A stretch of 64,000 bases of DNA, from positions 62,001 through 126,000 of the forward strand of contig NZ_MKCT01000072.1 of the NCBI RefSeq assembly GCF_001855555.1, in the 5' to 3' direction. Made by a program: the position numbers and the translations under genes. The notes under the pieces were generated by a model. That model was not told where the DNA came from and did not search any database. It saw only the letters and a list, made by a program, of their open reading frames with translations. The stretch comes from Chromobacterium sphagni. GTDB lineage: Bacteria; Pseudomonadota; Gammaproteobacteria; Burkholderiales; Chromobacteriaceae. Shown here piece by piece: positions 1-64,000 of the stretch. Each line of letters opens with the position of its first letter. Position 1 is the first letter of the stretch.

Positions 1-1319
1 TCAATGTGCTGCTGGTGACGCTGGGCGTGGCCTGGCTGACCGAGCTGTCCGGCCTCAGCCTGGCGCTGGGCGCCTTTGTCGCCGGCATGCTGATCTCGGA
101 AACCGAATACCGCTTCCAGGTGGAAGAGGACATCAAGCCGTTCCGCGACATCCTGCTGGGTTTCTTCTTCATCACCGTCGGCATGCGGCTGCAGCTGTCG
201 GTATTGTTCAGCCGCTTTGGCGAAGTGCTGCTGCTGCTGGCCTTGCTGCTGCCGCTGAAACTGGCGGTGGTGTTCGGCGTGGGCCGTGTGCTGGGTCACC
301 GCGCCAACGATGCCATGCGTTCGGCGCTGGCGCTGGCGCAGGGCGGCGAATTCGGTTTCGTGCTGCTGGCGCTGGCGATGACGCTGGGCCTGGTGGCGCC
401 GGGCACCGGGCAGGCCGCCATCGCCGCGATCCTGATTTCCATGCTGATCGCGCCCTTTCTCATCATGCACGGCGAGCGCATCACCCGCCGCCTGGTCAAG
501 CAGGACTGGATGCTGCAGTCGCTGGATTTGCACCAGATGCTGGTGGCCGGCATGAGCAAGAGCGAGCATGTGCTGATCTGCGGCTATGGCCGCAGCGGCC
601 AGGCGCTGGCGCGCCTGCTGGAGGCTGAAAATATCAATATGTTCGCGCTGGACATGGATCCGGAGCGGGTGCGCGAGGCGGGCGAGGCCGGTGATCAGGT
701 GGTGTTCGGCGACGCCGGCAAGAAGGAGGTGCTGATCGCCGCCGGCCTGATGCGGGCCAAGGTGGTGGTGGTGACTTTCGCCGATACCCACGCCGCGCTG
801 CGCATTCTACACGCGGTGCGCGAGGTGAGGCCGGATCTGCCGGTGATCGTCCGCACCATAGACGATAGCGAGATGGATATCCTGCGCCAGGCCGGAGCCG
901 ACGAGGTGGTGGCCGAGGTGATGGAGGGCAGCCTGATGCTGGCCTCGCAGGCACTGATGGAGGCGGGCGTGCCGCCCAGCCGGGTATTGCGCCGCATCCG
1001 CGCGGTGCGCGAGGAGCGCTACGATCTGTTCCGCGGCTTTTTCCGCGGCAGCAGCGACGAGGTGGAAAGCCTGGACGACGCGCTGGTGCCGCGCCTGCTC
1101 AGCGTGCAGGTGTGCGGCGGCGCCGCCGCCATCGGCCAGCCGCTGGGCGCGTTGAGGCTGGAGGGTCTGGGCGTGGAGGTCAAGGCCATCCGCCGCCAGC
1201 GGGTGCGCCGCACCGACTTCGACGGCAGCTTCGAGATCGGCGCCGACGATGTGCTGGTGCTGCTGGGAACGCCGGAACAGCTGGCGTTGGCGGAGTCGAG
1301 GATTTTGCAGGGAGATTGA
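1..1319 (+). CDS. CPA2-family monovalent cation:proton antiporter (Kef/YbaL type), 5' end outside window
   Basis: Inner-membrane K+/Na+ to H+ exchanger with a cytosolic RCK (TrkA-N) regulatory module. The frame is open to the left edge (codons from base 3), so the N-terminal part is missing; 438 residues are visible. About five hydrophobic segments occupy the first 155 visible residues, followed by a Rossmann NAD-binding RCK domain with the glycine motif ICGYGRSGQALA at about residue 190, then a TrkA-C-like domain in the last 75 residues. This domain order (Na_H_Exchanger, TrkA-N, TrkA-C) is that of YbaL/KefB-type proteins. A strong terminator follows the stop codon directly. The exact cation and the glutathione dependence cannot be read from the sequence. 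Confidence 0.9.
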   Translation, partial: NVLLVTLGVAWLTELSGLSLALGAFVAGMLISETEYRFQVEEDIKPFRDILLGFFFITVGMRLQLSVLFSRFGEVLLLLALLLPLKLAVVFGVGRVLGHRANDAMRSALALAQGGEFGFVLLALAMTLGLVAPGTGQAAIAAILISMLIAPFLIMHGERITRRLVKQDWMLQSLDLHQMLVAGMSKSEHVLICGYGRSGQALARLLEAENINMFALDMDPERVREAGEAGDQVVFGDAGKKEVLIAAGLMRAKVVVVTFADTHAALRILHAVREVRPDLPVIVRTIDDSEMDILRQAGADEVVAEVMEGSLMLASQALMEAGVPPSRVLRRIRAVREERYDLFRGFFRGSSDEVESLDDALVPRLLSVQVCGGAAAIGQPLGALRLEGLGVEVKAIRRQRVRRTDFDGSFEIGADDVLVLLGTPEQLALAESRILQGD

Positions 1320-1320
1320 C

Positions 1321-1347
1321 AAAAGGCCCCGGGAAGCGGGGCCTTTT
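1321..1347. terminator. bidirectional rho-independent terminator
   Basis: Perfect 11-bp stem AAAAGGCCCCG / CGGGGCCTTTT with a 5-base loop (GGAAG), A-run before and T-run after. It sits between the convergent antiporter and AsmA-family genes and can stop transcription from both sides. Confidence 0.9.
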
Positions 1348-1357
1348 CTTTGCCGGG

Positions 1358-3508
1358 TCAGGGCAGGATGGTGGTGATCTGCTTCTGCAACTGTTGCTTC
1401 AGCGCTTGCTTCTTCTCTCCCTCGGTCTTCTTGCCCTTCACCATCGCATTGAAGTCCAGCGCGTACACCGGCGCGTTGATCGGGCCGGTGATCTTCAGCG
1501 GCACGTTCATGCCCTTCAGCTTGGCGAACTCCTGCGGATTGGCCTGCACATCCATCGTGTAGTCGACGATGCTCTGCTTCAGGTCTATCTTGCCGCCGCC
1601 GTTCACGTTCACCAGTTGCGAGGCCAGCTTCAGGTCCTGGTTGCGGGCGATGCCCTTGTCCAGCTTGAAGCTGGTGGACAGCGTGGAGAAGGTGGTCTTC
1701 TGGTCGTTCTGCGCGGTGCTGTTCCACTCCTTCAGCTCCGCCGGCAGATTCTTCAACGCGGCCACCAGGTCTATGCCGGTGAGCGCGCCGTTGTTCAGGC
1801 TGAAGGCGGCGTCGCCGTTGAGGGTGTTGCGCAGCTCGGCGAACGACTTGCCGTCGGCGCTGATGTCTATCTTGCCGTTGCCCTTGCCATCCAGCCGGCC
1901 GAAGTTGAACAGGTCCACCAGCAGCGGGCGGATCTTCATGCCCTGCAGCGTCTGCTTCACCGCCAGGTGCGGCACGTCGCGCCGGCTCAGGGTGGCGTCG
2001 CCCTGCAGGCGGCCGTCGTAGATGTCGGCTGACATCTGGTCCAGCTCCAGCGCGCGTGGGTTGATCCGCACATTGCTGCTGATGTGGTTGATGCGGAAGC
2101 GGCCCATCGCCAGCTCGCCTATCGCCACCTTGCCGTTGAGGTCGAAGAAGTCCAGCCAGTCCAGCGGAATCTCATTGGTGTTCTGGAAGATGGCCACCGG
2201 ATCGCCCTGGGTTTCCGGCAGGTAGCGGTTCAGGTCCAGCTTGCCTATGTTCAGCGTGGCTTCGTGGCGCGGCTTGATCAGGCCGTACTGGCTGAGGGTG
2301 GCGGAGACGTCGGAGCCATCGAGCTTGCCGGCCACGCGCAGATTGAAGCGCGGCTCGTCGATGTCGCCGTCCAGCGAGCCTTCCATGCTGGTGACCAGCT
2401 TGCCGCGCGGCAGCGCCGGCGTGGCGATGGTGCTGGTGAGCTTCAGCGGCTGCATCAGCAACTGGTTCATGCCGGCCAGCGAGAATGGCGCGTTGAGTTT
2501 GACATTGACCTTGGTGCTGCCGGCCAGCCAGTTGAACTCGCCGTCCAGCTTGTCGGCGTACAGTCCGCCTTCGCTCAGCTTGAGGTTGTCCAGCTGGGCT
2601 TGCAGCTGGTACTGGCTGCGGGCATAGATCAGCTTGGCGCTCAGGCTGCCGGAGGGCATGGTCAGTTCGTGCAGGCTGGCGTTGATCTGCGGCAGCGCCA
2701 ACTTCACTTCGCTGCTGGGGCGGTCGCTGGTGAAGTCGACGGTGACGTCGTTGCCGGTAGCCTGCAGCGAGGCGAAGTTGAGCTTGTACTGGCCGGTGAT
2801 GGTGAGTTTGGTTTCGCCCAGCCCCTGGATGTTGCTGATGGCCACCGCTTCCAGTTGCGGCAGGCTGACCTGATCGTCCTGGATCGCCAGCGGGGTGTTC
2901 AGCGCCAGCCGCACCGGCCGCTTGTCGTCGTCCAGGATGGCGCCGGCGCTGACGCTGGCGGTGCTGCGCAGGTCGTCGGCGTCCAGGCTGATGCTGGAGA
3001 AGCGCTTGTCGGTATGGGTGGGCTGGTCGGAGAGCAGCAGCGTGCCTTCGCGAATGCGCAGCTGATCCAGCTTGATGCGGTAGTTGTCCTGGCTGTGGCG
3101 CTGGAACAAATCGGCGATGTTCAGCCGGCCGTCCAGGCCGCGGGAAATGCTGGCGTTGGCGCCGTACAGCTCGACGCCTTTGATTTCGCGGTTGCCCAGC
3201 AACAGCGGCATCCAGGCCAGCGATACGCGCAGCAATTCCACCCGGGCGAAAACGTCTGGTTTGCCCGGCTCGCTGACGCTGACTTTTTCTATGTCTATGC
3301 CGGGATAGGGGAAGAAGGCGGGAGTGATGCGGCCATCGATATGTATGGTGCGGCCGGTATCATTCAGCGCATGGGTCAGGGTGCTGCGCACGGCAGCTTC
3401 GTCGAATTGCCAGTAGATCAACGCGCGGATCAATACCAGCAGCAAAACCACGGCCAAGGTGCCGTAAGTCGCGATTCTTAGCCACAGCCGGCCTGAGTTC
3501 AATTTCAT
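1358..3508 (-). CDS. AsmA family protein
   Basis: Large envelope protein of the AsmA/TamB-like superfamily, anchored in the inner membrane by one N-terminal segment (about residues 8-27 after the chosen start) with a long periplasmic beta-rich part; relatives are implicated in outer-membrane assembly and phospholipid transport. The C-terminal half carries the conserved AsmA pattern (NLGRLDGKGN-like and ALKNLPAEL regions). I place the start at the Met of MKLNSG (716 aa), because this puts the membrane anchor at the N-terminus. An in-frame ATG nine codons upstream (3535) is possible, and neither has a convincing ribosome site. The gene is convergent with the antiporter and followed upstream by a tRNA gene on the same strand. 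Confidence 0.85.
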   Translation of the reverse strand: MKLNSGRLWLRIATYGTLAVVLLLVLIRALIYWQFDEAAVRSTLTHALNDTGRTIHIDGRITPAFFPYPGIDIEKVSVSEPGKPDVFARVELLRVSLAWMPLLLGNREIKGVELYGANASISRGLDGRLNIADLFQRHSQDNYRIKLDQLRIREGTLLLSDQPTHTDKRFSSISLDADDLRSTASVSAGAILDDDKRPVRLALNTPLAIQDDQVSLPQLEAVAISNIQGLGETKLTITGQYKLNFASLQATGNDVTVDFTSDRPSSEVKLALPQINASLHELTMPSGSLSAKLIYARSQYQLQAQLDNLKLSEGGLYADKLDGEFNWLAGSTKVNVKLNAPFSLAGMNQLLMQPLKLTSTIATPALPRGKLVTSMEGSLDGDIDEPRFNLRVAGKLDGSDVSATLSQYGLIKPRHEATLNIGKLDLNRYLPETQGDPVAIFQNTNEIPLDWLDFFDLNGKVAIGELAMGRFRINHISSNVRINPRALELDQMSADIYDGRLQGDATLSRRDVPHLAVKQTLQGMKIRPLLVDLFNFGRLDGKGNGKIDISADGKSFAELRNTLNGDAAFSLNNGALTGIDLVAALKNLPAELKEWNSTAQNDQKTTFSTLSTSFKLDKGIARNQDLKLASQLVNVNGGGKIDLKQSIVDYTMDVQANPQEFAKLKGMNVPLKITGPINAPVYALDFNAMVKGKKTEGEKKQALKQQLQKQITTILP

Positions 3509-3566
3509 CGGAGATCGCTCGGAGAGGCTATGCATGAAGTATTGGAGACGGGTAGTGGGAAGCCTG

Positions 3567-3640
3567 TGGAGCGGGTGAAGGGAATCGAACCCTCGTCGTA
3601 AGCTTGGGAAGCTTCTGCTCTACCATTGAGCTACACCCGC
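3567..3640 (-). tRNA. tRNA-Gly (anticodon CCC)
   Basis: The reverse strand folds as a 74-nt tRNA with encoded CCA. The acceptor stem is GCGGGTG / CACCCGC with discriminator T, the D arm is GCTCAATGGTAGAGC, the anticodon loop is TTCCCAA (CCC at 34-36) and the T arm is AGGGTTCGATTCCCT. It closely resembles E. coli tRNA-Gly(CCC). The outermost anticodon-stem pair (27-43, G/A) looks mismatched. Confidence 0.95.
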
Positions 3641-4067
3641 GCGCTTCGCTAGAGCCGACGAATTTAGCGGGTTTCTCAGGGGTTGGCAAGGTTTTGCGGC
3701 GCAACAAAAGCATCAGCTGACGCCGCTTTTTGCGGTGGTTGCGGATTTGTGTCTGCTAAGTGGCTGATGTGAAAAGAATCATGCCGATTGCGATGGCGAA
3801 ATCGGTCTGCCAGCCGTTTTGACCTGGGGCCAGCGTGCCGACCCGCTTGGCCGGCAGTCCGCGGCTACGGCTGTTTCCCCGGCGGTTTCAATCGATGGCT
3901 AGCGCGTTCCTCAGGGGCTGCCGCCGCCTCTGGAGTCTCAGCGCGGTGGCGTGGTTTTGACGGCTTGATACTGTCATGAGCCTGTCATCGGGTTTTGGAA
4001 CAATATGCTCAGTAATTATTAAAAAGAATACTGTTTAAACTCTAACAAAATCACCGCTGGGCGGCTC
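3641..4067. other. intergenic region, no gene seen
   Basis: These 427 bases separate the tRNA (reverse) from the kinase gene (forward). The left part should hold the tRNA promoter. The last 60 bases before the kinase are AT-rich (around 4010-4050) and end in a weak Shine-Dalgarno (GGGCGG) before the ATG. A short open frame at 3788-3979 has no ribosome site and no recognisable product. Confidence 0.5.
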
Positions 4068-6437
4068 ATGAATATACGCAACCGGATTCTCTTGCTGGTG
4101 TCGGTCAGCTTTCTGTCCATCCTCGCCATTGGCGCTTACGCGGTATGGAAGTCGGACGCCAATGCCGCGGCGGTGAAGTCCGTTACGGAAGGCGAAGTGC
4201 CGAGCGCGCTGGCCTCGGCCGATCTGATCGCGGCGTTGAAGGATGTGCAGCTGGCGACGATGAGCGCGCTGCAGACTGGCGATGCCGGCTTGCAGGCGCA
4301 AGCCAGGGAGCAACTGGCCGCCCGCGAGAGGGCGCTGCGCGCGCAGCTGGCGCTGCAGAAGAAAATGGCCAGCAACACGGTGCAGAGCGGCTTGGTCAGC
4401 CAGGCGCAGGATGTGTTCGACAGCTATCTCGGTTCCATCGACGACGCCATCCAGTTCAAGCAGAGCGGCCAGAACGACCTGGCCGATGCCACCTATGCCG
4501 GCGGCGTGCTGCAGTACCACGACAATCTGCAGCAGATCGTCACCACCTTGCGCGTGGAGAAAAACCGCAGCAAGGACGACGCCATCCTCACCCTGAACCG
4601 CAGCCTGTCCGGCGCCGCCGCCACCCTGGCGTCGGTGACCGTGGCGGCCTTGCTGCTGCTGGGAGGCCTGGGCTGGCTGCTGTACCGCCAGATTGTCGGC
4701 CCGATCCGCAGCATGCAGGCCACCATGAGCGATATCGCCGACAGGCAGGACTTCTCGCGCCGCGTGCCGGTGGAGCGCGAAGATGAGGTCGGCAAGTCCA
4801 TCGTCGCCTTCAACCGCATGGTGGCGCGCATCGAGGAGAGCAGCGCGCTGTTGCGGCAGAAGTCGGGCGACATTCAGGCCATGCTGCAGAACATCCCGCA
4901 GGGCATCCTCACCATCGTCGACGGCCTGGCGGTGCACCAGGAGTACTCGGCGCATCTGGAGACCATCCTGGAGACGCGCGACATCGCCGGCCGCAATCTG
5001 ATTGAGCTGTTGTTCGCCGACTGCCGCTTGGGCGCGGACCAGCTGTCGCAGCTGGAGGCCGCCATCGCCTCCTGCCTGGGCGAAGACAGCATGAATTTCG
5101 AATTCAACCAGCACCTGCTGGCGGGAGAGCTGGAAAAGCGCTGCGCCGACGGCCGGGTCAAGATACTGGATTTGAACTGGTCCATCATCGCCGACGAGCA
5201 TGGCCGGGTGGAGCGGCTGATGCTGTGCGTGCGCGATGTGACCGAACTGAAGGCGCTGGCCGCCGAGGCCAACGAGCAGAAGCGCGAACTGGCGGTCATC
5301 GGCGAAATCCTGGCGGTGAGCCAGGACAAGTTCCACGACTTCATCACCAGCTCCATCCGCTTCGTCGGCGACAACGAGCAGTTGATCCGCCAGCATCCGC
5401 GTGGCGACGCCGAGGCGATCAACCAGCTGTTCCGCAATATGCACACCATCAAGGGCAATGCCCGCACCTACGGGCTGTCCCAGCTCACCAACATCGTGCA
5501 CCTGGCCGAGCAGAGCTACCAACAGCTGCGCCAGCCGCAGCCGGCCATCGCCTGGGACCAGACCCAGTTGCTGGAGGAGTTGGAAAGCGTGCGCGACGGC
5601 GTCGAGCATTACGCCCGCGTCAACGAGGTGAGCCTGGGCCGCAAGGGTCCGGGTCGGGCCGGCGGCGGCGATTACCTGCTGGTGGACCGCGAGCAGATAC
5701 GCGAAACCCTGCAGCGGCTAGAAACCGTCAACACCGGCAATCTGCACGAGCTGATCGCCGTGCACAATAGCGTGCGCGGCGTGCTCAACCGGATGGGCAC
5801 CGAGCCGGTGGGCGAAATCCTGTCGGGCGTGCTGGAGTCCTTGCCTTCGCTGGCGCGCGAACTGGGCAAGGCCGAGCCGCAGGTGCGGATCCGCGACCAC
5901 GGCTACGTGCTGCGCAACCAGATATCCGCCACGCTGAAGAACGCGTTCATGCATCTGATGCGCAACTCGCTGGACCACGGCCTGGAGGCGGTTGACGAGC
6001 GCCAGGCGCTGGGCAAGCCGGCGCGCGGCAGCATCGCGCTGGACTTGACGGTGGCGGACGGCCGGCTGGAGCTGAGCCTGACGGACGACGGCCGCGGCCT
6101 GGCGCTGGGGCGCATCCGCGAGCGGGCCGAGCGCCAGGGCTGGATAACCGACAGCGCCGGCCTCAGCGATGAGGAAGTGGCGCAGTTGATCTTCCGTCCC
6201 GGCTTCTCCACCGCCGCCCAGATCACCGAGGTGTCCGGCCGCGGCGTGGGCATGGACGCGGTGCAGTCCTTTATCAAGCGCGAGCACGGCCGGATAGAGC
6301 TGCGCTTCCTGGATGAGGAGCGGGGCATGGACTTCCGCCGCTTCGCGACGGTGGTGATTCTGCCTGACAGCTGCGCGGTGCCGATGGAGCCGCGCGCCGT
6401 TGCGCCGCTTGGCGTCGTCGACGCCAGCCTGGTTTGA
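4068..6437 (+). CDS. membrane CheA-like hybrid sensor kinase (4HB-HAMP-PAS-like-Hpt-HATPase)
   Basis: Signal-transducing histidine kinase of CheA lineage built into a membrane receptor, 789 aa. Order seen: TM1 about 7-25; four-helix-bundle-like periplasmic part to about 183; TM2 about 184-207; HAMP 208-262 (LYRQIVGPI start); PAS-like segment about 270-385; coiled coil; Hpt domain with phospho-acceptor H459 in MHTIKGNAR; CheA-type ATPase with N box HLMRNSLDHGLE and G boxes DDGRGL and GRGVGMDAV. There is no C-terminal CheW (P5) domain, so it should not couple to receptors through CheW as classical CheA does. It heads a five-gene cluster with CheX-, CheY- and MCP-like proteins; the next gene starts 12 bases after its stop. 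The family assignment is solid; the signal is unknown. Confidence 0.85.
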   Translation: MNIRNRILLLVSVSFLSILAIGAYAVWKSDANAAAVKSVTEGEVPSALASADLIAALKDVQLATMSALQTGDAGLQAQAREQLAARERALRAQLALQKKMASNTVQSGLVSQAQDVFDSYLGSIDDAIQFKQSGQNDLADATYAGGVLQYHDNLQQIVTTLRVEKNRSKDDAILTLNRSLSGAAATLASVTVAALLLLGGLGWLLYRQIVGPIRSMQATMSDIADRQDFSRRVPVEREDEVGKSIVAFNRMVARIEESSALLRQKSGDIQAMLQNIPQGILTIVDGLAVHQEYSAHLETILETRDIAGRNLIELLFADCRLGADQLSQLEAAIASCLGEDSMNFEFNQHLLAGELEKRCADGRVKILDLNWSIIADEHGRVERLMLCVRDVTELKALAAEANEQKRELAVIGEILAVSQDKFHDFITSSIRFVGDNEQLIRQHPRGDAEAINQLFRNMHTIKGNARTYGLSQLTNIVHLAEQSYQQLRQPQPAIAWDQTQLLEELESVRDGVEHYARVNEVSLGRKGPGRAGGGDYLLVDREQIRETLQRLETVNTGNLHELIAVHNSVRGVLNRMGTEPVGEILSGVLESLPSLARELGKAEPQVRIRDHGYVLRNQISATLKNAFMHLMRNSLDHGLEAVDERQALGKPARGSIALDLTVADGRLELSLTDDGRGLALGRIRERAERQGWITDSAGLSDEEVAQLIFRPGFSTAAQITEVSGRGVGMDAVQSFIKREHGRIELRFLDEERGMDFRRFATVVILPDSCAVPMEPRAVAPLGVVDASLV

Positions 6438-6448
6438 GCGGGCGGACA

Positions 6449-7426
6449 ATGGACGCCGCCACGCAGGCCTGCCTGCGCACCAAGGTGCTGGTGCTGGACG
6501 ACAGCGCCGTTTATTCCGGCAGCCTCAAGCATTTTTGCCATGAGCATGAGCTGATCTGCATCCGCCCGCAGCGCGCCGGCGCCGACAGCGTGATGTCCAT
6601 CCTGCGCTCCAATGTCGACCTGGGCGGCATCATGTTGTTCGAACACTACGGCGGCAAGCTGCAGGGGCTGGAGCTGGCGCGGCGCATCCAGGCCGTCAGG
6701 CCGGAGCTGCCCATCTTTTACCGCCGCGAGCAATCATCCAGTCTGGCCGGGCTGTCCGAGCGCGACGCGCTGATGTTCTGCTGCGGCTACGCGCTGAGCG
6801 ATTTGCAGATGCTGCGCGCCGCGCTGGCCTCGTCGATCTTCAGCCGCATCTACCCCAATGAACTGGTGCGCGGCATCGCCGAAATGAGCAAGAGCGCGCT
6901 GGAAATGCTGTTTCTGCGCTGCGAAGTGGCGGTGCAGTCGCCTTTCCTGGCAGTGAAAGACCGCATCGTCTATGGCGAGATGTTCACGCTGATCGCCATC
7001 GAGAGCAGCTGGTGCCGCGGCTACATGATGCTGCAGGCCGAAGAGGCGCCGCTGATGGGGCTGCTGGCGCCGGAAGCCGGGCAGGGCATGGATTTCCGCC
7101 AGCTCAACAGCGCGCTGGGCGAGGCCACCAACCTGATCTGGGGCTCGTTCAAGAACCGCTACGCCGGCGGCGCCAACCAGCAGTCGGCGTCGCTGCTGAC
7201 CCAGGTGCCCATCATCGTCAACCACCAGCGGCGCTATATCTCCTTCGGCTCCGACGACCCGCAGCTGTGCATCAAGTACCAGTTGCGCGACCGCGAGCGC
7301 GCGGATGCGCCGGGTGTCACGCTGGTGCAGCGTTTCGTGTTTAACCTGTGCTGGGCGCCGGACGAATTCCAGGAAAACCCAAGTGTCGAGTCGCTGGTCG
7401 AATCCGGCGAGCTTGAACTCTTTTGA
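6449..7426 (+). CDS. pseudo-receiver / CheX-like fusion protein
   Basis: Cytosolic 325-aa protein. The N-terminus looks like a response-regulator receiver (VLVLDDSAVYSGSLK, acidic pair D17-D18). At the expected phospho-acceptor strand, however, it reads IMLFEHYGG, so the Asp is absent, and no clear conserved Lys follows. The C-terminal half (about 150-310) resembles CheX/CheC phosphatases, with an ALGEATNLIWGSF helix matching the Glu-Asn-Gly signature. The ATG at 6449 is preferred over an in-frame TTG overlapping the kinase stop because GGGCGGA lies just before it. It is probably co-transcribed with the kinase. A role in dephosphorylating the neighbouring CheY is inferred from family knowledge. 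The last residues (SGELELF) recur in the gene at 8657. Confidence 0.7.
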   Translation: MDAATQACLRTKVLVLDDSAVYSGSLKHFCHEHELICIRPQRAGADSVMSILRSNVDLGGIMLFEHYGGKLQGLELARRIQAVRPELPIFYRREQSSSLAGLSERDALMFCCGYALSDLQMLRAALASSIFSRIYPNELVRGIAEMSKSALEMLFLRCEVAVQSPFLAVKDRIVYGEMFTLIAIESSWCRGYMMLQAEEAPLMGLLAPEAGQGMDFRQLNSALGEATNLIWGSFKNRYAGGANQQSASLLTQVPIIVNHQRRYISFGSDDPQLCIKYQLRDRERADAPGVTLVQRFVFNLCWAPDEFQENPSVESLVESGELELF

Positions 7427-7457
7427 ACTTGCAGTGCAATCAGGACGAGGATGGGAA

Positions 7458-7826
7458 ATGGCTCAGGTATTGATGGTTGACGACTCCAGCACAGTGCGCA
7501 AAGAAGTGTGCGACTTTCTCAAGGCCAACGGCATTTCGGTGGTGGCCGCGGTGGACGGCAGGGACGGGCTGGACAAGCTGCGCGCCGATCCCGCCATCAA
7601 GCTGGTGGTCAGCGACGTCAACATGCCGAATATGGACGGCCTGACCATGGCCGAGAAAATCCGCAACGAGCTGAAGAACGCCGCGGTCAACGTGATCATG
7701 CTCACCACCGAGAACAGCTCGGCGATGAAGGAGCGCGGCAAGGCCGCCGGCGTCAAGGGCTGGATTGTCAAGCCGTTCAACGGCGCGGCGGTGTTGCCCA
7801 CCTTCAAGAAGCTGGTTAGCGCTTGA
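7458..7826 (+). CDS. CheY-like response regulator
   Basis: Single-domain receiver of 122 aa. It has all canonical residues: acidic pair D8-D9, phospho-acceptor D53 in VVSDVNMPNMDG, T83 and K105 in the IVKPF loop. It carries no output domain, so it acts by binding a partner as CheY does. The start at 7458 follows GACGAGGATGGGAA; upstream in-frame codons overlap the previous gene and are unlikely. It is the obvious phospho-partner for the Hpt/ATPase kinase at 4068 and target for the CheX-like proteins on either side. Confidence 0.9.
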   Translation: MAQVLMVDDSSTVRKEVCDFLKANGISVVAAVDGRDGLDKLRADPAIKLVVSDVNMPNMDGLTMAEKIRNELKNAAVNVIMLTTENSSAMKERGKAAGVKGWIVKPFNGAAVLPTFKKLVSA

Positions 7827-7874
7827 GGCTTGCAGCCGCGGCCATCGCGGCGGATGCGTGAGAGAAGAATCCAG

Positions 7875-8660
7875 ATGGATGCAGTAAATGTGAGTTTCGT
7901 CTGCGCCGGCCTTGGGCTGGCGCTGTCTTGCTTGTTTGGCTGCGGATTTTGGCGCGAATGCCGCCGTTGCCGCCTGAAGCTGGCGGAGCGCGATGCCCGC
8001 ATTGCTTTGCTGGAGCGGCGCGAACCGCAGGAGACGGCGGAGGCGCGCAGCCTGTTGCGGCTGAAGGAGGCCGAGGCGCGCCATCAATCGGCGCTGCTGG
8101 CGCTGCAGCAGCAATTGCAGCGGATGCCGGAGGAGGCGGAGCGGCTGGCCGAGCAGGCGCGCCGCGAAGCGCTGACGCAATCGCGCCAGGAATCGCTGCA
8201 GGCGCTCGAGCAGGTGCGCGCGGCGCTGCGCAGCGAGCAGGCGGTGCTGGCCGGCGATGTCGAGCTATTGCTGGGCCTGGTGAAAACCATAGAGCGCTGG
8301 CACGAGGAAATGCAGGCCATCCTGGTGAACAACCGCCGCTTGAAGGAGCAGAACGAAAGCTTCGCCACCATCGTCAAGAGCGTGGTGATGCTGGCGCTCA
8401 ACGCCTCCATCGAGGCGGCCCGTGCCGGCGAGCACGGCCGCGGCTTCTCGGTGGTGGCCGACGGCGTACGGCAGCTTGCCGGCAACGCCGCCGAGTTGTC
8501 CGGCGAGTACAAGAAAAACCTGGAGCGCAACGACCTGGTTACCACCGCCACCTTCCAGGACTTGCAGGCCTGCGGCAACATGATACGCACTGCGGTGTTC
8601 GGCCTGAAGGCGTCCAGCGAACGGATCCTGGCAAGGCTGGACAGCGAGGGGGCGGCATGA
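7875..8660 (+). CDS. membrane-anchored protein with MCP signalling hairpin
   Basis: 261-aa protein with one N-terminal membrane segment (about residues 5-24), a long charged coiled coil (about 30-130), and a short methyl-accepting chemotaxis hairpin whose tip reads [22 protein letters not shown]. It lacks a periplasmic or recognisable sensing domain and is much shorter than a normal MCP. It may be an adaptor or scaffold that couples a coiled-coil input to the signalling tip. The start at 7875 follows GAGAGAAGAA. Its stop overlaps the next start (ATGA). Whether it contacts the CheA-like kinase, which has no CheW domain, is unknown. Confidence 0.75.
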
Positions 8661-9211
8661 TCTCGGCCGCCGCCGCCGAGTCGCTGGACCTGATCTGCCG
8701 CCAGGCCTTGCTCGACAGCTGCGGGGCTTGCATGGTGCATGCGTTGGGCCAGGCCATGCCCAAGGCGGATCCGGCGGCCAATGAGCTGATCCTGCTGAAT
8801 ATCTCGTCCTACCACTTCCGCTTCGCCATGTTGTTCCATTTCGACGACAGCCCGGCGCTGCGCGCGCAATTGGCCAGTTGGACGCGCAGCCATGCGCCGC
8901 TGGACCGGCATGCGTTGCGCGATGCCCATGGCGAGATGGCCAATCTGATCAGCGGTGCGGTCAACCGCTCCTTGTGCGTGCCCTTCCGCCATGTCGGCAT
9001 GTCCACCCCGCTGGGCTTGGGCGGCGGCTGTCTGCGGCACATCGACATGCTGGGCGCCGCGCTGCGTCGCGGCTATGAGGTGGAGATGGCGGAGGGGGCC
9101 CGCTTCTGGATGACCACCTGCCTTTATCTGTCCACCGGCGCCAGCCTGGATTTCCGCTATCGCCCGCCGATGCTTGTGGAGGAGAGCGCCGGCGAGTTGG
9201 AGCTGTTCTGA
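8657..9211 (+). CDS. CheX-like protein
   Basis: 184-aa protein translated from an ATG that overlaps the previous stop by 4 bases, so expression is probably coupled. The central helix [16 protein letters not shown] fits the CheC/CheX signature of Glu, Asn and Gly spaced along a helix, and the overall size fits a CheX domain with extra N-terminal residues. Its C-terminus ends GELELF, identical to the last six residues of the pseudo-receiver/CheX fusion at 6449. A phosphatase role towards CheY is inferred, not shown. It is the last gene of the cluster. Confidence 0.6.
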
Positions 9212-9684
9212 GCCTTTAGCGCTCCGGCTGCCGGCGCGGAAAATCGCCGTCGGCATTCCATCCCTATCCTGAGCGACCGGCGCCGCAGTGGCCGGACCGG
9301 ATGCCGAGCGGCGCGCAATCCTCGTCAAGGCCATTGTCTATCTCAGCGTGGTAATGGTCCGCCCAGACCCATGCATGCACGATGCGGCCGCTGCCGCCCA
9401 GGATGATGGGCAGCCGGGTCGATTTCGTCCGGCGCATACCGGCGAGAGGACTGAGGCGGGTGGATTTCATGTCAATTGTCATGCCTAATATTTTTACCAA
9501 TGCATTGGGGATGACATTGTGTTTTCTCGGGCTTATCCTAGCGCATTCGTCAGGCGGCATCGACCGGTCATGGCGGCGTGAAAACAAGAAAATTGCCATT
9601 TTGAGGACACCGGGTGATCAAAGCCGCCGCGGCGATGGCGCCGCAGCGGCCAGGAGGGGAGACGGGTTTCAGGAAACAGACTAA
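9212..9684. other. intergenic region, no convincing gene
   Basis: 473 bases between the signalling cluster and an exported protein. Open frames exist on both strands (about 9264-9599 reverse, 9382-9684 forward) but have no good ribosome site and no family features. The centre (9470-9540) is AT-rich relative to the surroundings and may contain the promoter of the gene at 9685. I see no clear terminator for the cluster. Confidence 0.4.
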
Positions 9685-10293
9685 ATGGTTTCAAATAATT
9701 TGCAGGTAAGGCGGAAGATGCTCAGGTTGTCGCAGGCCGCGCTGTCGGGAATGGCGCTGGCGATTTTGTCGCTCGGCGCGGCCCAGGCTGCCGAGGCCGT
9801 GCAGCCGTACCGGGGGGCGCTGAAATGCCAGGCGCGGGGAATGGACGATGTCTGGCTGGATCAGCGCCTAGCCTGCATATCGCCGGGGCAGAAGTTCATC
9901 GTCAATGCCGCCGGGGCCAGCGGGCTACCGCGCGATGTGGCCTATGTGGTGAACGAGGCCATCTACGACAAGAATTTTTATCTGATCAATGACCGCAAGG
10001 TGCGCTACTACCAGTCCTTCCTGTGCGTGCGCAATGCGCCGCAGGGTATCCGGCCGCTATTTTTGTCCGGCGACCTCGCCAATGCGCTCAAGCTCAGCAA
10101 TCTGGATCAGAAGCCGGACGGCGTGGGGCCGACTTCGGTGAACATCGCCGGTGGCGACCGCGATGGCTGGGAAGCGATGCCATGCGATCCGGCCCGGCAC
10201 CCGCTGATCGTCGATTACGGCACCGGGATGGTGGTGTCGGTCAATCCGATGGCTTTGCCCGGTCTGAAGATTTACCAGCTGCCGTATCACTGA
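9685..10293 (+). CDS. exported protein of unknown function
   Basis: 202-aa protein with a positively charged start, a hydrophobic stretch (about residues 18-34) and a signal-peptidase-like site after AQA (AAQAAEA), so it is probably periplasmic or secreted. The mature part has four cysteines that could form two disulfides (in ALKCQ, RLACI, SFLCV and AMPCD). I do not recognise the family. The start is supported by AGGAAAC 8-14 bases upstream. It converges on, and overlaps by 7 bases, the SgrR-type regulator gene on the other strand. Confidence 0.7.
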   Translation: MVSNNLQVRRKMLRLSQAALSGMALAILSLGAAQAAEAVQPYRGALKCQARGMDDVWLDQRLACISPGQKFIVNAAGASGLPRDVAYVVNEAIYDKNFYLINDRKVRYYQSFLCVRNAPQGIRPLFLSGDLANALKLSNLDQKPDGVGPTSVNIAGGDRDGWEAMPCDPARHPLIVDYGTGMVVSVNPMALPGLKIYQLPYH

Positions 10294-11990
10294 GCTGGCG
10301 CGGCCGACATCCCCTCGGGCCGCAGCCAGACCGATTTGAAATCGAACCAGCCCAGGCTGTTGAGGCGGAAGTCCTCCATTTGCCCGGGGCCGTTCAGCCG
10401 CAGCCAGTTGTGGAACAGCGGCAGCAGCCAGTGTTGCTGCACCACGGCGGCGGACAGTTCGTGCGCATCCTGCTTGCCCTGTCGCCAGTTGTGCAGCCAG
10501 TCGTCAAGCGGCAAGCCGGATGCCAGGCAGCGGCGCAGCAACGGGGTGCCCAGCAGCCAGGCGGGGATGGCGTAGTCGGTGGAGCGGGTGAAGTTGACCG
10601 AGCCCAGCCACAGGTCGGCCTCGCCGCAGCCCTGCTCCCAGTCGCTGTAGCTGTGCTGCCGGCACTCCAGCTCCACCCGGTATGGCTGCAGGCAGCGCGC
10701 GATGGCGTCGGCTATCTGCTGGTATTCCGGATGTTGTTCGTAAAACGCCAGCCGCAGCCGCGTTAGTGGCGCCGCGGCGGCGATCGGCAGCGGCTTGGCA
10801 TGGTGCCAGCGCGGCAGCAGGCCGGAGGCGGCCACCCAGTACTGGCGCACCGCCGGCGCGGTTTGCTGCATGATGGCCAGCGGCGATAGCACCTGGGCCA
10901 GCCATTGCCGCGTGTCCTGTTGCCGCATTGCCGGCGCGCGGCCGTCACACAGCAGGAAGTACACGCCGGCTTCCAGCGACATCTCGGTCTGCGGGTGGAC
11001 CGGCCGCGGGTTGATTTCCACCGTCAGGTCGCAGATGCCGGGCGCGCCCAGTTCCAGTTCGTCGCCCAGTTTGGGCATCATCCAGATATCCACCTGGTCC
11101 AGCAGCGCGCGGTAGCCGAAGTAGTCGTCGAAGGCCTGCAGCGACAGCCGGTGCGCGCCGTTGGCCGCTACGCGGTACGGGCCGGTGCCCACTGGCTGCG
11201 AGGCGAAGCCGGGGCGTTCGGCGTGGTCGGCAGGCAGCATCAGCGCCGCGCTGTCGGCCAGCAGCCACGGCAGCCAGCGGTCGGGTTCGCTCAACTCCAG
11301 CGCCAGGCTGTGCGGCGCCAGGCGGCGGATGCCGCGCAGGTGCGAGAACAACGGCAGCGCGCGCAGCCGGCGCAAGGTGGCGGCGATGTCGTCCTGGGTC
11401 AGCTCCCGGCCATCGTGCCAGCGCACGGCGGGGCGCAGGTGGAAGTGCCATTCGGCGTCGCCATGCTGCTGCCAGTGATGCGCCAGATCGCCTTCCACTT
11501 CCCCTTTTTCCTCGTTTATCCGCGTCAGACCGTTGAAGATCTGGCTCACCAGGTGGCGCTCGGAGCGTCGCAGCGGCGTGCCGGGATAAAGATTGGGCAT
11601 CGGGCGGTAGTAGGGAACGCCCAGCAGCTGCCGGTCCTGGCTCCAGCGCCGGCCCAGCCTGGCCAGCAGGATGGCGGCCAGCTGCTGCGGGTCGTCGCCC
11701 AGCAGCGCCGCCGCCTGTTCCACCCGCCCCAGCTCCAGCAGCTGCGCCGCTTGCTGCCGCTGCAATTGCGCCATGCTTTGGGCGAAGCGCAATAGCGAGC
11801 GCTGGCCGCGGCCGGCGCGCGATTGCCAGTCCAGCCAGCCCCGCTGCTGCATTTGTGCCAGCAGGCTGCGCATGTGGCGGCGGGTGCAGTGCAGGATGTC
11901 CGCCAGTTGCTGCAGCGAGGTGGCGGCGTCCTGGCCGGCGAAGTGCTGGTACAGGCGGCTGTACTGTTGCAGAAGTCGTTGAGTCGGCAT
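10287..11990 (-). CDS. SgrR-family transcriptional regulator
   Basis: 567-aa regulator with an N-terminal winged-helix DNA-binding domain (about residues 1-105, ADILHCTRRHMRSLL recognition region) fused to a type-5 periplasmic-binding-protein fold (about 150-450, with GTPYRVAANGAHRLSL and the DDYFGY region). SgrR proteins sense a small molecule with this second domain; E. coli SgrR responds to sugar-phosphate stress. The ligand here is unknown, and no sgrS-like RNA or sgrT was seen beside it. It is divergent from the small ORF at 12079, and their 88-base gap is AT-rich. Confidence 0.85.
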   Translation of the reverse strand: MPTQRLLQQYSRLYQHFAGQDAATSLQQLADILHCTRRHMRSLLAQMQQRGWLDWQSRAGRGQRSLLRFAQSMAQLQRQQAAQLLELGRVEQAAALLGDDPQQLAAILLARLGRRWSQDRQLLGVPYYRPMPNLYPGTPLRRSERHLVSQIFNGLTRINEEKGEVEGDLAHHWQQHGDAEWHFHLRPAVRWHDGRELTQDDIAATLRRLRALPLFSHLRGIRRLAPHSLALELSEPDRWLPWLLADSAALMLPADHAERPGFASQPVGTGPYRVAANGAHRLSLQAFDDYFGYRALLDQVDIWMMPKLGDELELGAPGICDLTVEINPRPVHPQTEMSLEAGVYFLLCDGRAPAMRQQDTRQWLAQVLSPLAIMQQTAPAVRQYWVAASGLLPRWHHAKPLPIAAAAPLTRLRLAFYEQHPEYQQIADAIARCLQPYRVELECRQHSYSDWEQGCGEADLWLGSVNFTRSTDYAIPAWLLGTPLLRRCLASGLPLDDWLHNWRQGKQDAHELSAAVVQQHWLLPLFHNWLRLNGPGQMEDFRLNSLGWFDFKSVWLRPEGMSAAPAQ

Positions 11991-12078
11991 AAATGAGGAA
12001 ATTTATCTTATCAATTTCAGCAATTTTTTCTTCCTGTTATTAGCGTGACAATAACGGCTCCATGGCAAGGAGTCCAGC

Positions 12079-12300
12079 ATGAAAACCGATGATTTCGCCC
12101 GTTACTACCAAGACTATCTTTCCCGCCAGTCGTCGCGCTTCGGGATCTCTCCGCGGAGCGCCCTGATTCAGCTGGGCGACGTGATGCAGTGGCCATTGAC
12201 GGCTGATGGCGAGGATGAAAAAAAAGCGGCCGGTGAGACCCGGCCGCAACGAGAGGACGCGGAGAAACTTGCTGGCCCGCGGCTGCGGCGGGCCGGTTGA
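12079..12300 (+). CDS. small hypothetical protein with strong ribosome site
   Basis: A 73-aa frame starting 7 bases after a perfect AAGGAG. The first 45 residues look protein-like (KTDDFARYYQDYLSRQSS start). The remainder runs through the antisense chitinase terminator (A8 plus a GC stem) and becomes charged and low in complexity. Either the native end is fused into this terminator or the 3' part has drifted. I do not recognise the family. It is divergent from the SgrR-type regulator, which in other bacteria controls adjacent small genes. Confidence 0.45.
   Translation: MKTDDFARYYQDYLSRQSSRFGISPRSALIQLGDVMQWPLTADGEDEKKAAGETRPQREDAEKLAGPRLRRAG
12218..12247 (-). terminator. rho-independent terminator of the chitinase gene
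   Basis: On the reverse strand a perfect 8-bp stem GCGGCCGG / CCGGCCGC with a 6-base loop is followed by eight T residues. It lies 57 bases beyond the chitinase stop and inside the forward small ORF. Confidence 0.9.
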
Positions 12301-12303
12301 GGC

Positions 12304-14688
12304 TTACTTCAGATAGGGCAGATAGGGCGCCTCGTCGCGGATGGCGTACACCTTGCCGTTGAGGGTGACGGTGTAGTGGCTGGGGCCGGAAATCGGCAGG
12401 TAGTACACCACGTCCAGGCTGACACTCTGTCCGGCGCCCAGGCTCTGCCAGCTGGGCAGCTTCACCGATACCCGGTTGAAGTCGCCTTTCAGGCCGCCGA
12501 CATTGCTGCCGCTGTGGCCGGTGCTGATCACCTTGAGCCCGAAGCCCGACTGGTCGGCGATATTGGCCGGCGCCGAGGTCGGCACGTCGAACTGGAACTC
12601 GGTGCCGCCAGGCAGGGTGGTGCCGGAGCGGTTGGTAATGGTGAGCTTGGGATTGATCGGATAGTTGTTGTCGCCCAGCGCGAAGCCACCCAGGCTGAAG
12701 CCGACATCGATGGCCGCCGCCGGGGCCGGCGCGGCGTCGGCGCGGCGGGCGCTGACCTTGGCCGGCTGGCTGAAGGTGTTGTACAGCAGGTTGGTCAGGG
12801 TATTGCCGATGTAGTACTCGCCCTGGCCGTTGTTGCGCTGTGCGTTCCAGTCGTAGTCGCCGGCCAGCTCCCAGAACATCACGCCGCCGATGTTGTTGGA
12901 ATCGATCCAGGCCGCCTTCTGCGCGATCGACTGCTCATCCTCGGTGGACAGGAACACGTTCTTGCCGGCGTTCCACAGCCACGGCGCCGCCAGGGTGGCG
13001 TTGTAATTGCGCTGGTAAGTGCCGGTTAGCTGGTTGATCTGCTGGCTGGTGTCGATGCCGTAGGACGCGAGATAGCTGCCGGCGATGCCTTTTTCCAGGT
13101 TCTTGGCGTGCCACATCGGGTTGGAGCCGCCGGGGATCTCCTTGCCGTTGTCGTCCAGATCGTGCCAGATATTGTCTATCCCCACCGCGCCGTCGCCGCA
13201 TTCGGTGAGCCCCGTCGGGCAGTTACTGCCCACCGCGCTGCCCCACAGGCCATTGCTGCCGCCGATGACGTTCTTCCAGCCGCGGGTGTAGTAGGGCACG
13301 CCCATGTTGACGCGGGAGGACGGCAGGCCGCCGCGGTAGTAGTGGTAGGCCCAGTCGGTGTTGAGATAGCCGATATTGCCGTACTGCGCGGTGCCGTAGA
13401 CGTTCCAGAAGGTCAGTTCGGCGTCCTTGCCGTCGTCGTACAGCGCGGCGTTGGGGCCGACGAAGCGGTTCCACGCGCCGTGCAGGTCATACGACATCAC
13501 ATTGACGAAGTCCAGGTACTTCAGGCCCTGGAAGGTTTCCATGCCGCGCAGCAGGTAGCCGGAGGCCGGCACCGCGGCGGTGATCTGGTAGTAGTGGCCG
13601 TCCTGGGCTGCGGCGCGGTCCAGCCGGTCGCGCAGCGTCTGCAGCAGCGCGACATAGCCCTTGGTCAGCGAGCCCAGGCGCGCGTTGGAGAAGGTCCAGT
13701 CCAACGGGTTGCCGGCGTTGTTCATCGAGGTCGGGTATTCGAAGTCGATGTCCACGCCGTCAAAGCCGTACTTGCGCAGGAAAGCCACCGCGGAGTCGGA
13801 GAAGGCGTTGATGCCGGCCTGATTGACGCTGCCGTCGGCGTTGACGGTCATGCTGTAGAAGCCGCCGCTGGCCACGCGCTTGCCAGAGGCGTCGAAGTAG
13901 CCGCCGGTTTCGGCCCAGCCACCCACCGAGATCAGCGTTTTCACGCCGGGGAATTTGCGCTTGTATTGGGTCAGCAGGTTGAAATGGCCCTTGTATGGCA
14001 GGCTGGCGTCCATCTCGGCGCCGGCCACGCCGGGCCAGGTCATGTCGGTGGCCGGGTTGCCGGCTGCGCTGTCGTTGACCGACAGCTGGTTGTTGCCGTC
14101 CACATGGGCGAAGGCGTAGTTGATGTGGGTGAGCTTGCCCCACGGGATGTTGTTCACCAGATAGGCCGGGCTGCCGTCCTTGCCGGTGCGCCAGCTGGTG
14201 AAGTAGCCGATGATGCGCTTGCGGCTGCCGTTGGCCAGCTGTTCATTGCCGCCTTGCTTGTAGACCGCGCAGTAGGGCACGTCGACGCCGCTGGTCTGCG
14301 CCAACGCTTCCGGCCGACACAGCGCGTTGCCGGCGGGAGCGGGCACTTGCACCAGAGGCGGATCGGGCGGGGGATTGGGGTTGCCGCCGCCGCACTGGCC
14401 TATCAGTTGCCAGGGGCTGGCGTCGCCGGCCGCAGGGGTATTGCCCTGGGTCCACCATTTTGCCTGCCAGGTCTGGTTCTGGTAGCTGACGCGCTGGCCG
14501 CCGGTATAGACGGTGGCCGCGCTCCAGGTCGGATCGGTGCATGTGGCGTCGGCGGTCTTGACCAGCCAGGCGGCCTGCAGCGGCTGGAAGGGGCTGCCGG
14601 TGACGGCGCCGGTGCTGGCCAGCAGCGCGGCCCCGCCCAAGGCTCCGGCTGCCAGCCCGCCCTTCAAAAGCATCAGGGTTTTGCTCAC
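12304..14688 (-). CDS. secreted GH18 chitinase with chitin-binding domain
   Basis: Extracellular endo-acting chitinase, 794 aa. The GTG at 14688 is chosen because AGGAGG lies 6 bases upstream; the open frame extends 19 codons further without a ribosome site. Order: N-terminal signal-like hydrophobic segment (about 10-30); CBM5/12 chitin-binding domain about 50-97 (WSAATVYTGG to AKWWTQGNTP); Pro-rich linker; GH18 barrel about 145-650 with the catalytic motif DGVDIDFE and acid/base E317; C-terminal beta domain of about 130 residues. It fits the strongly chitinolytic Chromobacterium lifestyle. In C. violaceum chitinases are quorum regulated (established); no convincing CviR site was seen here. 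Confidence 0.95.
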   Translation of the reverse strand: MSKTLMLLKGGLAAGALGGAALLASTGAVTGSPFQPLQAAWLVKTADATCTDPTWSAATVYTGGQRVSYQNQTWQAKWWTQGNTPAAGDASPWQLIGQCGGGNPNPPPDPPLVQVPAPAGNALCRPEALAQTSGVDVPYCAVYKQGGNEQLANGSRKRIIGYFTSWRTGKDGSPAYLVNNIPWGKLTHINYAFAHVDGNNQLSVNDSAAGNPATDMTWPGVAGAEMDASLPYKGHFNLLTQYKRKFPGVKTLISVGGWAETGGYFDASGKRVASGGFYSMTVNADGSVNQAGINAFSDSAVAFLRKYGFDGVDIDFEYPTSMNNAGNPLDWTFSNARLGSLTKGYVALLQTLRDRLDRAAAQDGHYYQITAAVPASGYLLRGMETFQGLKYLDFVNVMSYDLHGAWNRFVGPNAALYDDGKDAELTFWNVYGTAQYGNIGYLNTDWAYHYYRGGLPSSRVNMGVPYYTRGWKNVIGGSNGLWGSAVGSNCPTGLTECGDGAVGIDNIWHDLDDNGKEIPGGSNPMWHAKNLEKGIAGSYLASYGIDTSQQINQLTGTYQRNYNATLAAPWLWNAGKNVFLSTEDEQSIAQKAAWIDSNNIGGVMFWELAGDYDWNAQRNNGQGEYYIGNTLTNLLYNTFSQPAKVSARRADAAPAPAAAIDVGFSLGGFALGDNNYPINPKLTITNRSGTTLPGGTEFQFDVPTSAPANIADQSGFGLKVISTGHSGSNVGGLKGDFNRVSVKLPSWQSLGAGQSVSLDVVYYLPISGPSHYTVTLNGKVYAIRDEAPYLPYLK

Positions 14689-15134
14689 TCTGTCCTCCTG
14701 TTTTAGTGATGGTAGTGATGGTGCGGCGGTGAAAGATGCGGCCACTTGTATTTAAGTGGTATTAACAAATGGAATGTAGTGGTTAGGATTAAAAATGCCC
14801 CTGTTCTTTTTGTCAGGTGTGCTTGAAATCATCGCAATTGAAGGAGTGGCCCGAGGCGTCGCCTTGGACTGACAGGCTGGACTAGAAAGGGCGTGTGCGG
14901 TTTTGTTGCGCGGCATCGACCCGTTTGGCCGGCGGCGGACGCGGCGAGGGAGTGGAAGGGAAATCGCCAGGCTGGGACGGAAAAGTGTAGCGCGCCTACG
15001 TCACATTGCCGGGAGGGCCGGCAAATGGAGGCAGGATGGCGTGGGCGACAGTAGGTAAATTACATACCAGATACAGACCATCCGGCAGGGGCTGTCAGGA
15101 GGTTTTCCAGCGGGCGGAGCCCGCCGGGAGGGGC
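14689..15134. other. intergenic region upstream of chitinase
   Basis: 446 bases between the chitinase start and the TerC-like stop, both on the reverse strand. The right end contains GC-rich inverted repeats after the TerC-like gene without a T-run. The left third (14750-14830) is AT-rich and should contain the chitinase promoter. No gene is apparent. Confidence 0.5.
14742..14759. promoter_or_regulatory. inverted repeat upstream of chitinase, possible operator
   Basis: CCACTTGTATTTAAGTGG has 6-bp perfect arms (CCACTT / AAGTGG) and lies about 55-70 bases before the chitinase GTG, within the AT-rich leader. The position suits an operator or an early transcript structure. No regulator can be named. 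Confidence 0.3.
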
Positions 15135-16214
15135 TCAGTGGTGCGGCGACATCGGGTGGTGATTGGGCGCGGGCAGGAAGCCCTGGCTCAGCAGATGCCA
15201 GGCCAGCCAGGCCAGCGCCAGCGCGCCGATGACGGTCGCCGCCATCACCAGCGCCTTGAGCGGCGGACTGAGGCTGGCGTCGCCGGCTTCTTCGCTGTCC
15301 GGCGCCGCGGGCTGATTGGGCGCTGTGAGCGCTGCGGGCTCCGGTTCGGTGGCCGGGGCTTTGATTTGAGGCGTGGCCTGGCGGACGGCGACGGACTCCA
15401 GGGGCTCGGCGGCGCCGGCAGGGGCGGAGGGGGGGGCACCCGCGATGCCGGCCTCGCCCAGCATGGCCAGGCGGCGGGTGAGCGGGGAGAGCAGTTGCAG
15501 CGGCGGCATGGCGGGCAGGGAGCGGCGCTGTTCGCGGATGATGCGGCTTTCGACGATCACGAACACGGCGGCGAGCAGCGGCACCGCGATCTGCAGCGCC
15601 GGGGCCTGCGCGGCCACCCAGTCGCTCCACAGCGGATCGGACACTGCCAGGCTGCCAGCGAGCCAGCCCAGCACCGCCGCGCCGGCGGGGATCAGCAGCG
15701 GGTAGCCGTCCATCAGCCTGGCCAGCAACAGGCTGCCGTACATCAGCAAGGGCACGCTGAGCAGCAGGCCGAAAAGCAGGAACAGCAGGCTGCCCTGGGC
15801 GGCGGCGGCCAGCGCCACCACATTGTCCAGGCTTAGCGCCAGGTCGGCGCTCACCACCAGCATCACCGCGTTCCACAGCTGCCGGCTGTGCCCGGCCTGT
15901 TGCGCCAGCTGCGCGCCGTCGTCGCCCGCGCCGTCTTCCCCCAGCAATAGCTGTATGGCGATCACCAGCAGGACGGCGGCGCCTATCAGCTTGAGCATCG
16001 GCACCATCAGCAGCACGCCGGTGAGGGCGGTGAGCAGGAGGCGCAGCGCGATGGCGAAGCCGGTGCCCCACAGCACCGCGCGGCGGCGCAGCTCGTCCGG
16101 CAGCGCGCGGCAGGCCAGCGCGATCACCAGCGCGTTGTCGCCGCTGAGGATCAGGTCGAGAAACGAGACCTGGAAAGTCAGGCCGAAGGCGTGGGCTAGG
16201 CTGTCGGGTTCCAT
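15135..16214 (-). CDS. TerC family integral membrane protein
   Basis: 359-aa inner-membrane protein. The first 225 residues have about seven membrane segments and the paired TerC motifs FLDLILSGDNALV and LALSLDNVVALAA, whose acidic residues are conserved in the family. TerC/YjbE/Alx relatives export manganese or act in metal loading of exported proteins (family knowledge). The C-terminal 130 residues are a low-complexity Ala/Pro-rich tail followed by one more membrane segment (about 326-345), unusual for the family. It is last in the operon hflK-like, hflC-like, NRAMP-like, TerC-like, 21 bases after the NRAMP-like gene. Confidence 0.85.
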   Translation of the reverse strand: MEPDSLAHAFGLTFQVSFLDLILSGDNALVIALACRALPDELRRRAVLWGTGFAIALRLLLTALTGVLLMVPMLKLIGAAVLLVIAIQLLLGEDGAGDDGAQLAQQAGHSRQLWNAVMLVVSADLALSLDNVVALAAAAQGSLLFLLFGLLLSVPLLMYGSLLLARLMDGYPLLIPAGAAVLGWLAGSLAVSDPLWSDWVAAQAPALQIAVPLLAAVFVIVESRIIREQRRSLPAMPPLQLLSPLTRRLAMLGEAGIAGAPPSAPAGAAEPLESVAVRQATPQIKAPATEPEPAALTAPNQPAAPDSEEAGDASLSPPLKALVMAATVIGALALAWLAWHLLSQGFLPAPNHHPMSPHH

Positions 16215-16235
16215 GGATTCATCCAGTATGAGGCG

Positions 16236-17489
16236 TTAGCCCAGGCTGCCGACCAGGCCGGAATACAGGCTGAAGCCGGCGACCAGGACAAACAGCGCCG
16301 CCAGCAGCAGGCGGTAGCCGCGCCCGGGCTTCAGCGGCGGGGGGAGCTCGCGGCTGGCCAGCCAGTACAGTCCGGCCAGCATGACCGGCAGCAGCAAGGC
16401 ATTGGCGACCGAGGTGGCGATGGACAGCTTGACCAGATTGACGCCCGACGACACCAGCGCGCCGGTCACCATCAGCATCGCCGCGAAGCTGCCGTAGAAC
16501 CACGGGGCTTCCAGCGGATGTTTTTCCAGCGATTCGCGCTTGCCGGCCAACTCGCCCAGCGTCCAGGCGCTGGACAGGCACACCACGATGGTGGCGACCA
16601 GCGCGCCGCCGGACAGCGCCAGCGCGAACAGCAGCTTGCCGCCGGTGGGGCCCAACAAGAGGGTGAAGCCGCCGGCGATTTGCGGGATGGTGTCCAGGCT
16701 CTCGCCGCCGGCGCCGTTGCCGAAGGCTGCCGCGGCGGCGATCAGGATCCCGGCGGTGATCACCTGGCACAAGATGGCGCCGATCAGCGTGTCCAGCCGC
16801 GCCGGTTTCAGGTCGGCCAGCGTCAGTCCCTTGTCCAGCATCGCCGACTGCTGGTAGCACAGCGTCCACGGCATGATGCAGGTGCCAATGTTGGCGGCGG
16901 CGAGCAGCAGGAAGTCGTGGTTGCCCAGCGGCAGCTGGGTGAGCTGGGCCAGCATCTGGCCGGGATCGGGCCTGGCCAGCCAGGCTTCGGCCAGGAAGGC
17001 CAGCTCGAACACGCCCAGGCCAATGGCGATGCGTTCTACCGAACGGTAACTGCCGGTGCAGACCATAATGAAAATCAGCGCACACAATAGCCCTATGGTG
17101 TGCCACACCGGGATGCCGAACAACTGGCCGACGCCGGCCAGGCCGCTGAGCTGGGTGGCCAGCGCCCCCAGGCAACTGGTCAGCAGCAGGGCTGCCGAAG
17201 CCAGTTCGGCGCGACGTCCCCAGCGCTGGCGCACCAACTCGCCATAGCTTTTCCCGGTGCCCAGCGCCAGCCGTATCGTCAGCTCCTGCGCCATGTAGAG
17301 TAGCGGAATCAAGAGCAGCAGCAGCGGCAGCATGCGGTAGCCCCAGTGCGCGCCGCTCTGCGCCGCGGCGATCACGCTGCCAGTTTCGGTATCGGCCAGC
17401 ATCACCACCAGGCCGGGGCCGATGGCTGCCAGCAGATGGCGCAGTCGGCGCAGCGTGGCGGCTTGCAGCAGCATGCCGGCTTCGCTCAT
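16236..17489 (-). CDS. NRAMP-like divalent metal transporter with altered metal motifs
   Basis: 417-aa polytopic protein with about eleven hydrophobic segments and an NRAMP fold signature (IGPGLVVML at the start of TM1). The canonical DPGN metal-binding motif of TM1 is replaced by D33-T-E-T, and the TM6 MPH motif reads IMPWTL. This suggests a member of the NRAMP-related transporters with different ion preference, though a gene of changed function is possible. Its start overlaps the stop of the HflC-like gene by 4 bases, and a TerC-like gene follows, so metal and membrane quality-control functions appear co-expressed. Confidence 0.8.
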   Translation of the reverse strand: MSEAGMLLQAATLRRLRHLLAAIGPGLVVMLADTETGSVIAAAQSGAHWGYRMLPLLLLLIPLLYMAQELTIRLALGTGKSYGELVRQRWGRRAELASAALLLTSCLGALATQLSGLAGVGQLFGIPVWHTIGLLCALIFIMVCTGSYRSVERIAIGLGVFELAFLAEAWLARPDPGQMLAQLTQLPLGNHDFLLLAAANIGTCIMPWTLCYQQSAMLDKGLTLADLKPARLDTLIGAILCQVITAGILIAAAAAFGNGAGGESLDTIPQIAGGFTLLLGPTGGKLLFALALSGGALVATIVVCLSSAWTLGELAGKRESLEKHPLEAPWFYGSFAAMLMVTGALVSSGVNLVKLSIATSVANALLLPVMLAGLYWLASRELPPPLKPGRGYRLLLAALFVLVAGFSLYSGLVGSLG

Positions 17490-18364
17490 GGCTTGGCCCC
17501 GGCTGGGCCGTTCTTCAGATCATGCAGCAGCGCCGAATCCGGCGACAGCACCAGCACCGGCGAGGAGTCGGCGAGCGACTGGCGGTAGGTCTGCAGCGAG
17601 CGGTAGAACTTGTAGAACTTGGGGTCGCGGCTGAAGGCCTGGGCCAAGGTGCGACCGGCCTCGGCGTCGGCCTCGCCATGGGTGATGGCGCTTTGGCGCT
17701 GCGCCTCGGACAGGATCACGGTGCGGTCGCGGTCGGCCTTGGCCTGGATCTGCTGCGCCCATTCCGCGCCCTGGGCGCGCAATTCCTTGGCTTCCTGCTG
17801 GCGCGCCGATTTCATCCGGTCGTAGATGGCCTGGCTGGTTTCCAGCGGTAGGTCGGCGCGGTGCAGCTGCACCTCGGTCACCTCCAGGCCCAGCGGGCGG
17901 GCGCGTTCGGTCACCTCCTGCTGGATGCGCGCGACGATGGCGAGGCGGCGCGGCGACAGCAGGTCGGAGAGCGGCGCCTTGCCCAGCTCGCGCCTGAGCG
18001 AGGTGCTCACCAGCTGGGTCAGCTGCGCGCGCGCCTGCTCCTCGGTGCGCAGCGCCTGGTAGAAGCGCAGGGTGTCGGCGATGCGGTAGCGGGTGTAGGT
18101 TTCCACCTCCAGCCGCTTCTCGTCGCCCAGGATCACCTGTTCCGGCGGCGGCGCCAGCATCTGCAGTCGGGTGTCGTAATACTGCACGCTGTCTATCAGC
18201 GGCCACTTGAACTTGAGGCCGGGTTCGCTGTTGACGTCCACCGGCGCGCCCAGCCGCACCACCAGCGCCTTTTGCCCCTCGTTCAGCGTGTATTGCGCCG
18301 ACAACGCCAGCCACAGGCCGGCGATGCCCGCCGCCCAGCCGATTCCGCGCCATTGCCTGTTCAT
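17486..18364 (-). CDS. HflC-like SPFH protein
   Basis: 292-aa SPFH/band-7 membrane protein with one N-terminal anchor (about residues 8-24) and a periplasm-facing SPFH domain followed by a coiled coil rich in Ala/Glu (about 180-240). HflC forms a cage with HflK around the FtsH protease. The start at 18364 overlaps the stop of the HflK-like gene, as in true hflKC pairs. The linked genes are metal transporters, not hflX or hfq, so this is probably a second, paralogous pair rather than the housekeeping hflKC. Confidence 0.85.
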   Translation of the reverse strand: MNRQWRGIGWAAGIAGLWLALSAQYTLNEGQKALVVRLGAPVDVNSEPGLKFKWPLIDSVQYYDTRLQMLAPPPEQVILGDEKRLEVETYTRYRIADTLRFYQALRTEEQARAQLTQLVSTSLRRELGKAPLSDLLSPRRLAIVARIQQEVTERARPLGLEVTEVQLHRADLPLETSQAIYDRMKSARQQEAKELRAQGAEWAQQIQAKADRDRTVILSEAQRQSAITHGEADAEAGRTLAQAFSRDPKFYKFYRSLQTYRQSLADSSPVLVLSPDSALLHDLKNGPAGAKP

Positions 18365-19395
18365 CAGCGGTTCTCCTTGCCGGCGGCCTTGGGTTTGTCC
18401 TGCAGCTGCAGCAGCGGCAGCACGCCGCTGCCGTTCTTGCCGGAGCCGTCTATCACCACCTTGCTGGCCTTTTTCAGCATGTCGTCCATGCTTTCCAGAT
18501 ACAGGCGCCAGGCGGTGACGTCCTTGGCCTGGGCATAGGTCTGGTAGACCGAGCCGAAGCGCTTGGCCTCGCCCTGGGCCAGGTTGATCACCTGGCTGCG
18601 GTAGGCTTCCGACTCCTGGCGGATGCGTTCGGCCTCGCCGCGCGCCTTGGGCAGGATGTCATTGCTGTAGGCCTGCGCCTCGTTGCGGGCGCGCTCCTGG
18701 TCGGCGCGGGCGCGCTGCACGTCGTTGAAGGCGTCTATCACCGCCGCCGGCGGGTCCACCCGCTGCAGCTGGACCTGTGTGATCAGGACGCCAGCCTGCT
18801 GCGCGTCCAGCCGCTGCTGGATCAGGGCGCGGGTTTCCTCGGCCACCTGTTGGCGGCGGTTGGACATCGCCGCCTGGATCGGGGTGCGCGAGATTACCTC
18901 GCGCAGCGCACCTTCGGCGGTGATGCGCAGCGCCAGTTCGGGCTCCTTGGCGCGGAACAGGAACTGGCCGGCGTCCTTGATGCGCCAGAACACCGCGCAG
19001 TCAGCCTCGACGATGTTCTCGTCGCCGGTCAGCATTTGCTTTTCGCGCGGATCGGCGGCGTCCGGCGGCGAGCCTTCGTAGATATTGGCCAGCTTCAGCT
19101 GCTTGATCTGGGTGACCTTGGGCAGCTGGATGGTCTCCACCGGCCACGGCAGATGATAGTGCAGGCCAGCCGAGGTGGTGTCGCTCCAACTGCCGAAGCG
19201 CTGCACCACGCCCTGTTCGTCCGGCTCCACCCGGTAGATGCCGGAGGCGAGCCAGCCGACGGCGATCAGCCCGCCCAGCAGCGCCAGGCCCTTGCCCCGC
19301 ATGCCGAGCAGCTCCAGCGTATGGTCGGCGCGCCGGCTCAGGGAGGCGAGCGGCGAGTCCGGAGCGGGCGGAAGAGGAGGGGTAGGGCTCTGCAT
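18364..19395 (-). CDS. HflK-like SPFH protein
   Basis: 343-aa SPFH protein with a Pro-rich cytosolic N-terminus, one membrane anchor (about residues 37-55) and the HflK-type domain beginning RVEPDEQGVVQRFG. The extended coiled coil (about 195-300) carries the EAEAYR/ARGEAERI pattern typical of HflK. It is the first gene of the hflK-like, hflC-like, NRAMP-like, TerC-like operon. The upstream region (19396-19629) is shared with a divergent third SPFH gene. Confidence 0.85.
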   Translation of the reverse strand: MQSPTPPLPPAPDSPLASLSRRADHTLELLGMRGKGLALLGGLIAVGWLASGIYRVEPDEQGVVQRFGSWSDTTSAGLHYHLPWPVETIQLPKVTQIKQLKLANIYEGSPPDAADPREKQMLTGDENIVEADCAVFWRIKDAGQFLFRAKEPELALRITAEGALREVISRTPIQAAMSNRRQQVAEETRALIQQRLDAQQAGVLITQVQLQRVDPPAAVIDAFNDVQRARADQERARNEAQAYSNDILPKARGEAERIRQESEAYRSQVINLAQGEAKRFGSVYQTYAQAKDVTAWRLYLESMDDMLKKASKVVIDGSGKNGSGVLPLLQLQDKPKAAGKENR

Positions 19396-19629
19396 GCGGG
19401 GCGTATCCTGATTTTAACCATGCTATTAGTTGGGTTTAACGCGGCGGATGCCGACAGGATGACATCCGTTGCCAATTTAACCTATTGCGGCAAGCTTTGG
19501 CGGACGGCAAGCGCGCGCCGATTTTACCTTTATTGCATATCGTGGCGCGGCGGACGTATGCTGGCTTATCGGGCAGATGGCCGGTGAACGGCGCCGGCAG
19601 CTTCGTTGCCCGTCTGAAGGGGTCTGTGG

Positions 19630-20529
19630 ATGCAACCGTTGACGCGATTCTTATTGAAGGTAGCTGGAGGCGTGCTGGCGCTGATCATCCTGGCGAATGT
19701 GCTGGACAAGACCGTGTTGAGCTGGACCGTGATCAACCCCGGCTATACCGGCATCAAGATCAACCGGCTGGTGGACCGCGGCATCAGCAAGGAAAACGTG
19801 GTCACCGGCTTTGTGTTCTTCAATCCGATCCAGAGCGTGGTGGTGGTGTATCCCACCTTCGTCCAGCGCGAGGTGTGGACCCGCTCCGCCAACGAAGGCG
19901 GGGCCTCCAACGAGGAATTGAGTTTCAACACCAAGGATTCAGTGCCGGTGTCGATAGACGTGGCGGTGTCCTATCTGCTGAGCGCCGACAAGGTGCCGGC
20001 GTTCTACACCCGCTTTCGCGCCGACGACATCAGCAACTGGACCCACGGCTATCTGCGCGACACCGCGCGCAACATCGTGGTGGCCATCGGTTCGGAATAC
20101 AGCTTCGACGACGTCAACGGCGTGAAGAAGGAGGAGTTTCTCAGTCGGGTGGCGGCGGAGCTTAACCGGCGCACCATGCCGATAGGCGTTTCCATCCAGC
20201 AGTTCGGCCTGGTTGGCGCGCTGCGGCCGCCGCCGGAACTGGCGAATGCGGTGAATGCCAAGACCAAGGCGATCCAGGACTCGATCCGCACCGAGAACGA
20301 AGTGCGCGCAGCCACCGCCGAGGCGAAGAAGAAGGTGGCCATCGCCGAAGGCGAGGCGGCCGCCAACCGCGCGCTGGCCTCTTCCTTGGACGACAGGCTG
20401 CTGGCCTGGGAGAGGCTGAAGCTGCAGCGCGCCTATATCGACAAATGGAACGGCCAGATGCCCAGCGTGGTCAGCGGCGGAGACGGCGGCGGCATGCTGC
20501 TCAACCTGCCGGCGCCGGCGCAGAAATGA
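19630..20529 (+). CDS. prohibitin-like SPFH domain protein
   Basis: 299-aa protein with an N-terminal membrane anchor (about residues 7-27), a band-7/prohibitin domain and a C-terminal coiled coil (AEAKKKVAIAEGEAAANRAL, about 238-257). Proteins of this type form ring oligomers on the membrane and organise lipids or proteases. The start is supported by GAAGGGG. It is divergent from the HflK-like operon with 234 bases between, putting three SPFH proteins within 3 kb. The partner protease or lipid is not identifiable. Confidence 0.8.
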   Translation: MQPLTRFLLKVAGGVLALIILANVLDKTVLSWTVINPGYTGIKINRLVDRGISKENVVTGFVFFNPIQSVVVVYPTFVQREVWTRSANEGGASNEELSFNTKDSVPVSIDVAVSYLLSADKVPAFYTRFRADDISNWTHGYLRDTARNIVVAIGSEYSFDDVNGVKKEEFLSRVAAELNRRTMPIGVSIQQFGLVGALRPPPELANAVNAKTKAIQDSIRTENEVRAATAEAKKKVAIAEGEAAANRALASSLDDRLLAWERLKLQRAYIDKWNGQMPSVVSGGDGGGMLLNLPAPAQK

Positions 20530-20622
20530 CTGCGTCAGATCAAGCCGCAGGGCTGGATTTGACGTTAGCATGACTCATGGCCGGCTACGGTCGGCCATCC
20601 CTACCCACCCAGGAGCTTGCTC

Positions 20623-20838
20623 ATGTTTCCCGAATACCGCGATCTGATTTCCCGCCTGAAAACCGAAGACCCGCATTTTGGCCGCCTGTTCGACCTGCAC
20701 AACCAACTGGATCAGCAGATCAAGAACATGGAAGCGCGCATTGTCCAGGCCTCGGCGCTGGAGATTGAAAACCTGAAGAAGGAAAAACTGAAGCTGAAGG
20801 ATGAACTGTACGTCCTGTTGAAAGCGCACACGTCCTGA
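20623..20838 (+). CDS. YdcH family (DUF465) small protein
   Basis: 71-aa, almost wholly alpha-helical coiled-coil protein matching the DUF465/YdcH family (FPEYRDLISRLK at the start and IENLKKEKLKLKDE near the end). The function is unestablished. The start at 20623 is set by AGGAG 8-12 bases upstream. A compact terminator follows. Confidence 0.9.
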   Translation: MFPEYRDLISRLKTEDPHFGRLFDLHNQLDQQIKNMEARIVQASALEIENLKKEKLKLKDELYVLLKAHTS

Positions 20839-20865
20839 GTCCGCTGCCGCCGTTTTCTCCATCGG

Positions 20866-20888
20866 CCGGAGCCATGCGCTCCGGTTTT
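20866..20888 (+). terminator. rho-independent terminator after YdcH-like gene
   Basis: 6-bp stem CCGGAG / CTCCGG with a 7-base loop followed by TTTT, 28 bases after the stop. Short but well placed. Confidence 0.6.
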
Positions 20889-20962
20889 GCATTTCCGGTC
20901 AGCGCATTGAGAAAGTTGCGACTAAAACTAAAAAACAATTCCAGACCACGGGGAAGGCCTCC

Positions 20963-21244
20963 ATGCATTTCGATGAAATCCACAGCAGCCATTTTGTCAC
21001 CCTCAGCCGCACCCCGTTGCCGCACACCCTGATCGAGCAGGCGCTGGTCAATATCGGCGGCGGCGGCAACGAGGGCATGAATTTCCGCAAGCAGGCGCTG
21101 GCCGCCGCCGGCTGGCACTACGATGGCTTGGTGCCGTTCGCCAAGCATCCGGACAAGGCCGCCCAGGCTTTCAACCGCCTGCGCGCGGCACTGGCGTCTT
21201 TTACCACCGCCGAGCAGTTGATGGCGGAGCTGGAGGCCGAGTAG
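20963..21244 (+). CDS. small hypothetical protein
   Basis: 93-aa soluble protein with no membrane segment or signal. The centre is glycine-rich (NIGGGGNEGMNF) and the C-terminal half is helical. I do not recognise the family. Codon use and third-position GC resemble the neighbours, and GGGGAAGG precedes the start by about 8 bases, both favouring a real gene. It lies alone between the YdcH-like gene and a glycosyltransferase on the same strand. Confidence 0.55.
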   Translation: MHFDEIHSSHFVTLSRTPLPHTLIEQALVNIGGGGNEGMNFRKQALAAAGWHYDGLVPFAKHPDKAAQAFNRLRAALASFTTAEQLMAELEAE

Positions 21245-21351
21245 GCGTGATTGCCAGCGCCGGGCGCGCTGGTGGACAATAGCGCCGCGCCGGTCCTTTC
21301 GGCGCCGGCGCGGCCCAGACTGCGGCGCTGAATGGATAGCCAGGAGGCGCA

Positions 21352-22980
21352 ATGGGCAAGCGGGTGTTCGGCAGCATCGATTCTTTTGTGGAAAGCCCGG
21401 AAGCCGATCTCAAGCTGGGGCGGCTGGTTGCCAACTTCGGTTTTCTGCAGGCCTTGCTGCGTTATGCGGATTTCGACGAATTCCATCTGTTCTGCCCCAC
21501 GCTGGACAACCTGAAGCTGGTGCAGCAGCGGCTGGAGGCCTGCGTCGACGACGCGCTGCTGTCCAAGGTGGTGTTGTCCCATCATTTCAATGTGCCGGAC
21601 GCGCTGTCGCGCACCGACTTTTCCGCTTTCCACCTGGGCGACTGGTACTGGTATCTGTCCAAGATGGCGCGCCTGCGCGCACGCCATGCCAGCCATCCGC
21701 TGCCCCTGACCGCACCGATCCACAGCCTGAACGGCGGCGACATGTTCGACAAAGTGGCGGCGCTGGCCGCCGCGCCGCTGCTGCCGGGGGACGCGCTGTT
21801 CTGCACCTCCACGCTGGGCATGGGGGTGGTGGAGCGCCATCTCGATCACGCGATGGCGGGCGGCACCGGCAGCCGGCCAGCCTGCCGGTTGCTGCCATTG
21901 GGCGTGGACGAGGAGTATTTCACCCGGCGCGACCGCGCCGCCAGCCGCAAGCAGCTGGGCCTGGCGGATGGCGGCTTCTATCTGCTCTATGTCGGCAGGC
22001 TGTCGGCCGCCACCAAGGCCGACCTGGTGCCGATGCTGTATCTGCTGGCCCGCTTGCGGCTGGAGGGGCCGGGCACCGACTGGCGGCTGCTGCTGGCCGG
22101 CGGTGCTTCGGCCAGCGATCTGGACAATCTCAGGCAGGTGGTGGCGGAGTTGAGGTTGGAAGGCGCGGTGGCCGTGCTCGGGCCGGTCAGCGACGCCGAC
22201 AAGCACGCGCTGCTGAGCGCGGCCGAGGTGTTCGTGTCGCCGGTGGACAATTTCCAGGAAACCTTCGGCATCTCCATCATCGAGGCGATGGCTGCCGGTT
22301 TGCCGGTGGTGGCGTCCGATTTCGACGGCTACCGCGACCTGGTGCGCGATGGCGATACCGGCTTCCGCATTCCCACCCTGGCCACCCGGCCGCCGCAAGT
22401 GGTGGGCGATATGCTGGAGGTGCTGGAGCCCAACCTGTCCTCGCTGATCTATGCCCAAGGCGTGGCGCTGGACATGGATGCGTTTGGCCGGCGGTTGATA
22501 GCGCTGGCCGACAATCCCGCTTTGCGTCGGCAGATGGGCGAGCGCGGACGGGCCGTGGCGCAGGCGGAATATTCCTGGCGCGCGGTGATCCAGGGCTACG
22601 ACGCGGCCTGGCGCCAGCTCAAGCGCGAGGCCGACGCGGCCGGATTGCCGCCGGCGGCGGCGCAGGGCAGGCCGGCCATGTCGGCCATCTTCCACGACTA
22701 CCCGACGCGCCATCTGGCGGATGAGTTGATGTTGGAGTTGACCGCGTTGGCGCATGCCATCCTGCGCGCCGAGCTGCCGATGCCGGCCACCTATGCCGAA
22801 GTGGCGCTGCTGGGCAGCGGCGAGCTGCTCAGCCACACGGTGCAGGCGCTGCTGGCCGGGCCGCAGACGGCGGCATCGATCCGGCGCATGGTGCAGGGCC
22901 AATTGCCGGTGGCCGCCGACCATATCGACTACCAACTGGGCTGGCTGCTCAAATACGGCCTGTTGCGGCTGGCGGGGTGA
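21352..22980 (+). CDS. GT4-like glycosyltransferase
   Basis: 542-aa soluble glycosyltransferase. The C-terminal Rossmann part has the GT4/GT1 hallmark EX7E region FGISIIEAMAAGLPVVASDFDG (given as positions 22264-22329) and the upstream LYVGRLS donor-domain start. The N-terminal acceptor domain begins at KRVFGSID and is unusual in sequence. About 110 residues follow the standard fold (from about residue 430) and may be an extra helical domain. There is no membrane segment. The sugar donor and acceptor are unknown, and no other polysaccharide genes are nearby. Confidence 0.8.
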   Translation: MGKRVFGSIDSFVESPEADLKLGRLVANFGFLQALLRYADFDEFHLFCPTLDNLKLVQQRLEACVDDALLSKVVLSHHFNVPDALSRTDFSAFHLGDWYWYLSKMARLRARHASHPLPLTAPIHSLNGGDMFDKVAALAAAPLLPGDALFCTSTLGMGVVERHLDHAMAGGTGSRPACRLLPLGVDEEYFTRRDRAASRKQLGLADGGFYLLYVGRLSAATKADLVPMLYLLARLRLEGPGTDWRLLLAGGASASDLDNLRQVVAELRLEGAVAVLGPVSDADKHALLSAAEVFVSPVDNFQETFGISIIEAMAAGLPVVASDFDGYRDLVRDGDTGFRIPTLATRPPQVVGDMLEVLEPNLSSLIYAQGVALDMDAFGRRLIALADNPALRRQMGERGRAVAQAEYSWRAVIQGYDAAWRQLKREADAAGLPPAAAQGRPAMSAIFHDYPTRHLADELMLELTALAHAILRAELPMPATYAEVALLGSGELLSHTVQALLAGPQTAASIRRMVQGQLPVAADHIDYQLGWLLKYGLLRLAG

Positions 22981-23021
22981 TACCGGCGCCTCCTGGCTAG
23001 GATAGGCAGCGCCGGATTCGC

Positions 23022-23417
23022 TCATGCCGGCTGCGGCTGGTCCAGCAGCCGATGGCCGTAGGAGTTGTCTATGGTGCAGTGCCAGTCGCCATTGGCGTCC
23101 AGGCCGAACACATAGGTGGCGTCGCGGCAGGTTTCACCCAGCTGATCCGACCTGATGCGGGTTTTGGCCAGCACCAGCGCGGTATTGCCGTTTTGCAGGA
23201 TGTGCAGCGCGTCCTGGGTCACCTGCAGGCTGTGGTTGAAGTAGGCGGCGATGGCGACGAAAGCCTGGCGGATCTGCGCCTTGCCGCTGGCGTTCTGCCC
23301 GGGACGGATCACCAGCACGGCGTCGTCGGCGTAGAAATCCAGCAGCCGGTCAAAGTCTTCCGCGTTGATGGCCGCGTCGGCGGCGGCGACCAGCCGGGCG
23401 ATGGGATGGTTGTGCAT
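23022..23417 (-). CDS. SnoaL/DUF4440-like (NTF2 fold) protein
   Basis: 131-aa cone-shaped NTF2-fold protein of the DUF4440/SgcJ type. The N-terminal helix (IARLVAAADAAINAEDFDRLLDFY) leads to the family pattern YADDAVLVIRPG. These proteins bind small hydrophobic ligands or act as isomerases or ketosteroid-isomerase-like enzymes; no function can be assigned. It is convergent with the glycosyltransferase and 75 bases downstream of the binding-protein gene. Confidence 0.8.
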   Translation of the reverse strand: MHNHPIARLVAAADAAINAEDFDRLLDFYADDAVLVIRPGQNASGKAQIRQAFVAIAAYFNHSLQVTQDALHILQNGNTALVLAKTRIRSDQLGETCRDATYVFGLDANGDWHCTIDNSYGHRLLDQPQPA

Positions 23418-23492
23418 CTGGGGTCCTGGATGGGTTCAATACCGGATTCACGGTAAATGCGTTTGACATTTTCGGCAAGGGGCCGCGCCGCG

Positions 23493-24239
23493 TCAGTCGC
23501 TGCGGTAGTGGCGGCGGATGGCTTGGAGACGGCCATCGGCGCGGATGCGGTTGAGTGCGTCCTGCAGCCGCCTGATCCGCTCCGGCGGCGTTTTCCGGTT
23601 CAGCGCGAACCAGTATTCCCGCTTGCCGTCCAGCAGCAGCGCGGGGGTGACCGATTTTCCCGGCTCCCTTTGCAGGCGCAGCTGCCAGGCCATCGCCCAA
23701 TCCAGCATGGCCACCAGATCCAGGCGTCCCAGTTGCAGTTTTTTCAGGTTGGTGGCGTCGCTGCGGCCGATATCCAGCGCGCTGCCCGACTGCAAGCCCT
23801 GCGCGGCGAGCTGATTGGCCGCGGCCGAGCCGGCCAGCGCGCCATTGTGGTAGCGCTGCAGATCGTTCTGCGAAGCGATGCGGATGTCGTCGCGCGCCGC
23901 CAGCCGGTACAGGTAGATGCGGCGCGGGCCGATGGGGCCGACCCAGAGGAATTGCTGCTCGCGCTCCGGCGTGCGCACGATGGTGTATAGCAGCGTGTCC
24001 GGTGTTTCCTCGACTTTGGCGTAGGCCCGCAGCCAGGGCAGGGCATCGATGTCGAGGCTCAGGCCGGCTTCCTTGGCCACCAGTCGCAGCACTTCGGTCG
24101 AGTATCCTTTTATGCTGCCGCCATCAAGATAGTTGAGCGGCGGCACATCCTCGGTATAGGCGTGAATGTCTGTTGCCGCGGCGGCGGCGCCGCTGCAGCA
24201 GCATGCCGCCGCTATCAGCATCGCGATATTTCTGGCCAC
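23493..24239 (-). CDS. periplasmic amino-acid-type substrate-binding protein
   Basis: 249-aa family-3 (PBP2) solute-binding-like protein: signal peptide (about residues 4-22, ending GAAAAA), then the typical YTEDVPPLNY start and KGYSTEVLRLVAKEAGL. No permease or ATPase gene is adjacent, so it may be an orphan binding protein as in many Chromobacterium loci. The GTG at 24239 is favoured because AGGGGGAAA lies upstream; the frame extends 17 codons further without support. Confidence 0.85.
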   Translation of the reverse strand: MARNIAMLIAAACCCSGAAAAATDIHAYTEDVPPLNYLDGGSIKGYSTEVLRLVAKEAGLSLDIDALPWLRAYAKVEETPDTLLYTIVRTPEREQQFLWVGPIGPRRIYLYRLAARDDIRIASQNDLQRYHNGALAGSAAANQLAAQGLQSGSALDIGRSDATNLKKLQLGRLDLVAMLDWAMAWQLRLQREPGKSVTPALLLDGKREYWFALNRKTPPERIRRLQDALNRIRADGRLQAIRRHYRSD

Positions 24240-24333
24240 TGTGTTTCCCCCTATCCCGCCCATTGCCCTTGCTGTTATGACTGACAGCATAGGAAAGCAA
24301 GATTACCATTTTGGCGGCGGCGGCGAGATGGCT

Positions 24334-25104
24334 TCAGCGGCGGCGGAAACTCAGAAGCAGCACGTCGCGGGTACCTTCGCGGCCGGGGTCCAGTTGCGCC
24401 ACCGGGGTGACGCCGTGCAGCACGCGTTCGTCGTTGACCAGGGCGATATCCAGCGGATCGCTGAGCGTGAATTCGGCCATAGGCTGGTGCTCCAGGTCGT
24501 AGAGTTCGGTGGCGCCGTTCACCAGATTGCTCCGCCGCACCATCATCATCAGCAGGAAGTGCACGCCGTCGCGGTGTATGCCTTCGGGGGTGGGCTTGCC
24601 ATGCTGGCGGTTGCGGGCTTCGATGCGGAACTGGTGGGCCTCGATATGCCAGTGGGTATAGGGGGCCAGCTTGCCGAACACTGCGCAGCCCAAGCCCAGC
24701 ACCGACTGCATGGTGGCCCCCAGCAGGATCTCGTTGCGTATCGGCTCGAAGTGGCGGGCAACGCCGCCGTTGAGCGGGTTGTACTGCCGGCTTTGATAAT
24801 GGGGCTGGTGAGCTTCGGCCCGGGCGCGCCGCGCCGACGGTTCGGCGCTGAGGGTAGCGTGCAGCCGCTGGCGGTAGCTGCCGCCGTCGGCCATGAATTT
24901 GTCCTGCTGCAGATGGTTCCAGCTGTCTTGGAATGCGGTCCAGTCGGCCAGCCCGTCCGGATCGTGCTGCAGCAGCAGGCTGCGCGACAGCTGGGCCGGC
25001 AGCAGGCAGAAATCCTGGCGCGCCATGCGCTGGCACAGAGTTTCCAGTTGAATGTCCTGATTTTGCAGCGTGTGCAGCTGGGTGGCGCTGAGTGCTGTTG
25101 TCAT
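24334..25104 (-). CDS. 2-oxoglutarate/Fe(II) dioxygenase family protein
   Basis: 256-aa enzyme resembling the 2OG-Fe_dioxy (BsmA / L-isoleucine dioxygenase) family. Iron ligands are visible as GIHRDGVHF (His-X-Asp) and a distal His in RVLHGVTP; an Arg-rich end (LLLSFRRR) fits 2-oxoglutarate binding. Relatives hydroxylate free amino acids; the substrate here is unknown. The start at 25104 follows GGGGAGACAAAG. An in-frame ATG at 25128 precedes the ribosome site and is less likely. It is transcribed ahead of the periplasmic binding-protein gene, 94 bases away. Confidence 0.8.
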   Translation of the reverse strand: MTTALSATQLHTLQNQDIQLETLCQRMARQDFCLLPAQLSRSLLLQHDPDGLADWTAFQDSWNHLQQDKFMADGGSYRQRLHATLSAEPSARRARAEAHQPHYQSRQYNPLNGGVARHFEPIRNEILLGATMQSVLGLGCAVFGKLAPYTHWHIEAHQFRIEARNRQHGKPTPEGIHRDGVHFLLMMMVRRSNLVNGATELYDLEHQPMAEFTLSDPLDIALVNDERVLHGVTPVAQLDPGREGTRDVLLLSFRRR

Positions 25105-25340
25105 CTTTGTCTCCCCGGTTCTTGTCATTTGTTTACTAATTTTGCGACAAATGCATTAAAAAACAAACAATTTTATTTAAATTGAATTTTATGTTTCCAT
25201 GCAAAACAGTTGTGACATGAATAAATACCTGAAGAGCCCGCCATGGCTTGGCTGAAGTTGCGCAATGCTGCAAGATGGCCGGACGCGCAAGCGTTAGCGG
25301 CATTATGGTTCCATCAGATTACAAGGAGTGAAACAGCCTT

Positions 25341-26027
25341 ATGAGCCTCTGGTTTCCTGTCGTCCGCCGTTTCATCGTCATCCGCATGCTGCTGGCCAGG
25401 CCCAGGCTGGTGTGGTCGGCGCTGTTCGGCCTGTTGGTGGTGTTGTGCCTGCCCTATCTCGTCGCGATGCACGACGTCACCCGCTACATCGTCGGCTGGA
25501 ACGCCGGCGCCTGGCTGTATCTGGCCTTGGTGGCCTGGATGATGTTTGGCCCGCGTCAGCAGCAGATCCGCCATTGGGCGCGGCTGGAGGACGAGGGCCA
25601 GTGGCTGGTGATGCTGCTGGTGGTGCTGGCGGCGATCGCCAGCCTGGCGGCCATCGTGATGGAGCTGGCGGTGGTCAAGGACATGCATGGCTGGCTGCGC
25701 GGCGCGCACATTCTGCTGGCGGTGATGACGTTGCTGTCGTCGTGGGCGTTCACCCATGTGATGTTCGCGCTGCATTACGCGCGCAATTTTTATGCCGAGC
25801 ATGCGCGCGGCGGATCGGGCGGGCTGGAGTTTCCCGGCACCCGGTTGCCGGATTACGCCGACTTCCTCTATTTCGCCTTCATCATAGGCACCTCCGGCCA
25901 GACCGCCGACGTCAGCTTCACCGATAGCCGCCAGCGCCGCACCGGCACCGCGCATTGCGTGTTGTCCTTCTTCTTCAACGCCACCGTGCTGGCGCTGATG
26001 ATCAATATCGCCGCCGGATTGATCTGA
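25341..26027 (+). CDS. DUF1345 family membrane protein
   Basis: 228-aa inner-membrane protein with five or so hydrophobic segments and the DUF1345 pattern (DFLYFAFIIGTSGQTADV followed by the Arg-rich loop and a last segment). The function is unknown. AAGGAG lies 12 bases before the ATG. It is a single gene closed by a perfect bidirectional terminator. Confidence 0.9.
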   Translation: MSLWFPVVRRFIVIRMLLARPRLVWSALFGLLVVLCLPYLVAMHDVTRYIVGWNAGAWLYLALVAWMMFGPRQQQIRHWARLEDEGQWLVMLLVVLAAIASLAAIVMELAVVKDMHGWLRGAHILLAVMTLLSSWAFTHVMFALHYARNFYAEHARGGSGGLEFPGTRLPDYADFLYFAFIIGTSGQTADVSFTDSRQRRTGTAHCVLSFFFNATVLALMINIAAGLI

Positions 26028-26044
26028 GCCGGCCGGCGCAAGAC

Positions 26045-26073
26045 AAAACGCCACCGGCAAGCGGTGGCGTTTT
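26045..26073. terminator. bidirectional rho-independent terminator
   Basis: Perfect 12-bp stem AAAACGCCACCG / CGGTGGCGTTTT with loop GCAAG between the convergent DUF1345 and glutathione S-transferase genes. Confidence 0.95.
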
Positions 26074-26091
26074 CTATCGTCGGCCTGCGGC

Positions 26092-26703
26092 TCAGGCGTC
26101 GGGCGGCTCGGTGTCGATGAAGGACTGGCGGGTGGACAGCCTTTGCAGCAGCGCGTCCAGGTTGGGATGGCTGGCGCGCCAGTCCAGTTCCGGCGCGCGG
26201 AAGTCCAGATAGCCCAGGCAGCAGCCCACCGCGATGTCGGCCAGGCTGTAGCCGTTGCTGGTGCACCATGGTTTCTCCCCCAGATCCTGCGACAGGGTTT
26301 GCAAGCCGCGGACGATCTTGCCGCGCTGGCGTTCCACCACTTCCTCCATCTGCTTTTCCGGCGGGCGGCGGCGCTCCAGCACGATGGCGACCATCGCGTC
26401 TATGATGCCGTCGGCCAGCGCTTCCCAGCGCCGGGTGCCTATCAGCTGGCGATTGTCCTGCGGCAGCAGCCGCGAAACCGGCGAGCTGTTGTCCAGGTAT
26501 TCGACGATGACGCGCGAGTCGTACAGCGTGGAACCGTCGTCCAGTTCCAGCGCCGGCACCTTGCCCAGGGGGTTGAATTCCGGGACGCGGCTGTCCTCGC
26601 TCCAGGGCGTGTCCTCCTCAAGCGGGCAGTCGATTTTCTTTTCAGCCAGCACGATGCGGACCTTGCGGGCGTAAGGGCTGGTCAAAGAAGCGATCAGTTT
26701 CAT
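26092..26703 (-). CDS. glutathione S-transferase family protein
   Basis: 203-aa cytosolic GST with a thioredoxin-like N-terminal domain (SLTSPYARKVRIVL, the Ser/Tyr activation region, and GKVPALELDDGSTLYDS, the glutathione cis-Pro and Ser-binding region) and a helical C-terminal domain. It is closest in pattern to YibF-type GSTs. It probably detoxifies electrophiles or reduces disulfides; the substrate is unknown. A single gene, convergent with DUF1345. Confidence 0.9.
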   Translation of the reverse strand: MKLIASLTSPYARKVRIVLAEKKIDCPLEEDTPWSEDSRVPEFNPLGKVPALELDDGSTLYDSRVIVEYLDNSSPVSRLLPQDNRQLIGTRRWEALADGIIDAMVAIVLERRRPPEKQMEEVVERQRGKIVRGLQTLSQDLGEKPWCTSNGYSLADIAVGCCLGYLDFRAPELDWRASHPNLDALLQRLSTRQSFIDTEPPDA

Positions 26704-26794
26704 GTTCGAGGCGATGGCGAGAAGTCGGAGGGAGGCGTCGGCCCTAGGGCCGACCAGAGCTTACTTTAGCGCAAGCCGGCCGGGGCTGAAAGCC

Positions 26795-27487
26795 TTACTT
26801 GAGTTCGACCTTGCCGCTGACCTGCAGTTGCAGCTGGGTTTGCCCCGGCTGCAGATCAGGTTGGCTGACATTGGCCTCGCCGGATGCCATCGCGGATTTC
26901 ATCATCATCACCGGAGGCCGGAAGCCATGGTTCTGCTGGCCGATGTCAAGCTGCTGGATGCTGACGGCGTTCTTGCCCAGCGCGCGCGCGGCCACTTCCG
27001 CCTGGTTTTTCAGGCTGGCGATGGCTTCGGGGATCATGCCCTGTTCGGCGTTGCGGCGGGCCTCGTCGGAGACGCCGAACTGCACGCCCTCCAGCAGCAT
27101 TGTCTGTTGCAATTTGGCGATCAGCTCTGCGGCCTGGGTGAAGTCCTTGCTCTTGAGCTGGATTTCGGAGCGGCCCTGCCAGCCGGTGATCTTGCCGTTC
27201 TTGTCATAGCTGGGCCAGGTGCTGTAGCTGCCGCTGGACAGCTGCACATGGCCGTAGGCGCGGCCCTGGGCCAGGCCGTTGGCGGTGGCCTTGTTCAGCC
27301 TGTCGGCCAGCACCGCGGCCTGGCTGTTGCTTTGTTGCACATACAGGGTGGCGCTGATCTGGTCGTTGGCGATGTCGCGCTGGGCGCTGGCCGACAAGTT
27401 GAGCTGGATACCTTCTGCGGCGGCCAGCGGCGCGGCGGTGGTCAGCAGGCAGCACAAAAGCATGGGCTTCAGGCGGGATTTTTTCAT
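26795..27487 (-). CDS. SIMPL domain (DUF541) periplasmic protein
   Basis: 230-aa exported protein: signal peptide with h-region PMLLCCLLTTAAPLAAA, then a DUF541 domain beginning NLSASAQRDIANDQISATL. SIMPL proteins are periplasmic or outer-membrane linked and of unclear function (E. coli YggE is a relative). The start at 27487 is set by AAGGAG 7 bases upstream; the open frame continues 19 codons further without support. Confidence 0.9.
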   Translation of the reverse strand: MKKSRLKPMLLCCLLTTAAPLAAAEGIQLNLSASAQRDIANDQISATLYVQQSNSQAAVLADRLNKATANGLAQGRAYGHVQLSSGSYSTWPSYDKNGKITGWQGRSEIQLKSKDFTQAAELIAKLQQTMLLEGVQFGVSDEARRNAEQGMIPEAIASLKNQAEVAARALGKNAVSIQQLDIGQQNHGFRPPVMMMKSAMASGEANVSQPDLQPGQTQLQLQVSGKVELK

Positions 27488-27637
27488 TTTGGCTCCTTGG
27501 CGAAGTGTGGCTGGAAGTAGACTCCGCTTCGATCCGCTTGGCAAGGGCTGGTTCCGCGCCGGCAGTGTGAAAATGGCCGAGCGGAAATGCCGAACGGCCG
27601 ATAAAGCGCCGTTCGGACAGGGTGTGGCGCGGCTGCC

Positions 27638-29233
27638 TCAGTCTATGTATTCGTAGCCTGGCAGGGTGAGGAACTCGACGAAGTCGTCGGAGGTGGTCAA
27701 AAGGTCGAACATCTTCGCCGCGTCTTCATACTGCTTGCTCCAGCGGGCGCCGTATTCGCCCTTCAGCTTGGCCACCTCGCGGGCCTGCAGCTCGCGGAAC
27801 AGCTCCAGCGTCACCTTGCGGCCATCGTCCAGCACGCCCTTGGGGCTGCGCAGCCATTGCCAGATCTGCGAGCGCGAGATTTCGGCGGTGGCGGCGTCTT
27901 CCATCAGATTGTGGATAGGCACGCAGCCGTTGCCCGATATCCACGATCCCAGGTACTGGATGCCGACGTTGATGTTCATCGCCAGGCCGGCCTCGGTGAT
28001 CGGCGTTTCCGGCTGGAAGTTGAGCAGGTCGGCCGCGCTGACGCTGACATCCGGACGCTGCTTGCAGATCTGGTTGGGTTCCTTGCCCAGCACGCTGGTG
28101 AAGGCCTCGTTGGCGATGGGCACCAGGCCCGGGTGGGCCACCCAGCCGCCGTCGTAGCCGTCGGTGGCGTCGCGGTCCTTGTCGGCCTTGACGCCGGCCA
28201 GCGCCTTCTCATTGGCGGCGGCGTCGTTCTTGATCGGGATCAGCGCCGCCATGCCGCCTATCGCCGGCGCGTTGCGCTGGTGGCAGGTCTTCAGCAGCAA
28301 TAGCGCGTAGGAACGCATGAAGGGCACCGTCATGGTGATCTGGGCGCGGTTGGCCAGGCAGAAGTCGCGGTTCTGCCGGAATTTCTTGATGCAGCTGAAG
28401 ATGTAGTCCCAGCGGCCGGCGTTGAGGCCGGCGGAGTGCTCGCGCAGTTCGTACAGGATTTCGTCCATCTCGAAAGCCGCGAGGATGGTCTCGATCAGCA
28501 CGGTGGCCTTGATGCTGCCTTGCGGGATGGCCAACTGGTCCTGGGCGAACACGAACACCTCGTTCCACAGCCGCGCCTCCAGATGGCTTTCCATCTTGGG
28601 CAGGTAGTAATAGGTGGCGCTGCCCTGCTCGCGCAGGAATTCGATGTTGTGGAAGAAGGACAGGCCGAAATCGAACAGCGCGCCGGAAACGATTTCGCCG
28701 TCCACCTTGACGTGCTTTTCCATCAGGTGCCAGCCGCGCGGACGCAGCAGCAGGGTGGCGACGCTGTCGTTAAGCCGGTACGGCTTGCCTTCCGGGCTGA
28801 CGTAGGAAATGGTTTTGCGGTAGGCGTCGCGGACGTTGATCTGGCCGGCGATCTGATTGTCCCAGCTGGGGCAGTTGGAGTCCTCAAAGTCGGCCATGAA
28901 GCTCTTGGCGCCGGAGTTGAGCGCGTTGATCATCATCTTGCGCTCCACCGGGCCGGTGATTTCGACGCGGCGGTCCAGCAGGTCGGCCGGCAGCGGGGCG
29001 ATTTTCCAGTCGCCGGCGCGCACGGCGGCGGTTTCCGGCAGAAAGTCCGGCAGCTTGCCGGCGTCGAGCTCGGCCTGGCGCGCCGCGCGCCCGGCCAGCA
29101 GCCCGCGGCGGGTCTGCTCGAAGCGGCGGTGCAGTTTGGCGACGAATTCCAGCGCCTGCGGGGTGAGGATTTCGCTGTAGGCCGGGGTGATGGGGGCGAG
29201 GACTTCCACGCCCTGCGGAAGGGTGACTGCCAT
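27638..29233 (-). CDS. aceB: malate synthase A
   Basis: 531-aa cytosolic enzyme of the glyoxylate bypass, condensing glyoxylate and acetyl-CoA to malate. The family signature [17 protein letters not shown] is present, and the length and N-terminal region match isoform A. It is divergent from a LysR-type regulator 126 bases away that is a candidate controller. Together with yjcH-actP-acs in this window it supports growth on acetate; isocitrate lyase is not in the window. Confidence 0.97.
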
Positions 29234-29359
29234 GCGCGTGCTCCTGAGTGGAAAGATGGAATGACCATGTGCTGCAATGCAATGTTTGACAGTCTATTCG
29301 CCAGCCTAGTAAAAAGAAATGACATTAAACGCATAACATTTTTTACTTTAAGGTAAGTA

Positions 29360-30256
29360 ATGGGCGAGCTGAAACAGCTGGAGACCTTTGTCGCGGTGGT
29401 GGCGCTGGGCAGCTTGTCCGCCGCCGCCAGGCAGCAGGGCGTGGTGCCGGCCATGGTGGGGCGGCGGCTGGACGCGCTGGAGGGGAGGCTGGGCGTGCGC
29501 CTGTTGGCGCGCACCACTCGCCGGGTGACGCTGACCCAGGAAGGCGAAGCCTTCTATGAGGATTGCCAGCGCATCCTGGCCGATTTGTCAGAGGCTGAGG
29601 CGGCGGTGGCGTCCGGCAGCGGCAAGGCGCGCGGCCACCTGCGGCTATCGGCGCCGGCCGGCTTCGGCCGCCGCCACGTGGCGCCGCATGTCGCCGCCTT
29701 TCAGCGCCTGCATCCAGAGGTGAAGGTGACGCTGGACCTGTCCGACCGGCTGGTGGACCTGTCGCGCGACCGCATCGATTGCGCGATCCGCATTTCCGAT
29801 CTGGCCGACTCCGCGCTGGTGGCGATGCGGCTGGCGGAAAACCGCCGCGTGGTGGTGGCGGCCCCGGCCTATCTGGCCTCGCGCGGCGTGCCGCGCGCGC
29901 TGGAGGATCTGGCCCGGCACAACTGCCTGTCGCTGGGTGAAAGCCAGAGCCGCGGCTGGAGTTTTGTCCGCGATGGCCAGGCAGTAAACCTGAAAGTGTC
30001 TGGCAGCCTGGAGTGCAACGACGGCGCGGTGCTGCACGACTGGGCGCTGCAGGGACTGGGTCTGGCCTGGCGCTCCTTGTGGGAGGTGAAGGACGACTTG
30101 TCCGAAGGCCGGCTGGCGACGGTGCTGGACGACTTTTCGTCGCCGGACTACCCGGTGTACGCGGTGGTGCCGCAACGGCGGCTGCTGCCGGCGCGGGTGC
30201 GCCACTTCGTCGAGCACCTGCGTGCCGCCTACGCCGCGCCGGGTTATTGGGATTGA
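29360..30256 (+). CDS. LysR-type transcriptional regulator
   Basis: 298-aa regulator with an N-terminal winged helix (LETFVAVVALGSLSAAARQQG) and a LysR effector-binding domain. It resembles the CrgA/DSBA group (ARTTRRVTLTQEG). It is divergent from aceB, so autoregulation and control of the glyoxylate bypass are plausible inferences. The AT-rich 126-base gap is where its operator should lie. Confidence 0.9.
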   Translation: MGELKQLETFVAVVALGSLSAAARQQGVVPAMVGRRLDALEGRLGVRLLARTTRRVTLTQEGEAFYEDCQRILADLSEAEAAVASGSGKARGHLRLSAPAGFGRRHVAPHVAAFQRLHPEVKVTLDLSDRLVDLSRDRIDCAIRISDLADSALVAMRLAENRRVVVAAPAYLASRGVPRALEDLARHNCLSLGESQSRGWSFVRDGQAVNLKVSGSLECNDGAVLHDWALQGLGLAWRSLWEVKDDLSEGRLATVLDDFSSPDYPVYAVVPQRRLLPARVRHFVEHLRAAYAAPGYWD

Positions 30257-30305
30257 GTCCGCCGCCGCCTCTTGCTAAGGTACGGGGCTGCCAGGGGCCG
30301 GGCGA

Positions 30306-31019
30306 ATGAAAACAATGAACAAATACCATCAGATCTATTCCGACATCGTCGCAGACATCGACAACCAGCGCTTCGTCCAGGATGACAAGATTCCGTCCGA
30401 GTCCGAGCTGATGCTCAGCTACGAGGCCAGCCGCGGCACCGTGCGCAAGGCGGTGGACATGCTGCAGGAGCGCGGCTATGTGCAGAAGATACACGGCAAG
30501 GGCGTGTTCGTGCTCAAGCCGGGCAATATCGAATTCCAGCTCAGCGGCATCGTCAGCTTCCAGGAGATGAACGAGCGCATGGGGCGCAAAGTGGAATCGC
30601 AAGTGGTGGAACTGGCGGAAGTGGCGGCCGACGCCGCGCTGAGCAAGGCCATGCGGCTGGCCGAAGGCGCACCGCTGGTCAAGATCAAGCGGGTGCGCAA
30701 CATCGACGGCGAAAACGTGATTCTGGACGTCAACCATTTTGTCGCCGCGCTGGTGTCCGGCCTCAGCCGCGAGGTGGCGGCAGGATCGATCTACCGCTAC
30801 ATCGAGCAGCAGCTGGGGCTGACCATCAGTTATTCGCAGCGCATCATCGAGGCGCAGCCGTGCAGCGACGACGACCGCCGCTACCTGGACCTCAACGGCA
30901 TGGACCACGTGATCGTGGTCAAAAACCTGACCCACCTCTACGATGGGCGGCTGTTCGAATACACCGAGTCGCGCCATAGGCTGGACAAGTTCTACTTCAC
31001 CGATATCGCGCGGCGGTGA
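30306..31019 (+). CDS. treR: trehalose operon repressor (GntR family)
   Basis: 237-aa GntR/HutC-type repressor: winged helix (IPSESELMLSYEASRGTVRKAVDML) and UTRA effector domain (from about residue 85). Its position directly ahead of trehalose PTS and phosphotrehalase genes identifies it as a Bacillus-type TreR, expected to release DNA on binding trehalose-6-phosphate. It is not the LacI-type TreR of E. coli. Two matching palindromes lie before treB. A strong terminator separates it from treB. Confidence 0.88.
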   Translation: MKTMNKYHQIYSDIVADIDNQRFVQDDKIPSESELMLSYEASRGTVRKAVDMLQERGYVQKIHGKGVFVLKPGNIEFQLSGIVSFQEMNERMGRKVESQVVELAEVAADAALSKAMRLAEGAPLVKIKRVRNIDGENVILDVNHFVAALVSGLSREVAAGSIYRYIEQQLGLTISYSQRIIEAQPCSDDDRRYLDLNGMDHVIVVKNLTHLYDGRLFEYTESRHRLDKFYFTDIARR

Positions 31020-31276
31020 GGGCGGGCCTTTCCTTGCGACCGCATTCTCCTTTCGGCTTTTATCTATATTGAGTCCGCCGCGCGGACGATGATTTTGCTG
31101 GCGGTTCCGCCCGCCGGACGGGCAAGGGAACTGGCGGGACAGTTCCCTTGCAACCCTAGACGGCCCCCGTGGCCCGAGAAACTCCGACAAAACAGCCGAA
31201 GGGGGATGGGCGGCTGACGGCCAACGATTCGAATGTGGGAGTATTGCGCCCTTGTCTACCCTTTCTACTCGCCTAA
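31020..31276 (+). other. treR 3' region with strong RNA hairpins, possible structured RNA
   Basis: About 257 bases without a gene. It contains a perfect 12-bp hairpin GCAAGGGAACTG / CAGTTCCCTTGC with a 6-base loop at 31122-31151, overlapped by 2 bases by an alternative stem GCCCG/CGGGC (31109-31123), and a CAGCCG/CGGCTG pairing further down. The region ends at a terminator. It could be a structured 3' UTR or a small RNA; I match no known RNA family. Confidence 0.35.
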
Positions 31277-31316
31277 CGGCCCGGCGCAGAGCCATCTGCC
31301 CGGGCCGCTCCTTTTT
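31277..31316 (+). terminator. rho-independent terminator between treR and treB
   Basis: Outer 8-bp stem CGGCCCGG / CCGGGCCG with an inner GCAGA / TCTGC stem (one bulged C) and loop GCCA, followed four bases later by TTTTT. It separates treR transcription from the treB promoter. Confidence 0.8.
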
Positions 31317-31357
31317 GTACTGTTGCGAAATACCGGCAGTCGACTTGATATTTGGCT

Positions 31358-31375
31358 AACTCGTATGTACGAGTA
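31358..31375 (+). promoter_or_regulatory. TreR-type operator 1
   Basis: AACTCGTATGTACGAGTA, a palindrome with perfect ACTCGTA / TACGAGT arms around TG. It is directly upstream of the treB -35 box. Assignment to TreR is inferred from position and the repeated site. Confidence 0.75.
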
Positions 31376-31404
31376 TTGACCAACTGGTATGTACGAGTTA
31401 ATTT
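31376..31404 (+). promoter_or_regulatory. treBC promoter
   Basis: TTGACC (31376-31381), 17-base spacer, TAATTT (31399-31404). Operator 2 fills the spacer, so bound repressor would block RNA polymerase directly. Confidence 0.7.
31382..31399 (+). promoter_or_regulatory. TreR-type operator 2
   Basis: AACTGGTATGTACGAGTT, the same palindrome with one arm mismatch, 24 bases downstream of operator 1 and lying exactly between the -35 and -10 boxes. Confidence 0.75.
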
Positions 31405-31501
31405 CCCGACAGTTGCCACCAAAACAGCCGCCGCACGCAGGCGGGTTTGCGGCATGGTGTCGGCAAGGCCGGCCCGCGCCGCGCAGGAACAGGGAGAGAC
31501 G

Positions 31502-32953
31502 ATGAGCCACGACTATCGGCGGATTGCCGCGCAAATACTGGAAAACATCGGCGGGGCGGACAATATCCGCCAGGCCGCCCATTGCATCACCCGGCTGCGC
31601 ATCTCGTTGAAGGACGAAAGCCTGGTGCGGCAGCAGGATTTGCGCCAGGTGGCGCTGGTGAAGGGGCAGTTCAGCAACGCCGGGGTGTTCCAGATCGTCA
31701 TCGGCTCCGGCGACGTCGACCGCGTCTACGCCGAGCTGGTGAGCCAGGCCGGCATCGCCCGCGCCACCATCGCCGACGTCAAGGCCAGCGGCGATCAGCG
31801 GCAGAACCGGCTGCAGCAGCTGGTGAAGGTGTTTTCCGACGTGTTCATGCCGATACTGCCGGCCATCATCGTCGCGGGCCTGCTGATGGGGGTGAACAAT
31901 CTGCTGGGCGCCAAGGGCATGTTCCTGGCGAACCAGAGCCTGCTGGACGCCTATCCGGGCCTGTCCGGGCTGTGGGGGCTGATCAATATGATGGCCAACA
32001 CTTCCTTCGTGTTCCTGCCGGCGCTGGTGGGCTGGTCGGCCGCCAAGCGCTTCGGCGGCAGCGAAATCCTGGGCATCGTGCTGGGGCTGCTGCTGGTGCA
32101 TCCGGATTTGCTCAACGCTTGGAACTACGGCAAGGCGGCGGCCGGGCTGGACGGCGCCGCGCTGCCTTACTTCGACATCTTCGGCTTGAAGATAGAGAAG
32201 GTGGGCTACCAGGGCCAGATCCTGCCCATCCTGGCCGCCACCTGGGTGATGTGCCGGGTGGAGCAATGGCTGCGGCCGCGGGTGCCCAACGCGGCGCAAC
32301 TCTTGATGGTGCCCATCGCCACCATCGTGGTCAGCGGCGTGCTGGCGCTGGCGGTGATAGGCCCGCTGGCGCGCCACCTGGGCATCGCCGTCACCGACGC
32401 GCTGGTGTATGTGTTCAATCTGGCGCCGTGGCTGGGCGCGCTGCTGTTCGGCGCGCTGTACGCGCCGCTGGTGCTGACCGGCATGCACCACATGTTCATC
32501 GCGGTGGACCTGCAGCTGATCGCCAACCAGGGCGGCACCTTCATCTGGCCGATGATAGCCTTGTCCAATATCGCCCAGGGCAGCGCGGCGCTGGCGATGT
32601 TCTGGCTGGCCAACAGCGCCAACGAGAAGAGCATGGCTTCCACCTCGGCCGTCTCTGCCTTCTTCGGCATCACCGAGCCGGCGATGTTCGGCGTCAATCT
32701 GCGCTACAAGCTGCCCTTCTACGCCGCGCTGGCCGGGTCGGCCTGCGCCGCGATGCTGATCACCGCCGGCCAGGTGAAGGCGTCCGCCATCGGCGTGGGA
32801 GGGCTGCCGGCCTTCATTTCCATCATTCCGCAGCATATCCCGCTGTTCCTGGCCGGCGCTCTGGTGGCGCTGGTCGTCCCATTCGGCCTGACCTGGCTGC
32901 TGGCGCGCCGCCAGCTGGCCGCCGCCGGGCAGGAGGCGGCCCGTCATGCGTAA
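31502..32953 (+). CDS. treB: PTS trehalose transporter EIIBC
   Basis: 483-aa inner-membrane permease of the phosphotransferase system that imports trehalose as trehalose-6-phosphate. EIIB domain at residues 1-85 with phospho-cysteine C28 in HCITRLRI; EIIC domain from about 110 with about ten membrane segments. No EIIA is fused, so a separate EIIA-Glc is needed. The start at 31502 follows GGGAGAGAC; the open frame extends 50 codons upstream over the promoter and is not coding there. The stop overlaps treC. Confidence 0.93.
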   Translation: MSHDYRRIAAQILENIGGADNIRQAAHCITRLRISLKDESLVRQQDLRQVALVKGQFSNAGVFQIVIGSGDVDRVYAELVSQAGIARATIADVKASGDQRQNRLQQLVKVFSDVFMPILPAIIVAGLLMGVNNLLGAKGMFLANQSLLDAYPGLSGLWGLINMMANTSFVFLPALVGWSAAKRFGGSEILGIVLGLLLVHPDLLNAWNYGKAAAGLDGAALPYFDIFGLKIEKVGYQGQILPILAATWVMCRVEQWLRPRVPNAAQLLMVPIATIVVSGVLALAVIGPLARHLGIAVTDALVYVFNLAPWLGALLFGALYAPLVLTGMHHMFIAVDLQLIANQGGTFIWPMIALSNIAQGSAALAMFWLANSANEKSMASTSAVSAFFGITEPAMFGVNLRYKLPFYAALAGSACAAMLITAGQVKASAIGVGGLPAFISIIPQHIPLFLAGALVALVVPFGLTWLLARRQLAAAGQEAARHA

Positions 32954-34592
32954 GGACATGAAGCAGGCGGTGGTGTACCAGATCTACCCCAAGAGCTTCA
33001 GCAGCCACCGCAACCAAGCCACCGGCGACCTGCTGGGCGTGGAGGACCGGCTGAATTACCTGGCCTGGCTGGGCGTGGACTATCTGTGGCTGACGCCGTT
33101 CTACCGCTCGCCGCAGCACGACAACGGCTACGACGTCAGCGACTACTACAGCATCGACCCGGCCTACGGCAGCATGCGGGATTTCGAGCGGCTGCTGGCC
33201 GAGGCCAAGCGGCGCGGCATCGGCGTGATGCTGGACATCGTGGTCAACCACACGTCCACCGAGCATGAATGGTTCCGCCAGGCGCGGCAGGGGCGCGACA
33301 ATCCCTACCGCGACTTCTACATCTGGCGCGACGCGCCCAACAACTGGCAATCCAAGTTCGGCGGCAGCGCCTGGGAGTACGATGCGCATAGCGGCCAGTA
33401 CTATCTGCACCTGTTCGACAAGACCCAGGCCGACCTCAACTGGGACAACCCGCGCGTGCGCCAGGCGGTGTTCGAAATGATGCGTTTCTGGCGCGACAAG
33501 GGCGTGGCCGGCTTCCGGCTGGACGTGATCAACCTGATTTCCAAGGACCCGGCCTTTTCCGAGGACGACAGCGACGGCCGCCACTTCTATACCGACGGCC
33601 CGCGCGTGCACGAATACCTGCAGGAAATGCACCGCGAAGTGTTTGCCGGGCATGAGCTGTTGACGGTGGGGGAGATGTCGTCCACCTCGCTGGCGCATTG
33701 CGTCGATTACTCGCGGCCGGACCGGCGCGAGCTGGCGATGACCTTCAACTTCCACCATCTGAAAGCGGACTACCCTGACGGCCGGAAGTGGCGGCTGGGC
33801 GAGCTGGACTTCATCGCCTTCAAGCGCATCCTGTCCGACTGGCAGCAGGGCATGCACGCGGGCGGCGGCTGGAACGCGCTGTTCTGGTGCAACCACGACC
33901 AGCCGCGCGCGCTGTCCCGCTTCGGCGACGACGGCGAATGCCGCCGCCAGTCGGCCAAGATGCTGGCCACCGCATTGCACGGCTTGCAGGGTACGCCCTA
34001 CATCTACCAGGGCGAGGAGATAGGCATGGCCAATCCCGGCTTCGCCGACATCGGCCAATTGCGCGACGTGGAAAGCCTCAACGCCTATCGCCAATTGCTG
34101 GCCGACGGCTTTGCCGACGCCGAGGCGATGGAAGTGATACGCCGGCGCTCGCGCGACAACGCCCGCACGCCCATGCAGTGGGACGACGGCGCCAACGCCG
34201 GCTTCAGCGCGGCCGAGCCGTGGATAGGCGTGGCGCCGGACGCGGGCATGGTCAATGTGGCCGCCGCCATCGGCGACAGGGATTCGGTGCTGCACCACTA
34301 CCGCGCGCTGATTGCGCTGCGCAAACAGTACCCGGCATTCGCCGACGGCGACTACCGCTGCCTGACGCCGGAGCATCCCAGCCTGTGGGTGTACGCCCGC
34401 GCCGCCCGCGACGAGATGCTGATCGTGGTCAGCCACTTCGGCGACGACAGCGTGCGCTACCGCCTGCAGGAGGGAACGGTTCCGTCCGGCTGGCGGCTTG
34501 AGCTGTTGCTGTCCAACTATCCGCCGTCCAGTGACGGCCAGTTGCGGCCCTGGCATTCCTTGCTGTACCGCGCGGCGCCGCCGGCCCGCTGA
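32946..34592 (+). CDS. treC: alpha,alpha-phosphotrehalase (GH13)
   Basis: 548-aa cytosolic hydrolase converting trehalose-6-phosphate to glucose and glucose-6-phosphate. GH13 regions are clear: DIVVNHTS (region I), GFRLDVIN with the nucleophile Asp (region II), TVGEMSS with the acid/base Glu (region III) and WCNHDQPR (region IV). It overlaps treB by 8 bases with AGGAGG inside the treB end, so translation is coupled. Confidence 0.95.
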   Translation: MRKDMKQAVVYQIYPKSFSSHRNQATGDLLGVEDRLNYLAWLGVDYLWLTPFYRSPQHDNGYDVSDYYSIDPAYGSMRDFERLLAEAKRRGIGVMLDIVVNHTSTEHEWFRQARQGRDNPYRDFYIWRDAPNNWQSKFGGSAWEYDAHSGQYYLHLFDKTQADLNWDNPRVRQAVFEMMRFWRDKGVAGFRLDVINLISKDPAFSEDDSDGRHFYTDGPRVHEYLQEMHREVFAGHELLTVGEMSSTSLAHCVDYSRPDRRELAMTFNFHHLKADYPDGRKWRLGELDFIAFKRILSDWQQGMHAGGGWNALFWCNHDQPRALSRFGDDGECRRQSAKMLATALHGLQGTPYIYQGEEIGMANPGFADIGQLRDVESLNAYRQLLADGFADAEAMEVIRRRSRDNARTPMQWDDGANAGFSAAEPWIGVAPDAGMVNVAAAIGDRDSVLHHYRALIALRKQYPAFADGDYRCLTPEHPSLWVYARAARDEMLIVVSHFGDDSVRYRLQEGTVPSGWRLELLLSNYPPSSDGQLRPWHSLLYRAAPPAR

Positions 34593-34645
34593 CTCCATCC
34601 TTGAGCCCGACCCGCCATGCCAGCCCGAGCGCCGGCAGGGCGGAG

Positions 34646-34667
34646 CCTTGCCCGCGCCCAGGCAAGG
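34646..34667 (+). other. intergenic hairpin between treC and porin gene
   Basis: Perfect 7-bp stem CCTTGCC / GGCAAGG with an 8-base loop and no T-run. It may stabilise upstream mRNA or reduce expression of the porin relative to treBC. Confidence 0.4.
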
Positions 34668-34697
34668 CAAGACAACACCAAGAACCAGGAGACGAAG

Positions 34698-35945
34698 ATG
34701 AGGACGAAACGATGGATCCGGCTGGCTTGCGCGTTGCGCTTGGCATTGGCCTTGCCGGCATGGGCGGACGACGCGCCGGCGCCTGGCGCCGAGCCATTGA
34801 GCGCGGCGATGGCCAAGGCCTTGCAGGATATGGGATGGCAGTTTGATGGCTACCTGCGCAGCGGCTTCTATTCCAGCTCCGATGGCCAGCCCAAGGGCCA
34901 GTACCAGCTGGGCGGCGACCTGCAGCATTTCCGCCTGGGCAACGAGGGCGACACTTATATTGAGTTCGGCGTAGGCAGGAAATGGACGCTAAGCAATGGC
35001 GTGAGCTGGGGCGCCTACGTGATGCCCACCATCTACAACGGCAAGGCCGGCGCCTCGCAGATCTACGGCTACATCAGCGCTCTGGAGTTCGCGCCCAGCC
35101 TGACGCTATGGGCCGGCCAGCGCTACCACCGCATTCAGGACATCCATATCCTGGACAATTGGCTGATGCAGGACGGCGACAACTACGGCGCCGGCGTGGA
35201 CGGCGTCGCCGTCGGCAAGGCGAAGCTCAATCTGGCGGTGTACTCGTCGGGCAGCTACGCCAACAACAACGCCGTGCCCAACAACGCGCGCCGCGCAAAC
35301 TTCCAGCTGACCGGCATCGAGACCAATCCCGGCGGCAAGCTGACGCTGACCGGCGCCGCGGTGAGCGGCGACTTCGCCATCGGCAAGCCTGGGGCGGTGC
35401 TGGGCTTGTTGCACAACCAGAAAGATTTTCTGGCCCAGGGCGTCAACCATTCCTTGTTCCTGCAAACGTCCAGCGGCCACGCCTCGCTGTCCGGCGAGTT
35501 CTACAATCTGGACAGCGAGGGCGCGGCGCAGGCCGGCGCGCGGCAAAACCGCATCGCCGAGGCGCTGGACTGGCAGCGCGGCCGCTTCGGAGGCCAGGCG
35601 GTGCTGGGCTGGCAGACCACGGCGCCGGACAACGCGGCCCGCTACCGCGACGCGACATTCGGCGGGCGCTTGTCCTACGGCCTGGCCGCCAACGTCAAGC
35701 TGCTGACCGAAGTGGGCCTGACCAGCCGCGACATCGACAATCAGCCGCTGCAGCGCTTGAACAAGGCCACGCTGGCGCTGGCCTTCTCGCCGAATGCCGA
35801 TTTCTGGTCGCGGCCGGAGCTTCGCCTGTACGCCAGCCGCTACGACTGGAACAGCGCCGCCGCCCAAGCCAATCTCACCACCTTCGCGGTGGGCGGCAAG
35901 ACCCGCGCCAACACTTTCGGCGTGCAGATCGAGGCCTGGTGGTAG
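34698..35945 (+). CDS. LamB-type carbohydrate porin
   Basis: 415-aa outer-membrane beta-barrel protein: signal peptide ending LPAWADD, then GYLRSGFY, FRLGNEGDTYIEFGVG and AGQRYHRIQDIHILD motifs typical of maltoporin relatives, and a C-terminal aromatic residue (IEAWW end). Given the position it probably admits trehalose or related disaccharides. The start at 34698 follows AGGAGA; the frame runs 27 codons upstream without a ribosome site. It is about 105 bases after treC and probably belongs to the same operon. Confidence 0.88.
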   Translation: MRTKRWIRLACALRLALALPAWADDAPAPGAEPLSAAMAKALQDMGWQFDGYLRSGFYSSSDGQPKGQYQLGGDLQHFRLGNEGDTYIEFGVGRKWTLSNGVSWGAYVMPTIYNGKAGASQIYGYISALEFAPSLTLWAGQRYHRIQDIHILDNWLMQDGDNYGAGVDGVAVGKAKLNLAVYSSGSYANNNAVPNNARRANFQLTGIETNPGGKLTLTGAAVSGDFAIGKPGAVLGLLHNQKDFLAQGVNHSLFLQTSSGHASLSGEFYNLDSEGAAQAGARQNRIAEALDWQRGRFGGQAVLGWQTTAPDNAARYRDATFGGRLSYGLAANVKLLTEVGLTSRDIDNQPLQRLNKATLALAFSPNADFWSRPELRLYASRYDWNSAAAQANLTTFAVGGKTRANTFGVQIEAWW

Positions 35946-36033
35946 GCTGCGCCGCCCGCTGGATGTTCTCCGGGGCGGCACTTTGGCGCCGGTGGCTGGT
36001 CTGTAATGGATGGGCTGTTTACCGGAGTCGGCA

Positions 36034-36483
36034 ATGAGAAAGCACTTATTGGTTTGCGGGGCGGTGCTGCTGGGGCTGAGCGGCGGGATGCGGGCTGAAC
36101 CCGTCGTGGCGGCGCCGACGTTGTTCGGCGTCAAGCTGGAGTGCCTGCCGGCGGCGGACGCCGCCGACAGTTGGCATGACTGGCTGGCGACGCGCTTGTC
36201 CTTGCGCGGGCTGGAGGAGGGCGCGGCACCGGCTTGGCGGCTATGTTTCACTGAGGAGACGGATCAGCAATCGGTGGCGCAGCCGATGGACTGGCGCTAC
36301 GACGGCTATTGGGGACAGCCGCCGTACCGGCTGGAAAGCTGGCCGGCGCTGGCCTTGACGGTGAAGACGGCTGATGGCGCGGTGTTCTGGCAGGGGCGGG
36401 AGCGGCTGGGGGAGGGCGACAACCGGCGGCAACGGCTGGAGCAGGCGGCGCGCCGCTTGCTGGACAGGATGCCACTTCCGTAA
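36034..36483 (+). CDS. exported hypothetical protein
   Basis: 149-aa protein with a signal peptide (KHLLVCGAVLLGLSGGMRAE) and a mature part of about 125 residues containing two cysteines and several Trp residues. I do not recognise the family. GGAG lies 8 bases before the chosen ATG. It follows the porin by 88 bases on the same strand but looks like a separate unit. Confidence 0.6.
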   Translation: MRKHLLVCGAVLLGLSGGMRAEPVVAAPTLFGVKLECLPAADAADSWHDWLATRLSLRGLEEGAAPAWRLCFTEETDQQSVAQPMDWRYDGYWGQPPYRLESWPALALTVKTADGAVFWQGRERLGEGDNRRQRLEQAARRLLDRMPLP

Positions 36484-36651
36484 GAAGTTCTGGTTATGAC
36501 TAATGATTTTTAGGTTGTAAGCCATTGCGGATTTCCCGTATTGTCGCCATGGCGTCCTGCTGTACTATCGGAAACCTTCGCTGACATGACCTGCAAACGA
36601 CGGGGCAGCGGCGGAGGGACAAATCAGATCACAACAGCCGAATCCGTGCAT

Positions 36652-36680
36652 GAGGCGCCCGCCTGGACAGCGGGCGTCTC
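36652..36680 (+). promoter_or_regulatory. leader hairpin before amino acid permease
   Basis: 11-bp stem GAGGCGCCCGC / GCGGGCGTCTC (one G-T pair) with a 7-base loop, about 70 bases before the permease start. The T-run after it is weak, so it could be an attenuator or only a structured leader. Confidence 0.35.
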
Positions 36681-36752
36681 GTCGTTTCCGCCCTATGCAG
36701 CCACGCGTTGCCGCGAGCGGGCCGGTATCGGCGACATACGGGATAGTAGACA

Positions 36753-38150
36753 ATGAGTTTGATGCGCAAGAAGAGCGTCCAGGGCATGCTGGAAACCGCT
36801 CAGACTTCGCGCGGGCTGCGAAAAGAGCTCTCCGCGTTTGACCTTACCATGTTGGGCATCGGCGCCATCATCGGCACCGGCATCTTCGTGCTCACCGGCA
36901 CCGGCGCGACCATCGCCGGCCCCGGCCTGGTGCTGTCGTTTGTGATCAGCGCCTTCGCCTGCGGCTTCGCCGCCATGTGCTACGCCGAATTCGCCTCGAT
37001 GCTGCCGATTTCCGGCTCCACCTACACCTATGCCTACGCCACGCTGGGCGAGCTGATCGCCTGGATCATAGGCTGGGACCTGCTGCTGGAATACCTGCTG
37101 GCCTCTTCGGCGGTGTCGGTCGGCTGGTCCGGCTACTTCCAAAGCCTGTTGTCCGGCTTCGGCGTCAAGCTGCCGCAGGCGCTGACCGCCGCCGCCGGCT
37201 CGGTGCCGGGCAAGGATACCCTGTTCAACCTGCCAGCCTTCTGCATCGCGATGATCATCACCGCGCTGTTGGCCTTCGGCATCAAGGAATCCAAGCGCGT
37301 CAACAATATCGTGGTGCTGATCAAGGTGGCGGTGGTGCTGCTGTTCATCGCCATCGGCGTGTGGCACGTCAAGCCGGTCAACTGGCAGCCGGCGCTGCCG
37401 TTCGGCTTCTCCGGCGTGTTCCACGGCGCCGCCATCGTGTTCTTCAGCTTCATCGGCTTCGACGCCGTCACCTGCGCGGCGGAAGAAGTGAAGAACCCGG
37501 CCAAGGACATCCCGCGCGGGGTGATCTGGTCGCTGGCGGTATGTTCCATCCTGTACGTGGTGGTGGCCGCCATCATGACCGGCATCGTGCCCTATATGCA
37601 GTTCGCCGGGGTCGACCATCCAGTATCGCTTGCGCTGCAGGTCGCCAAGCTGGACTGGTTCGCCGGCTTCGTCGACCTGGGCGCCATCCTGGGCATGATG
37701 ACGGTGATCCTGGTGATGACCTATGGCCAGACCCGCATCCTGCTGGCGATGTCGCGCGACGGCCTGCTGCCCAAGATCTTCTCCGAGGTAAATCCCAAGT
37801 ATGGCACGCCGTACAAGGCTACCTGGCTGATCGGCTCCATCATCGCGCTGCTGGCCGGTTTCGTGCCGCTGCACACGCTGGCCGAGCTGGTCAACATCGG
37901 GACGCTGGCCGCCTTCTCGCTGATCGCGCTGTCGGTGATCGTGCTGAGGAAACGCGAACCGAACCTGCCGCGCAAGTTCGTCTGCCCGGCGGTGCCCACC
38001 ATCCCGGCGCTGGCGATCCTGTGCTGCGGGTTTCTGATGACCCAGCTGTCGCTGCTCACCTGGACCTGCTTCGCCGCCTGGCTGGTGATCGGTCTGGTGG
38101 TGTACTTCGGCTACTCGCGGCGCAATTCGCTGCTGCATAATCCGGCGTGA
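36753..38150 (+). CDS. APC-superfamily amino acid permease
   Basis: 465-aa inner-membrane transporter with about twelve hydrophobic segments. TM1 carries the substrate-binding GIGAIIGTGIFVLTG motif. It is closest to YfnA/CAT-type cationic or broad amino acid permeases (SGSTYTYAYATLGEL). The substrate is not certain. A long leader with a hairpin precedes it and a strong terminator follows. Confidence 0.9.
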   Translation: MSLMRKKSVQGMLETAQTSRGLRKELSAFDLTMLGIGAIIGTGIFVLTGTGATIAGPGLVLSFVISAFACGFAAMCYAEFASMLPISGSTYTYAYATLGELIAWIIGWDLLLEYLLASSAVSVGWSGYFQSLLSGFGVKLPQALTAAAGSVPGKDTLFNLPAFCIAMIITALLAFGIKESKRVNNIVVLIKVAVVLLFIAIGVWHVKPVNWQPALPFGFSGVFHGAAIVFFSFIGFDAVTCAAEEVKNPAKDIPRGVIWSLAVCSILYVVVAAIMTGIVPYMQFAGVDHPVSLALQVAKLDWFAGFVDLGAILGMMTVILVMTYGQTRILLAMSRDGLLPKIFSEVNPKYGTPYKATWLIGSIIALLAGFVPLHTLAELVNIGTLAAFSLIALSVIVLRKREPNLPRKFVCPAVPTIPALAILCCGFLMTQLSLLTWTCFAAWLVIGLVVYFGYSRRNSLLHNPA

Positions 38151-38182
38151 TCTCTTTCTCCGGCCATCGGCCGGCGGATGTG

Positions 38183-38217
38183 AAAAAGGCGAGACCGATG
38201 GCGGTTTCGCCTTTTTT
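38183..38217. terminator. bidirectional rho-independent terminator
   Basis: Stem AAAAAGGCGAGACCG / CGGTTTCGCCTTTTT with loop ATGG and flanking A and T runs, between the permease and the convergent membrane protein. Confidence 0.9.
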
Positions 38218-38243
38218 CATCTGCAGCGCGGGGGCGGCGCGGT

Positions 38244-38762
38244 TCAGGCCTTGGCCAGCGAGCGCGCCCAGCGCAGCAGGCCGACGGCGTAGGAGACGTA
38301 GTAGCCGGCCAAGGTGGCGAAGATCAGCAAGGTGACCGGGTGGGCGATGAAGCCCGAGGGCGGCGAGGAGAGCGAGCCGCCGGACAGGTAGAGCCCGGCC
38401 AGGCGGTAGACGATGCGGCCGATGAACAGCAGCGACAGCGCAATGCCCAGGTGTGCGCTGGGCGTGTAAAAGCGGCCTTGCTCCGAGGCCTCGAACTTCG
38501 TCAACCGTATTCCGTAGCGGCCCAACAGCGTGCCGATGACCGCGCCTGCCAGCAGCATCAGCAATTTTTCCGGCTGTCCCAGCGATGCCTGCGCCAGATA
38601 AACGAGCAAGATGGGAAAGACGGCCACGGTCAGCCACGGACGGACGGGCGACAGCCGTTGCCGCCCCACCATGCGGCGTATGCGCGAGTACAGTCGCCAG
38701 ACAACCAGCGCGGCGATGCCCAGCGAGGGGAGCAGGGACGGATGGATGGCGAGAGTTGTCAT
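38244..38762 (-). CDS. CcdC-like (DUF1453-type) membrane protein
   Basis: 172-aa protein with four to five hydrophobic segments and the conserved GTLLGRYGIRLTKFEASEQG loop of DUF1453-like proteins. The function is unknown. The start at 38762 puts the first membrane segment at the N-terminus; the frame extends 61 codons further into Arg/Pro-rich sequence that is not protein-like. The ribosome site is weak. Confidence 0.7.
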   Translation of the reverse strand: MTTLAIHPSLLPSLGIAALVVWRLYSRIRRMVGRQRLSPVRPWLTVAVFPILLVYLAQASLGQPEKLLMLLAGAVIGTLLGRYGIRLTKFEASEQGRFYTPSAHLGIALSLLFIGRIVYRLAGLYLSGGSLSSPPSGFIAHPVTLLIFATLAGYYVSYAVGLLRWARSLAKA

Positions 38763-39040
38763 ATTGTGGCGAGCGTGTCCGGTGGTTTCAATTTGGCGGC
38801 AGCCTGGGCTGCGCGCCGGATGCGATGGCGGCCGTCCCGTCGCGATGAGGCGCGCTGTGCCGGATGGAAGCCGGCCGTGTCTGCGCAGGGGGCGTTGTCG
38901 GAAGTTTATACTCCCATATGTCATGACGGGCGGCAGGCTTGCCATAACCCGGAGCCGGGACGGCGGGTGCTATTGGCGGGACTGGTTGTCTGCTATCCGA
39001 CTGGACGCTGTGGCGAATATGGCTGCGCGCAGGGGGCGGG

Positions 39041-39077
39041 AAAAAGCAAAAATGCCGCCCGCTGGGACGCGGACGGC
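39041..39077 (-). terminator. rho-independent terminator of the HtrA-type protease gene
   Basis: Reverse-strand 9-bp stem GCCGTCCGC / GCGGGCGGC (one G-T pair) with a 6-base loop, then ATTTTTG. The rest of the 346-base gap 38763-39108 shows no gene; it holds the promoter of the membrane-protein gene. Confidence 0.75.
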
Positions 39078-39108
39078 GTTTGCTTGCGCCAGGGGCGGAC
39101 GGCGCGGC

Positions 39109-40590
39109 TTAGTCGGTGCGCAGCGCGATGAACAGCACCGATTCGCCGCGCTTCACCAGCAGCGCGGCATGGCCGCCGGCGCCGGACAGCGCTTTTTCGA
39201 AGGCGTTGATGCTGGTGATGTCGCTCTGGTTGAGGCCCATGATGATGTCGCCGGGCTGCAGGCCGGAGCGGGCCGCCGGACCCTGCGCCTTCTGGATCAG
39301 CAGGCCGCCGTGTATGCCCAGGTCGGCGCGCTGCTCCGGCGTCAGCTCGGACAGCGTCAGGCCCAGCTTGCCGAACTGGTAGCCTTGCGGCACGGTGTCG
39401 TTGGCGGGCTTGGTCGGGTTGCCGGCATCCGGGGCCTGTTCCACCAGCGTGGCTTCCAGCGTCTTTTCAAAACCCTTGCGCCAGACCAGCAGCTTGATCT
39501 TGGTGCCCGGTCCCAGCGCGCCCACCAGCATCGGCAGGTCCTTGGAGCTGTCTATCGCCTGGGTGTTGAGCTTGAGGATAATGTCGCCGGGCTGCAGGCC
39601 GGCCTTGGCCGCCGGACCTTTCGGATCCACCCGCACCACCAGCGCGCCGGCCGGGCGCGGCAGGCCGAACGATTGCGCCAGCTCCTGCGTCACTTCCTGG
39701 ATGTTGATGCCCAGCTGGCCGCGGCTGACCTTGCCCTTGGTCTTCAACTGGTCCACCACCTGCATCGCCAGGTCGATCGGGATGGCGAAGGAGATGCCCA
39801 TGAAGCCGCCGGAACGGCTGTAAATCTGCGAGTTGATGCCGACCACTTCGCCCCGCAGATTGAACAGCGGGCCGCCGGAGTTGCCGGGGTTGATCGCCAC
39901 ATCGGTCTGGATGAAGGGCACCAGGGTTTCGTCCGGCAGGCTGCGGCCCTTGGCCGAGACGATGCCGGCGGTGACGGTGTTGTCGAAGCCGAACGGCGCG
40001 CCGATGGCGGCCACCCACTCGCCTACCTTCAGGTCGGCGGGGTTGCCTATCTTGGCCACCGGCAGATCGGCGGCTTCCACCTTCAGCAGGGCCACGTCGC
40101 TGCGCTTGTCCAGGCCCACCAGCTTGGCACGCAGTTCGCGTTTGTCGGTCAGCATCACGCGGATCTGGCCGCCGTCCGCCACCACGTGGGCGTTGGTCAG
40201 GACAAAGCCGTCGCTGCTGATGATGAAGCCGGAACCGTAGGAAATGCTTTCCTCCGGCGTCTGCTCCTGCTGCTGCGGCTGGTTGGGCATGAAGCGGCGG
40301 AAGAAGTCGTACAGCGGGTCGTCTTCCGGCACCGGGAAGGGCATATTGCTGCTTTGCTGCGGCGCGGCGTTTTCGCGGGTGGTCTGGATATTGACCACCG
40401 CCGGGCCATCGCGGCTGACCAACTGGGTGAAGTCCGGCAGCAACATGGCCACGCGGCCATCCTGCTGGGCGGGTATGGCGACGGGGGCGGGCTGGCTGCT
40501 GCCTTTGACGAATTGCTCGATCCTGTCACAGCCGGACAGTAACGACGCTGCGAGCAGAGCGCCGGCCATGATTCGGAGATTCGTAGTCAC
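39109..40590 (-). CDS. Do/HtrA family serine protease, predicted lipoprotein
   Basis: 493-aa periplasmic protease-chaperone of the DegP/MucD type. Trypsin-like triad: His in TNAHVVAD, Asp in KRSDVALLK, Ser in NPGNSGGPL; two PDZ domains follow (from about 285 and 395, both with GLQPGDII). The N-terminus is a lipoprotein signal, LLSGC with acylated C21, unlike E. coli DegP. The GTG at 40590 is preferred because AAAGGA lies 6 bases upstream. A linker of about 60 residues precedes the protease domain. Confidence 0.92.
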   Translation of the reverse strand: MTTNLRIMAGALLAASLLSGCDRIEQFVKGSSQPAPVAIPAQQDGRVAMLLPDFTQLVSRDGPAVVNIQTTRENAAPQQSSNMPFPVPEDDPLYDFFRRFMPNQPQQQEQTPEESISYGSGFIISSDGFVLTNAHVVADGGQIRVMLTDKRELRAKLVGLDKRSDVALLKVEAADLPVAKIGNPADLKVGEWVAAIGAPFGFDNTVTAGIVSAKGRSLPDETLVPFIQTDVAINPGNSGGPLFNLRGEVVGINSQIYSRSGGFMGISFAIPIDLAMQVVDQLKTKGKVSRGQLGINIQEVTQELAQSFGLPRPAGALVVRVDPKGPAAKAGLQPGDIILKLNTQAIDSSKDLPMLVGALGPGTKIKLLVWRKGFEKTLEATLVEQAPDAGNPTKPANDTVPQGYQFGKLGLTLSELTPEQRADLGIHGGLLIQKAQGPAARSGLQPGDIIMGLNQSDITSINAFEKALSGAGGHAALLVKRGESVLFIALRTD

Positions 40591-40693
40591 AGGCAATCCT
40601 TTTAGTCTGACCATCTGACATCAGATGGGGGCGTGGCGGAGTTTTTGCAATTCCGGCTTTGTCATCGGCGCTGCGGTTCCCGCTCCGCTTTTA

Positions 40694-41326
40694 TCATAAC
40701 GGTTTTGCCGGATATTCGCAGAGGTCGGCGATGATGCAGCGCTGGCATTCCGGCTTGCGAGCCTTGCAAACATAGCGGCCAAGCAGGATCAGCCAGTGGT
40801 GGGCATCCACCTTGAATTCGGCCGGGACGAACTTTTCCAGTTTGTCCTCCACCTCGCGCACATCCTTGCCCGGCGCGATCCGGGTGCGGTTGGACACGCG
40901 GAAGATGTGGGTGTCCACGGCGATGGTGGGCTGGCCGAAGGCGGTGTTGAGCACCACGTTGGCGGTTTTGCGGCCCACCCCAGGCAGCGCCTCCAGCGCC
41001 TCGCGCGTTTGCGGCACTTCGCCGCCGTGCTTTTCCAGCAGCAGATGACAGGTGGCGATCACGTTCTTCGCCTTGGTGCGGTAGAGGCCTATGGTCTTGA
41101 TGAAGTCGGACAGGCTTTCCTCGCCCAGCGCCAGCATCGCGGCGGGGGTGTTGGCCACCGGATACAGCCGGCGGGTGGCCTTGTTGACGCCGACGTCGGT
41201 GGCCTGGGCCGACAGCAGCACCGAAATCAGCAGTTCGAACGGCGAGCTGTACTCCAGTTCGGTGGCGGGGTGCGGATTGGCGTCGCGCAGGCGCTGGAAA
41301 ATCTCTTTGCGTTTGGCGGCGTTCAC
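40694..41326 (-). CDS. nth: endonuclease III
   Basis: 210-aa DNA glycosylase/AP lyase for oxidised pyrimidines. The helix-hairpin-helix LPGVGRKTA contains the catalytic Lys, [11 protein letters not shown] the catalytic Asp, and the C-terminus has the C-X6-C-X2-C-X5-C iron-sulfur loop. It overlaps the rnfB stop by 4 bases, an rnfB-nth arrangement also seen in other Proteobacteria. Confidence 0.97.
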
Positions 41327-42105
41327 TTCTTGTCCTTGTCTGCTTGATCCTGTTCGGCGCGCATGGCGGCGGCGCGCTCCATGGCGGCGCGTATCAGCGC
41401 CATCTTGTCGTTGGCGGCAAGCGCGGGCGGCGCGCTGGCGGCCTGCTGCTTGGCCCGCTCCATCGCGCGGCGTATCAGTTCATTCTTGTCCTCGGCTTCG
41501 GCCGCCGGCTGGGCGGCGGCGGGCTGGTGGCCGGGAGCTGTGGCGGCAGCCGGGGCGGCAACGGCGGCGCGCTCGGCCAGGCGACGGGCTTTGTCGGCTT
41601 GCTCTCGCGCCTGGCGCGTCTGGCGCCGCTGGTAGCGCATGCGCGCCTGGCCGGCGCGCGCCATCACGCGCTCGCGTTTGTCGTCGGCCGGGTCGGCCAC
41701 CGGCGCCATGTCGATGCAGTCCACTGGACAGGGCGCCAGGCACAGTTCGCAGCCGGTGCATTCCGCCGCTATCACGGTGTGCATCTGCTTGGCGGCGCCG
41801 ACGATGGCATCCACCGGACAGGCCTGGATGCACAGCGTACAGCCTATGCAGCTGTCTTCGCGGATATAGGCCAATGCGCGCGGCTTGGGCTGGGGCGCGT
41901 CCGGCGCAAACGGAATGGCCGGCTGCCGCAGCAACTCCGCTAGCGCCCGGATGCCATCCTCGCCGCCCGGCGGGCAGCGGTTGATGGGATCGCGGCCCTC
42001 CGCCAGCGCCTCGGCGTACGGACGACAGCCGGCGTGGCCGCACTGACCGCACTGGGTCTGGGGCAGGAGGGCGTCGATCCGTTCGACTAGGGTGATCACG
42101 GGCAT
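41323..42105 (-). CDS. rnfB: RnfB-type electron transport ferredoxin
   Basis: 260-aa iron-sulfur protein: N-terminal Fe4 domain ([18 protein letters not shown] with a later Cys in NRCPPGG) and two 4Fe-4S ferredoxin motifs ([12 protein letters not shown] and [12 protein letters not shown]). The usual N-terminal membrane helix is absent, and no other rnf genes are adjacent. The C-terminus is a basic coiled coil with two similar units ([20 protein letters not shown]). An ATG at 42120 is an alternative start. It probably supplies electrons or clusters to a soluble partner; it is translationally coupled to nth. Confidence 0.85.
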
Positions 42106-42206
42106 GCTGGCGGATTCCATTTGAAAAACCGTTAATTATCGTCGCTAGCCGCTTTCCCTTCAACACCCGGTCTGCGGCGGGGCGCGGGAATGTCATGCGT
42201 GCGGCC

Positions 42207-43091
42207 TCAAGCGGCCGCCAGCAGCCGCGCCTCCAGCTTGTCCAGCAGGATGCGGCGCAACTGCTCCGCCGCCGCGGGCAGGGGCGTCTGCGCCCGCTGC
42301 AGCGCCAGCTCCAGCCGTGGCAGCGGCGGCAAGCCGCATTCGTTCGGAGCCAGCGCGCGCAGATCCGGCGGCAGCCCAAGCGTTGAGCGCACGCTGAGGC
42401 CCAGGCCGCCGCGCACTGCGGACCACAAGCCGGCCAGGCTGCTGCCGCTGACCGCGATTCGCCAGGGGAGGCCGGCCTGGTCCAGCGCGTCGAAGACCAG
42501 TCGCCGCACCAGGCAGGGCGCGTCGAACAGGATCAATGGCAGCGGCCGTCCATCCATTCTGGCGGGCGTCTCTTTTGTACCTATCCAGTGCAATTGCGCC
42601 TGACCCAGCCTGTCCTGATGCGGCCATGCCGTCCCATCGATCCATAGCAGGGCCAGATCCAGCTGGCCGTTTTGCAGCGCCTGCCCCAGGTCCAGGCTGC
42701 GGCCCACTCTCACCTCCACGTGCACGTCAGGGTAGGCGCGAGCGAAGCGGCCCAGCGTTTCCGGCAGCAGGTTCTCGCCGAAGTCTTCGGCCAGACCCAA
42801 CCGCACGCTGCCCGCCAGCGCGGTGCCGCGCACCGCCAGCACCGCCTCGTCGTTCAATTCCAGCAGCCTGCGGGCGTAGGACAGCAGGACCTCGCCGGCC
42901 GGCGTCAGCTGCAAGCCGCGGCCGCTCTTTTGCAGGATGGCCACGCCGGCTTGCTCTTCCAGCTTCTTCATCTGGGCGCTGACGGCCGAACTGGAGCGTC
43001 CCAGCTTGTCCGCCGCGCGGGCGAAGCTGCCCAGCTCCATGCCGCTGGCCAGGCTGGCCAGCACATCCAGATCCAGTAGGGTGCGCCGCAT
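42207..43091 (-). CDS. LysR-type transcriptional regulator
   Basis: 294-aa LysR protein: winged helix with SFARAADKLGRSSSAVSAQMKKLE, then an effector domain. It is divergent from a broken carboxymuconolactone decarboxylase gene, a tautomerase and a DUF4865 gene, an arrangement I know from other Proteobacteria in which LysR controls this trio. The 106-base gap is AT-rich. Confidence 0.9.
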   Translation of the reverse strand: MRRTLLDLDVLASLASGMELGSFARAADKLGRSSSAVSAQMKKLEEQAGVAILQKSGRGLQLTPAGEVLLSYARRLLELNDEAVLAVRGTALAGSVRLGLAEDFGENLLPETLGRFARAYPDVHVEVRVGRSLDLGQALQNGQLDLALLWIDGTAWPHQDRLGQAQLHWIGTKETPARMDGRPLPLILFDAPCLVRRLVFDALDQAGLPWRIAVSGSSLAGLWSAVRGGLGLSVRSTLGLPPDLRALAPNECGLPPLPRLELALQRAQTPLPAAAEQLRRILLDKLEARLLAAA

Positions 43092-43197
43092 GATTATCGT
43101 CCTGATTTTTGGAATTATTAATGAAAATATATCTGATTTTCAGGATGGTTGCGCCGGATTACAGTGCAAGGGCAGATCCACTCTTCAGGAGCCCACG

Positions 43198-43465
43198 ATG
43201 TTTTCCATCACCGAAGCCCTGCCCAGGCTGACGCCCAAGCTGGCGGAGTTATCGCAGCAGGCCTTGTTTGACGACGTCTGGCTGCGGCCCGGCCTCAGTC
43301 GGCGCGAGCGCAGCCAGATCGCCATTGAGCCGCGGCCTAGATAACGGCTTGACGCGGGACGAACCGGCGGAGACGCTGACTCATCTGGCTTTCTACGCCG
43401 GCTGGCCGGCCGCCGCCGCGCTGTCGCCGCTCGACGCCGCCTTGCAAACCCTGGAACAGAACTGA
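43198..43465 (+). pseudogene. carboxymuconolactone decarboxylase-family gene, internally deleted and frameshifted
   Basis: An ATG with AGGAG starts FSITEALPRLTPKLAELSQ, like an AhpD/CMD protein, and reads to RRERSQIA before hitting a stop at 43342-43344. The family's C-terminal half resumes in the +1 frame as LDNGLTRDEPAETLTHLAFYAGWPAA. Between them the usual central segment of about 20-25 residues, expected to hold part of the active site, is missing. The two defects together indicate a dead gene rather than a sequencing slip. Confidence 0.75.
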
Positions 43466-43475
43466 GGAGAGCAAT

Positions 43476-43883
43476 ATGCCTTATGCCCGAATTTCCCTAT
43501 TGAAAGGCAAGTCGCCGGAATATCTCCGCGCGCTGGCCGACGGCGTCCACCAGGCGATGGTGGAGTGCTTCGCGGTGCCGCAGGCCGATCGATTTCAGAT
43601 CATCCATCAGCATGAGCCGGGTGAATTGATCTTCGACCGCGATTACGGCGGCGGCCCGCGCTCGGACGATTTCGCGCTGGTGGCCATCCAGACCGGCAGG
43701 CCGCGCACCGGCGAAGCCAAGGCCGCGCTGTTTGCGCGGATGGCGGCGATCCTGGCCGAGTCGCCCGGTCTGGCGCCGGCCGATCTGCTGGTGGTGGTGT
43801 CCGACGGCGAGATGGAGAACTGGTCGTTCAGCCATGGCCGTCAGGCCTCGACATTGAGCGCGCAGGAATTGCGGCCATGCTGA
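43476..43883 (+). CDS. tautomerase superfamily protein
   Basis: 135-aa protein with the catalytic N-terminal proline after Met (M-P-YARISLLKG) and the family pattern up to DLLVVVSDGEMENWSF. The length suits the MSAD/Tautomerase_2 type. The natural substrate is unknown. It overlaps the DUF4865 start by 7 bases and follows the broken CMD gene by 10 bases, so it was probably translated as part of a three-gene unit. Confidence 0.85.
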   Translation: MPYARISLLKGKSPEYLRALADGVHQAMVECFAVPQADRFQIIHQHEPGELIFDRDYGGGPRSDDFALVAIQTGRPRTGEAKAALFARMAAILAESPGLAPADLLVVVSDGEMENWSFSHGRQASTLSAQELRPC

Positions 43884-44449
43884 CCATGCGCTACCAGATC
43901 CAGCTGCCCGCCGATTACGCCATGTCGGCCATAGAAAAGCGCATCGCTGAGCGCGGCCATCTTACCGACGGCCTGCCGGGGCTGGCGTTCAAGGCCTATC
44001 TGTATGGCGCCAAGGGCGATGAGGAAACCCGATCCGCCAGCAATAGCTATGCGCCCTTCTATTTATGGCGGCGGGCGGAAGGCATGCGCGACTTTCTCTC
44101 CGGGCCGGGTTTCGCCGGTTTGTGCGAGGCCTTTGGCCGGCCGGCGGTGGAGGGCGGCCTGGCCTGGTGCGGGGAGTGGCGAGAGGACGTGCCTGCAGCC
44201 CGCTTTGCCATGGTGGAGCGCCTGCCGCTGGACGCCGGGCTGGCGCTGGAGTCCGAACGGGCGATCCAGGCCGACTGGCGCCGCCGGCAACTGGCCGCGC
44301 CGGATGTGCTGGCGGCGGTGGCGGGGTTTGATCCGGCGGGCTGGGCGCTGACGCGGCTGCTGTTGCTGAGGGGGTTGCCGGCGGCTATGCCTTCATCTGG
44401 CGCCCTGCTTTACCGGGTGGGGCGCATTTCGCCGGGCGGGCGGGACTGA
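43877..44449 (+). CDS. DUF4865 family protein
   Basis: 190-aa soluble protein; the start RYQIQLPADYAMSAIEKRI and the segment AFKAYLYG followed by YAPFYLWR match what I know of DUF4865 proteins, which co-occur with LysR, CMD and tautomerase genes. The function is unknown; the fold resembles a ferredoxin-like dimeric barrel. It overlaps the tautomerase stop. Confidence 0.8.
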   Translation: MLTMRYQIQLPADYAMSAIEKRIAERGHLTDGLPGLAFKAYLYGAKGDEETRSASNSYAPFYLWRRAEGMRDFLSGPGFAGLCEAFGRPAVEGGLAWCGEWREDVPAARFAMVERLPLDAGLALESERAIQADWRRRQLAAPDVLAAVAGFDPAGWALTRLLLLRGLPAAMPSSGALLYRVGRISPGGRD

Positions 44450-44483
44450 GCGAGGTCATGCCGGATGCCGCGTCCCGCCGGGT

Positions 44484-45461
44484 TCACATCGGCACGAACA
44501 GCGTCAGCCAGGCGTTCCAGCCGGAGGTGCGGTTCTTGGCGTCGAATTCGTCGTAGGCCTTCAGGTTGACGTACCACTTCTTCTTGCCCACCGGGAAGAA
44601 ATAACCCATTTGCGGCCCCAGAGCGGCCACCTGCGATTTCAGGTTCTTGTTGCCGATGCCGGGGGCGTCGTCGTTGCTCAACTGGTGGTAGGCATAGCCG
44701 ACCAGGCCGATATGGAAGTCTTCGTTGAGGAACTGCGACAGCGAGACGTCGAGGTGGACGTCGGCTCCGTTGCGGTAGTCGGTGTCAGGGTTCTTCTGGT
44801 TGAGGGTGAGGCCCAGCACCGCGGAGAATTCGGTGCCGGATTGGGTGTTCAGATAGGTGTAGCCGCCGCCGGCATCGTACGACCAGTGATTGCTGCCCAG
44901 ATTGGCGTCCCGGTTCGGATCATAGGCGCCGACCGGGATGCCCACGGTGGCATAGGCCAGGTAATTGTGATTTGCCCGGTTCCATTTCAGCGTCGCCATC
45001 GGGTAAAGGTCGCCGATGCCGTCGCGCGAGTCGTCGCTGCTTTGACTGCGGGGCTTGCCGCGCGCATTGGTGGTGTTGGTCTGGGTATAGACCTCGGCGC
45101 GGCCGTAGAGCCCGGTCAGCGACACGGCGGCTTGCGCGCCGGCGACCGGCGTGGCGAAGGTGTAGGTGGGTGAAATGAACAGCAGGTCGTTCGGCGTGCT
45201 CAGTTGCGAGTCCGTGGTGCGGCCGCGCAGGCTCTTGCGGGTTTTCTCCGAGTTGGCGTCGGCATGGTAGGCGCTGAACGACCATGACAGGCCGGGATCG
45301 TTCGGCACCGCGGCGAAGGTGCCGATTTGGCCGGGTTGCCAGAAACTCATCCCGCCTTCGTCGGCATGCGCGTGAGCCGCGAAGAGGAAGCAGGCGGCCA
45401 GGCAGGCGTTCAGCAACGGATGTTTTGCCAGCGATGGGATGGCCAGTCTTTTTTTCATCAT
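44484..45461 (-). CDS. MetA-pathway phenol-degradation-type outer-membrane protein
   Basis: 325-aa exported beta-rich protein: signal peptide ending HAHADE, then ISPTYTFATPVAG and GYTYLNTQSGTEFSAVLGLTLNQ typical of the Phenol_MetA_deg family, with a C-terminal hydrophobic-aromatic end. Such proteins are thought to be outer-membrane channels for hydrophobic compounds. No catabolic genes adjoin it, so the substrate is unknown. Confidence 0.8.
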   Translation of the reverse strand: MMKKRLAIPSLAKHPLLNACLAACFLFAAHAHADEGGMSFWQPGQIGTFAAVPNDPGLSWSFSAYHADANSEKTRKSLRGRTTDSQLSTPNDLLFISPTYTFATPVAGAQAAVSLTGLYGRAEVYTQTNTTNARGKPRSQSSDDSRDGIGDLYPMATLKWNRANHNYLAYATVGIPVGAYDPNRDANLGSNHWSYDAGGGYTYLNTQSGTEFSAVLGLTLNQKNPDTDYRNGADVHLDVSLSQFLNEDFHIGLVGYAYHQLSNDDAPGIGNKNLKSQVAALGPQMGYFFPVGKKKWYVNLKAYDEFDAKNRTSGWNAWLTLFVPM

Positions 45462-45613
45462 GAAAACTCTTGGTAACGCTGTTTATTTATGTTCCGCAGT
45501 GCTGAATGGGCAGATTTGGCCGGCGAGGCGCTGCAGGGCTATGCCGGACGAGTTTCGCACAATCTCATGCCGGATAGTAGGGACGGGGCCGCGCCGCGCG
45601 ATGGGGCGCGATG

Positions 45614-45646
45614 AAAAAAGCCGGGGCCGCTTGACGGCCCCGGCTT
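45614..45646 (-). terminator. rho-independent terminator of acs
   Basis: 12-bp perfect stem AAGCCGGGGCCG / CGGCCCCGGCTT with a 5-base loop; on the reverse strand it is followed by six T residues, 13 bases after the acs stop. Confidence 0.95.
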
Positions 45647-45658
45647 GACTGGATGGAC

Positions 45659-47623
45659 TTACAGCGGCCGTTGCAGCTGGGCCAGGATTTGCGGGTTTTC
45701 CAGCGTGGAGACGTCCTGGGTGATTTCCTCGCCCTTGGCGATGGAGCGCAACAGGCGGCGCATGATCTTGCCGGAGCGGGTCTTGGGCAGGTTCTCGCCG
45801 AAGCGGATGTCGTCCGGCTGGGCGATCTTGCCGATTTCGTGCGCCACCCAGTTTTTCAGTTCCGCCGCCACGATTTTGGCGGCGTCGCCTTCCGGCCGCG
45901 CGCCTTTCAGCACCACGAAGGCCACCACGGCCTCGCCCTTGATGTCATGCGGCTTGCCTACCACCGCGGCTTCGGCCACCAGCGGGTTGGACACCAGCGC
46001 TGATTCTATCTCCATGGTGCCCAGCCGGTGGCCGGATACGTTCAGCACGTCGTCGATGCGGCCCATGATCCAGAAGTAGCCGTTCCCGTCGCGGTTGGCG
46101 GAATCGCCGGCCAGGTAGTAGCGGCCGTTGAATTCGTCCGGGAAGTAGGTTTTCTTGAAGCGGTCCGGGTCGTTCCAGATGGTGCGCACCAGGCTGGGGA
46201 AGGGGCGCTTGATCACCAGGAAGCCGCCGCGTCCGGGCTCCACCTGGGCGCCGGATTCGTCGACGATGTCGGCGATGATGCCGGGCAAGGGCAGGGTGCA
46301 GGAGCCCGGCTTGGTCGGCACCGCGCCCGGCAGCGGCGCGATCATCGCCGAGCCGGTTTCGGTTTGCCACCAGGTGTCGACGATCGGGCAGCGGCTGCCG
46401 CCCACCACTTCGTAATACCACATCCAGGCTTCTGGGTTGATCGGCTCGCCGACGGTGCCCAGCACGCGCAAGCTGGACAGGTCGAACTGTTTGGGCAGGT
46501 CGGAGCCCAGCTTGATCAGCGAGCGGATGGCGGTGGGCGCGGTGTAGAAGATGGATACCTTGTGTTTTTCTATCATGCGCCAGAAGCGGCCGGCGTCCGG
46601 ATAAGTGGGCACGCCCTCGAAGATCAGCTGGGTGGCGCCGTTGCCCAGCGGGCCGTAGCAGACATAGCTGTGGCCGGTGATCCAGCCTACGTCGGCGGTG
46701 CACCAGTAGACGTCGTTGGGCTTGTAATCGAACACCCAGCGGAAGCTGTTGATCGCGCCCAGCAGGTAGCCGGCGCTGCTGTGCTGGATGCCCTTGGGCT
46801 TGCCGGTGGAGCCGGAGGTGTAAAGGATGAACAGCGGATCCTCGGCGCTCATCCATTCCGGTTCGCAGGCTTCGCTCTGGCCCTCGGTCAGTTTGTGCCA
46901 CCACACGTCGCGGCCGTCCACCCAGTTGGCGCCGCCATTGGTGCGCTGATACACCACCACGTTCTTCACCGACTCGGCGCCTTCCAGCGCCAGCGCCTCG
47001 TCCACGGTGGCCTTCAGCGCCACGCTCTTGCCGCCGCGCATGCCTTCGTTGGCGGTGACCACCAAGGTTGCGCCGGCGTCCTGGATGCGGTCGCGCACCG
47101 CGCCGGCGGAGAAGCCGCCGAACACCACCGAGTGGATGGCGCCGATGCGGGCGCAGGCCTGCATCGTCACCACCGCCTCAATGCCCATCGGCATGTACAC
47201 CACCACCCGGTCGCCCTTTTTCACCCCCAGGCTTTTCAGGCCGTTGGCGAACTGGCAGACGCGGCGATGCAGTTCGGCGTAGGTGACGCGGGTCACTTCG
47301 CCGTCGTCGGCCTCGAAGATGATGGCGATCTTGTTGGCGTCGGTGGCCAGATGGCGGTCCAGGCAGTTGTAGGAAACGTTGAGCACGCCGTCGTCGAACC
47401 ACTTGAAGAACGGGGCGTCGCTGTCGTCCAGCACTCGGGAGAAAGGTTTTTTCCAGGTGATGCGTTCACGCGCCAGTTCCCCCCAGAACGACAGGTAATG
47501 GTCATCCGCCTGCTCGCACAGGGCGTTGTAGGCCTCCATGCCGCTGATGGCGGCCTTGTGGCGGAAGTCTTCCGACGGGGCGAAGCTGCGGGTTTCCTTG
47601 AGAATGGAATCTAGCGTGGACAT
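45659..47623 (-). CDS. acs: acetyl-CoA synthetase
   Basis: 654-aa cytosolic AMP-forming ligase that activates acetate to acetyl-CoA. Adenylation core [12 protein letters not shown], the [15 protein letters not shown] region and the C-terminal [11 protein letters not shown] with the regulatory acetylatable Lys are present. The start at 47623 follows GGAGAAACGC. It is the last gene of yjcH-actP-acs, 71 bases after actP with a hairpin between. Confidence 0.97.
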
Positions 47624-47650
47624 GCGTTTCTCCAGAGTCTTTAGTGTTAT

Positions 47651-47676
47651 TGCCGCGCGCGGCAAGGCGCGCGGCA
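47651..47676 (-). other. intergenic hairpin between actP and acs
   Basis: 9-bp perfect stem TGCCGCGCG / CGCGCGGCA with an 8-base loop, 28 bases before the acs start and without a T-run. It may set the relative amounts or stability of the two messages. Confidence 0.5.
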
Positions 47677-47694
47677 TGTCAATGATGATGGCAT

Positions 47695-49374
47695 TTAATG
47701 TTTGCTGGCGCCACTGGCGCCGATGCCTGTCATCGCCCGCACGTATTGGGCGTCGAACTTGGCTTTTTCATCCGCCGCGGCCGGCGAGCCGTCCAGCACC
47801 GACACCAGCCAGGTGACGACGAAGGCCAGCGTCATCGAGAAGATGGCCGGATTCTTGTATGGGAAGACGGCGTGTTCGTGCTTCATCACTTCCACCCATA
47901 CCGCCGGCCCCAACACGATCAGCGCGATGGCGGACACCAGGCCCACCAGGCCGCCGATCACCGCGCCGCGGGTGGTCAGGCCCTTCCAGAACATCGACAG
48001 GAACAGCACCGGGAAGTTGGCCGAGGCGGCGATGGAGAAGGCGAGGCCCACCATGAAGGCGATGTTCTGCTTCTCGAACGCCAGGCCCAGCACGATGGCG
48101 ACCACGCCCAGCACCATAGTGGTGATCTTGGAGACGCGGATCTCGTCGGTCTCGTTGGCTTTGCCGTGCTTGATCACACTGGCGTAAAGGTCGTGGGACA
48201 CCGCGCTGGCGCCGGACAGCGCCAGGCCGGACACCACCGCCAGGATGGTGGCGAAGGCCACCGCGGAGATGAAGCCGAGGAAGATGTTGCCACCCACCGC
48301 GTCGGCCAGATGAATGGCCGCCATATTGCTGCCGCCTATCAACTGGTGGACTTCCTTGCCGTCCTTCATCACGGTTTCCATCATCCCCGGCTGGTTCAGC
48401 ACCAGCATGATGGCGCCGAAGCCGATGATGAAGGTGAGGATGTAGAAGTAGCCGATGAAGCCGGTGGCGTAGAACACCGATTTGCGGGCTTCCTTGGCGT
48501 CGGCCACGGTGAAGAAGCGCATCAGGATGTGCGGCAGGCCGGCGGTGCCGAACATCAGCGCCAGGCCCAGCGAGATGGAGTCTATCGGATCGGCCTTGCC
48601 CGGCGACATGATGGCGATGCCCTTGCTGTGCGCGGCGACGGCTTTTTCAAACATCAATTCTGGGTTGAAGCCGACAGTGGACAGCACCATCAGCGCCATG
48701 AAGGTGGCGCCGGCCAGCAGCAGCACGGCCTTGATGATCTGCACCCAGGTGGTGGCCAGCATGCCGCCGAACAGCACGTAGCACACCATCAACACGCCCA
48801 CCAGCAGCACCGCCGAGCCATAGCTCATGCCGAACAACAGCTGAATCAGCTTGCCCGCGCCCACCATCTGGGCGATCAGGTACATCGCCACCACCACCAG
48901 CGTCGACAGCGCGGCGAAGCTGCGCACCGGGCCCTGCTGCAGCCGGTAGGACGCCACGTCGGCGAAGGTGTATTTGCCCAGGTTGCGCAGCCGCTCCGCC
49001 ACCAGGAACAGGATGATGGGCCAGCCCACCAGGAAGCCCATCGAGTAGATCAGGCCATCGTAGCCCTTGTCGAACACCAGCGCGGAGATGCCCAGGAAGG
49101 ACGCCGCCGACATGTAGTCGCCGGCGATGGCCAGGCCGTTCTGGAAACCGGTGATGCCGCCGCCGGCGGCGTAGAAGTCGCTGGCCGACTTGGTGCGGCG
49201 CGCCGCCCAGTAGGTGACGCCCAGCGTGAAGGCGACAAACAGGAAGAACATGATGATGGCGTGCCAGTTGGTGGCCTGCTGCTTGACGTCGCCTTCAATC
49301 GCGCCGGCCGCCGCCGCCAGCGTCGGCAGCAGCGCCGCCGTACAGGCGGCAAGGGTGAGTTTGCGTGGCTGCAT
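47695..49374 (-). CDS. actP: cation/acetate symporter
   Basis: 559-aa sodium:solute symporter for acetate with an N-terminal signal-like segment and about thirteen membrane segments; [21 protein letters not shown] is the SSS-family signature region and is typical of ActP. Its ATG overlaps the yjcH stop (TAATG), and GAGGAG lies just upstream. It works with Acs downstream. Confidence 0.95.
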
Positions 49375-49682
49375 TATCTGGACTCCTCGACGATCTGTTG
49401 GGTCAGCGGGTCGAACTCGCGGTTGGCGCGGCGCACGTAGATGCCGGTGAGCACGAAGGCGGACAGGATGATGCAGATGCCCACCGGGATGCCCACCGTC
49501 ATGGTGGCGCCGGCGTACAGCGGCCTGCCCAGCAGCGACGGGTCGAAAGCCAGGACCAGAATGTAGCCGTAATAGATGGCCAGCATGACGATGGCCAGCG
49601 TCCAGCCCAGGCTGGTCTTCTTGTGGACCAGTTCCAGATACTTGGGATTGGACTGAATCTTCTTCAGTGTCTCCTCATTCAT
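49374..49682 (-). CDS. yjcH: DUF485 (YjcH) membrane protein
   Basis: 102-aa inner-membrane protein with two hydrophobic segments (about 24-43 and 56-80) and the DUF485 start [21 protein letters not shown]. It is always linked to actP, and is likely an accessory subunit. The start at 49682 follows GGAGGATGTC; the open frame extends 20 codons further without a site. First gene of the acetate operon. Confidence 0.93.
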
Positions 49683-49955
49683 GACATCCTCCTTTTGTAG
49701 GTGTTGCGCTTGGTATGGCGCTGCAGAAAACATACGAGACAAAGTGGGATGGAATCTAATCGTATTTTTTGATGCGGCAAATTTGTCATGCCGATGATTG
49801 TCTTTAAAAATGTATTTAAATCAATGATATACGTTGGAATTTTTACTCGAAATCTGAGCATGCTTGCCGCTGGAAAGCCTTGCCGTAGCCATCCGGCATG
49901 ACAAAAGCCTGGACGGGCTGCATCATGAGCGGTTGGCGGCGTTTGCGGGCGGGTA

Positions 49956-50646
49956 ATGGAACAGGGCTTGTATGGCGAGCGGACGTTGGCGGAGGTGTAT
50001 GACTTGTTCAACGGCTGGGGCGAGGACAACGATTACTACTTGGGCCTGCTGCCACGGCAGGGCAGGGTGCTGGATCTGGGCTGCGGCACCGGCCTATTGG
50101 CCGTGGAAATGGCGCGCAGCGCCGAGTTGACGGCGTTGGACCCCGCCGCGGCCATGCTGGCGATCGCCAGGCGACGCCCCGGCGCGGATCGGGTGCGCTG
50201 GCTGGAGGCCGACGCGCGGCGGTTTCGGCTGGATGGGCAATTTGAGTTGATCTGCTGCACCGGCCACGCCTTCCAGGTATTTCTGAGCGCAGAGGACAGG
50301 CGCGCGCTATGGCGCAGCATCAAACGCCATCTGGCGCCGGACGGCGTGTTCGCGTTTGAAACCGGCAATCCGCTGGCGCGGGCCTGGCCACAGCCTGTTG
50401 TCGGCGCAGGGCGGGTTGATAGACTATCGCAGCCATTTCCGTTTCCTGGATGAGGAGCGCGAACTGAGCGTGGACGCCAGGCTGCGATTTTGCGATTTGC
50501 CGACGCTGCGGGCCGAGTTGGAACTTGCCGGCTTGCGCGTCGCCGCGCTGCATGGCGACTGGCAAGCTGGCGAGTGGCGCGCGGATAGCCGCGAGATCAT
50601 CCTGCAGCTTGGCCACGCTCAGGACGGCTTGCCGGCTTTGGGTTGA
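49956..50646 (+). pseudogene. SAM-dependent methyltransferase gene, frameshifted
   Basis: The first frame (49956-50453) encodes a class I methyltransferase start: VLDLGCGTGLLAVEMA (motif I), LTALDPAAAML and LICCTGHAFQVF, up to FAFETGNPLARAW. Sequence typical of the family's C-terminal part (DYRSHFRFLDEERELS to SREIILQLG) then continues in the +1 frame up to 50646. The shift lies at about 50390-50415, and the linking segment looks about 20-30 residues short. A sequencing error would explain the shift but not the missing residues. Confidence 0.7.
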
Positions 50647-50819
50647 AAGCGGATGCAGGGCTGGCCGGATGCTTCCTGCACGTCCAGGCAGGGCGCGCGC
50701 TTGCTGGCAAAGCCCATCGCCCGGCAGCCATGGGGGAAGCTTGGCTTGTAGGTGACGAAGTAGTGCTGGCAACCCAGGCACAGCGGCGCGTTGCGCGGCT
50801 TGCGGGTGTCTTGCGGCAT
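50619..50819 (-). CDS. small cysteine-containing conserved protein
   Basis: 66-aa protein with a CLGCQHY motif, GC in FPHGCRAMGF and two further cysteines (PCLDV, QPCIRF), probably metal-binding. The pattern (CxxCxH, P-x-GC-x-A-x-GF) is one I have seen in small uncharacterised proteobacterial proteins. The function is unknown. The Met at 50819 is the natural start; its ribosome site is weak. It overlaps the 3' end of the broken methyltransferase gene by 28 bases, convergently. Confidence 0.6.
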   Translation of the reverse strand: MPQDTRKPRNAPLCLGCQHYFVTYKPSFPHGCRAMGFASKRAPCLDVQEASGQPCIRFQPKAGKPS

Positions 50820-50899
50820 GGCGGAGGCTATAAAAGTGACAGTTCCGCCCAGCTTAGCAGCGGGCGGAACCGGTGTGGCGGCTACATGGTCAATTTGTT

Positions 50900-51349
50900 T
50901 TATGCGGCGACGGTCGCCGGGGCGGTTTCGAACAGCGCCTGCTCCGCCAGCCGGCGCTTGTGCAAGCCGGCCAGCACTTGGCCGCCAGCTTTGTCCCACA
51001 AGGGAAACTGCCCGGCGGCGCCGTTGTAGTCTTTGTTGTTCAGCAGGCGCAGCAGGGTGGAGCTTTTCAGATTGCCCAGCCCCAGGTTGTAGCTGAAGCT
51101 GACCAGCGCGTCGAACTGGTTCTGGTTGAGGGGCACGGTCACCAGTTGGCCCACGCCGGTTTCAAACCGGCCAAGGTCGGTGCGCAGCAATTGTTCCGCC
51201 TGATTCTGGCTGATGGTCAGGCCGGAGCGAACATCCGCTCCGGTATGGCCGTAGCCTATGGTCCAGACGCCTACTGAGTCTTGGTAGGCGGTGAGGCGGA
51301 TGCCTTCAAATTGCTTGATCAGATTGATGCCGTTGTTGCTGGTTTGCAT
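50900..51349 (-). CDS. phage-type lysozyme (GH24)
   Basis: 149-aa T4-like muramidase with the catalytic triad E15, D24 and T30 at T4 spacing (9 and 6) in KQFEG, YQDSVG and WTIGYGHTG. There is no signal peptide or SAR anchor after the chosen start (51349, TGGAG upstream), so it would need a holin or lysis to act. No phage genes adjoin it, so it is an orphan endolysin, a phage remnant or a recruited bacteriocin-like enzyme. Confidence 0.88.
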   Translation of the reverse strand: MQTSNNGINLIKQFEGIRLTAYQDSVGVWTIGYGHTGADVRSGLTISQNQAEQLLRTDLGRFETGVGQLVTVPLNQNQFDALVSFSYNLGLGNLKSSTLLRLLNNKDYNGAAGQFPLWDKAGGQVLAGLHKRRLAEQALFETAPATVAA

Positions 51350-51704
51350 GGGAACTCCAGAGGGATGGCGGTTTGGGGGGCAGGGCATGGCATGGATGCA
51401 TCAGGAAACACTGGTCTTTGGTATTGACTTAACTGGTCTTTGGGCCAGTTTTTATGGTTTTTGGTTTATGGCAATGCCGCTGTGCGCCTGTCAAGGGAAT
51501 GCGCGCAGGTTTTCGCCAGTCTAGGGGTTAGTACGGATCATTGTTTATTAATCGGAAATAATAAATTCGTTTAAGCGGGCTATTTCGTGAAATGAAAACC
51601 GCTTACAGTGGCTGTCATCCGGTGGCCGTTGCGTCGGGACCTCGATCAGGTCGACCGCGGCCTGGAGTTGCCGGGCATTTGCCGATTTCGTCACGAGGCC
51701 GTTC
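51350..51704. other. intergenic region upstream of lysozyme and cytochrome b561
   Basis: 355 bases holding the divergent promoters of the two genes. It contains a 12-base direct repeat (51410-51443) and an AT-rich patch (51535-51600). No gene is supported. Confidence 0.45.
51410..51443. repeat. 12-base direct repeat, possible operator of the lysozyme gene
   Basis: ACTGGTCTTTGG occurs at 51410-51421 and 51432-51443, 22 bases start to start (two helical turns). The second copy is part of a small hairpin AACTGG / CCAGTT followed by TTTT. The pair lies 61-94 bases before the lysozyme start. Confidence 0.5.
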
Positions 51705-52247
51705 ATGTCACAAGCGCGTTACACCTCCACCGCCATCTTCCTGCACTGGCTGATGGCTCTAGGCCTGGTCTGTCTGTTCAGCGTCGGGTTCTACATGCAT
51801 GGACTGCCGTTTTCGCCGTTCAAGCTGAAAATCTATTCCTGGCACAAGTGGTCGGGCGTCACCCTGTTTTTGCTGGTGGGGCTGCGGCTGGCCTGGCGTC
51901 TCACCCATCGCCCGCCGGCCCTGCCTGCCGCGATGGGCGGCGCGGTGCGCGCGATGGCCCATGCCGGCCACGCCATGTTGTATCTGTTGATGGTGGCCAT
52001 TCCGCTATCCGGCTGGTTGATGAGCTCGGCCAAGGGGGTGCAGACCGTTTATTTCGGCGTGCTGCCGCTGCCGGACCTGCTCTCGCCGGACAAGGCGCTG
52101 GGCGACAGCTTGCAAAGCCTGCACACCGTGTTGAATTACCTGCTGGCGGTGGTGGTTGCCGGACACGTGGCCGCCGCGCTGAAGCATCATTTGATCGATA
52201 GGGACGACGTGCTGACGCGCATGCTGCCCTGGCGCGCAAAGTCCTGA
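51705..52247 (+). CDS. cytochrome b561
   Basis: 180-aa four-helix membrane cytochrome b with heme-ligand histidines in FLHWLMAL, YSWHKWSG, GHAMLYLL and GHVAAALKHH. It oxidises ubiquinol or transfers electrons in the periplasmic side of the membrane. It is first in an operon with two YceI genes, the usual cybB-yceI association. Confidence 0.92.
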   Translation: MSQARYTSTAIFLHWLMALGLVCLFSVGFYMHGLPFSPFKLKIYSWHKWSGVTLFLLVGLRLAWRLTHRPPALPAAMGGAVRAMAHAGHAMLYLLMVAIPLSGWLMSSAKGVQTVYFGVLPLPDLLSPDKALGDSLQSLHTVLNYLLAVVVAGHVAAALKHHLIDRDDVLTRMLPWRAKS

Positions 52248-52270
52248 ATCCTTACCTGGAGAACCAAAAC

Positions 52271-52834
52271 ATGCAGATCAACCGTACCGCGCTGTTGCTG
52301 GCCGCCGCCTTGTCGGCGCCGCTGGCCGCCCATGCCGTAGAGTTCACCTCCATCCAGCAGGACAAGAGCAATATCGCCTTCGGCTACAAGCAGATGGGCG
52401 TGGGCATGCAGGGCCATTTCAAGAAGTTCAGCGCCCAGCTCAGCTTCGATCCGGCCAAGCCGGCCGCCGCCAAGGCCGCGTTCAATGTGGACATCGCCAG
52501 CATCGATACCGGTTCTGCCGAGGCCAACGACCAGGTGGCCGACAAGGATTGGTTCAACACCAAGCAATATCCGACCGCCCGCTTCGTGTCGTCCGCCATC
52601 CGTTCGCTGGGCGGCAACCGCTACCAGGTGGACGGCAAGCTGACCATCAAGGGCAAGACCCAGGCCGTCAGCACCACCGCCACCATGGCGCCCCAGGGCA
52701 ACGCCGCCGTATTTGACGGCGCCTTCGTCATCAAGCGCGCCGACTTCGCCATCGGCGAGGGCGACTGGAAGGATTTCGGCACCGTAGCCAATGAAATCCA
52801 GATCAAGTTCCACCTGCTGGCCCGAGCCAAGTAA
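52271..52834 (+). CDS. YceI family periplasmic protein 1
   Basis: 187-aa lipocalin-like polyisoprenoid-binding protein: signal peptide ending AAHAVE, then the YceI domain (FTSIQQDKSNIAFGYKQMG to DGKLTIKGKTQAV). The second partner of cytochrome b561; GGAGAA precedes the ATG. It differs clearly from the following copy, so it is not a recent duplicate. Confidence 0.92.
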   Translation: MQINRTALLLAAALSAPLAAHAVEFTSIQQDKSNIAFGYKQMGVGMQGHFKKFSAQLSFDPAKPAAAKAAFNVDIASIDTGSAEANDQVADKDWFNTKQYPTARFVSSAIRSLGGNRYQVDGKLTIKGKTQAVSTTATMAPQGNAAVFDGAFVIKRADFAIGEGDWKDFGTVANEIQIKFHLLARAK

Positions 52835-52863
52835 ACGCCGTTCCACCCACAAGGAAAAATGCC

Positions 52864-53442
52864 ATGAACAAACTGATCCGCCTCACCCTTGCCGCAGTCG
52901 CGGTTGCCGGTTTCAGCAGCGCCGCGCTGGCCGCGCCGGAAACCTACATCATCGACGGCACCCACACTTTCCCGCGCTTTTCCTACAGCCACCTGGGTTT
53001 TTCCACCCAGTTGAGCCGTTTCGACAAGACCAGCGGCAAGATCGTGCTGGACAAGGAAGCCAAGACCGGCTCGGTTGACGTCACCATCGACATGAAGTCG
53101 GTCGACACCGGCTACCCGGTATTCAACGGCCACATCCAGGGCGCCGACTTCTTCGACACAGCCAAGTATCCGACCGCCACCTTCAAGTCCACCAAGGTGT
53201 TGTTCGACGGCGACAAGCCGACCGCGGTGGAAGGCAACCTGACCATCAAGGGCGTGACCAAGCCTGTCACCCTGACCTTGTCCAGCTTCCTGCAGCAGCC
53301 GCATCCGATGCTGAAGAAGGACGCCATCGGCGCCAACGCCAGCACCAAGATCAAGCGCACCGAGTTCAACGCCGGCAAGTACGCTCCCTACGTCGGCGAC
53401 GATGTCACCATCGACATCGCGGTGGAAGCCATCCACGAGTGA
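52864..53442 (+). CDS. YceI family periplasmic protein 2
   Basis: 192-aa exported YceI protein: signal peptide ending AALAAPE, then TYIIDGTHTFPRFSYSHLGF and GNLTIKGVTKPVTL, close to E. coli YceI. It binds polyisoprenoids (family knowledge) and is base-induced or linked to ubiquinone. It is third gene of the operon and is followed by a terminator. Confidence 0.95.
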   Translation: MNKLIRLTLAAVAVAGFSSAALAAPETYIIDGTHTFPRFSYSHLGFSTQLSRFDKTSGKIVLDKEAKTGSVDVTIDMKSVDTGYPVFNGHIQGADFFDTAKYPTATFKSTKVLFDGDKPTAVEGNLTIKGVTKPVTLTLSSFLQQPHPMLKKDAIGANASTKIKRTEFNAGKYAPYVGDDVTIDIAVEAIHE

Positions 53443-53476
53443 TTCCCGTCCCGGACCCGCGCGGTCCGCAGGCGAA

Positions 53477-53516
53477 AACAGCCTCTGCCCATCACGGGCA
53501 GGGGCTGTTCTGTTTT
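53477..53516 (+). terminator. rho-independent terminator after cytochrome b561-yceI operon
   Basis: 14-bp stem AACAGCCTCTGCCC / GGGCAGGGGCTGTT with one wobble pair and loop ATCAC, then CTGTTTT. Confidence 0.9.
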
Positions 53517-53520
53517 CGGG

Positions 53521-53775
53521 CTAGTGGCCGAATTTCCACCACAACAGGGCGGCGATGGCGGTTGGAAGGCTGAAGATCAGCAGGAAGATCGGCAATTCCT
53601 CGCGCGTCGAATAGCCGGCCCGGCTGACGCCCACCCATAGATTGAGCGCGGCTCCAAGCAGCCACAGCGGAATGAAGATCAGCGCGCCGGCCGCCAGGTT
53701 GCCGGCCAGATGTCCCACCGCCAGACAGGCCGCCAGCAGGGCCATCCCCGCCAGCATCACCATCGCGGTATGCAT
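53521..53775 (-). CDS. small membrane protein of unknown function
   Basis: 84-aa protein with three hydrophobic segments (about 5-20, 26-45, 61-78). GGAGAATGAC precedes the start at 53775; the upstream open frame is not protein-like. I do not recognise the family. It is 11 bases downstream of the broken NTF2-like gene, probably the same unit. Confidence 0.65.
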   Translation of the reverse strand: MHTAMVMLAGMALLAACLAVGHLAGNLAAGALIFIPLWLLGAALNLWVGVSRAGYSTREELPIFLLIFSLPTAIAALLWWKFGH

Positions 53776-53786
53776 GTCATTCTCCT

Positions 53787-54043
53787 TTACTGTTCGCCGG
53801 CCTGGCCGATGCGCAGCCGCGCGATCCTGCCGTCCTGACCGGTCTCGAAGCGGAAATCCGCGCAAAAATCGCTCCATTGCGCGGTATGGAAGGGGCCGCG
53901 CGGTTCTAGGCCGAGCAGTCGAGCGGAGCACCGCCTGGCATCGGCGTCGAAGGCTGCCAGCCAGGCATTCAGATCGCCATTCTGCAACGCTGCGATTGCC
54001 CGACGCGCGGCGGGTGTTTCAGTATTTGCAAATCCATGGCCAT
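53787..54043 (-). pseudogene. NTF2/SnoaL-like gene with single-base frameshift
   Basis: An ATG at 54043 after a perfect AGGAGACA reads only about 25 codons. The frame beginning TPAARRAIAALQNGDLNAWL and ending DFRFETGQDGRIARLRIGQ, which looks like an NTF2-fold protein, is open from the same point but one base out. Adding one A to the AAA at about 54016-54018 would join them into about 85 residues. Even then it is shorter than usual and lacks part of the middle, so decay is more likely than a miscall. A TTG at 53987 could still give a short product. Confidence 0.45.
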
Positions 54044-54309
54044 TGTCTCCTCGATTGTGGCGCAGACGGGTTTATCCGCCCGCGCCCAGATGTCCGCCAG
54101 CCCCGTGCGGCAGGAGCCCGCTGCATCGGGGGAGTGTATTGCGCATTTCCGTTTTGATAATCCTGGCTGGACTGGATTGACTATCCGGCTTTTGATAACA
54201 ATTCGCTTTTTAATTCTTTTGGCATGTTAATTTTTAAATAATTAACCAAAATGAAAAACGCATGGCCCAGCCTGATCCGCTTTCCCACCCATCTCGCTAA
54301 GGATGTCCA

Positions 54310-55842
54310 ATGAAAGCCTGGCGTTTTCTGCTGTGCGTGTCTCTGGCCCTGCCCGCGGCCAGCCATGCCGCCTATCCCGACGATCTGAAACTCACCACCT
54401 GGAACGCGATGCTGCTGCCGCAGGCCTTGTATCCCAACTATGGCCAGATGCGGCGGGTGGAATTGATGGCGGCGTCGCCCATCCTGCAGCACCAGGACGT
54501 GGTGGTGTTTCAGGAGCTGCAAGACAATGTTGCCTCGGAACATCTGTACCAGCGGCTGAAGCCGCGCTTTCCCTACCAGACGCCGGTGATCGGCCGCACC
54601 CAGCAGGGCTGGGACTCGACCGAAGGTTGGGACGCCATGAGGCCGGAAGATGGCGGCGTCGGCATTCTTAGCCGCTGGCCGATAGTGGAGCAGCGCCAGT
54701 ACCTGTACCGCACGCCGGGTTGCAGCTGGGACGGTCAGGCGCTGAAGGGCTTCGCCTACGCCAAGATCAATGTGGGCGGCCAGTTCTACCACGTGATCGG
54801 CACCCACCTGCAGTCGGAGGACGGCGGCTGCCGCAACCATGCCGACATCGCGGTGCGCCAGGGCCAGCTGCGCGAGATGGCGGCCTGGATCCAGGCGCGC
54901 CAGCTGCCGCCGGAAGAGCCGGTGATCATCGCCGGCGACATGAACACCGACCGGCATAAAACCGCCGAATACCAGGCGCTGCTGAACATCCTGCAAGTGA
55001 ACGAGCCGCGCTATGTCGGCATGCCGGACAGCTTCGATACCCGCAACAACGGCATTGCGCTGGAGCGCTACGGCGCGCGCAGCGGCGATGCGCCGGAATA
55101 CATCGACTACATCCTGCTGCTGAAGGGGCACCGCCAGCCGGCGATGTGGCACAACCTGGCGCTGGACGCGCCGTCGCCGCAATGGACGGCGCAGTCGGCG
55201 GTAGCGAAGCAGACCTATGCCTACACCGATTTCAGCGACCACTATCCGGTCCAGGCCTTCGCCTGGGCCGACGCGGCCACGCCCACCCATTCATTGACCG
55301 CCCCTGCCGGAAGTTACCGCCAGATCAGCCTGCAAAACCTAGCCAACGGCCGCTACGTGCAAAGCGCCGACAGCAACGACGGCTGGTTGAAAACCCGCGC
55401 CGCTGCGGCGGGGCCACAGGCGCAATTCAACCTGTCCAATAATTTCTCGATGCGCGACAACGGCTGCGTGCGCTCCGGCGAGTACGTGCGGCTGGAGCGC
55501 GCCGACCGTCCGGGCTGGTTCTGGAACTGGTGGGGCACAGTGGGCGGCAACCAGTACGCCTATTACACCGCGCAAGGGCCGCTGAATCATTCGCCGGAAC
55601 TCAGGCTGGTCAACCAGAGCCGACCGGACGGCTGCCTGCAGGATGGCGACGTGGTGTCGCTGAAGGACTGGGCGCGGGCGGCCGACTACTATCTCACCGC
55701 CTGGAGCGGCGGCGGCCATGCCGACCAGCTCTATCTCTGGCAGCCGTCAATCGGCGACGGCGAGCGCTTCCGCGTACGGATCGGCGGCGCGGGCCAGTAC
55801 CTGGATTGGCAGTCGCAATTGGTCTACGCCAAGCGGCGTTGA
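54310..55842 (+). CDS. secreted sphingomyelinase C-like phosphodiesterase
   Basis: 510-aa exported enzyme: signal peptide (residues 1-20, ending SHAA), then an endonuclease/exonuclease/phosphatase fold (about 25-317) with metal and catalytic residues in VVFQELQDN, GTHLQSEDGGC, AGDMNTDR and DFSDHYPVQ. It resembles bacterial neutral sphingomyelinases (haemolysins). The C-terminal 180 residues form a separate beta-rich domain that may bind carbohydrate or membrane. AAGGAT precedes the ATG. It is directly upstream of the vio promoter. Confidence 0.85.
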   Translation: MKAWRFLLCVSLALPAASHAAYPDDLKLTTWNAMLLPQALYPNYGQMRRVELMAASPILQHQDVVVFQELQDNVASEHLYQRLKPRFPYQTPVIGRTQQGWDSTEGWDAMRPEDGGVGILSRWPIVEQRQYLYRTPGCSWDGQALKGFAYAKINVGGQFYHVIGTHLQSEDGGCRNHADIAVRQGQLREMAAWIQARQLPPEEPVIIAGDMNTDRHKTAEYQALLNILQVNEPRYVGMPDSFDTRNNGIALERYGARSGDAPEYIDYILLLKGHRQPAMWHNLALDAPSPQWTAQSAVAKQTYAYTDFSDHYPVQAFAWADAATPTHSLTAPAGSYRQISLQNLANGRYVQSADSNDGWLKTRAAAAGPQAQFNLSNNFSMRDNGCVRSGEYVRLERADRPGWFWNWWGTVGGNQYAYYTAQGPLNHSPELRLVNQSRPDGCLQDGDVVSLKDWARAADYYLTAWSGGGHADQLYLWQPSIGDGERFRVRIGGAGQYLDWQSQLVYAKRR

Positions 55843-56185
55843 GCGCAGGGGCCTGGCATGTCTCATTTTCCTGATGCTGGGCCTGATACTTAGAACAGGT
55901 TGTCTCATTTTGTCAGACAATATTCTTGAGGAATAATTTTCTTTAGACTATTGTCTCTCAATTCCATATGAATTTAATTTTCAATAATTACATTTAATTA
56001 GTATTTTTTGTTCAGGACTGGATAAGGCGCGCGGCCTGCCGCAAAGGAAAAACGATAGCGGAAAAGGCGCGGCTTTCATCCTGCAGGACTGGCGATTCCA
56101 TAGCTTGACACTCCACCCACCTGATTTGAATCTTCCCGGCCGCTTGCGCGGTCCGGGCATGCAGATTGAATAGAGGGATTTCGTG
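55843..56185. other. vioA upstream region and leader
   Basis: 343 bases. The left two thirds (55870-56010) are strikingly AT-rich compared with the window. It holds a candidate promoter and CTG...CAG dyad (55883-55937), a leader of about 240 bases, and a second perfect TTGACA at 56105-56110 without a clear -10. The 9-mer CAGGACTGG is repeated at 56013 and 56084. The vioA Shine-Dalgarno is AGAGGGA at 56172-56178. Confidence 0.5.
55883..55937 (+). promoter_or_regulatory. candidate vio operon promoter with CviR-like dyad
   Basis: TTGTCA (55910-55915), 16-base spacer, AATAAT (55932-55937). CTGATACTTAGAACAG at 55883-55898 has CTG...CAG ends like the CviR box CTGNCC-N4-GGNCAG (recalled), matching 9 of 12 fixed bases, and is centred about 54 bases before the expected transcript start. 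TTGTC-A-GACAA (55910-55920) is a further palindrome on the -35 box. Binding of a CviR orthologue is inferred. Confidence 0.5.
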
Positions 56186-57442
56186 ATGAAGCATCGTTCG
56201 GATATTTGCATTGTCGGCGCGGGAATCAGCGGCTTGAGCTGTGCCACGCATTTGCTGGAATCATCGGCCTGCCGCGGCCTGTCCATCAGGATCTTCGACA
56301 TGCAGGCTGAGGCCGGAGGACGCATCCGCTCGCGAAGTCTGGATGGCAAAGCGGCGATCGAACTGGGGGCCGGGCGCTATTCCCCGCAATTGCATCCGCA
56401 TTTCCAGCGCATGATGCAAAGCTACAGCCAGAAGAGCGAAAGCTACCCCTTCACCCAGTTGAAATTCAAAAGCCATACCCAGCAGAAGCTGAAGAACGCG
56501 ATGCGGGAGCTGTCCCCCCGTTTGAAAGAGCACGGTAAGGAATCTTTTCTCAATTTCGTCAGCCGCTATCAAGGCAAGGAATCCGCTGTCGGAATGATCA
56601 AGTCCATGGGCTACGACGCGTTGTTCCTGCCCAATATCTCGGCCGAGATGGCCTACGACATCGTCGGCAAGCATCCCGAAATCCAGAGCTTCACCGAAAA
56701 CGACGGCAATCAATGGTTTTCCGCGGAGGAAGGCTTCAACGGCCTGATCGCGCAGATGAAGGACAAGGTGAAGGCCGGCGGCGCCAAGTTCAGCCTGGGA
56801 TTCCGCCTGCTCTCGGTCAGCCGCGACGACGAAGGCTATTGCCTGAGCCTGGTGGGAGAGGACGGCTGGCAACTGACCCACCACGCCCGGCATTTGATCC
56901 TGGCCATTCCGCCGTCGGCGATGGCCACGCTCAACCTCAACTTCCCCGAGGAGTGGAGTCCGTCCCGCTACGGCTCTTTGCCCTTGTTCAAGGGTTTTCT
57001 GGCTTACGACGAAGCCTGGTGGAAGGACTACAGGTTGGAAGACCAGGTGCTGATCGTGGACAACCCGTTGCGCAAGGTTTACTTCAAGAGCGACAAATAC
57101 GTTTTCTTCTACACCGACAGCGAAATGGCCGGCTATTGGCGCGCCCGCGTCGCCGATGGCGAGGAGGGGTATCTAGAACAGGTCCGCCACCACCTGGCGG
57201 ACGCGTTGGGCATCGCCAAGGACAGGATTCCCCAGCCCAGCCAGCACATCCACAAATATTGGGCGCACGGCGTCGAATTTTGCCAGGACGCGGCTGCCGA
57301 GCACCCTGCGGCCTTGCTGCACCGGGACAACGGCATCATCGCCTGTTCCGACGCCTATACCGAGCATTGCGGCTGGATGGAGGGCGGACTGCTCAGCGCC
57401 AGGGAGGCCAGCGGCATCTTGCTGCAGCGGATCGCCGGATGA
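56186..57442 (+). CDS. vioA: L-tryptophan oxidase VioA
   Basis: 418-aa FAD-dependent L-amino-acid oxidase that starts violacein synthesis by converting L-tryptophan to its imine. The N-terminal dinucleotide-binding motif is VGAGISGLS. The residues known to bind substrate in C. violaceum VioA are conserved at the same numbers: R64 (ELGAGRY), H163, K269 (PLFKG) and Y309 (FFYTDSE). The ATG at 56186 gives the family length; an adjacent GTG three bases before is less likely. First gene of the vio operon. Confidence 0.98.
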
Positions 57443-57454
57443 GTAGCGGGAGGG

Positions 57455-57470
57455 CTGTCCCAAGGCACTG
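57455..57470. promoter_or_regulatory. CviR-box-like sequence between vioA and vioB
   Basis: CTGTCCCAAGGCACTG matches 10 of the 12 fixed positions of the recalled CviR consensus CTGNCC-N4-GGNCAG, and its first 11 bases are the reverse complement of the site I recall for C. violaceum vioA. It lies in the 50-base vioA-vioB gap, an unexpected place, so it may be chance. Confidence 0.3.
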
Positions 57471-57492
57471 AATCCATCCATCCGGGAGCAAT

Positions 57493-60486
57493 ATGAGCAT
57501 TCTTGATTTTCCGCGTCTGCATTTCAGGGGATTCGCGCGCGTCAACGCGCCGACCGCCAACCGCAATGTCCAGGGCCATATCGATATGGCCAGCAATACG
57601 GTATTGATGGATGGCCGGCCATTCGATCTATCCCGGCCGCCTGCCGAGTTCCATCGGCATCTGCACCAATCCGGCCCCAGGTTCGACCGGGAAGGCAGGC
57701 CTGCCGACGATGGCGTGTTCAGCCTGGCCAGCGGCTACAACGCCTGCGGCAACAATCATTTCTCTTGGGAGAACGCGGTTGTCACCCATGTCCAGCCGAC
57801 GGCCGGCGGCCATGATGAGCATGACGGCCTGGTCGGCGCCAGGCTGGCGCTGTGGGGGCACTACAACGAGTATCTGCGCACTACCTTCAACCGCGCGCGC
57901 TGGGTGGACAATGATCCCACCCGGCCGGACGCGACGCAGATCTATGCCGGACAATTGACCCTCTCCCCGCGCGGCGCGACCGCCCATGCGCCGCATCTGT
58001 TCACCGCCGATATCGCCCAGGCCCATGGCGCGCGCTGGGTGAGGGGCGGGCATGTCTGCGAGCGTTCCGGCCATTTTCTGGACGATGAATTCGCGCTGGC
58101 GCGGGTGTTCCAGTTTTCCCTGTCCAAGAAAGACCCGTATTTCCTGTTCAATCTGCAGGGGCTGGATTCGGCGGCGTTGCGGCAGATGCAGCAGGCGCTG
58201 GAGGACGAAGATGTGCTGGGGCTGACCGTCCAGTACGCGCTGTTCAATATGTCCACGCCGCCGCAGCCGGACTCGCCGGTGTTTCACGATTTGGTCGGGG
58301 TGGCGGGCCTGTGGCGCCGCAAGGAGCTGGCCAGCTATCCGGCCGGCCGCCTGCTGCAGTCGGCCGCGCCGGGGCTGGGGCCGCTGACGCTGAAAATCCA
58401 CGCTGGCCAGGTTTCGCTCAATATGTGCACGGCTATTCCGTTCACCACCCGGGAAGAGGGGCCCGCGCCCGGCCGGCCTACCCACGCGCTGGGCGGCAAG
58501 CTCCCCCTGGGCGACCTGCTGCTGAAGGACCGCGCGGGGACAGTCGTGGCCAGGGTGCCGCAGGCGCTGTATCTGGACTACTGGCGCAATCACGGCATTC
58601 TGGATGTGCCTTTGCTTGGCGCGCCGTCGGGCTCGCTGGCGCTGGAGAGCGCCATGGCGCGCTGGGAGGAAGTGGACTGGGTATCGCAGTCCGATGCCAA
58701 CAATTTGTATCTGGAAGCGCCCGACCGCGCCCGCCAGCGCTTCTTTCCCGAACGTATCACGGTCAAGAGCTATTACCGCGGCGAGCACCGGCCGCGGCCC
58801 GCGATTCCTTTTCAGATTACCGGCGGCGGCCAGGCCTCCGTGGAGACGCGGCAGCGCGACGGCGACATGGAGTGGCTGGTGACCGGACAGCAGCCGGGCA
58901 TCGCCCGCATCGTGCTGGACCACGGCGCGCAGACCATCAATCTGCGCGTCCTGCCGGACGACTGGCAGCTGGACGAGGTGCCGGCGGAGCAGGTGGATTA
59001 CGCCTTCCTGTACCGGAATGTGATGGCGTACTACGAACTGATCTATCCCTTCATGTCAGACAAGGTGTTCAGCCTGGCCGACCGTTGCAAGTGCGATACC
59101 TATGCCCGGCTGATGTGGCAGATGTGCGATCCGCAAAACCGCGACAAAAGCTATTACATGCCAAGCACCCGGGAGCTGTCCCGGCCCAAGGCCGGACTGT
59201 TTCTGAAATACCTGGCCAATGTGGAGGGCGCCACCCGCTTGCTGGCGCCGGCGCCGCAGCAGCCGGCTCGCATCGAGAACAAGGCGCAGTTGGTGGCGGC
59301 GCTGAAAAAGGCGGTGGATCTGGAACTGTCCATCATGCTGCAGTACGTCTACGCCGCCTATTCCATTCCCAATTACGCGCAGGGGCAGGATATGGTGCAG
59401 GCCGGCCAGTGGAGCCAGGCGCAGTTGGAGCTGGCCTGCGGCGGCGGCGAGCGGCGGCGCGACAGCGGCATCCGCGGCGCGATACTGGAAGTGGCGCACG
59501 AGGAGATGATCCACTACCTGCTGGTGAACAATCTGCTGATGGCGCTGGGCGAGCCTTTCCATCCCGGAGAGGCTCTGTTCGGCCAGCAGGCGCAGCAGGC
59601 CTTCGGACTGGACACCGAGCTGTCCTTCGAACCGTTTTCCGAATATGTGCTGGCGCGCTTCATCAAGCTGGAATGGCCGGGCTTCATCCCGGCGCCGGCC
59701 AAGTCCATCTCCGCTTTCTACGCGTCGATTCTGCAGGCGTTGGAGGAGTTGCCCGGCCTGTTCGGCGATGCCGGCGGCAAGCAGGGCGGCGAGCACCATC
59801 TGTTTCTCAATGAACTGACCAACCGCGCGTTTCCCGCTTATCAGCTGGAGGTGTCCGACCGCGACAGCGCGCTGTTCGCCATCCGTTTCGTCACCGAACA
59901 GGGGGAGGGCGGCGCGGTGGACTCGCCGCATTTCGAGCATTCGCACTTCCAGCGCCTGCGCAGCCTTGCCGGCCGGCTGATGGCGCAGCCGGTGCCTTTC
60001 GAGCCGGCCTTGCCGGTATTGAAAAACCCAGTGCTGGAGGCGGTGGCGGGAGGCAATCTGGTGACGGACGCCAGGGCCCGCGCAGTGATGAAGCTGTATC
60101 AGAGTGGCTACGAACTGATGCAGGCGATGATGGCGCAGCATTTCGCGGTGAGGCCGTTGGGTAGCCTCAGGCGTTCCCGGTTGATGAACGCGGCGATAGA
60201 CATGATGACCGGCCTGTTGCGTCCGCTGTCCACGGCATTGATGAACATGCCGTCCGGTGTTCCGGGCAGGAACGCCGCGCCGCCGGTTCCGCGGTCTTTC
60301 GAATGCCGGGTGTTTGACGATTACAGCCTGGGTTGCCAGATGCTGGCCAAGCGCTGTCGGGCGCTGATCGACTACACGGCCGGCCTGGAGGCGGACTGGG
60401 TGGCGGTTCCGCAGCGCGAACTGCTGGACTTCTATTATCAGCACTTGATGGATTTGGCTTGTGGAAAGCTTACAAGAGAGGCCTGA
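57493..60486 (+). CDS. vioB: iminophenyl-pyruvate dimer synthase VioB
   Basis: 997-aa heme- and diiron-type enzyme (RebD relative) that couples two indole-3-pyruvate imines to the short-lived dimer used by VioE. The C-terminal ferritin-like domain (about 605-800) carries candidate metal ligands E611 (VDLELS) and E666, H669, E670 (EVAHEEMIH). The length is that of the C. violaceum protein, less one residue. GGGAG lies 7 bases before the ATG, 50 bases after vioA. Confidence 0.97.
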   Translation: MSILDFPRLHFRGFARVNAPTANRNVQGHIDMASNTVLMDGRPFDLSRPPAEFHRHLHQSGPRFDREGRPADDGVFSLASGYNACGNNHFSWENAVVTHVQPTAGGHDEHDGLVGARLALWGHYNEYLRTTFNRARWVDNDPTRPDATQIYAGQLTLSPRGATAHAPHLFTADIAQAHGARWVRGGHVCERSGHFLDDEFALARVFQFSLSKKDPYFLFNLQGLDSAALRQMQQALEDEDVLGLTVQYALFNMSTPPQPDSPVFHDLVGVAGLWRRKELASYPAGRLLQSAAPGLGPLTLKIHAGQVSLNMCTAIPFTTREEGPAPGRPTHALGGKLPLGDLLLKDRAGTVVARVPQALYLDYWRNHGILDVPLLGAPSGSLALESAMARWEEVDWVSQSDANNLYLEAPDRARQRFFPERITVKSYYRGEHRPRPAIPFQITGGGQASVETRQRDGDMEWLVTGQQPGIARIVLDHGAQTINLRVLPDDWQLDEVPAEQVDYAFLYRNVMAYYELIYPFMSDKVFSLADRCKCDTYARLMWQMCDPQNRDKSYYMPSTRELSRPKAGLFLKYLANVEGATRLLAPAPQQPARIENKAQLVAALKKAVDLELSIMLQYVYAAYSIPNYAQGQDMVQAGQWSQAQLELACGGGERRRDSGIRGAILEVAHEEMIHYLLVNNLLMALGEPFHPGEALFGQQAQQAFGLDTELSFEPFSEYVLARFIKLEWPGFIPAPAKSISAFYASILQALEELPGLFGDAGGKQGGEHHLFLNELTNRAFPAYQLEVSDRDSALFAIRFVTEQGEGGAVDSPHFEHSHFQRLRSLAGRLMAQPVPFEPALPVLKNPVLEAVAGGNLVTDARARAVMKLYQSGYELMQAMMAQHFAVRPLGSLRRSRLMNAAIDMMTGLLRPLSTALMNMPSGVPGRNAAPPVPRSFECRVFDDYSLGCQMLAKRCRALIDYTAGLEADWVAVPQRELLDFYYQHLMDLACGKLTREA

Positions 60487-60487
60487 A

Positions 60488-61777
60488 ATGCAGAAAGCGA
60501 TAATTGTGGGAGGGGGCTTGGCGGGCGGTTTGACCGCCATCTACCTGGCGCGCAGAGGATATGAGGTGCACGTGGTGGAGAAGAGGGGCGATCCATTGCA
60601 GGATCTGTCCTCCTATGTGGACGTGGTCAGCTCGCGCGCGATAGGCGTCAGCATGACGGTGCGGGGAATCAAGGCGGTGCTGGCCGCCGGCATTCCGCGC
60701 GCGGAACTGGACCAGTGCGGCGAGCCGATTGTCGGCATGGCCTTTTCAGTGGGGGGCAAGTTCCGCATCCGCGAGCTGAAGCCGCTGGAGGATCTGTATC
60801 CGCTGTCGCTGAACCGCGCCGCTTTCCAGCGGCTGCTGAACCGGCACGCCAACCAGAACGGCGTCCGCTACCATTTCGAGCACAAGTGCCTGGATGTCGA
60901 TCTGGACGGAAAGTCGGTGCTGATCCAGGGCAAGGACGGCGATCTGCAGCGTTTGAACGGCGACATGATCATAGGCGCCGATGGCGCGCACTCGGCGGTG
61001 CGGCAGGCGATGCAGAGCGGCATGCGCCGCTTCGCGTTCCAGCAGACCTTTTTCCGCCACGGCTACAAGACGCTGGTGTTGCCCGATGCGCAGGCTCTGG
61101 GCTACCGCAAGGACCTGCTGTATTTCTTCGGCATGGATTCCGGCGGTCTGTTCGCCGGCCGCGCGGCCACCATTCCGGACGGCAGCGTTAGCATCGCGGT
61201 CTGCCTGCCGTATACCGGCAGCCCCAGCCTGGCCACCCAGGACCGCCAGGTGATGAAGGCGTTTTTCCAGCGCTACTTCGGCAGCCTGTCCGACGTGGTG
61301 CGGGAGGAAATGCTGGAGCAGTTCCTGACCAAGCCCAGCAACGATCTGATCAACGTCCGCTCCAGCACCTTCAACTACAAGGGCAATGTGCTGCTGCTGG
61401 GCGACGCCGCGCACGCCACCGCGCCCTTCCTGGGGCAGGGCATGAATATGGCGCTGGAAGACGCCCACGCCTTCGTCACCCTGCTGGATCAGCATGGCCA
61501 CGATCTGGAACTGGCCTTCGAGGCGTTCACCGTGCAGCGTAAGGTGCAGGCCGATGCGATGCAGGACATGGCGCGCGCCAACTACGACGTGCTCAGCTGT
61601 TCCAATCCCATCTTCTTTCTGCGTGCCCGCTACACCCGCTACATGCACCAGAAATTTCCCGAGTTCTATCCGCCGGACATGGCGCAGAAGCTGTATTTCA
61701 CCTCCGAGCCGTACGACAAATTGCAAAGCATCCAGAAGAAACAGAACGTCTGGTACAAATTGGGAAGGGTCAACTGA
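60488..61777 (+). CDS. vioC: violacein synthase, FAD monooxygenase VioC
   Basis: 429-aa class A flavin monooxygenase that hydroxylates protodeoxyviolaceinic or proviolaceinic acid at the 2-position, giving violacein or deoxyviolacein after oxidation. GGGLAGG dinucleotide motif at the start, IGADGAHSAVR (DG motif) and GDAAHATAPFLGQG (FAD ribityl motif). The ATG at 60488 lies one base after the vioB stop; an upstream in-frame start is inside vioB and is rejected. Confidence 0.98.
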   Translation: MQKAIIVGGGLAGGLTAIYLARRGYEVHVVEKRGDPLQDLSSYVDVVSSRAIGVSMTVRGIKAVLAAGIPRAELDQCGEPIVGMAFSVGGKFRIRELKPLEDLYPLSLNRAAFQRLLNRHANQNGVRYHFEHKCLDVDLDGKSVLIQGKDGDLQRLNGDMIIGADGAHSAVRQAMQSGMRRFAFQQTFFRHGYKTLVLPDAQALGYRKDLLYFFGMDSGGLFAGRAATIPDGSVSIAVCLPYTGSPSLATQDRQVMKAFFQRYFGSLSDVVREEMLEQFLTKPSNDLINVRSSTFNYKGNVLLLGDAAHATAPFLGQGMNMALEDAHAFVTLLDQHGHDLELAFEAFTVQRKVQADAMQDMARANYDVLSCSNPIFFLRARYTRYMHQKFPEFYPPDMAQKLYFTSEPYDKLQSIQKKQNVWYKLGRVN

Positions 61778-62901
61778 TGAAGAAAATACTGGTTATCGGC
61801 GCCGGACCGGCGGGTTTGATGTTCGCCAGCCAATTGAAGCTGGCGAAGCCTGACTGGCGGATCAGCATCGTGGAAAAGAACGATCCGCAAGAGGTGGCGG
61901 GCTGGGGCGTGGTGCTGCCAGGCAAACCGGGCCAGCATCCGGCCAATCCGCTGTCCTATCTGGAGCGGCCGGAAACGCTGGACCCGCAGTTTGTGGAAGA
62001 TTTCAAGCTGGTCCACCATAACGAGCCCAACCTGATGAGCACCGGCGTGCTGCTGTGCGGCGTGGAGCGGCGCGGCCTGGTGCAGGCGCTGCGCGCCCGC
62101 TGCCAGTCGCTGGGCATAGACATCCGCTATGAATCGCCGCTGCTGTCAGAGGAGCAGCTGCCGCTGGACGACTACGACCTGATCGTGGCGGCCAACGGCA
62201 TCAATCACAAGACCTCGCACTTCACCGAGGCGCTGGCGCCGCAGCTGGCATACGGCAGCAACAAGTACATCTGGTACGGCACCAGCCAGCTGTTCGACCA
62301 GATGAATCTGGTGTTCCGCACTCACGGCAAGGATATCTTCATCGCCCACGCCTACAAGTACTCCAGCCGGATGAGCACCTTCGTGGTGGAGTGCAGCGAG
62401 GAAACCTTTGCCCGCGCGCGGCTGGGGGAGATGTCCGAGGAGGCGGCGGCGGAATACATCGCCGGCGTATTCAAGGCCGAGTTGAATGGCCACGGCCTGG
62501 TGGCGCAGCCGGGTCTGGGTTGGCGCAACTTCATGACGCTGAGCCACGACCGGTCCTACGACGGCAAGCTGGTGCTGATCGGCGACGCGCTGCAGTCCGG
62601 TCATTTCTCCATCGGCCACGGTACCACCATGGCGGTGGTGGTGGCGCAACTGCTGGTGAAAGCGCTGTGTGCCGAATCCAGTGTGGCCGCGGCGCTGGCC
62701 AGCTTCGACGCGCGCGCGATGCCGCTGGTGAAGCTTTTCAGCGAGCACGCCAACAGCAGCCGCGACTGGTTCGAAACCGTGGACGGCCGCATGCATCTGA
62801 GCAATGCCGAGTTCATGCAGAGCTTCGACGCCCGCCGCAAGGCGTTGCCGCCGCTGCCGGAGGCGTTGGCGCGCAATCTCGGCTACGCGCTCGACCGCTG
62901 A
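61777..62901 (+). CDS. vioD: FAD-dependent hydroxylase VioD
   Basis: 374-aa class A flavin monooxygenase that hydroxylates protodeoxyviolaceinate at the 5-position of one indole to give proviolaceinate, the step that decides violacein against deoxyviolacein. VIGAGPAGLMFA dinucleotide motif, GDALQSGHFSIGHG ribityl motif. The start overlaps the vioC stop (TGATG). Confidence 0.97.
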   Translation: MKKILVIGAGPAGLMFASQLKLAKPDWRISIVEKNDPQEVAGWGVVLPGKPGQHPANPLSYLERPETLDPQFVEDFKLVHHNEPNLMSTGVLLCGVERRGLVQALRARCQSLGIDIRYESPLLSEEQLPLDDYDLIVAANGINHKTSHFTEALAPQLAYGSNKYIWYGTSQLFDQMNLVFRTHGKDIFIAHAYKYSSRMSTFVVECSEETFARARLGEMSEEAAAEYIAGVFKAELNGHGLVAQPGLGWRNFMTLSHDRSYDGKLVLIGDALQSGHFSIGHGTTMAVVVAQLLVKALCAESSVAAALASFDARAMPLVKLFSEHANSSRDWFETVDGRMHLSNAEFMQSFDARRKALPPLPEALARNLGYALDR

Positions 62902-62911
62902 GGACGCCGCC

Positions 62912-63499
62912 ATGACGCAGATCCCGCCGTCCGCGCTGCCGCTGCTGCCGCAGCAATGGAGCAGCGCCTACGTATCCTACTGGTCGCCGATGCAGCCGGA
63001 GGACCAGCTCAGCTCCGGCTACTGCTGGTTTGATTACCGCCGCAATATCTGCCGCATCGACGGCCTGTTCAATCCCTGGTCGGAGGAGGACACCGGCTAC
63101 CGGCTGTGGATGTCGGAAACCGGCAACGCCGCCAGCGGCCGCACCCGCAAGCAGAAAGTGGCCTATGGACGCGAGGCGATGGCGTTCGGCACGGTGCTGT
63201 GCGATATCCCGCTGGATGACGAGGCCGGGCCATTTCCACAGTTGTTCCTGCCACGCGACGTGTTGCTGACGCACGATGCGCAATATGTCGGTCGGCACAT
63301 GGTGTTGGGACAGGAGGCCGACGCCTGGACATATCAAAGGCCGGACAAGGGGCCGTCCACGCTGTATTTTCAGGCGGGCACCGGCCTGCTGTTGCGGATG
63401 GTCACCGGCGACGACAGGCAGCATGCCTCGGTGCGGGATTTTCCCAATTTGAGCACCGCGGAGATCCCGGCCGGGATTTTTGCCGCCAACGATGGCTGA
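62912..63499 (+). CDS. vioE: violacein biosynthesis enzyme VioE
   Basis: 195-aa cofactor-free LolA-like fold enzyme that rearranges the VioB dimer by 1,2-indole shift into protodeoxyviolaceinate, the step separating the violacein from the rebeccamycin route. The core WSSAYVSYWSPM, SGYCWFDY and RIDGLFNPWSE is conserved; the N-terminal 14 residues and parts of the centre (YVGRHMVLG) diverge from the C. violaceum sequence I recall. The ATG follows vioD by 10 bases; last gene of the operon. Confidence 0.97.
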   Translation: MTQIPPSALPLLPQQWSSAYVSYWSPMQPEDQLSSGYCWFDYRRNICRIDGLFNPWSEEDTGYRLWMSETGNAASGRTRKQKVAYGREAMAFGTVLCDIPLDDEAGPFPQLFLPRDVLLTHDAQYVGRHMVLGQEADAWTYQRPDKGPSTLYFQAGTGLLLRMVTGDDRQHASVRDFPNLSTAEIPAGIFAANDG

Positions 63500-63524
63500 G
63501 GACTGAGCGCCAGCCGGGTGGCGC

Positions 63525-63557
63525 AAGGGATGGCGCAAGTTCGCGCCATCCCTTTTT
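63525..63557 (+). terminator. rho-independent terminator of the vio operon
   Basis: 12-bp perfect stem AAGGGATGGCGC / GCGCCATCCCTT with a 6-base loop, then TTTTT, 25 bases after vioE. Confidence 0.95.
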
Positions 63558-63659
63558 CATTCTGGCCGGCCATGACGGCATCCGCTGCCGCATGTGTCGG
63601 ATGTCGCCGCTGTCCAGCACGGTTGCGCCTCCCGCGCGTAGTGATGTGCGCGCTTGGCG

Positions 63660-64000
63660 CTTGCTCAGCGTGGCGATGGAAACATGCGGCCAGACGACTT
63701 CGTCGAATACCAGCAGCACGGTCTGGGTGTATTGCAGCTGCAGGAATGAGCTGCCGTCCGGGCGTTGCATGGTTTCAATTCAGAAGATAGCGTCCATTTC
63801 GACGGCGTTGGCGTTTTGCAAGACAAAGGTAATGTTGGCGATGCCGCCTGCGTTTCGGGTGCTGACCGGCAGGTTGGTGGTGTTGACCACGTTCAGCTCC
63901 AGTTGCTGCTGGTGCTTGAGCGTTTCCACCAGCGCCCGCCATGCTGAAGCCGGCTGGAAACTTGCCGTTCACCCGCGTGGGCAGGGGGCTGACTGGCTCG
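63660..64000 (-). pseudogene. decayed gene of unknown, possibly peroxidase-like, family
   Basis: The reverse strand carries a protein-like sequence in pieces: PVSPLPTRVNGKFPAGFSMA, then after a frameshift at about 63931-63945 ALVETLKHQQQLELNVVNTTN up to EMDAIF, a TGA at 63780-63782, and in the same frame IETMQRPDGSSFLQLQYTQ ending WPHVSIATLSK. The TGA stands where a Trp codon would fit (IFWIET). Two defects mean the gene is dead. I recall similar ends in bacterial heme-peroxidase-type proteins but am not sure. The start is outside the window. Confidence 0.6.

Follow-up and report, generated by a model that had tools for sequence, protein, structure and literature searches.

A conserved five-gene set of chemotaxis parts as a proposed CheW-independent phosphate-signaling cassette in Chromobacterium sphagni

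Five tightly packed genes in Chromobacterium sphagni, all on the forward strand at positions 4068–9211 of the window (the whole 64,000-nucleotide stretch of DNA analyzed here), encode a receptor histidine kinase (A), two CheX-fold proteins (B and E), a CheY-type response regulator (C), and a membrane-anchored MCP signaling hairpin (D). We interpret this set as a conserved phosphate-signaling cassette, composed of chemotaxis components and operating without CheW, and place the probability of the full scheme proposed below at roughly 60%. If the interpretation is right, no CheW baseplate is needed to build a complete pathway from chemotaxis components.

Organization and conservation of the cassette

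The genes are spaced by 11 to 48 bases, with one 4-base overlap, and their coordinates, common strand, and short gaps bear out the tight cluster described in the initial annotation. Gene B is taken to start at an ATG at 6449, an alternative TTG at 6434 overlapping gene A. A promoter scan of the forward strand upstream of gene A found no sigma-70-like site. A defense function was considered and set aside, PADLOC having returned one weak receiver match only.

A profile of B found 234 genome loci, the best 80 of which were analyzed, a set chosen by having B. All five genes occur in 74 of these best 80 loci, which argues that they are no chance assembly. The co-conservation check suggested with the initial annotation was thereby run and came out in favor of the cluster; the notion of one circuit stands as far as co-conservation reaches, and joint biochemical action is the part that we still infer. 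The loci carry mostly betaproteobacterial names, alongside some Pseudomonas-labeled and other metagenome assemblies; Pseudogulbenkiania subflava and Herbaspirillum frisingense GSF30 are among the environmental carriers. Gene order among the 74 is A-D-E-B-C in 47, A-B-C-D-E in 18, and D-E-B-C-A in seven, with two including a second kinase. Four of the six exceptions (L054, L063, L078, and L084) stop at a contig edge; away from an edge, L046 breaks the linkage, its E lying elsewhere in the genome, and no E was found in the genome of L095.

When A or E served as the query instead, the result was the same apart from some variants. Two genomes have no B beside the other genes, and in one decayed locus (L027) nothing remains but D, E, and a shortened A. 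Two kinases sit in the cassettes of L066 and L073, and in G299 the two A-type kinases are not linked to D-E-B-C, which makes three cases with two A-type kinases per core. Across 72 loci, pairwise distances correlate at 0.85–0.93 among B, C, D, and E, and at 0.64–0.75 between A and the others.

A receptor-kinase with CheA-like parts

Gene A (4068–6437) encodes a membrane receptor histidine kinase of 789 residues. HAMP (4677–4838), Hpt (5376–5597, with the His459 codon at 5442–5444), and HATPase_c (5937–6335) pass the Pfam cut-off, which the four-helix sensor (4HB_MCP_1, 4068–4547) just misses; a weakly matching PAS-like segment between HAMP and Hpt (4869–5240) is an addition to the earlier domain list. 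Neither CheW nor H-kinase_dim was found in A by the Pfam scan. The membrane sensor with Hpt and CheA-type ATPase and no CheW is thus confirmed, while the label “receptor-CheA fusion” proves loose: the Hpt and ATPase are CheA-like, but A has neither H-kinase_dim nor CheW. The four core domains of CheA co-occur invariably according to the accessible text of PMC10782961, and on our reading of that text the four include H-kinase_dim (P3) and CheW (P5).

This composition extends to the relatives of A. Hpt and HATPase_c are present in all 57 A-type kinases scanned with Pfam, and neither CheW nor H-kinase_dim is among the ten families listed for them at E 0.001. His459 and eight other Hpt or ATP-site residues are kept in 78/78 sequences. 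In the receptor-kinase of L030, no membrane part was seen.

Two CheX proteins with a private tail

Gene B (6449–7426) fuses a pseudo-receiver (about 6482–6838) to a CheX domain (PF13690 match, 6986–7279); its predicted model, with a mean pLDDT of 85.1, has a receiver fold at the N-terminus and CheX at the C-terminus. Gene E (8657–9211) matches CheX weakly in Pfam (E 0.005), and its model (mean pLDDT 91.8) adopts a CheX fold that Foldseek pairs with Thermotoga maritima and Borrelia burgdorferi CheX; B and E both match solved CheX structures with probability 1.00. CheX/CheC phosphatases are marked by an E-x-x-N pair followed by a conserved proline. This motif is present in both proteins, aligned to solved CheX: Glu225 and Asn228 of B are kept in 81/81 sequences, and Glu93 (codon 8933–8935) and Asn96 (codon 8942–8944) of E in 77/79, the remaining two being gaps. 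B and E are probable CheY-phosphate hydrolases.

The receiver of B lacks the phosphoacceptor aspartate of a response regulator. The corresponding position, identified by where predicted strand 3 ends, is Glu65 here (codon 6641–6643) and glutamate in 80 of 81 sequences, with one gap. Two more distant B proteins show that this receiver can vary, with Asp at the position in L030 and Thr in L038, and one genus has a B without the receiver, yet with CheX and a variant tail retained. The pseudo-receiver/CheX fusion and the second CheX-like protein that were first read from the sequence therefore both hold, the latter's weak Pfam match being backed by its predicted fold.

B and E end in an identical tail, GELELF and a stop codon (7406–7426 and 9191–9211, respectively), which across the family reads G-E-L-[ED]-[LMF]-F. 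A DNA pattern for the tail has exactly two matches in the 4.74-Mb genome, the ends of these two genes, and the exact pattern search found no third copy. A recognizable tail closes 81/81 B and, after one E fragment was dropped beforehand, 78/78 E sequences; in the model of E, this end has low pLDDT. In B, the tail is preceded by V-E-x-L-V-E-S, resembling VDDLLES near the end of the same genome's CheZ-like protein. The CheZ-like stretch is confined to B, strong conservation in E being limited to the last six residues, and for this reason the tail may bind a partner other than C.

Two known peptides were weighed against the tail. The tail differs from the CheR-binding pentapeptide, for which SWEEF, the last residues of an MCP-like protein encoded in this genome, served as comparison. 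The sliding-clamp motif begins with a leading glutamine, which the tail lacks, making that reading unlikely. A control on ordinary CheX proteins is weak, because only 15 of 30 fetched loci gave an ORF and several of these were clearly not in the CheX frame; the one tail-bearing ORF it produced (L155) is a B. Among eight regions with REC-CheX fusions elsewhere, one contained an unlinked relative of B that has the tail (L190). We propose the sequence common to the ends of B and E as a new candidate for a peptide that docks CheX-type phosphatases.

Response regulator, MCP hairpin, and the flagellar array

Gene C (7458–7826) is the CheY that the initial annotation had named: a single-domain Response_reg protein by Pfam, with Asp8, Asp9, and Asp53 (codon 7614–7616) kept in 80/80 sequences. 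Gene D (7875–8660) likewise answers its description as an anchored hairpin, with an N-terminal membrane helix and a long coiled coil before the MCPsignal match (8295–8522; tip, 8412–8447), and no sensing or ligand-binding domain in the window's D by Pfam. The tip pattern E-A-A-R-A-G ... G-R-G-F is found in 75/78 D proteins (two are variant and one is cut), and in those 75 the distance from membrane to tip is 137–163 residues.

Chemosensory systems of the F, Tfp, and ACF classes have their CheW adaptor encoded with the system. CheW, CheR, and CheB are absent from the five-gene set, as had been noted. CheW is encoded elsewhere, with nine matches in the C. sphagni genome and presence in 14/14 tested genomes that carry all or part of the cassette, so the idea that carriers without CheW would prove the independence of D fails, and D may depend on CheW. 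The same 14 genomes all have FliM, compared with 118/229 in a class sample, an association based on seven family codes and a modest hint of motility.

The constancy of the D tip and its distance from the membrane, together with CheW and FliM in every carrier tested, suits an arrangement in which the cassette feeds the ordinary flagellar chemotaxis array as an accessory input, D joining via CheW encoded elsewhere while C, B, and E, instead of making up their own circuit, adjust the main CheY pool. We consider this unlikely, though worth keeping in view: none of the 57 kinases has the CheW (P5) domain, at the positions where 11 further MCP-type ORFs from the fetched loci show T-N (91% and 82%) D shows V-V (88% and 75%), the tail is private to B and E, and C is only 37–44% identical to the three CheYs of its own genome with which it was compared.

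The output might alternatively lie outside motility, phospho-C binding a cyclase or phosphodiesterase as PdcC binds PdcA in Burkholderia thailandensis, with B and E in the place of PdcB. The accessible text of PMC9899790 does describe Pdc as a response regulator and CheC/CheX phosphatase circuit in a betaproteobacterium. Against such an output stand the FliM association and the flanking genes, no neighbor family occurring in more than 10/80 loci, in groups that lack annotation and may include a cyclase; we regard it as quite improbable. The neighbor analysis is rough, since ORFs were picked by length and left unannotated. Its largest groups are confined to Paraburkholderia, Herbaspirillum, or Aquabacterium-like loci; a few of five to six loci cross genera, including an MCP-like ORF (five loci) and a formate-dehydrogenase-like neighbor, judged by eye (six loci).

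That the genes are a chance grouping or the decaying remnant of a chemotaxis operon, as patchy presence (the kinase is in 4/19 genomes of the genus) and the decayed L027 might suggest, is contradicted by the complete loci, invariant active sites, and universal tails, and is very improbable.

A proposed mechanism

In the CheW-independent scheme that we favor, A would sense a periplasmic or membrane signal, autophosphorylate His459 of its Hpt domain, and pass the phosphate to Asp53 of C, from which B and E would remove it. The identical, flexible tail would dock both CheX proteins on one common component; the chances are about even that this is C itself, with A or D as the candidates otherwise. 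The B receiver, with glutamate at its phosphoacceptor site, may be an accessory regulatory module, conserved yet dispensable. D would serve as a membrane-anchored scaffold that fixes the distance of the parts from the membrane, and may contact the ordinary chemosensory array via its MCP tip. The D-E-B-C core would stay constant while receptor-kinases are exchanged, and the output is probably flagellar behavior through C.

More tentatively, with the odds slightly against it, the cassette could define a separate CheW-independent chemosensory class, in which exchangeable receptor-kinases serve a fixed core of CheY, MCP-tip scaffold, and two CheX proteins, the private C-terminal peptide recruits the phosphatases to one site, and the receiver that one of them carries, kept phosphate-mimicking in most species, biases the circuit.

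Relation to known systems

No description of this five-gene composition, and no characterized system that matches it exactly, was found among the matches listed in the literature, although 234 relatives of B occur in one genome collection. The Flm pathway of Comamonas testosteroni is likewise betaproteobacterial and without its own CheB and CheR; as far as the available text of PMC6391922 goes, its FlmC is CheW-like and its FlmA a CheA-like protein of class Tfp, with CheX unmentioned, and the CheW-like protein rules it out as the same system. PA2571-PA2572-PA2573 of Pseudomonas aeruginosa also places an orphan MCP next to a kinase and a receiver protein, and its MCP and receiver protein interact in two-hybrid assays. 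It differs in having a HisKA kinase, which showed no interaction with the regulator, a receiver-YN-GYP regulator, and an MCP with HAMP; CheW and CheX go unmentioned in the accessible portion of PMC3411652.

PdcABC comes near in principle, a CheC/CheX-domain phosphatase restraining a response regulator as proposed here. Compared by description, its output is a PAS-GGDEF cyclase, and the part of PMC9899790 consulted names no receptor-kinase, MCP hairpin, or second CheX; Pfam finds no GGDEF in the five cassette proteins. With the classical arrangement of CheA, CheW, MCP, and CheY, completed by CheC/CheX or CheZ, the cassette shares CheA-like Hpt and ATPase domains, CheY, an MCP hairpin, and the CheX fold. 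Unlike classical systems, it dispenses with CheW, CheR, and CheB, joins sensor and kinase in one protein, gives its two CheX proteins the same tail, and carries an MCP without a sensing domain, a compact and testable case of an MCP tip without its usual partners encoded nearby.

Composition and conservation of the set

Five plus-strand genes are packed into 5.1 kb of the window. Gene A (4068–6437), the receptor-kinase, carries HAMP, Hpt and HATPase_c domains by Pfam, with a four-helix MCP-type sensor scoring slightly under the Pfam cut-off and a weak PAS. There follow B (6449–7426), a pseudo-receiver protein with a Pfam CheX domain; C (7458–7826), a CheY with a Pfam receiver domain; D (7875–8660), a membrane-anchored MCP hairpin recognized as MCPsignal; and E (8657–9211), a second CheX-fold protein with a weak CheX match. 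Predicted structures support the weak Pfam-level calls for E and B: the E model adopts a CheX fold (mean pLDDT 91.8), with Foldseek probabilities of 1.00 against both T. maritima CheX (1xko) and the B. burgdorferi CheX solved in complex with CheY (3hzh), and the B model shows a receiver fold with CheX C-terminal to it (mean pLDDT 85.1). The CheW-free five-gene composition read by the initial annotation is borne out; all nine CheW matches in the 4.74 Mb, 104-contig genome lie outside the cluster.

Upstream, on the minus strand, sits a tRNA gene (3570–3640), the sole Rfam match in the window at gathering threshold. Downstream, the cassette is adjoined by a 202-aa protein (9685–10293) that has, by eye, a signal-like N-terminus and matches nothing in NCBIfam at E 1e-10. 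The window also holds vioA, vioB, vioC and vioD for violacein (56183–62901), each above its NCBIfam cut-off, directly preceded by a sphingomyelin phosphodiesterase family match above cut-off (54310–55842).

Among 61 related genomes, own included, seven carry A at a threshold of E 1e-40: four of the 19 of its own genus and three others. Of the six besides the window, four read A-B-C-D-E and two A-C-D-E, with no B alongside. An E profile added four genomes among 369 of the class, and a B profile run on 398 genomes of the phylum found four in addition to our own, one common to both. Five of the resulting seven loci are A-D-E-B-C; one (G299) is D-E-B-C, its genome encoding two A-type kinases not linked to that locus, and in one (G292) only D, E and a shortened A are present. 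At locus L027 (8718–11019), A stops after about 300 residues, D and E follow, and the short ORFs beyond resemble, by eye, transposase fragments.

A B-profile search with one genome per species yielded 234 relatives, of which the best 80 were analyzed. The initial annotation had proposed conserved gene order as a check, and the five genes indeed stand together in 74 of these 80 loci, in three main orders: ADEBC (47), ABCDE (18) and DEBCA (7), plus single instances of ADEBCA and DEBCAA. Since the sample was selected on B and leaves aside 154 weaker relatives, this fraction gives no rate for A, C, D and E occurring without B. The six incomplete loci (two DEBC; one each of DEEBC with E split, ABC, BC and B) include four cut by a contig edge; for L046, E is present elsewhere in the genome, and for L095 a genome-wide search found none. 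Outside the five genes, no neighbor family reaches beyond 10 of these 80 loci, and of the small neighbor groups of five to six loci each, a few span genera. The five-gene set is real, conserved and self-contained; none of the papers listed in our literature searches describes it.

A variable kinase and a proposed common core

Across 72 loci of the three plain orders, the correlation of pairwise distances is 0.85–0.93 among B, C, D and E, and 0.64–0.75 between A and the other four. A domain scan of 57 A-type kinases (the window, 51 of 77 from named loci and five from further genomes) listed Hpt and HATPase_c in all 57 and CheW or H-kinase_dim in none. The sensor part varies: HAMP in 42, 4HB_MCP_1 in 38, 7TMR-DISM in six, TarH in four and a few PAS variants. 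This variation, together with paired kinases at two loci (L066, L073) and in the G299 genome, suggests that several receptor-kinases may feed a single D-E-B-C core.

Catalytic residues are conserved throughout the named loci and window. His459 of A and eight more Hpt and ATP-site residues are present in 78/78, and Asp8, Asp9 and Asp53 of C in 80/80. Glu225 and Asn228 of B (81/81) and Glu93 and Asn96 of E (77/79, two gaps) map in profile alignments onto identical positions in CheX proteins of known structure, so that both proteins look like functional phosphatases. In the B receiver, Glu follows strand 3 in 80/81 (one gap), with Arg92 in 81/81 and Arg93 in 80/81; distant B proteins have Asp (L030) or Thr (L038) after strand 3, so the Glu state is not universal. 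In 19 genomes of one Burkholderiaceae genus (g314), the B match spans scarcely more than the CheX part and tail. All four inspected read A-D-E-B-C, with B of 213–214 aa in three (start uncertain in the fourth) and ending G-A-L-E-[LM]-F.

D shows the MCP tip pattern in 75/78 (two variant, one cut), with 137–163 residues from membrane helix to tip and a returning arm of 77–84. At two positions V predominates in D (88% and 75%), versus T (91%) and N (82%) in 11 further MCP-type ORFs from the fetched loci; both sets were chosen by tip pattern, and the compared positions all lie outside it. W142-H143 and, from the returning arm, T226-F227 and Q231 are nearly invariant (76–78 of 78) and make up another conserved patch, a candidate contact site. 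As a precedent, the MCP PA2573 is described as binding the receiver protein PA2572 in a two-hybrid assay (PMC3411652).

A tail common to B and E

B and E are only weakly similar in sequence, yet share an identical C-terminal peptide, GELELF in the window. Over the last six positions, B (n = 81) has G 81, E 79, L 81, E 54 or D 27, L 75 (M 5, F 1) and F 81; E (n = 78, restricted to sequences with final F or L, which excluded one broken fragment) has G 78, E 74, L 76, E 78, L 59 (M 13, F 6) and F 77. A degenerate DNA pattern for G-E-[LF]-[DE]-[ILMF]-F plus stop, TGG also admitted and zero mismatches allowed, matched our own genome in just two places, the termini of the B and E genes. Across ten carrier genomes there were 18 matches to it and none to its reverse. 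By coordinates, 17 matches end a B or E in known loci; the other, on G299 contig 29 away from these, reads into TGG and is therefore not a tail. Elsewhere, a second B-type protein ending SGELEFF (L190, 5897–6871) lies apart from the cassette, close to a kinase-like and a receiver-like gene, and one D (L030, 9081–9896) ends in DVDFELDF, a loose resemblance.

Immediately before the tail, B mostly reads V-[EDG]-x-[LM]-[VF]-[ED]-[SA]. In our own genome, the protein encoded between cheY and a cheA-like gene, taken for CheZ from its position and ending, terminates in VDDLLESLGF, and FliM begins with the similar EEVDALL. CheZ and FliM bind CheY via these segments, and by analogy we favor C as the likeliest tail partner. 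E lacks the CheZ-like stretch, so C is a candidate partner only. The E residues preceding the tail vary, and model confidence is low in this part.

A working model and known systems

We propose that A would pass phosphate to C, that B and E, docked by the tail, would take it off again, and that D would act as scaffold. We put the probability of this scheme as a whole at roughly 0.6, docking partner and output being its least certain parts. FliM occurs in all 14 tested genomes carrying all or part of the cassette and in 118/229 of a class sample, modest support for a motility output because the 14 represent seven family codes only. C is 37–44% identical to the three own-genome CheYs compared.

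The cassette falls outside the definition of CheA and outside that of systems encoding a CheW of their own. In PdcABC of Burkholderia, as outlined in PMC9899790, a response regulator with a CheC/CheX phosphatase is coupled to a cyclase; by that precedent, c-di-GMP is a possible output of the cassette.
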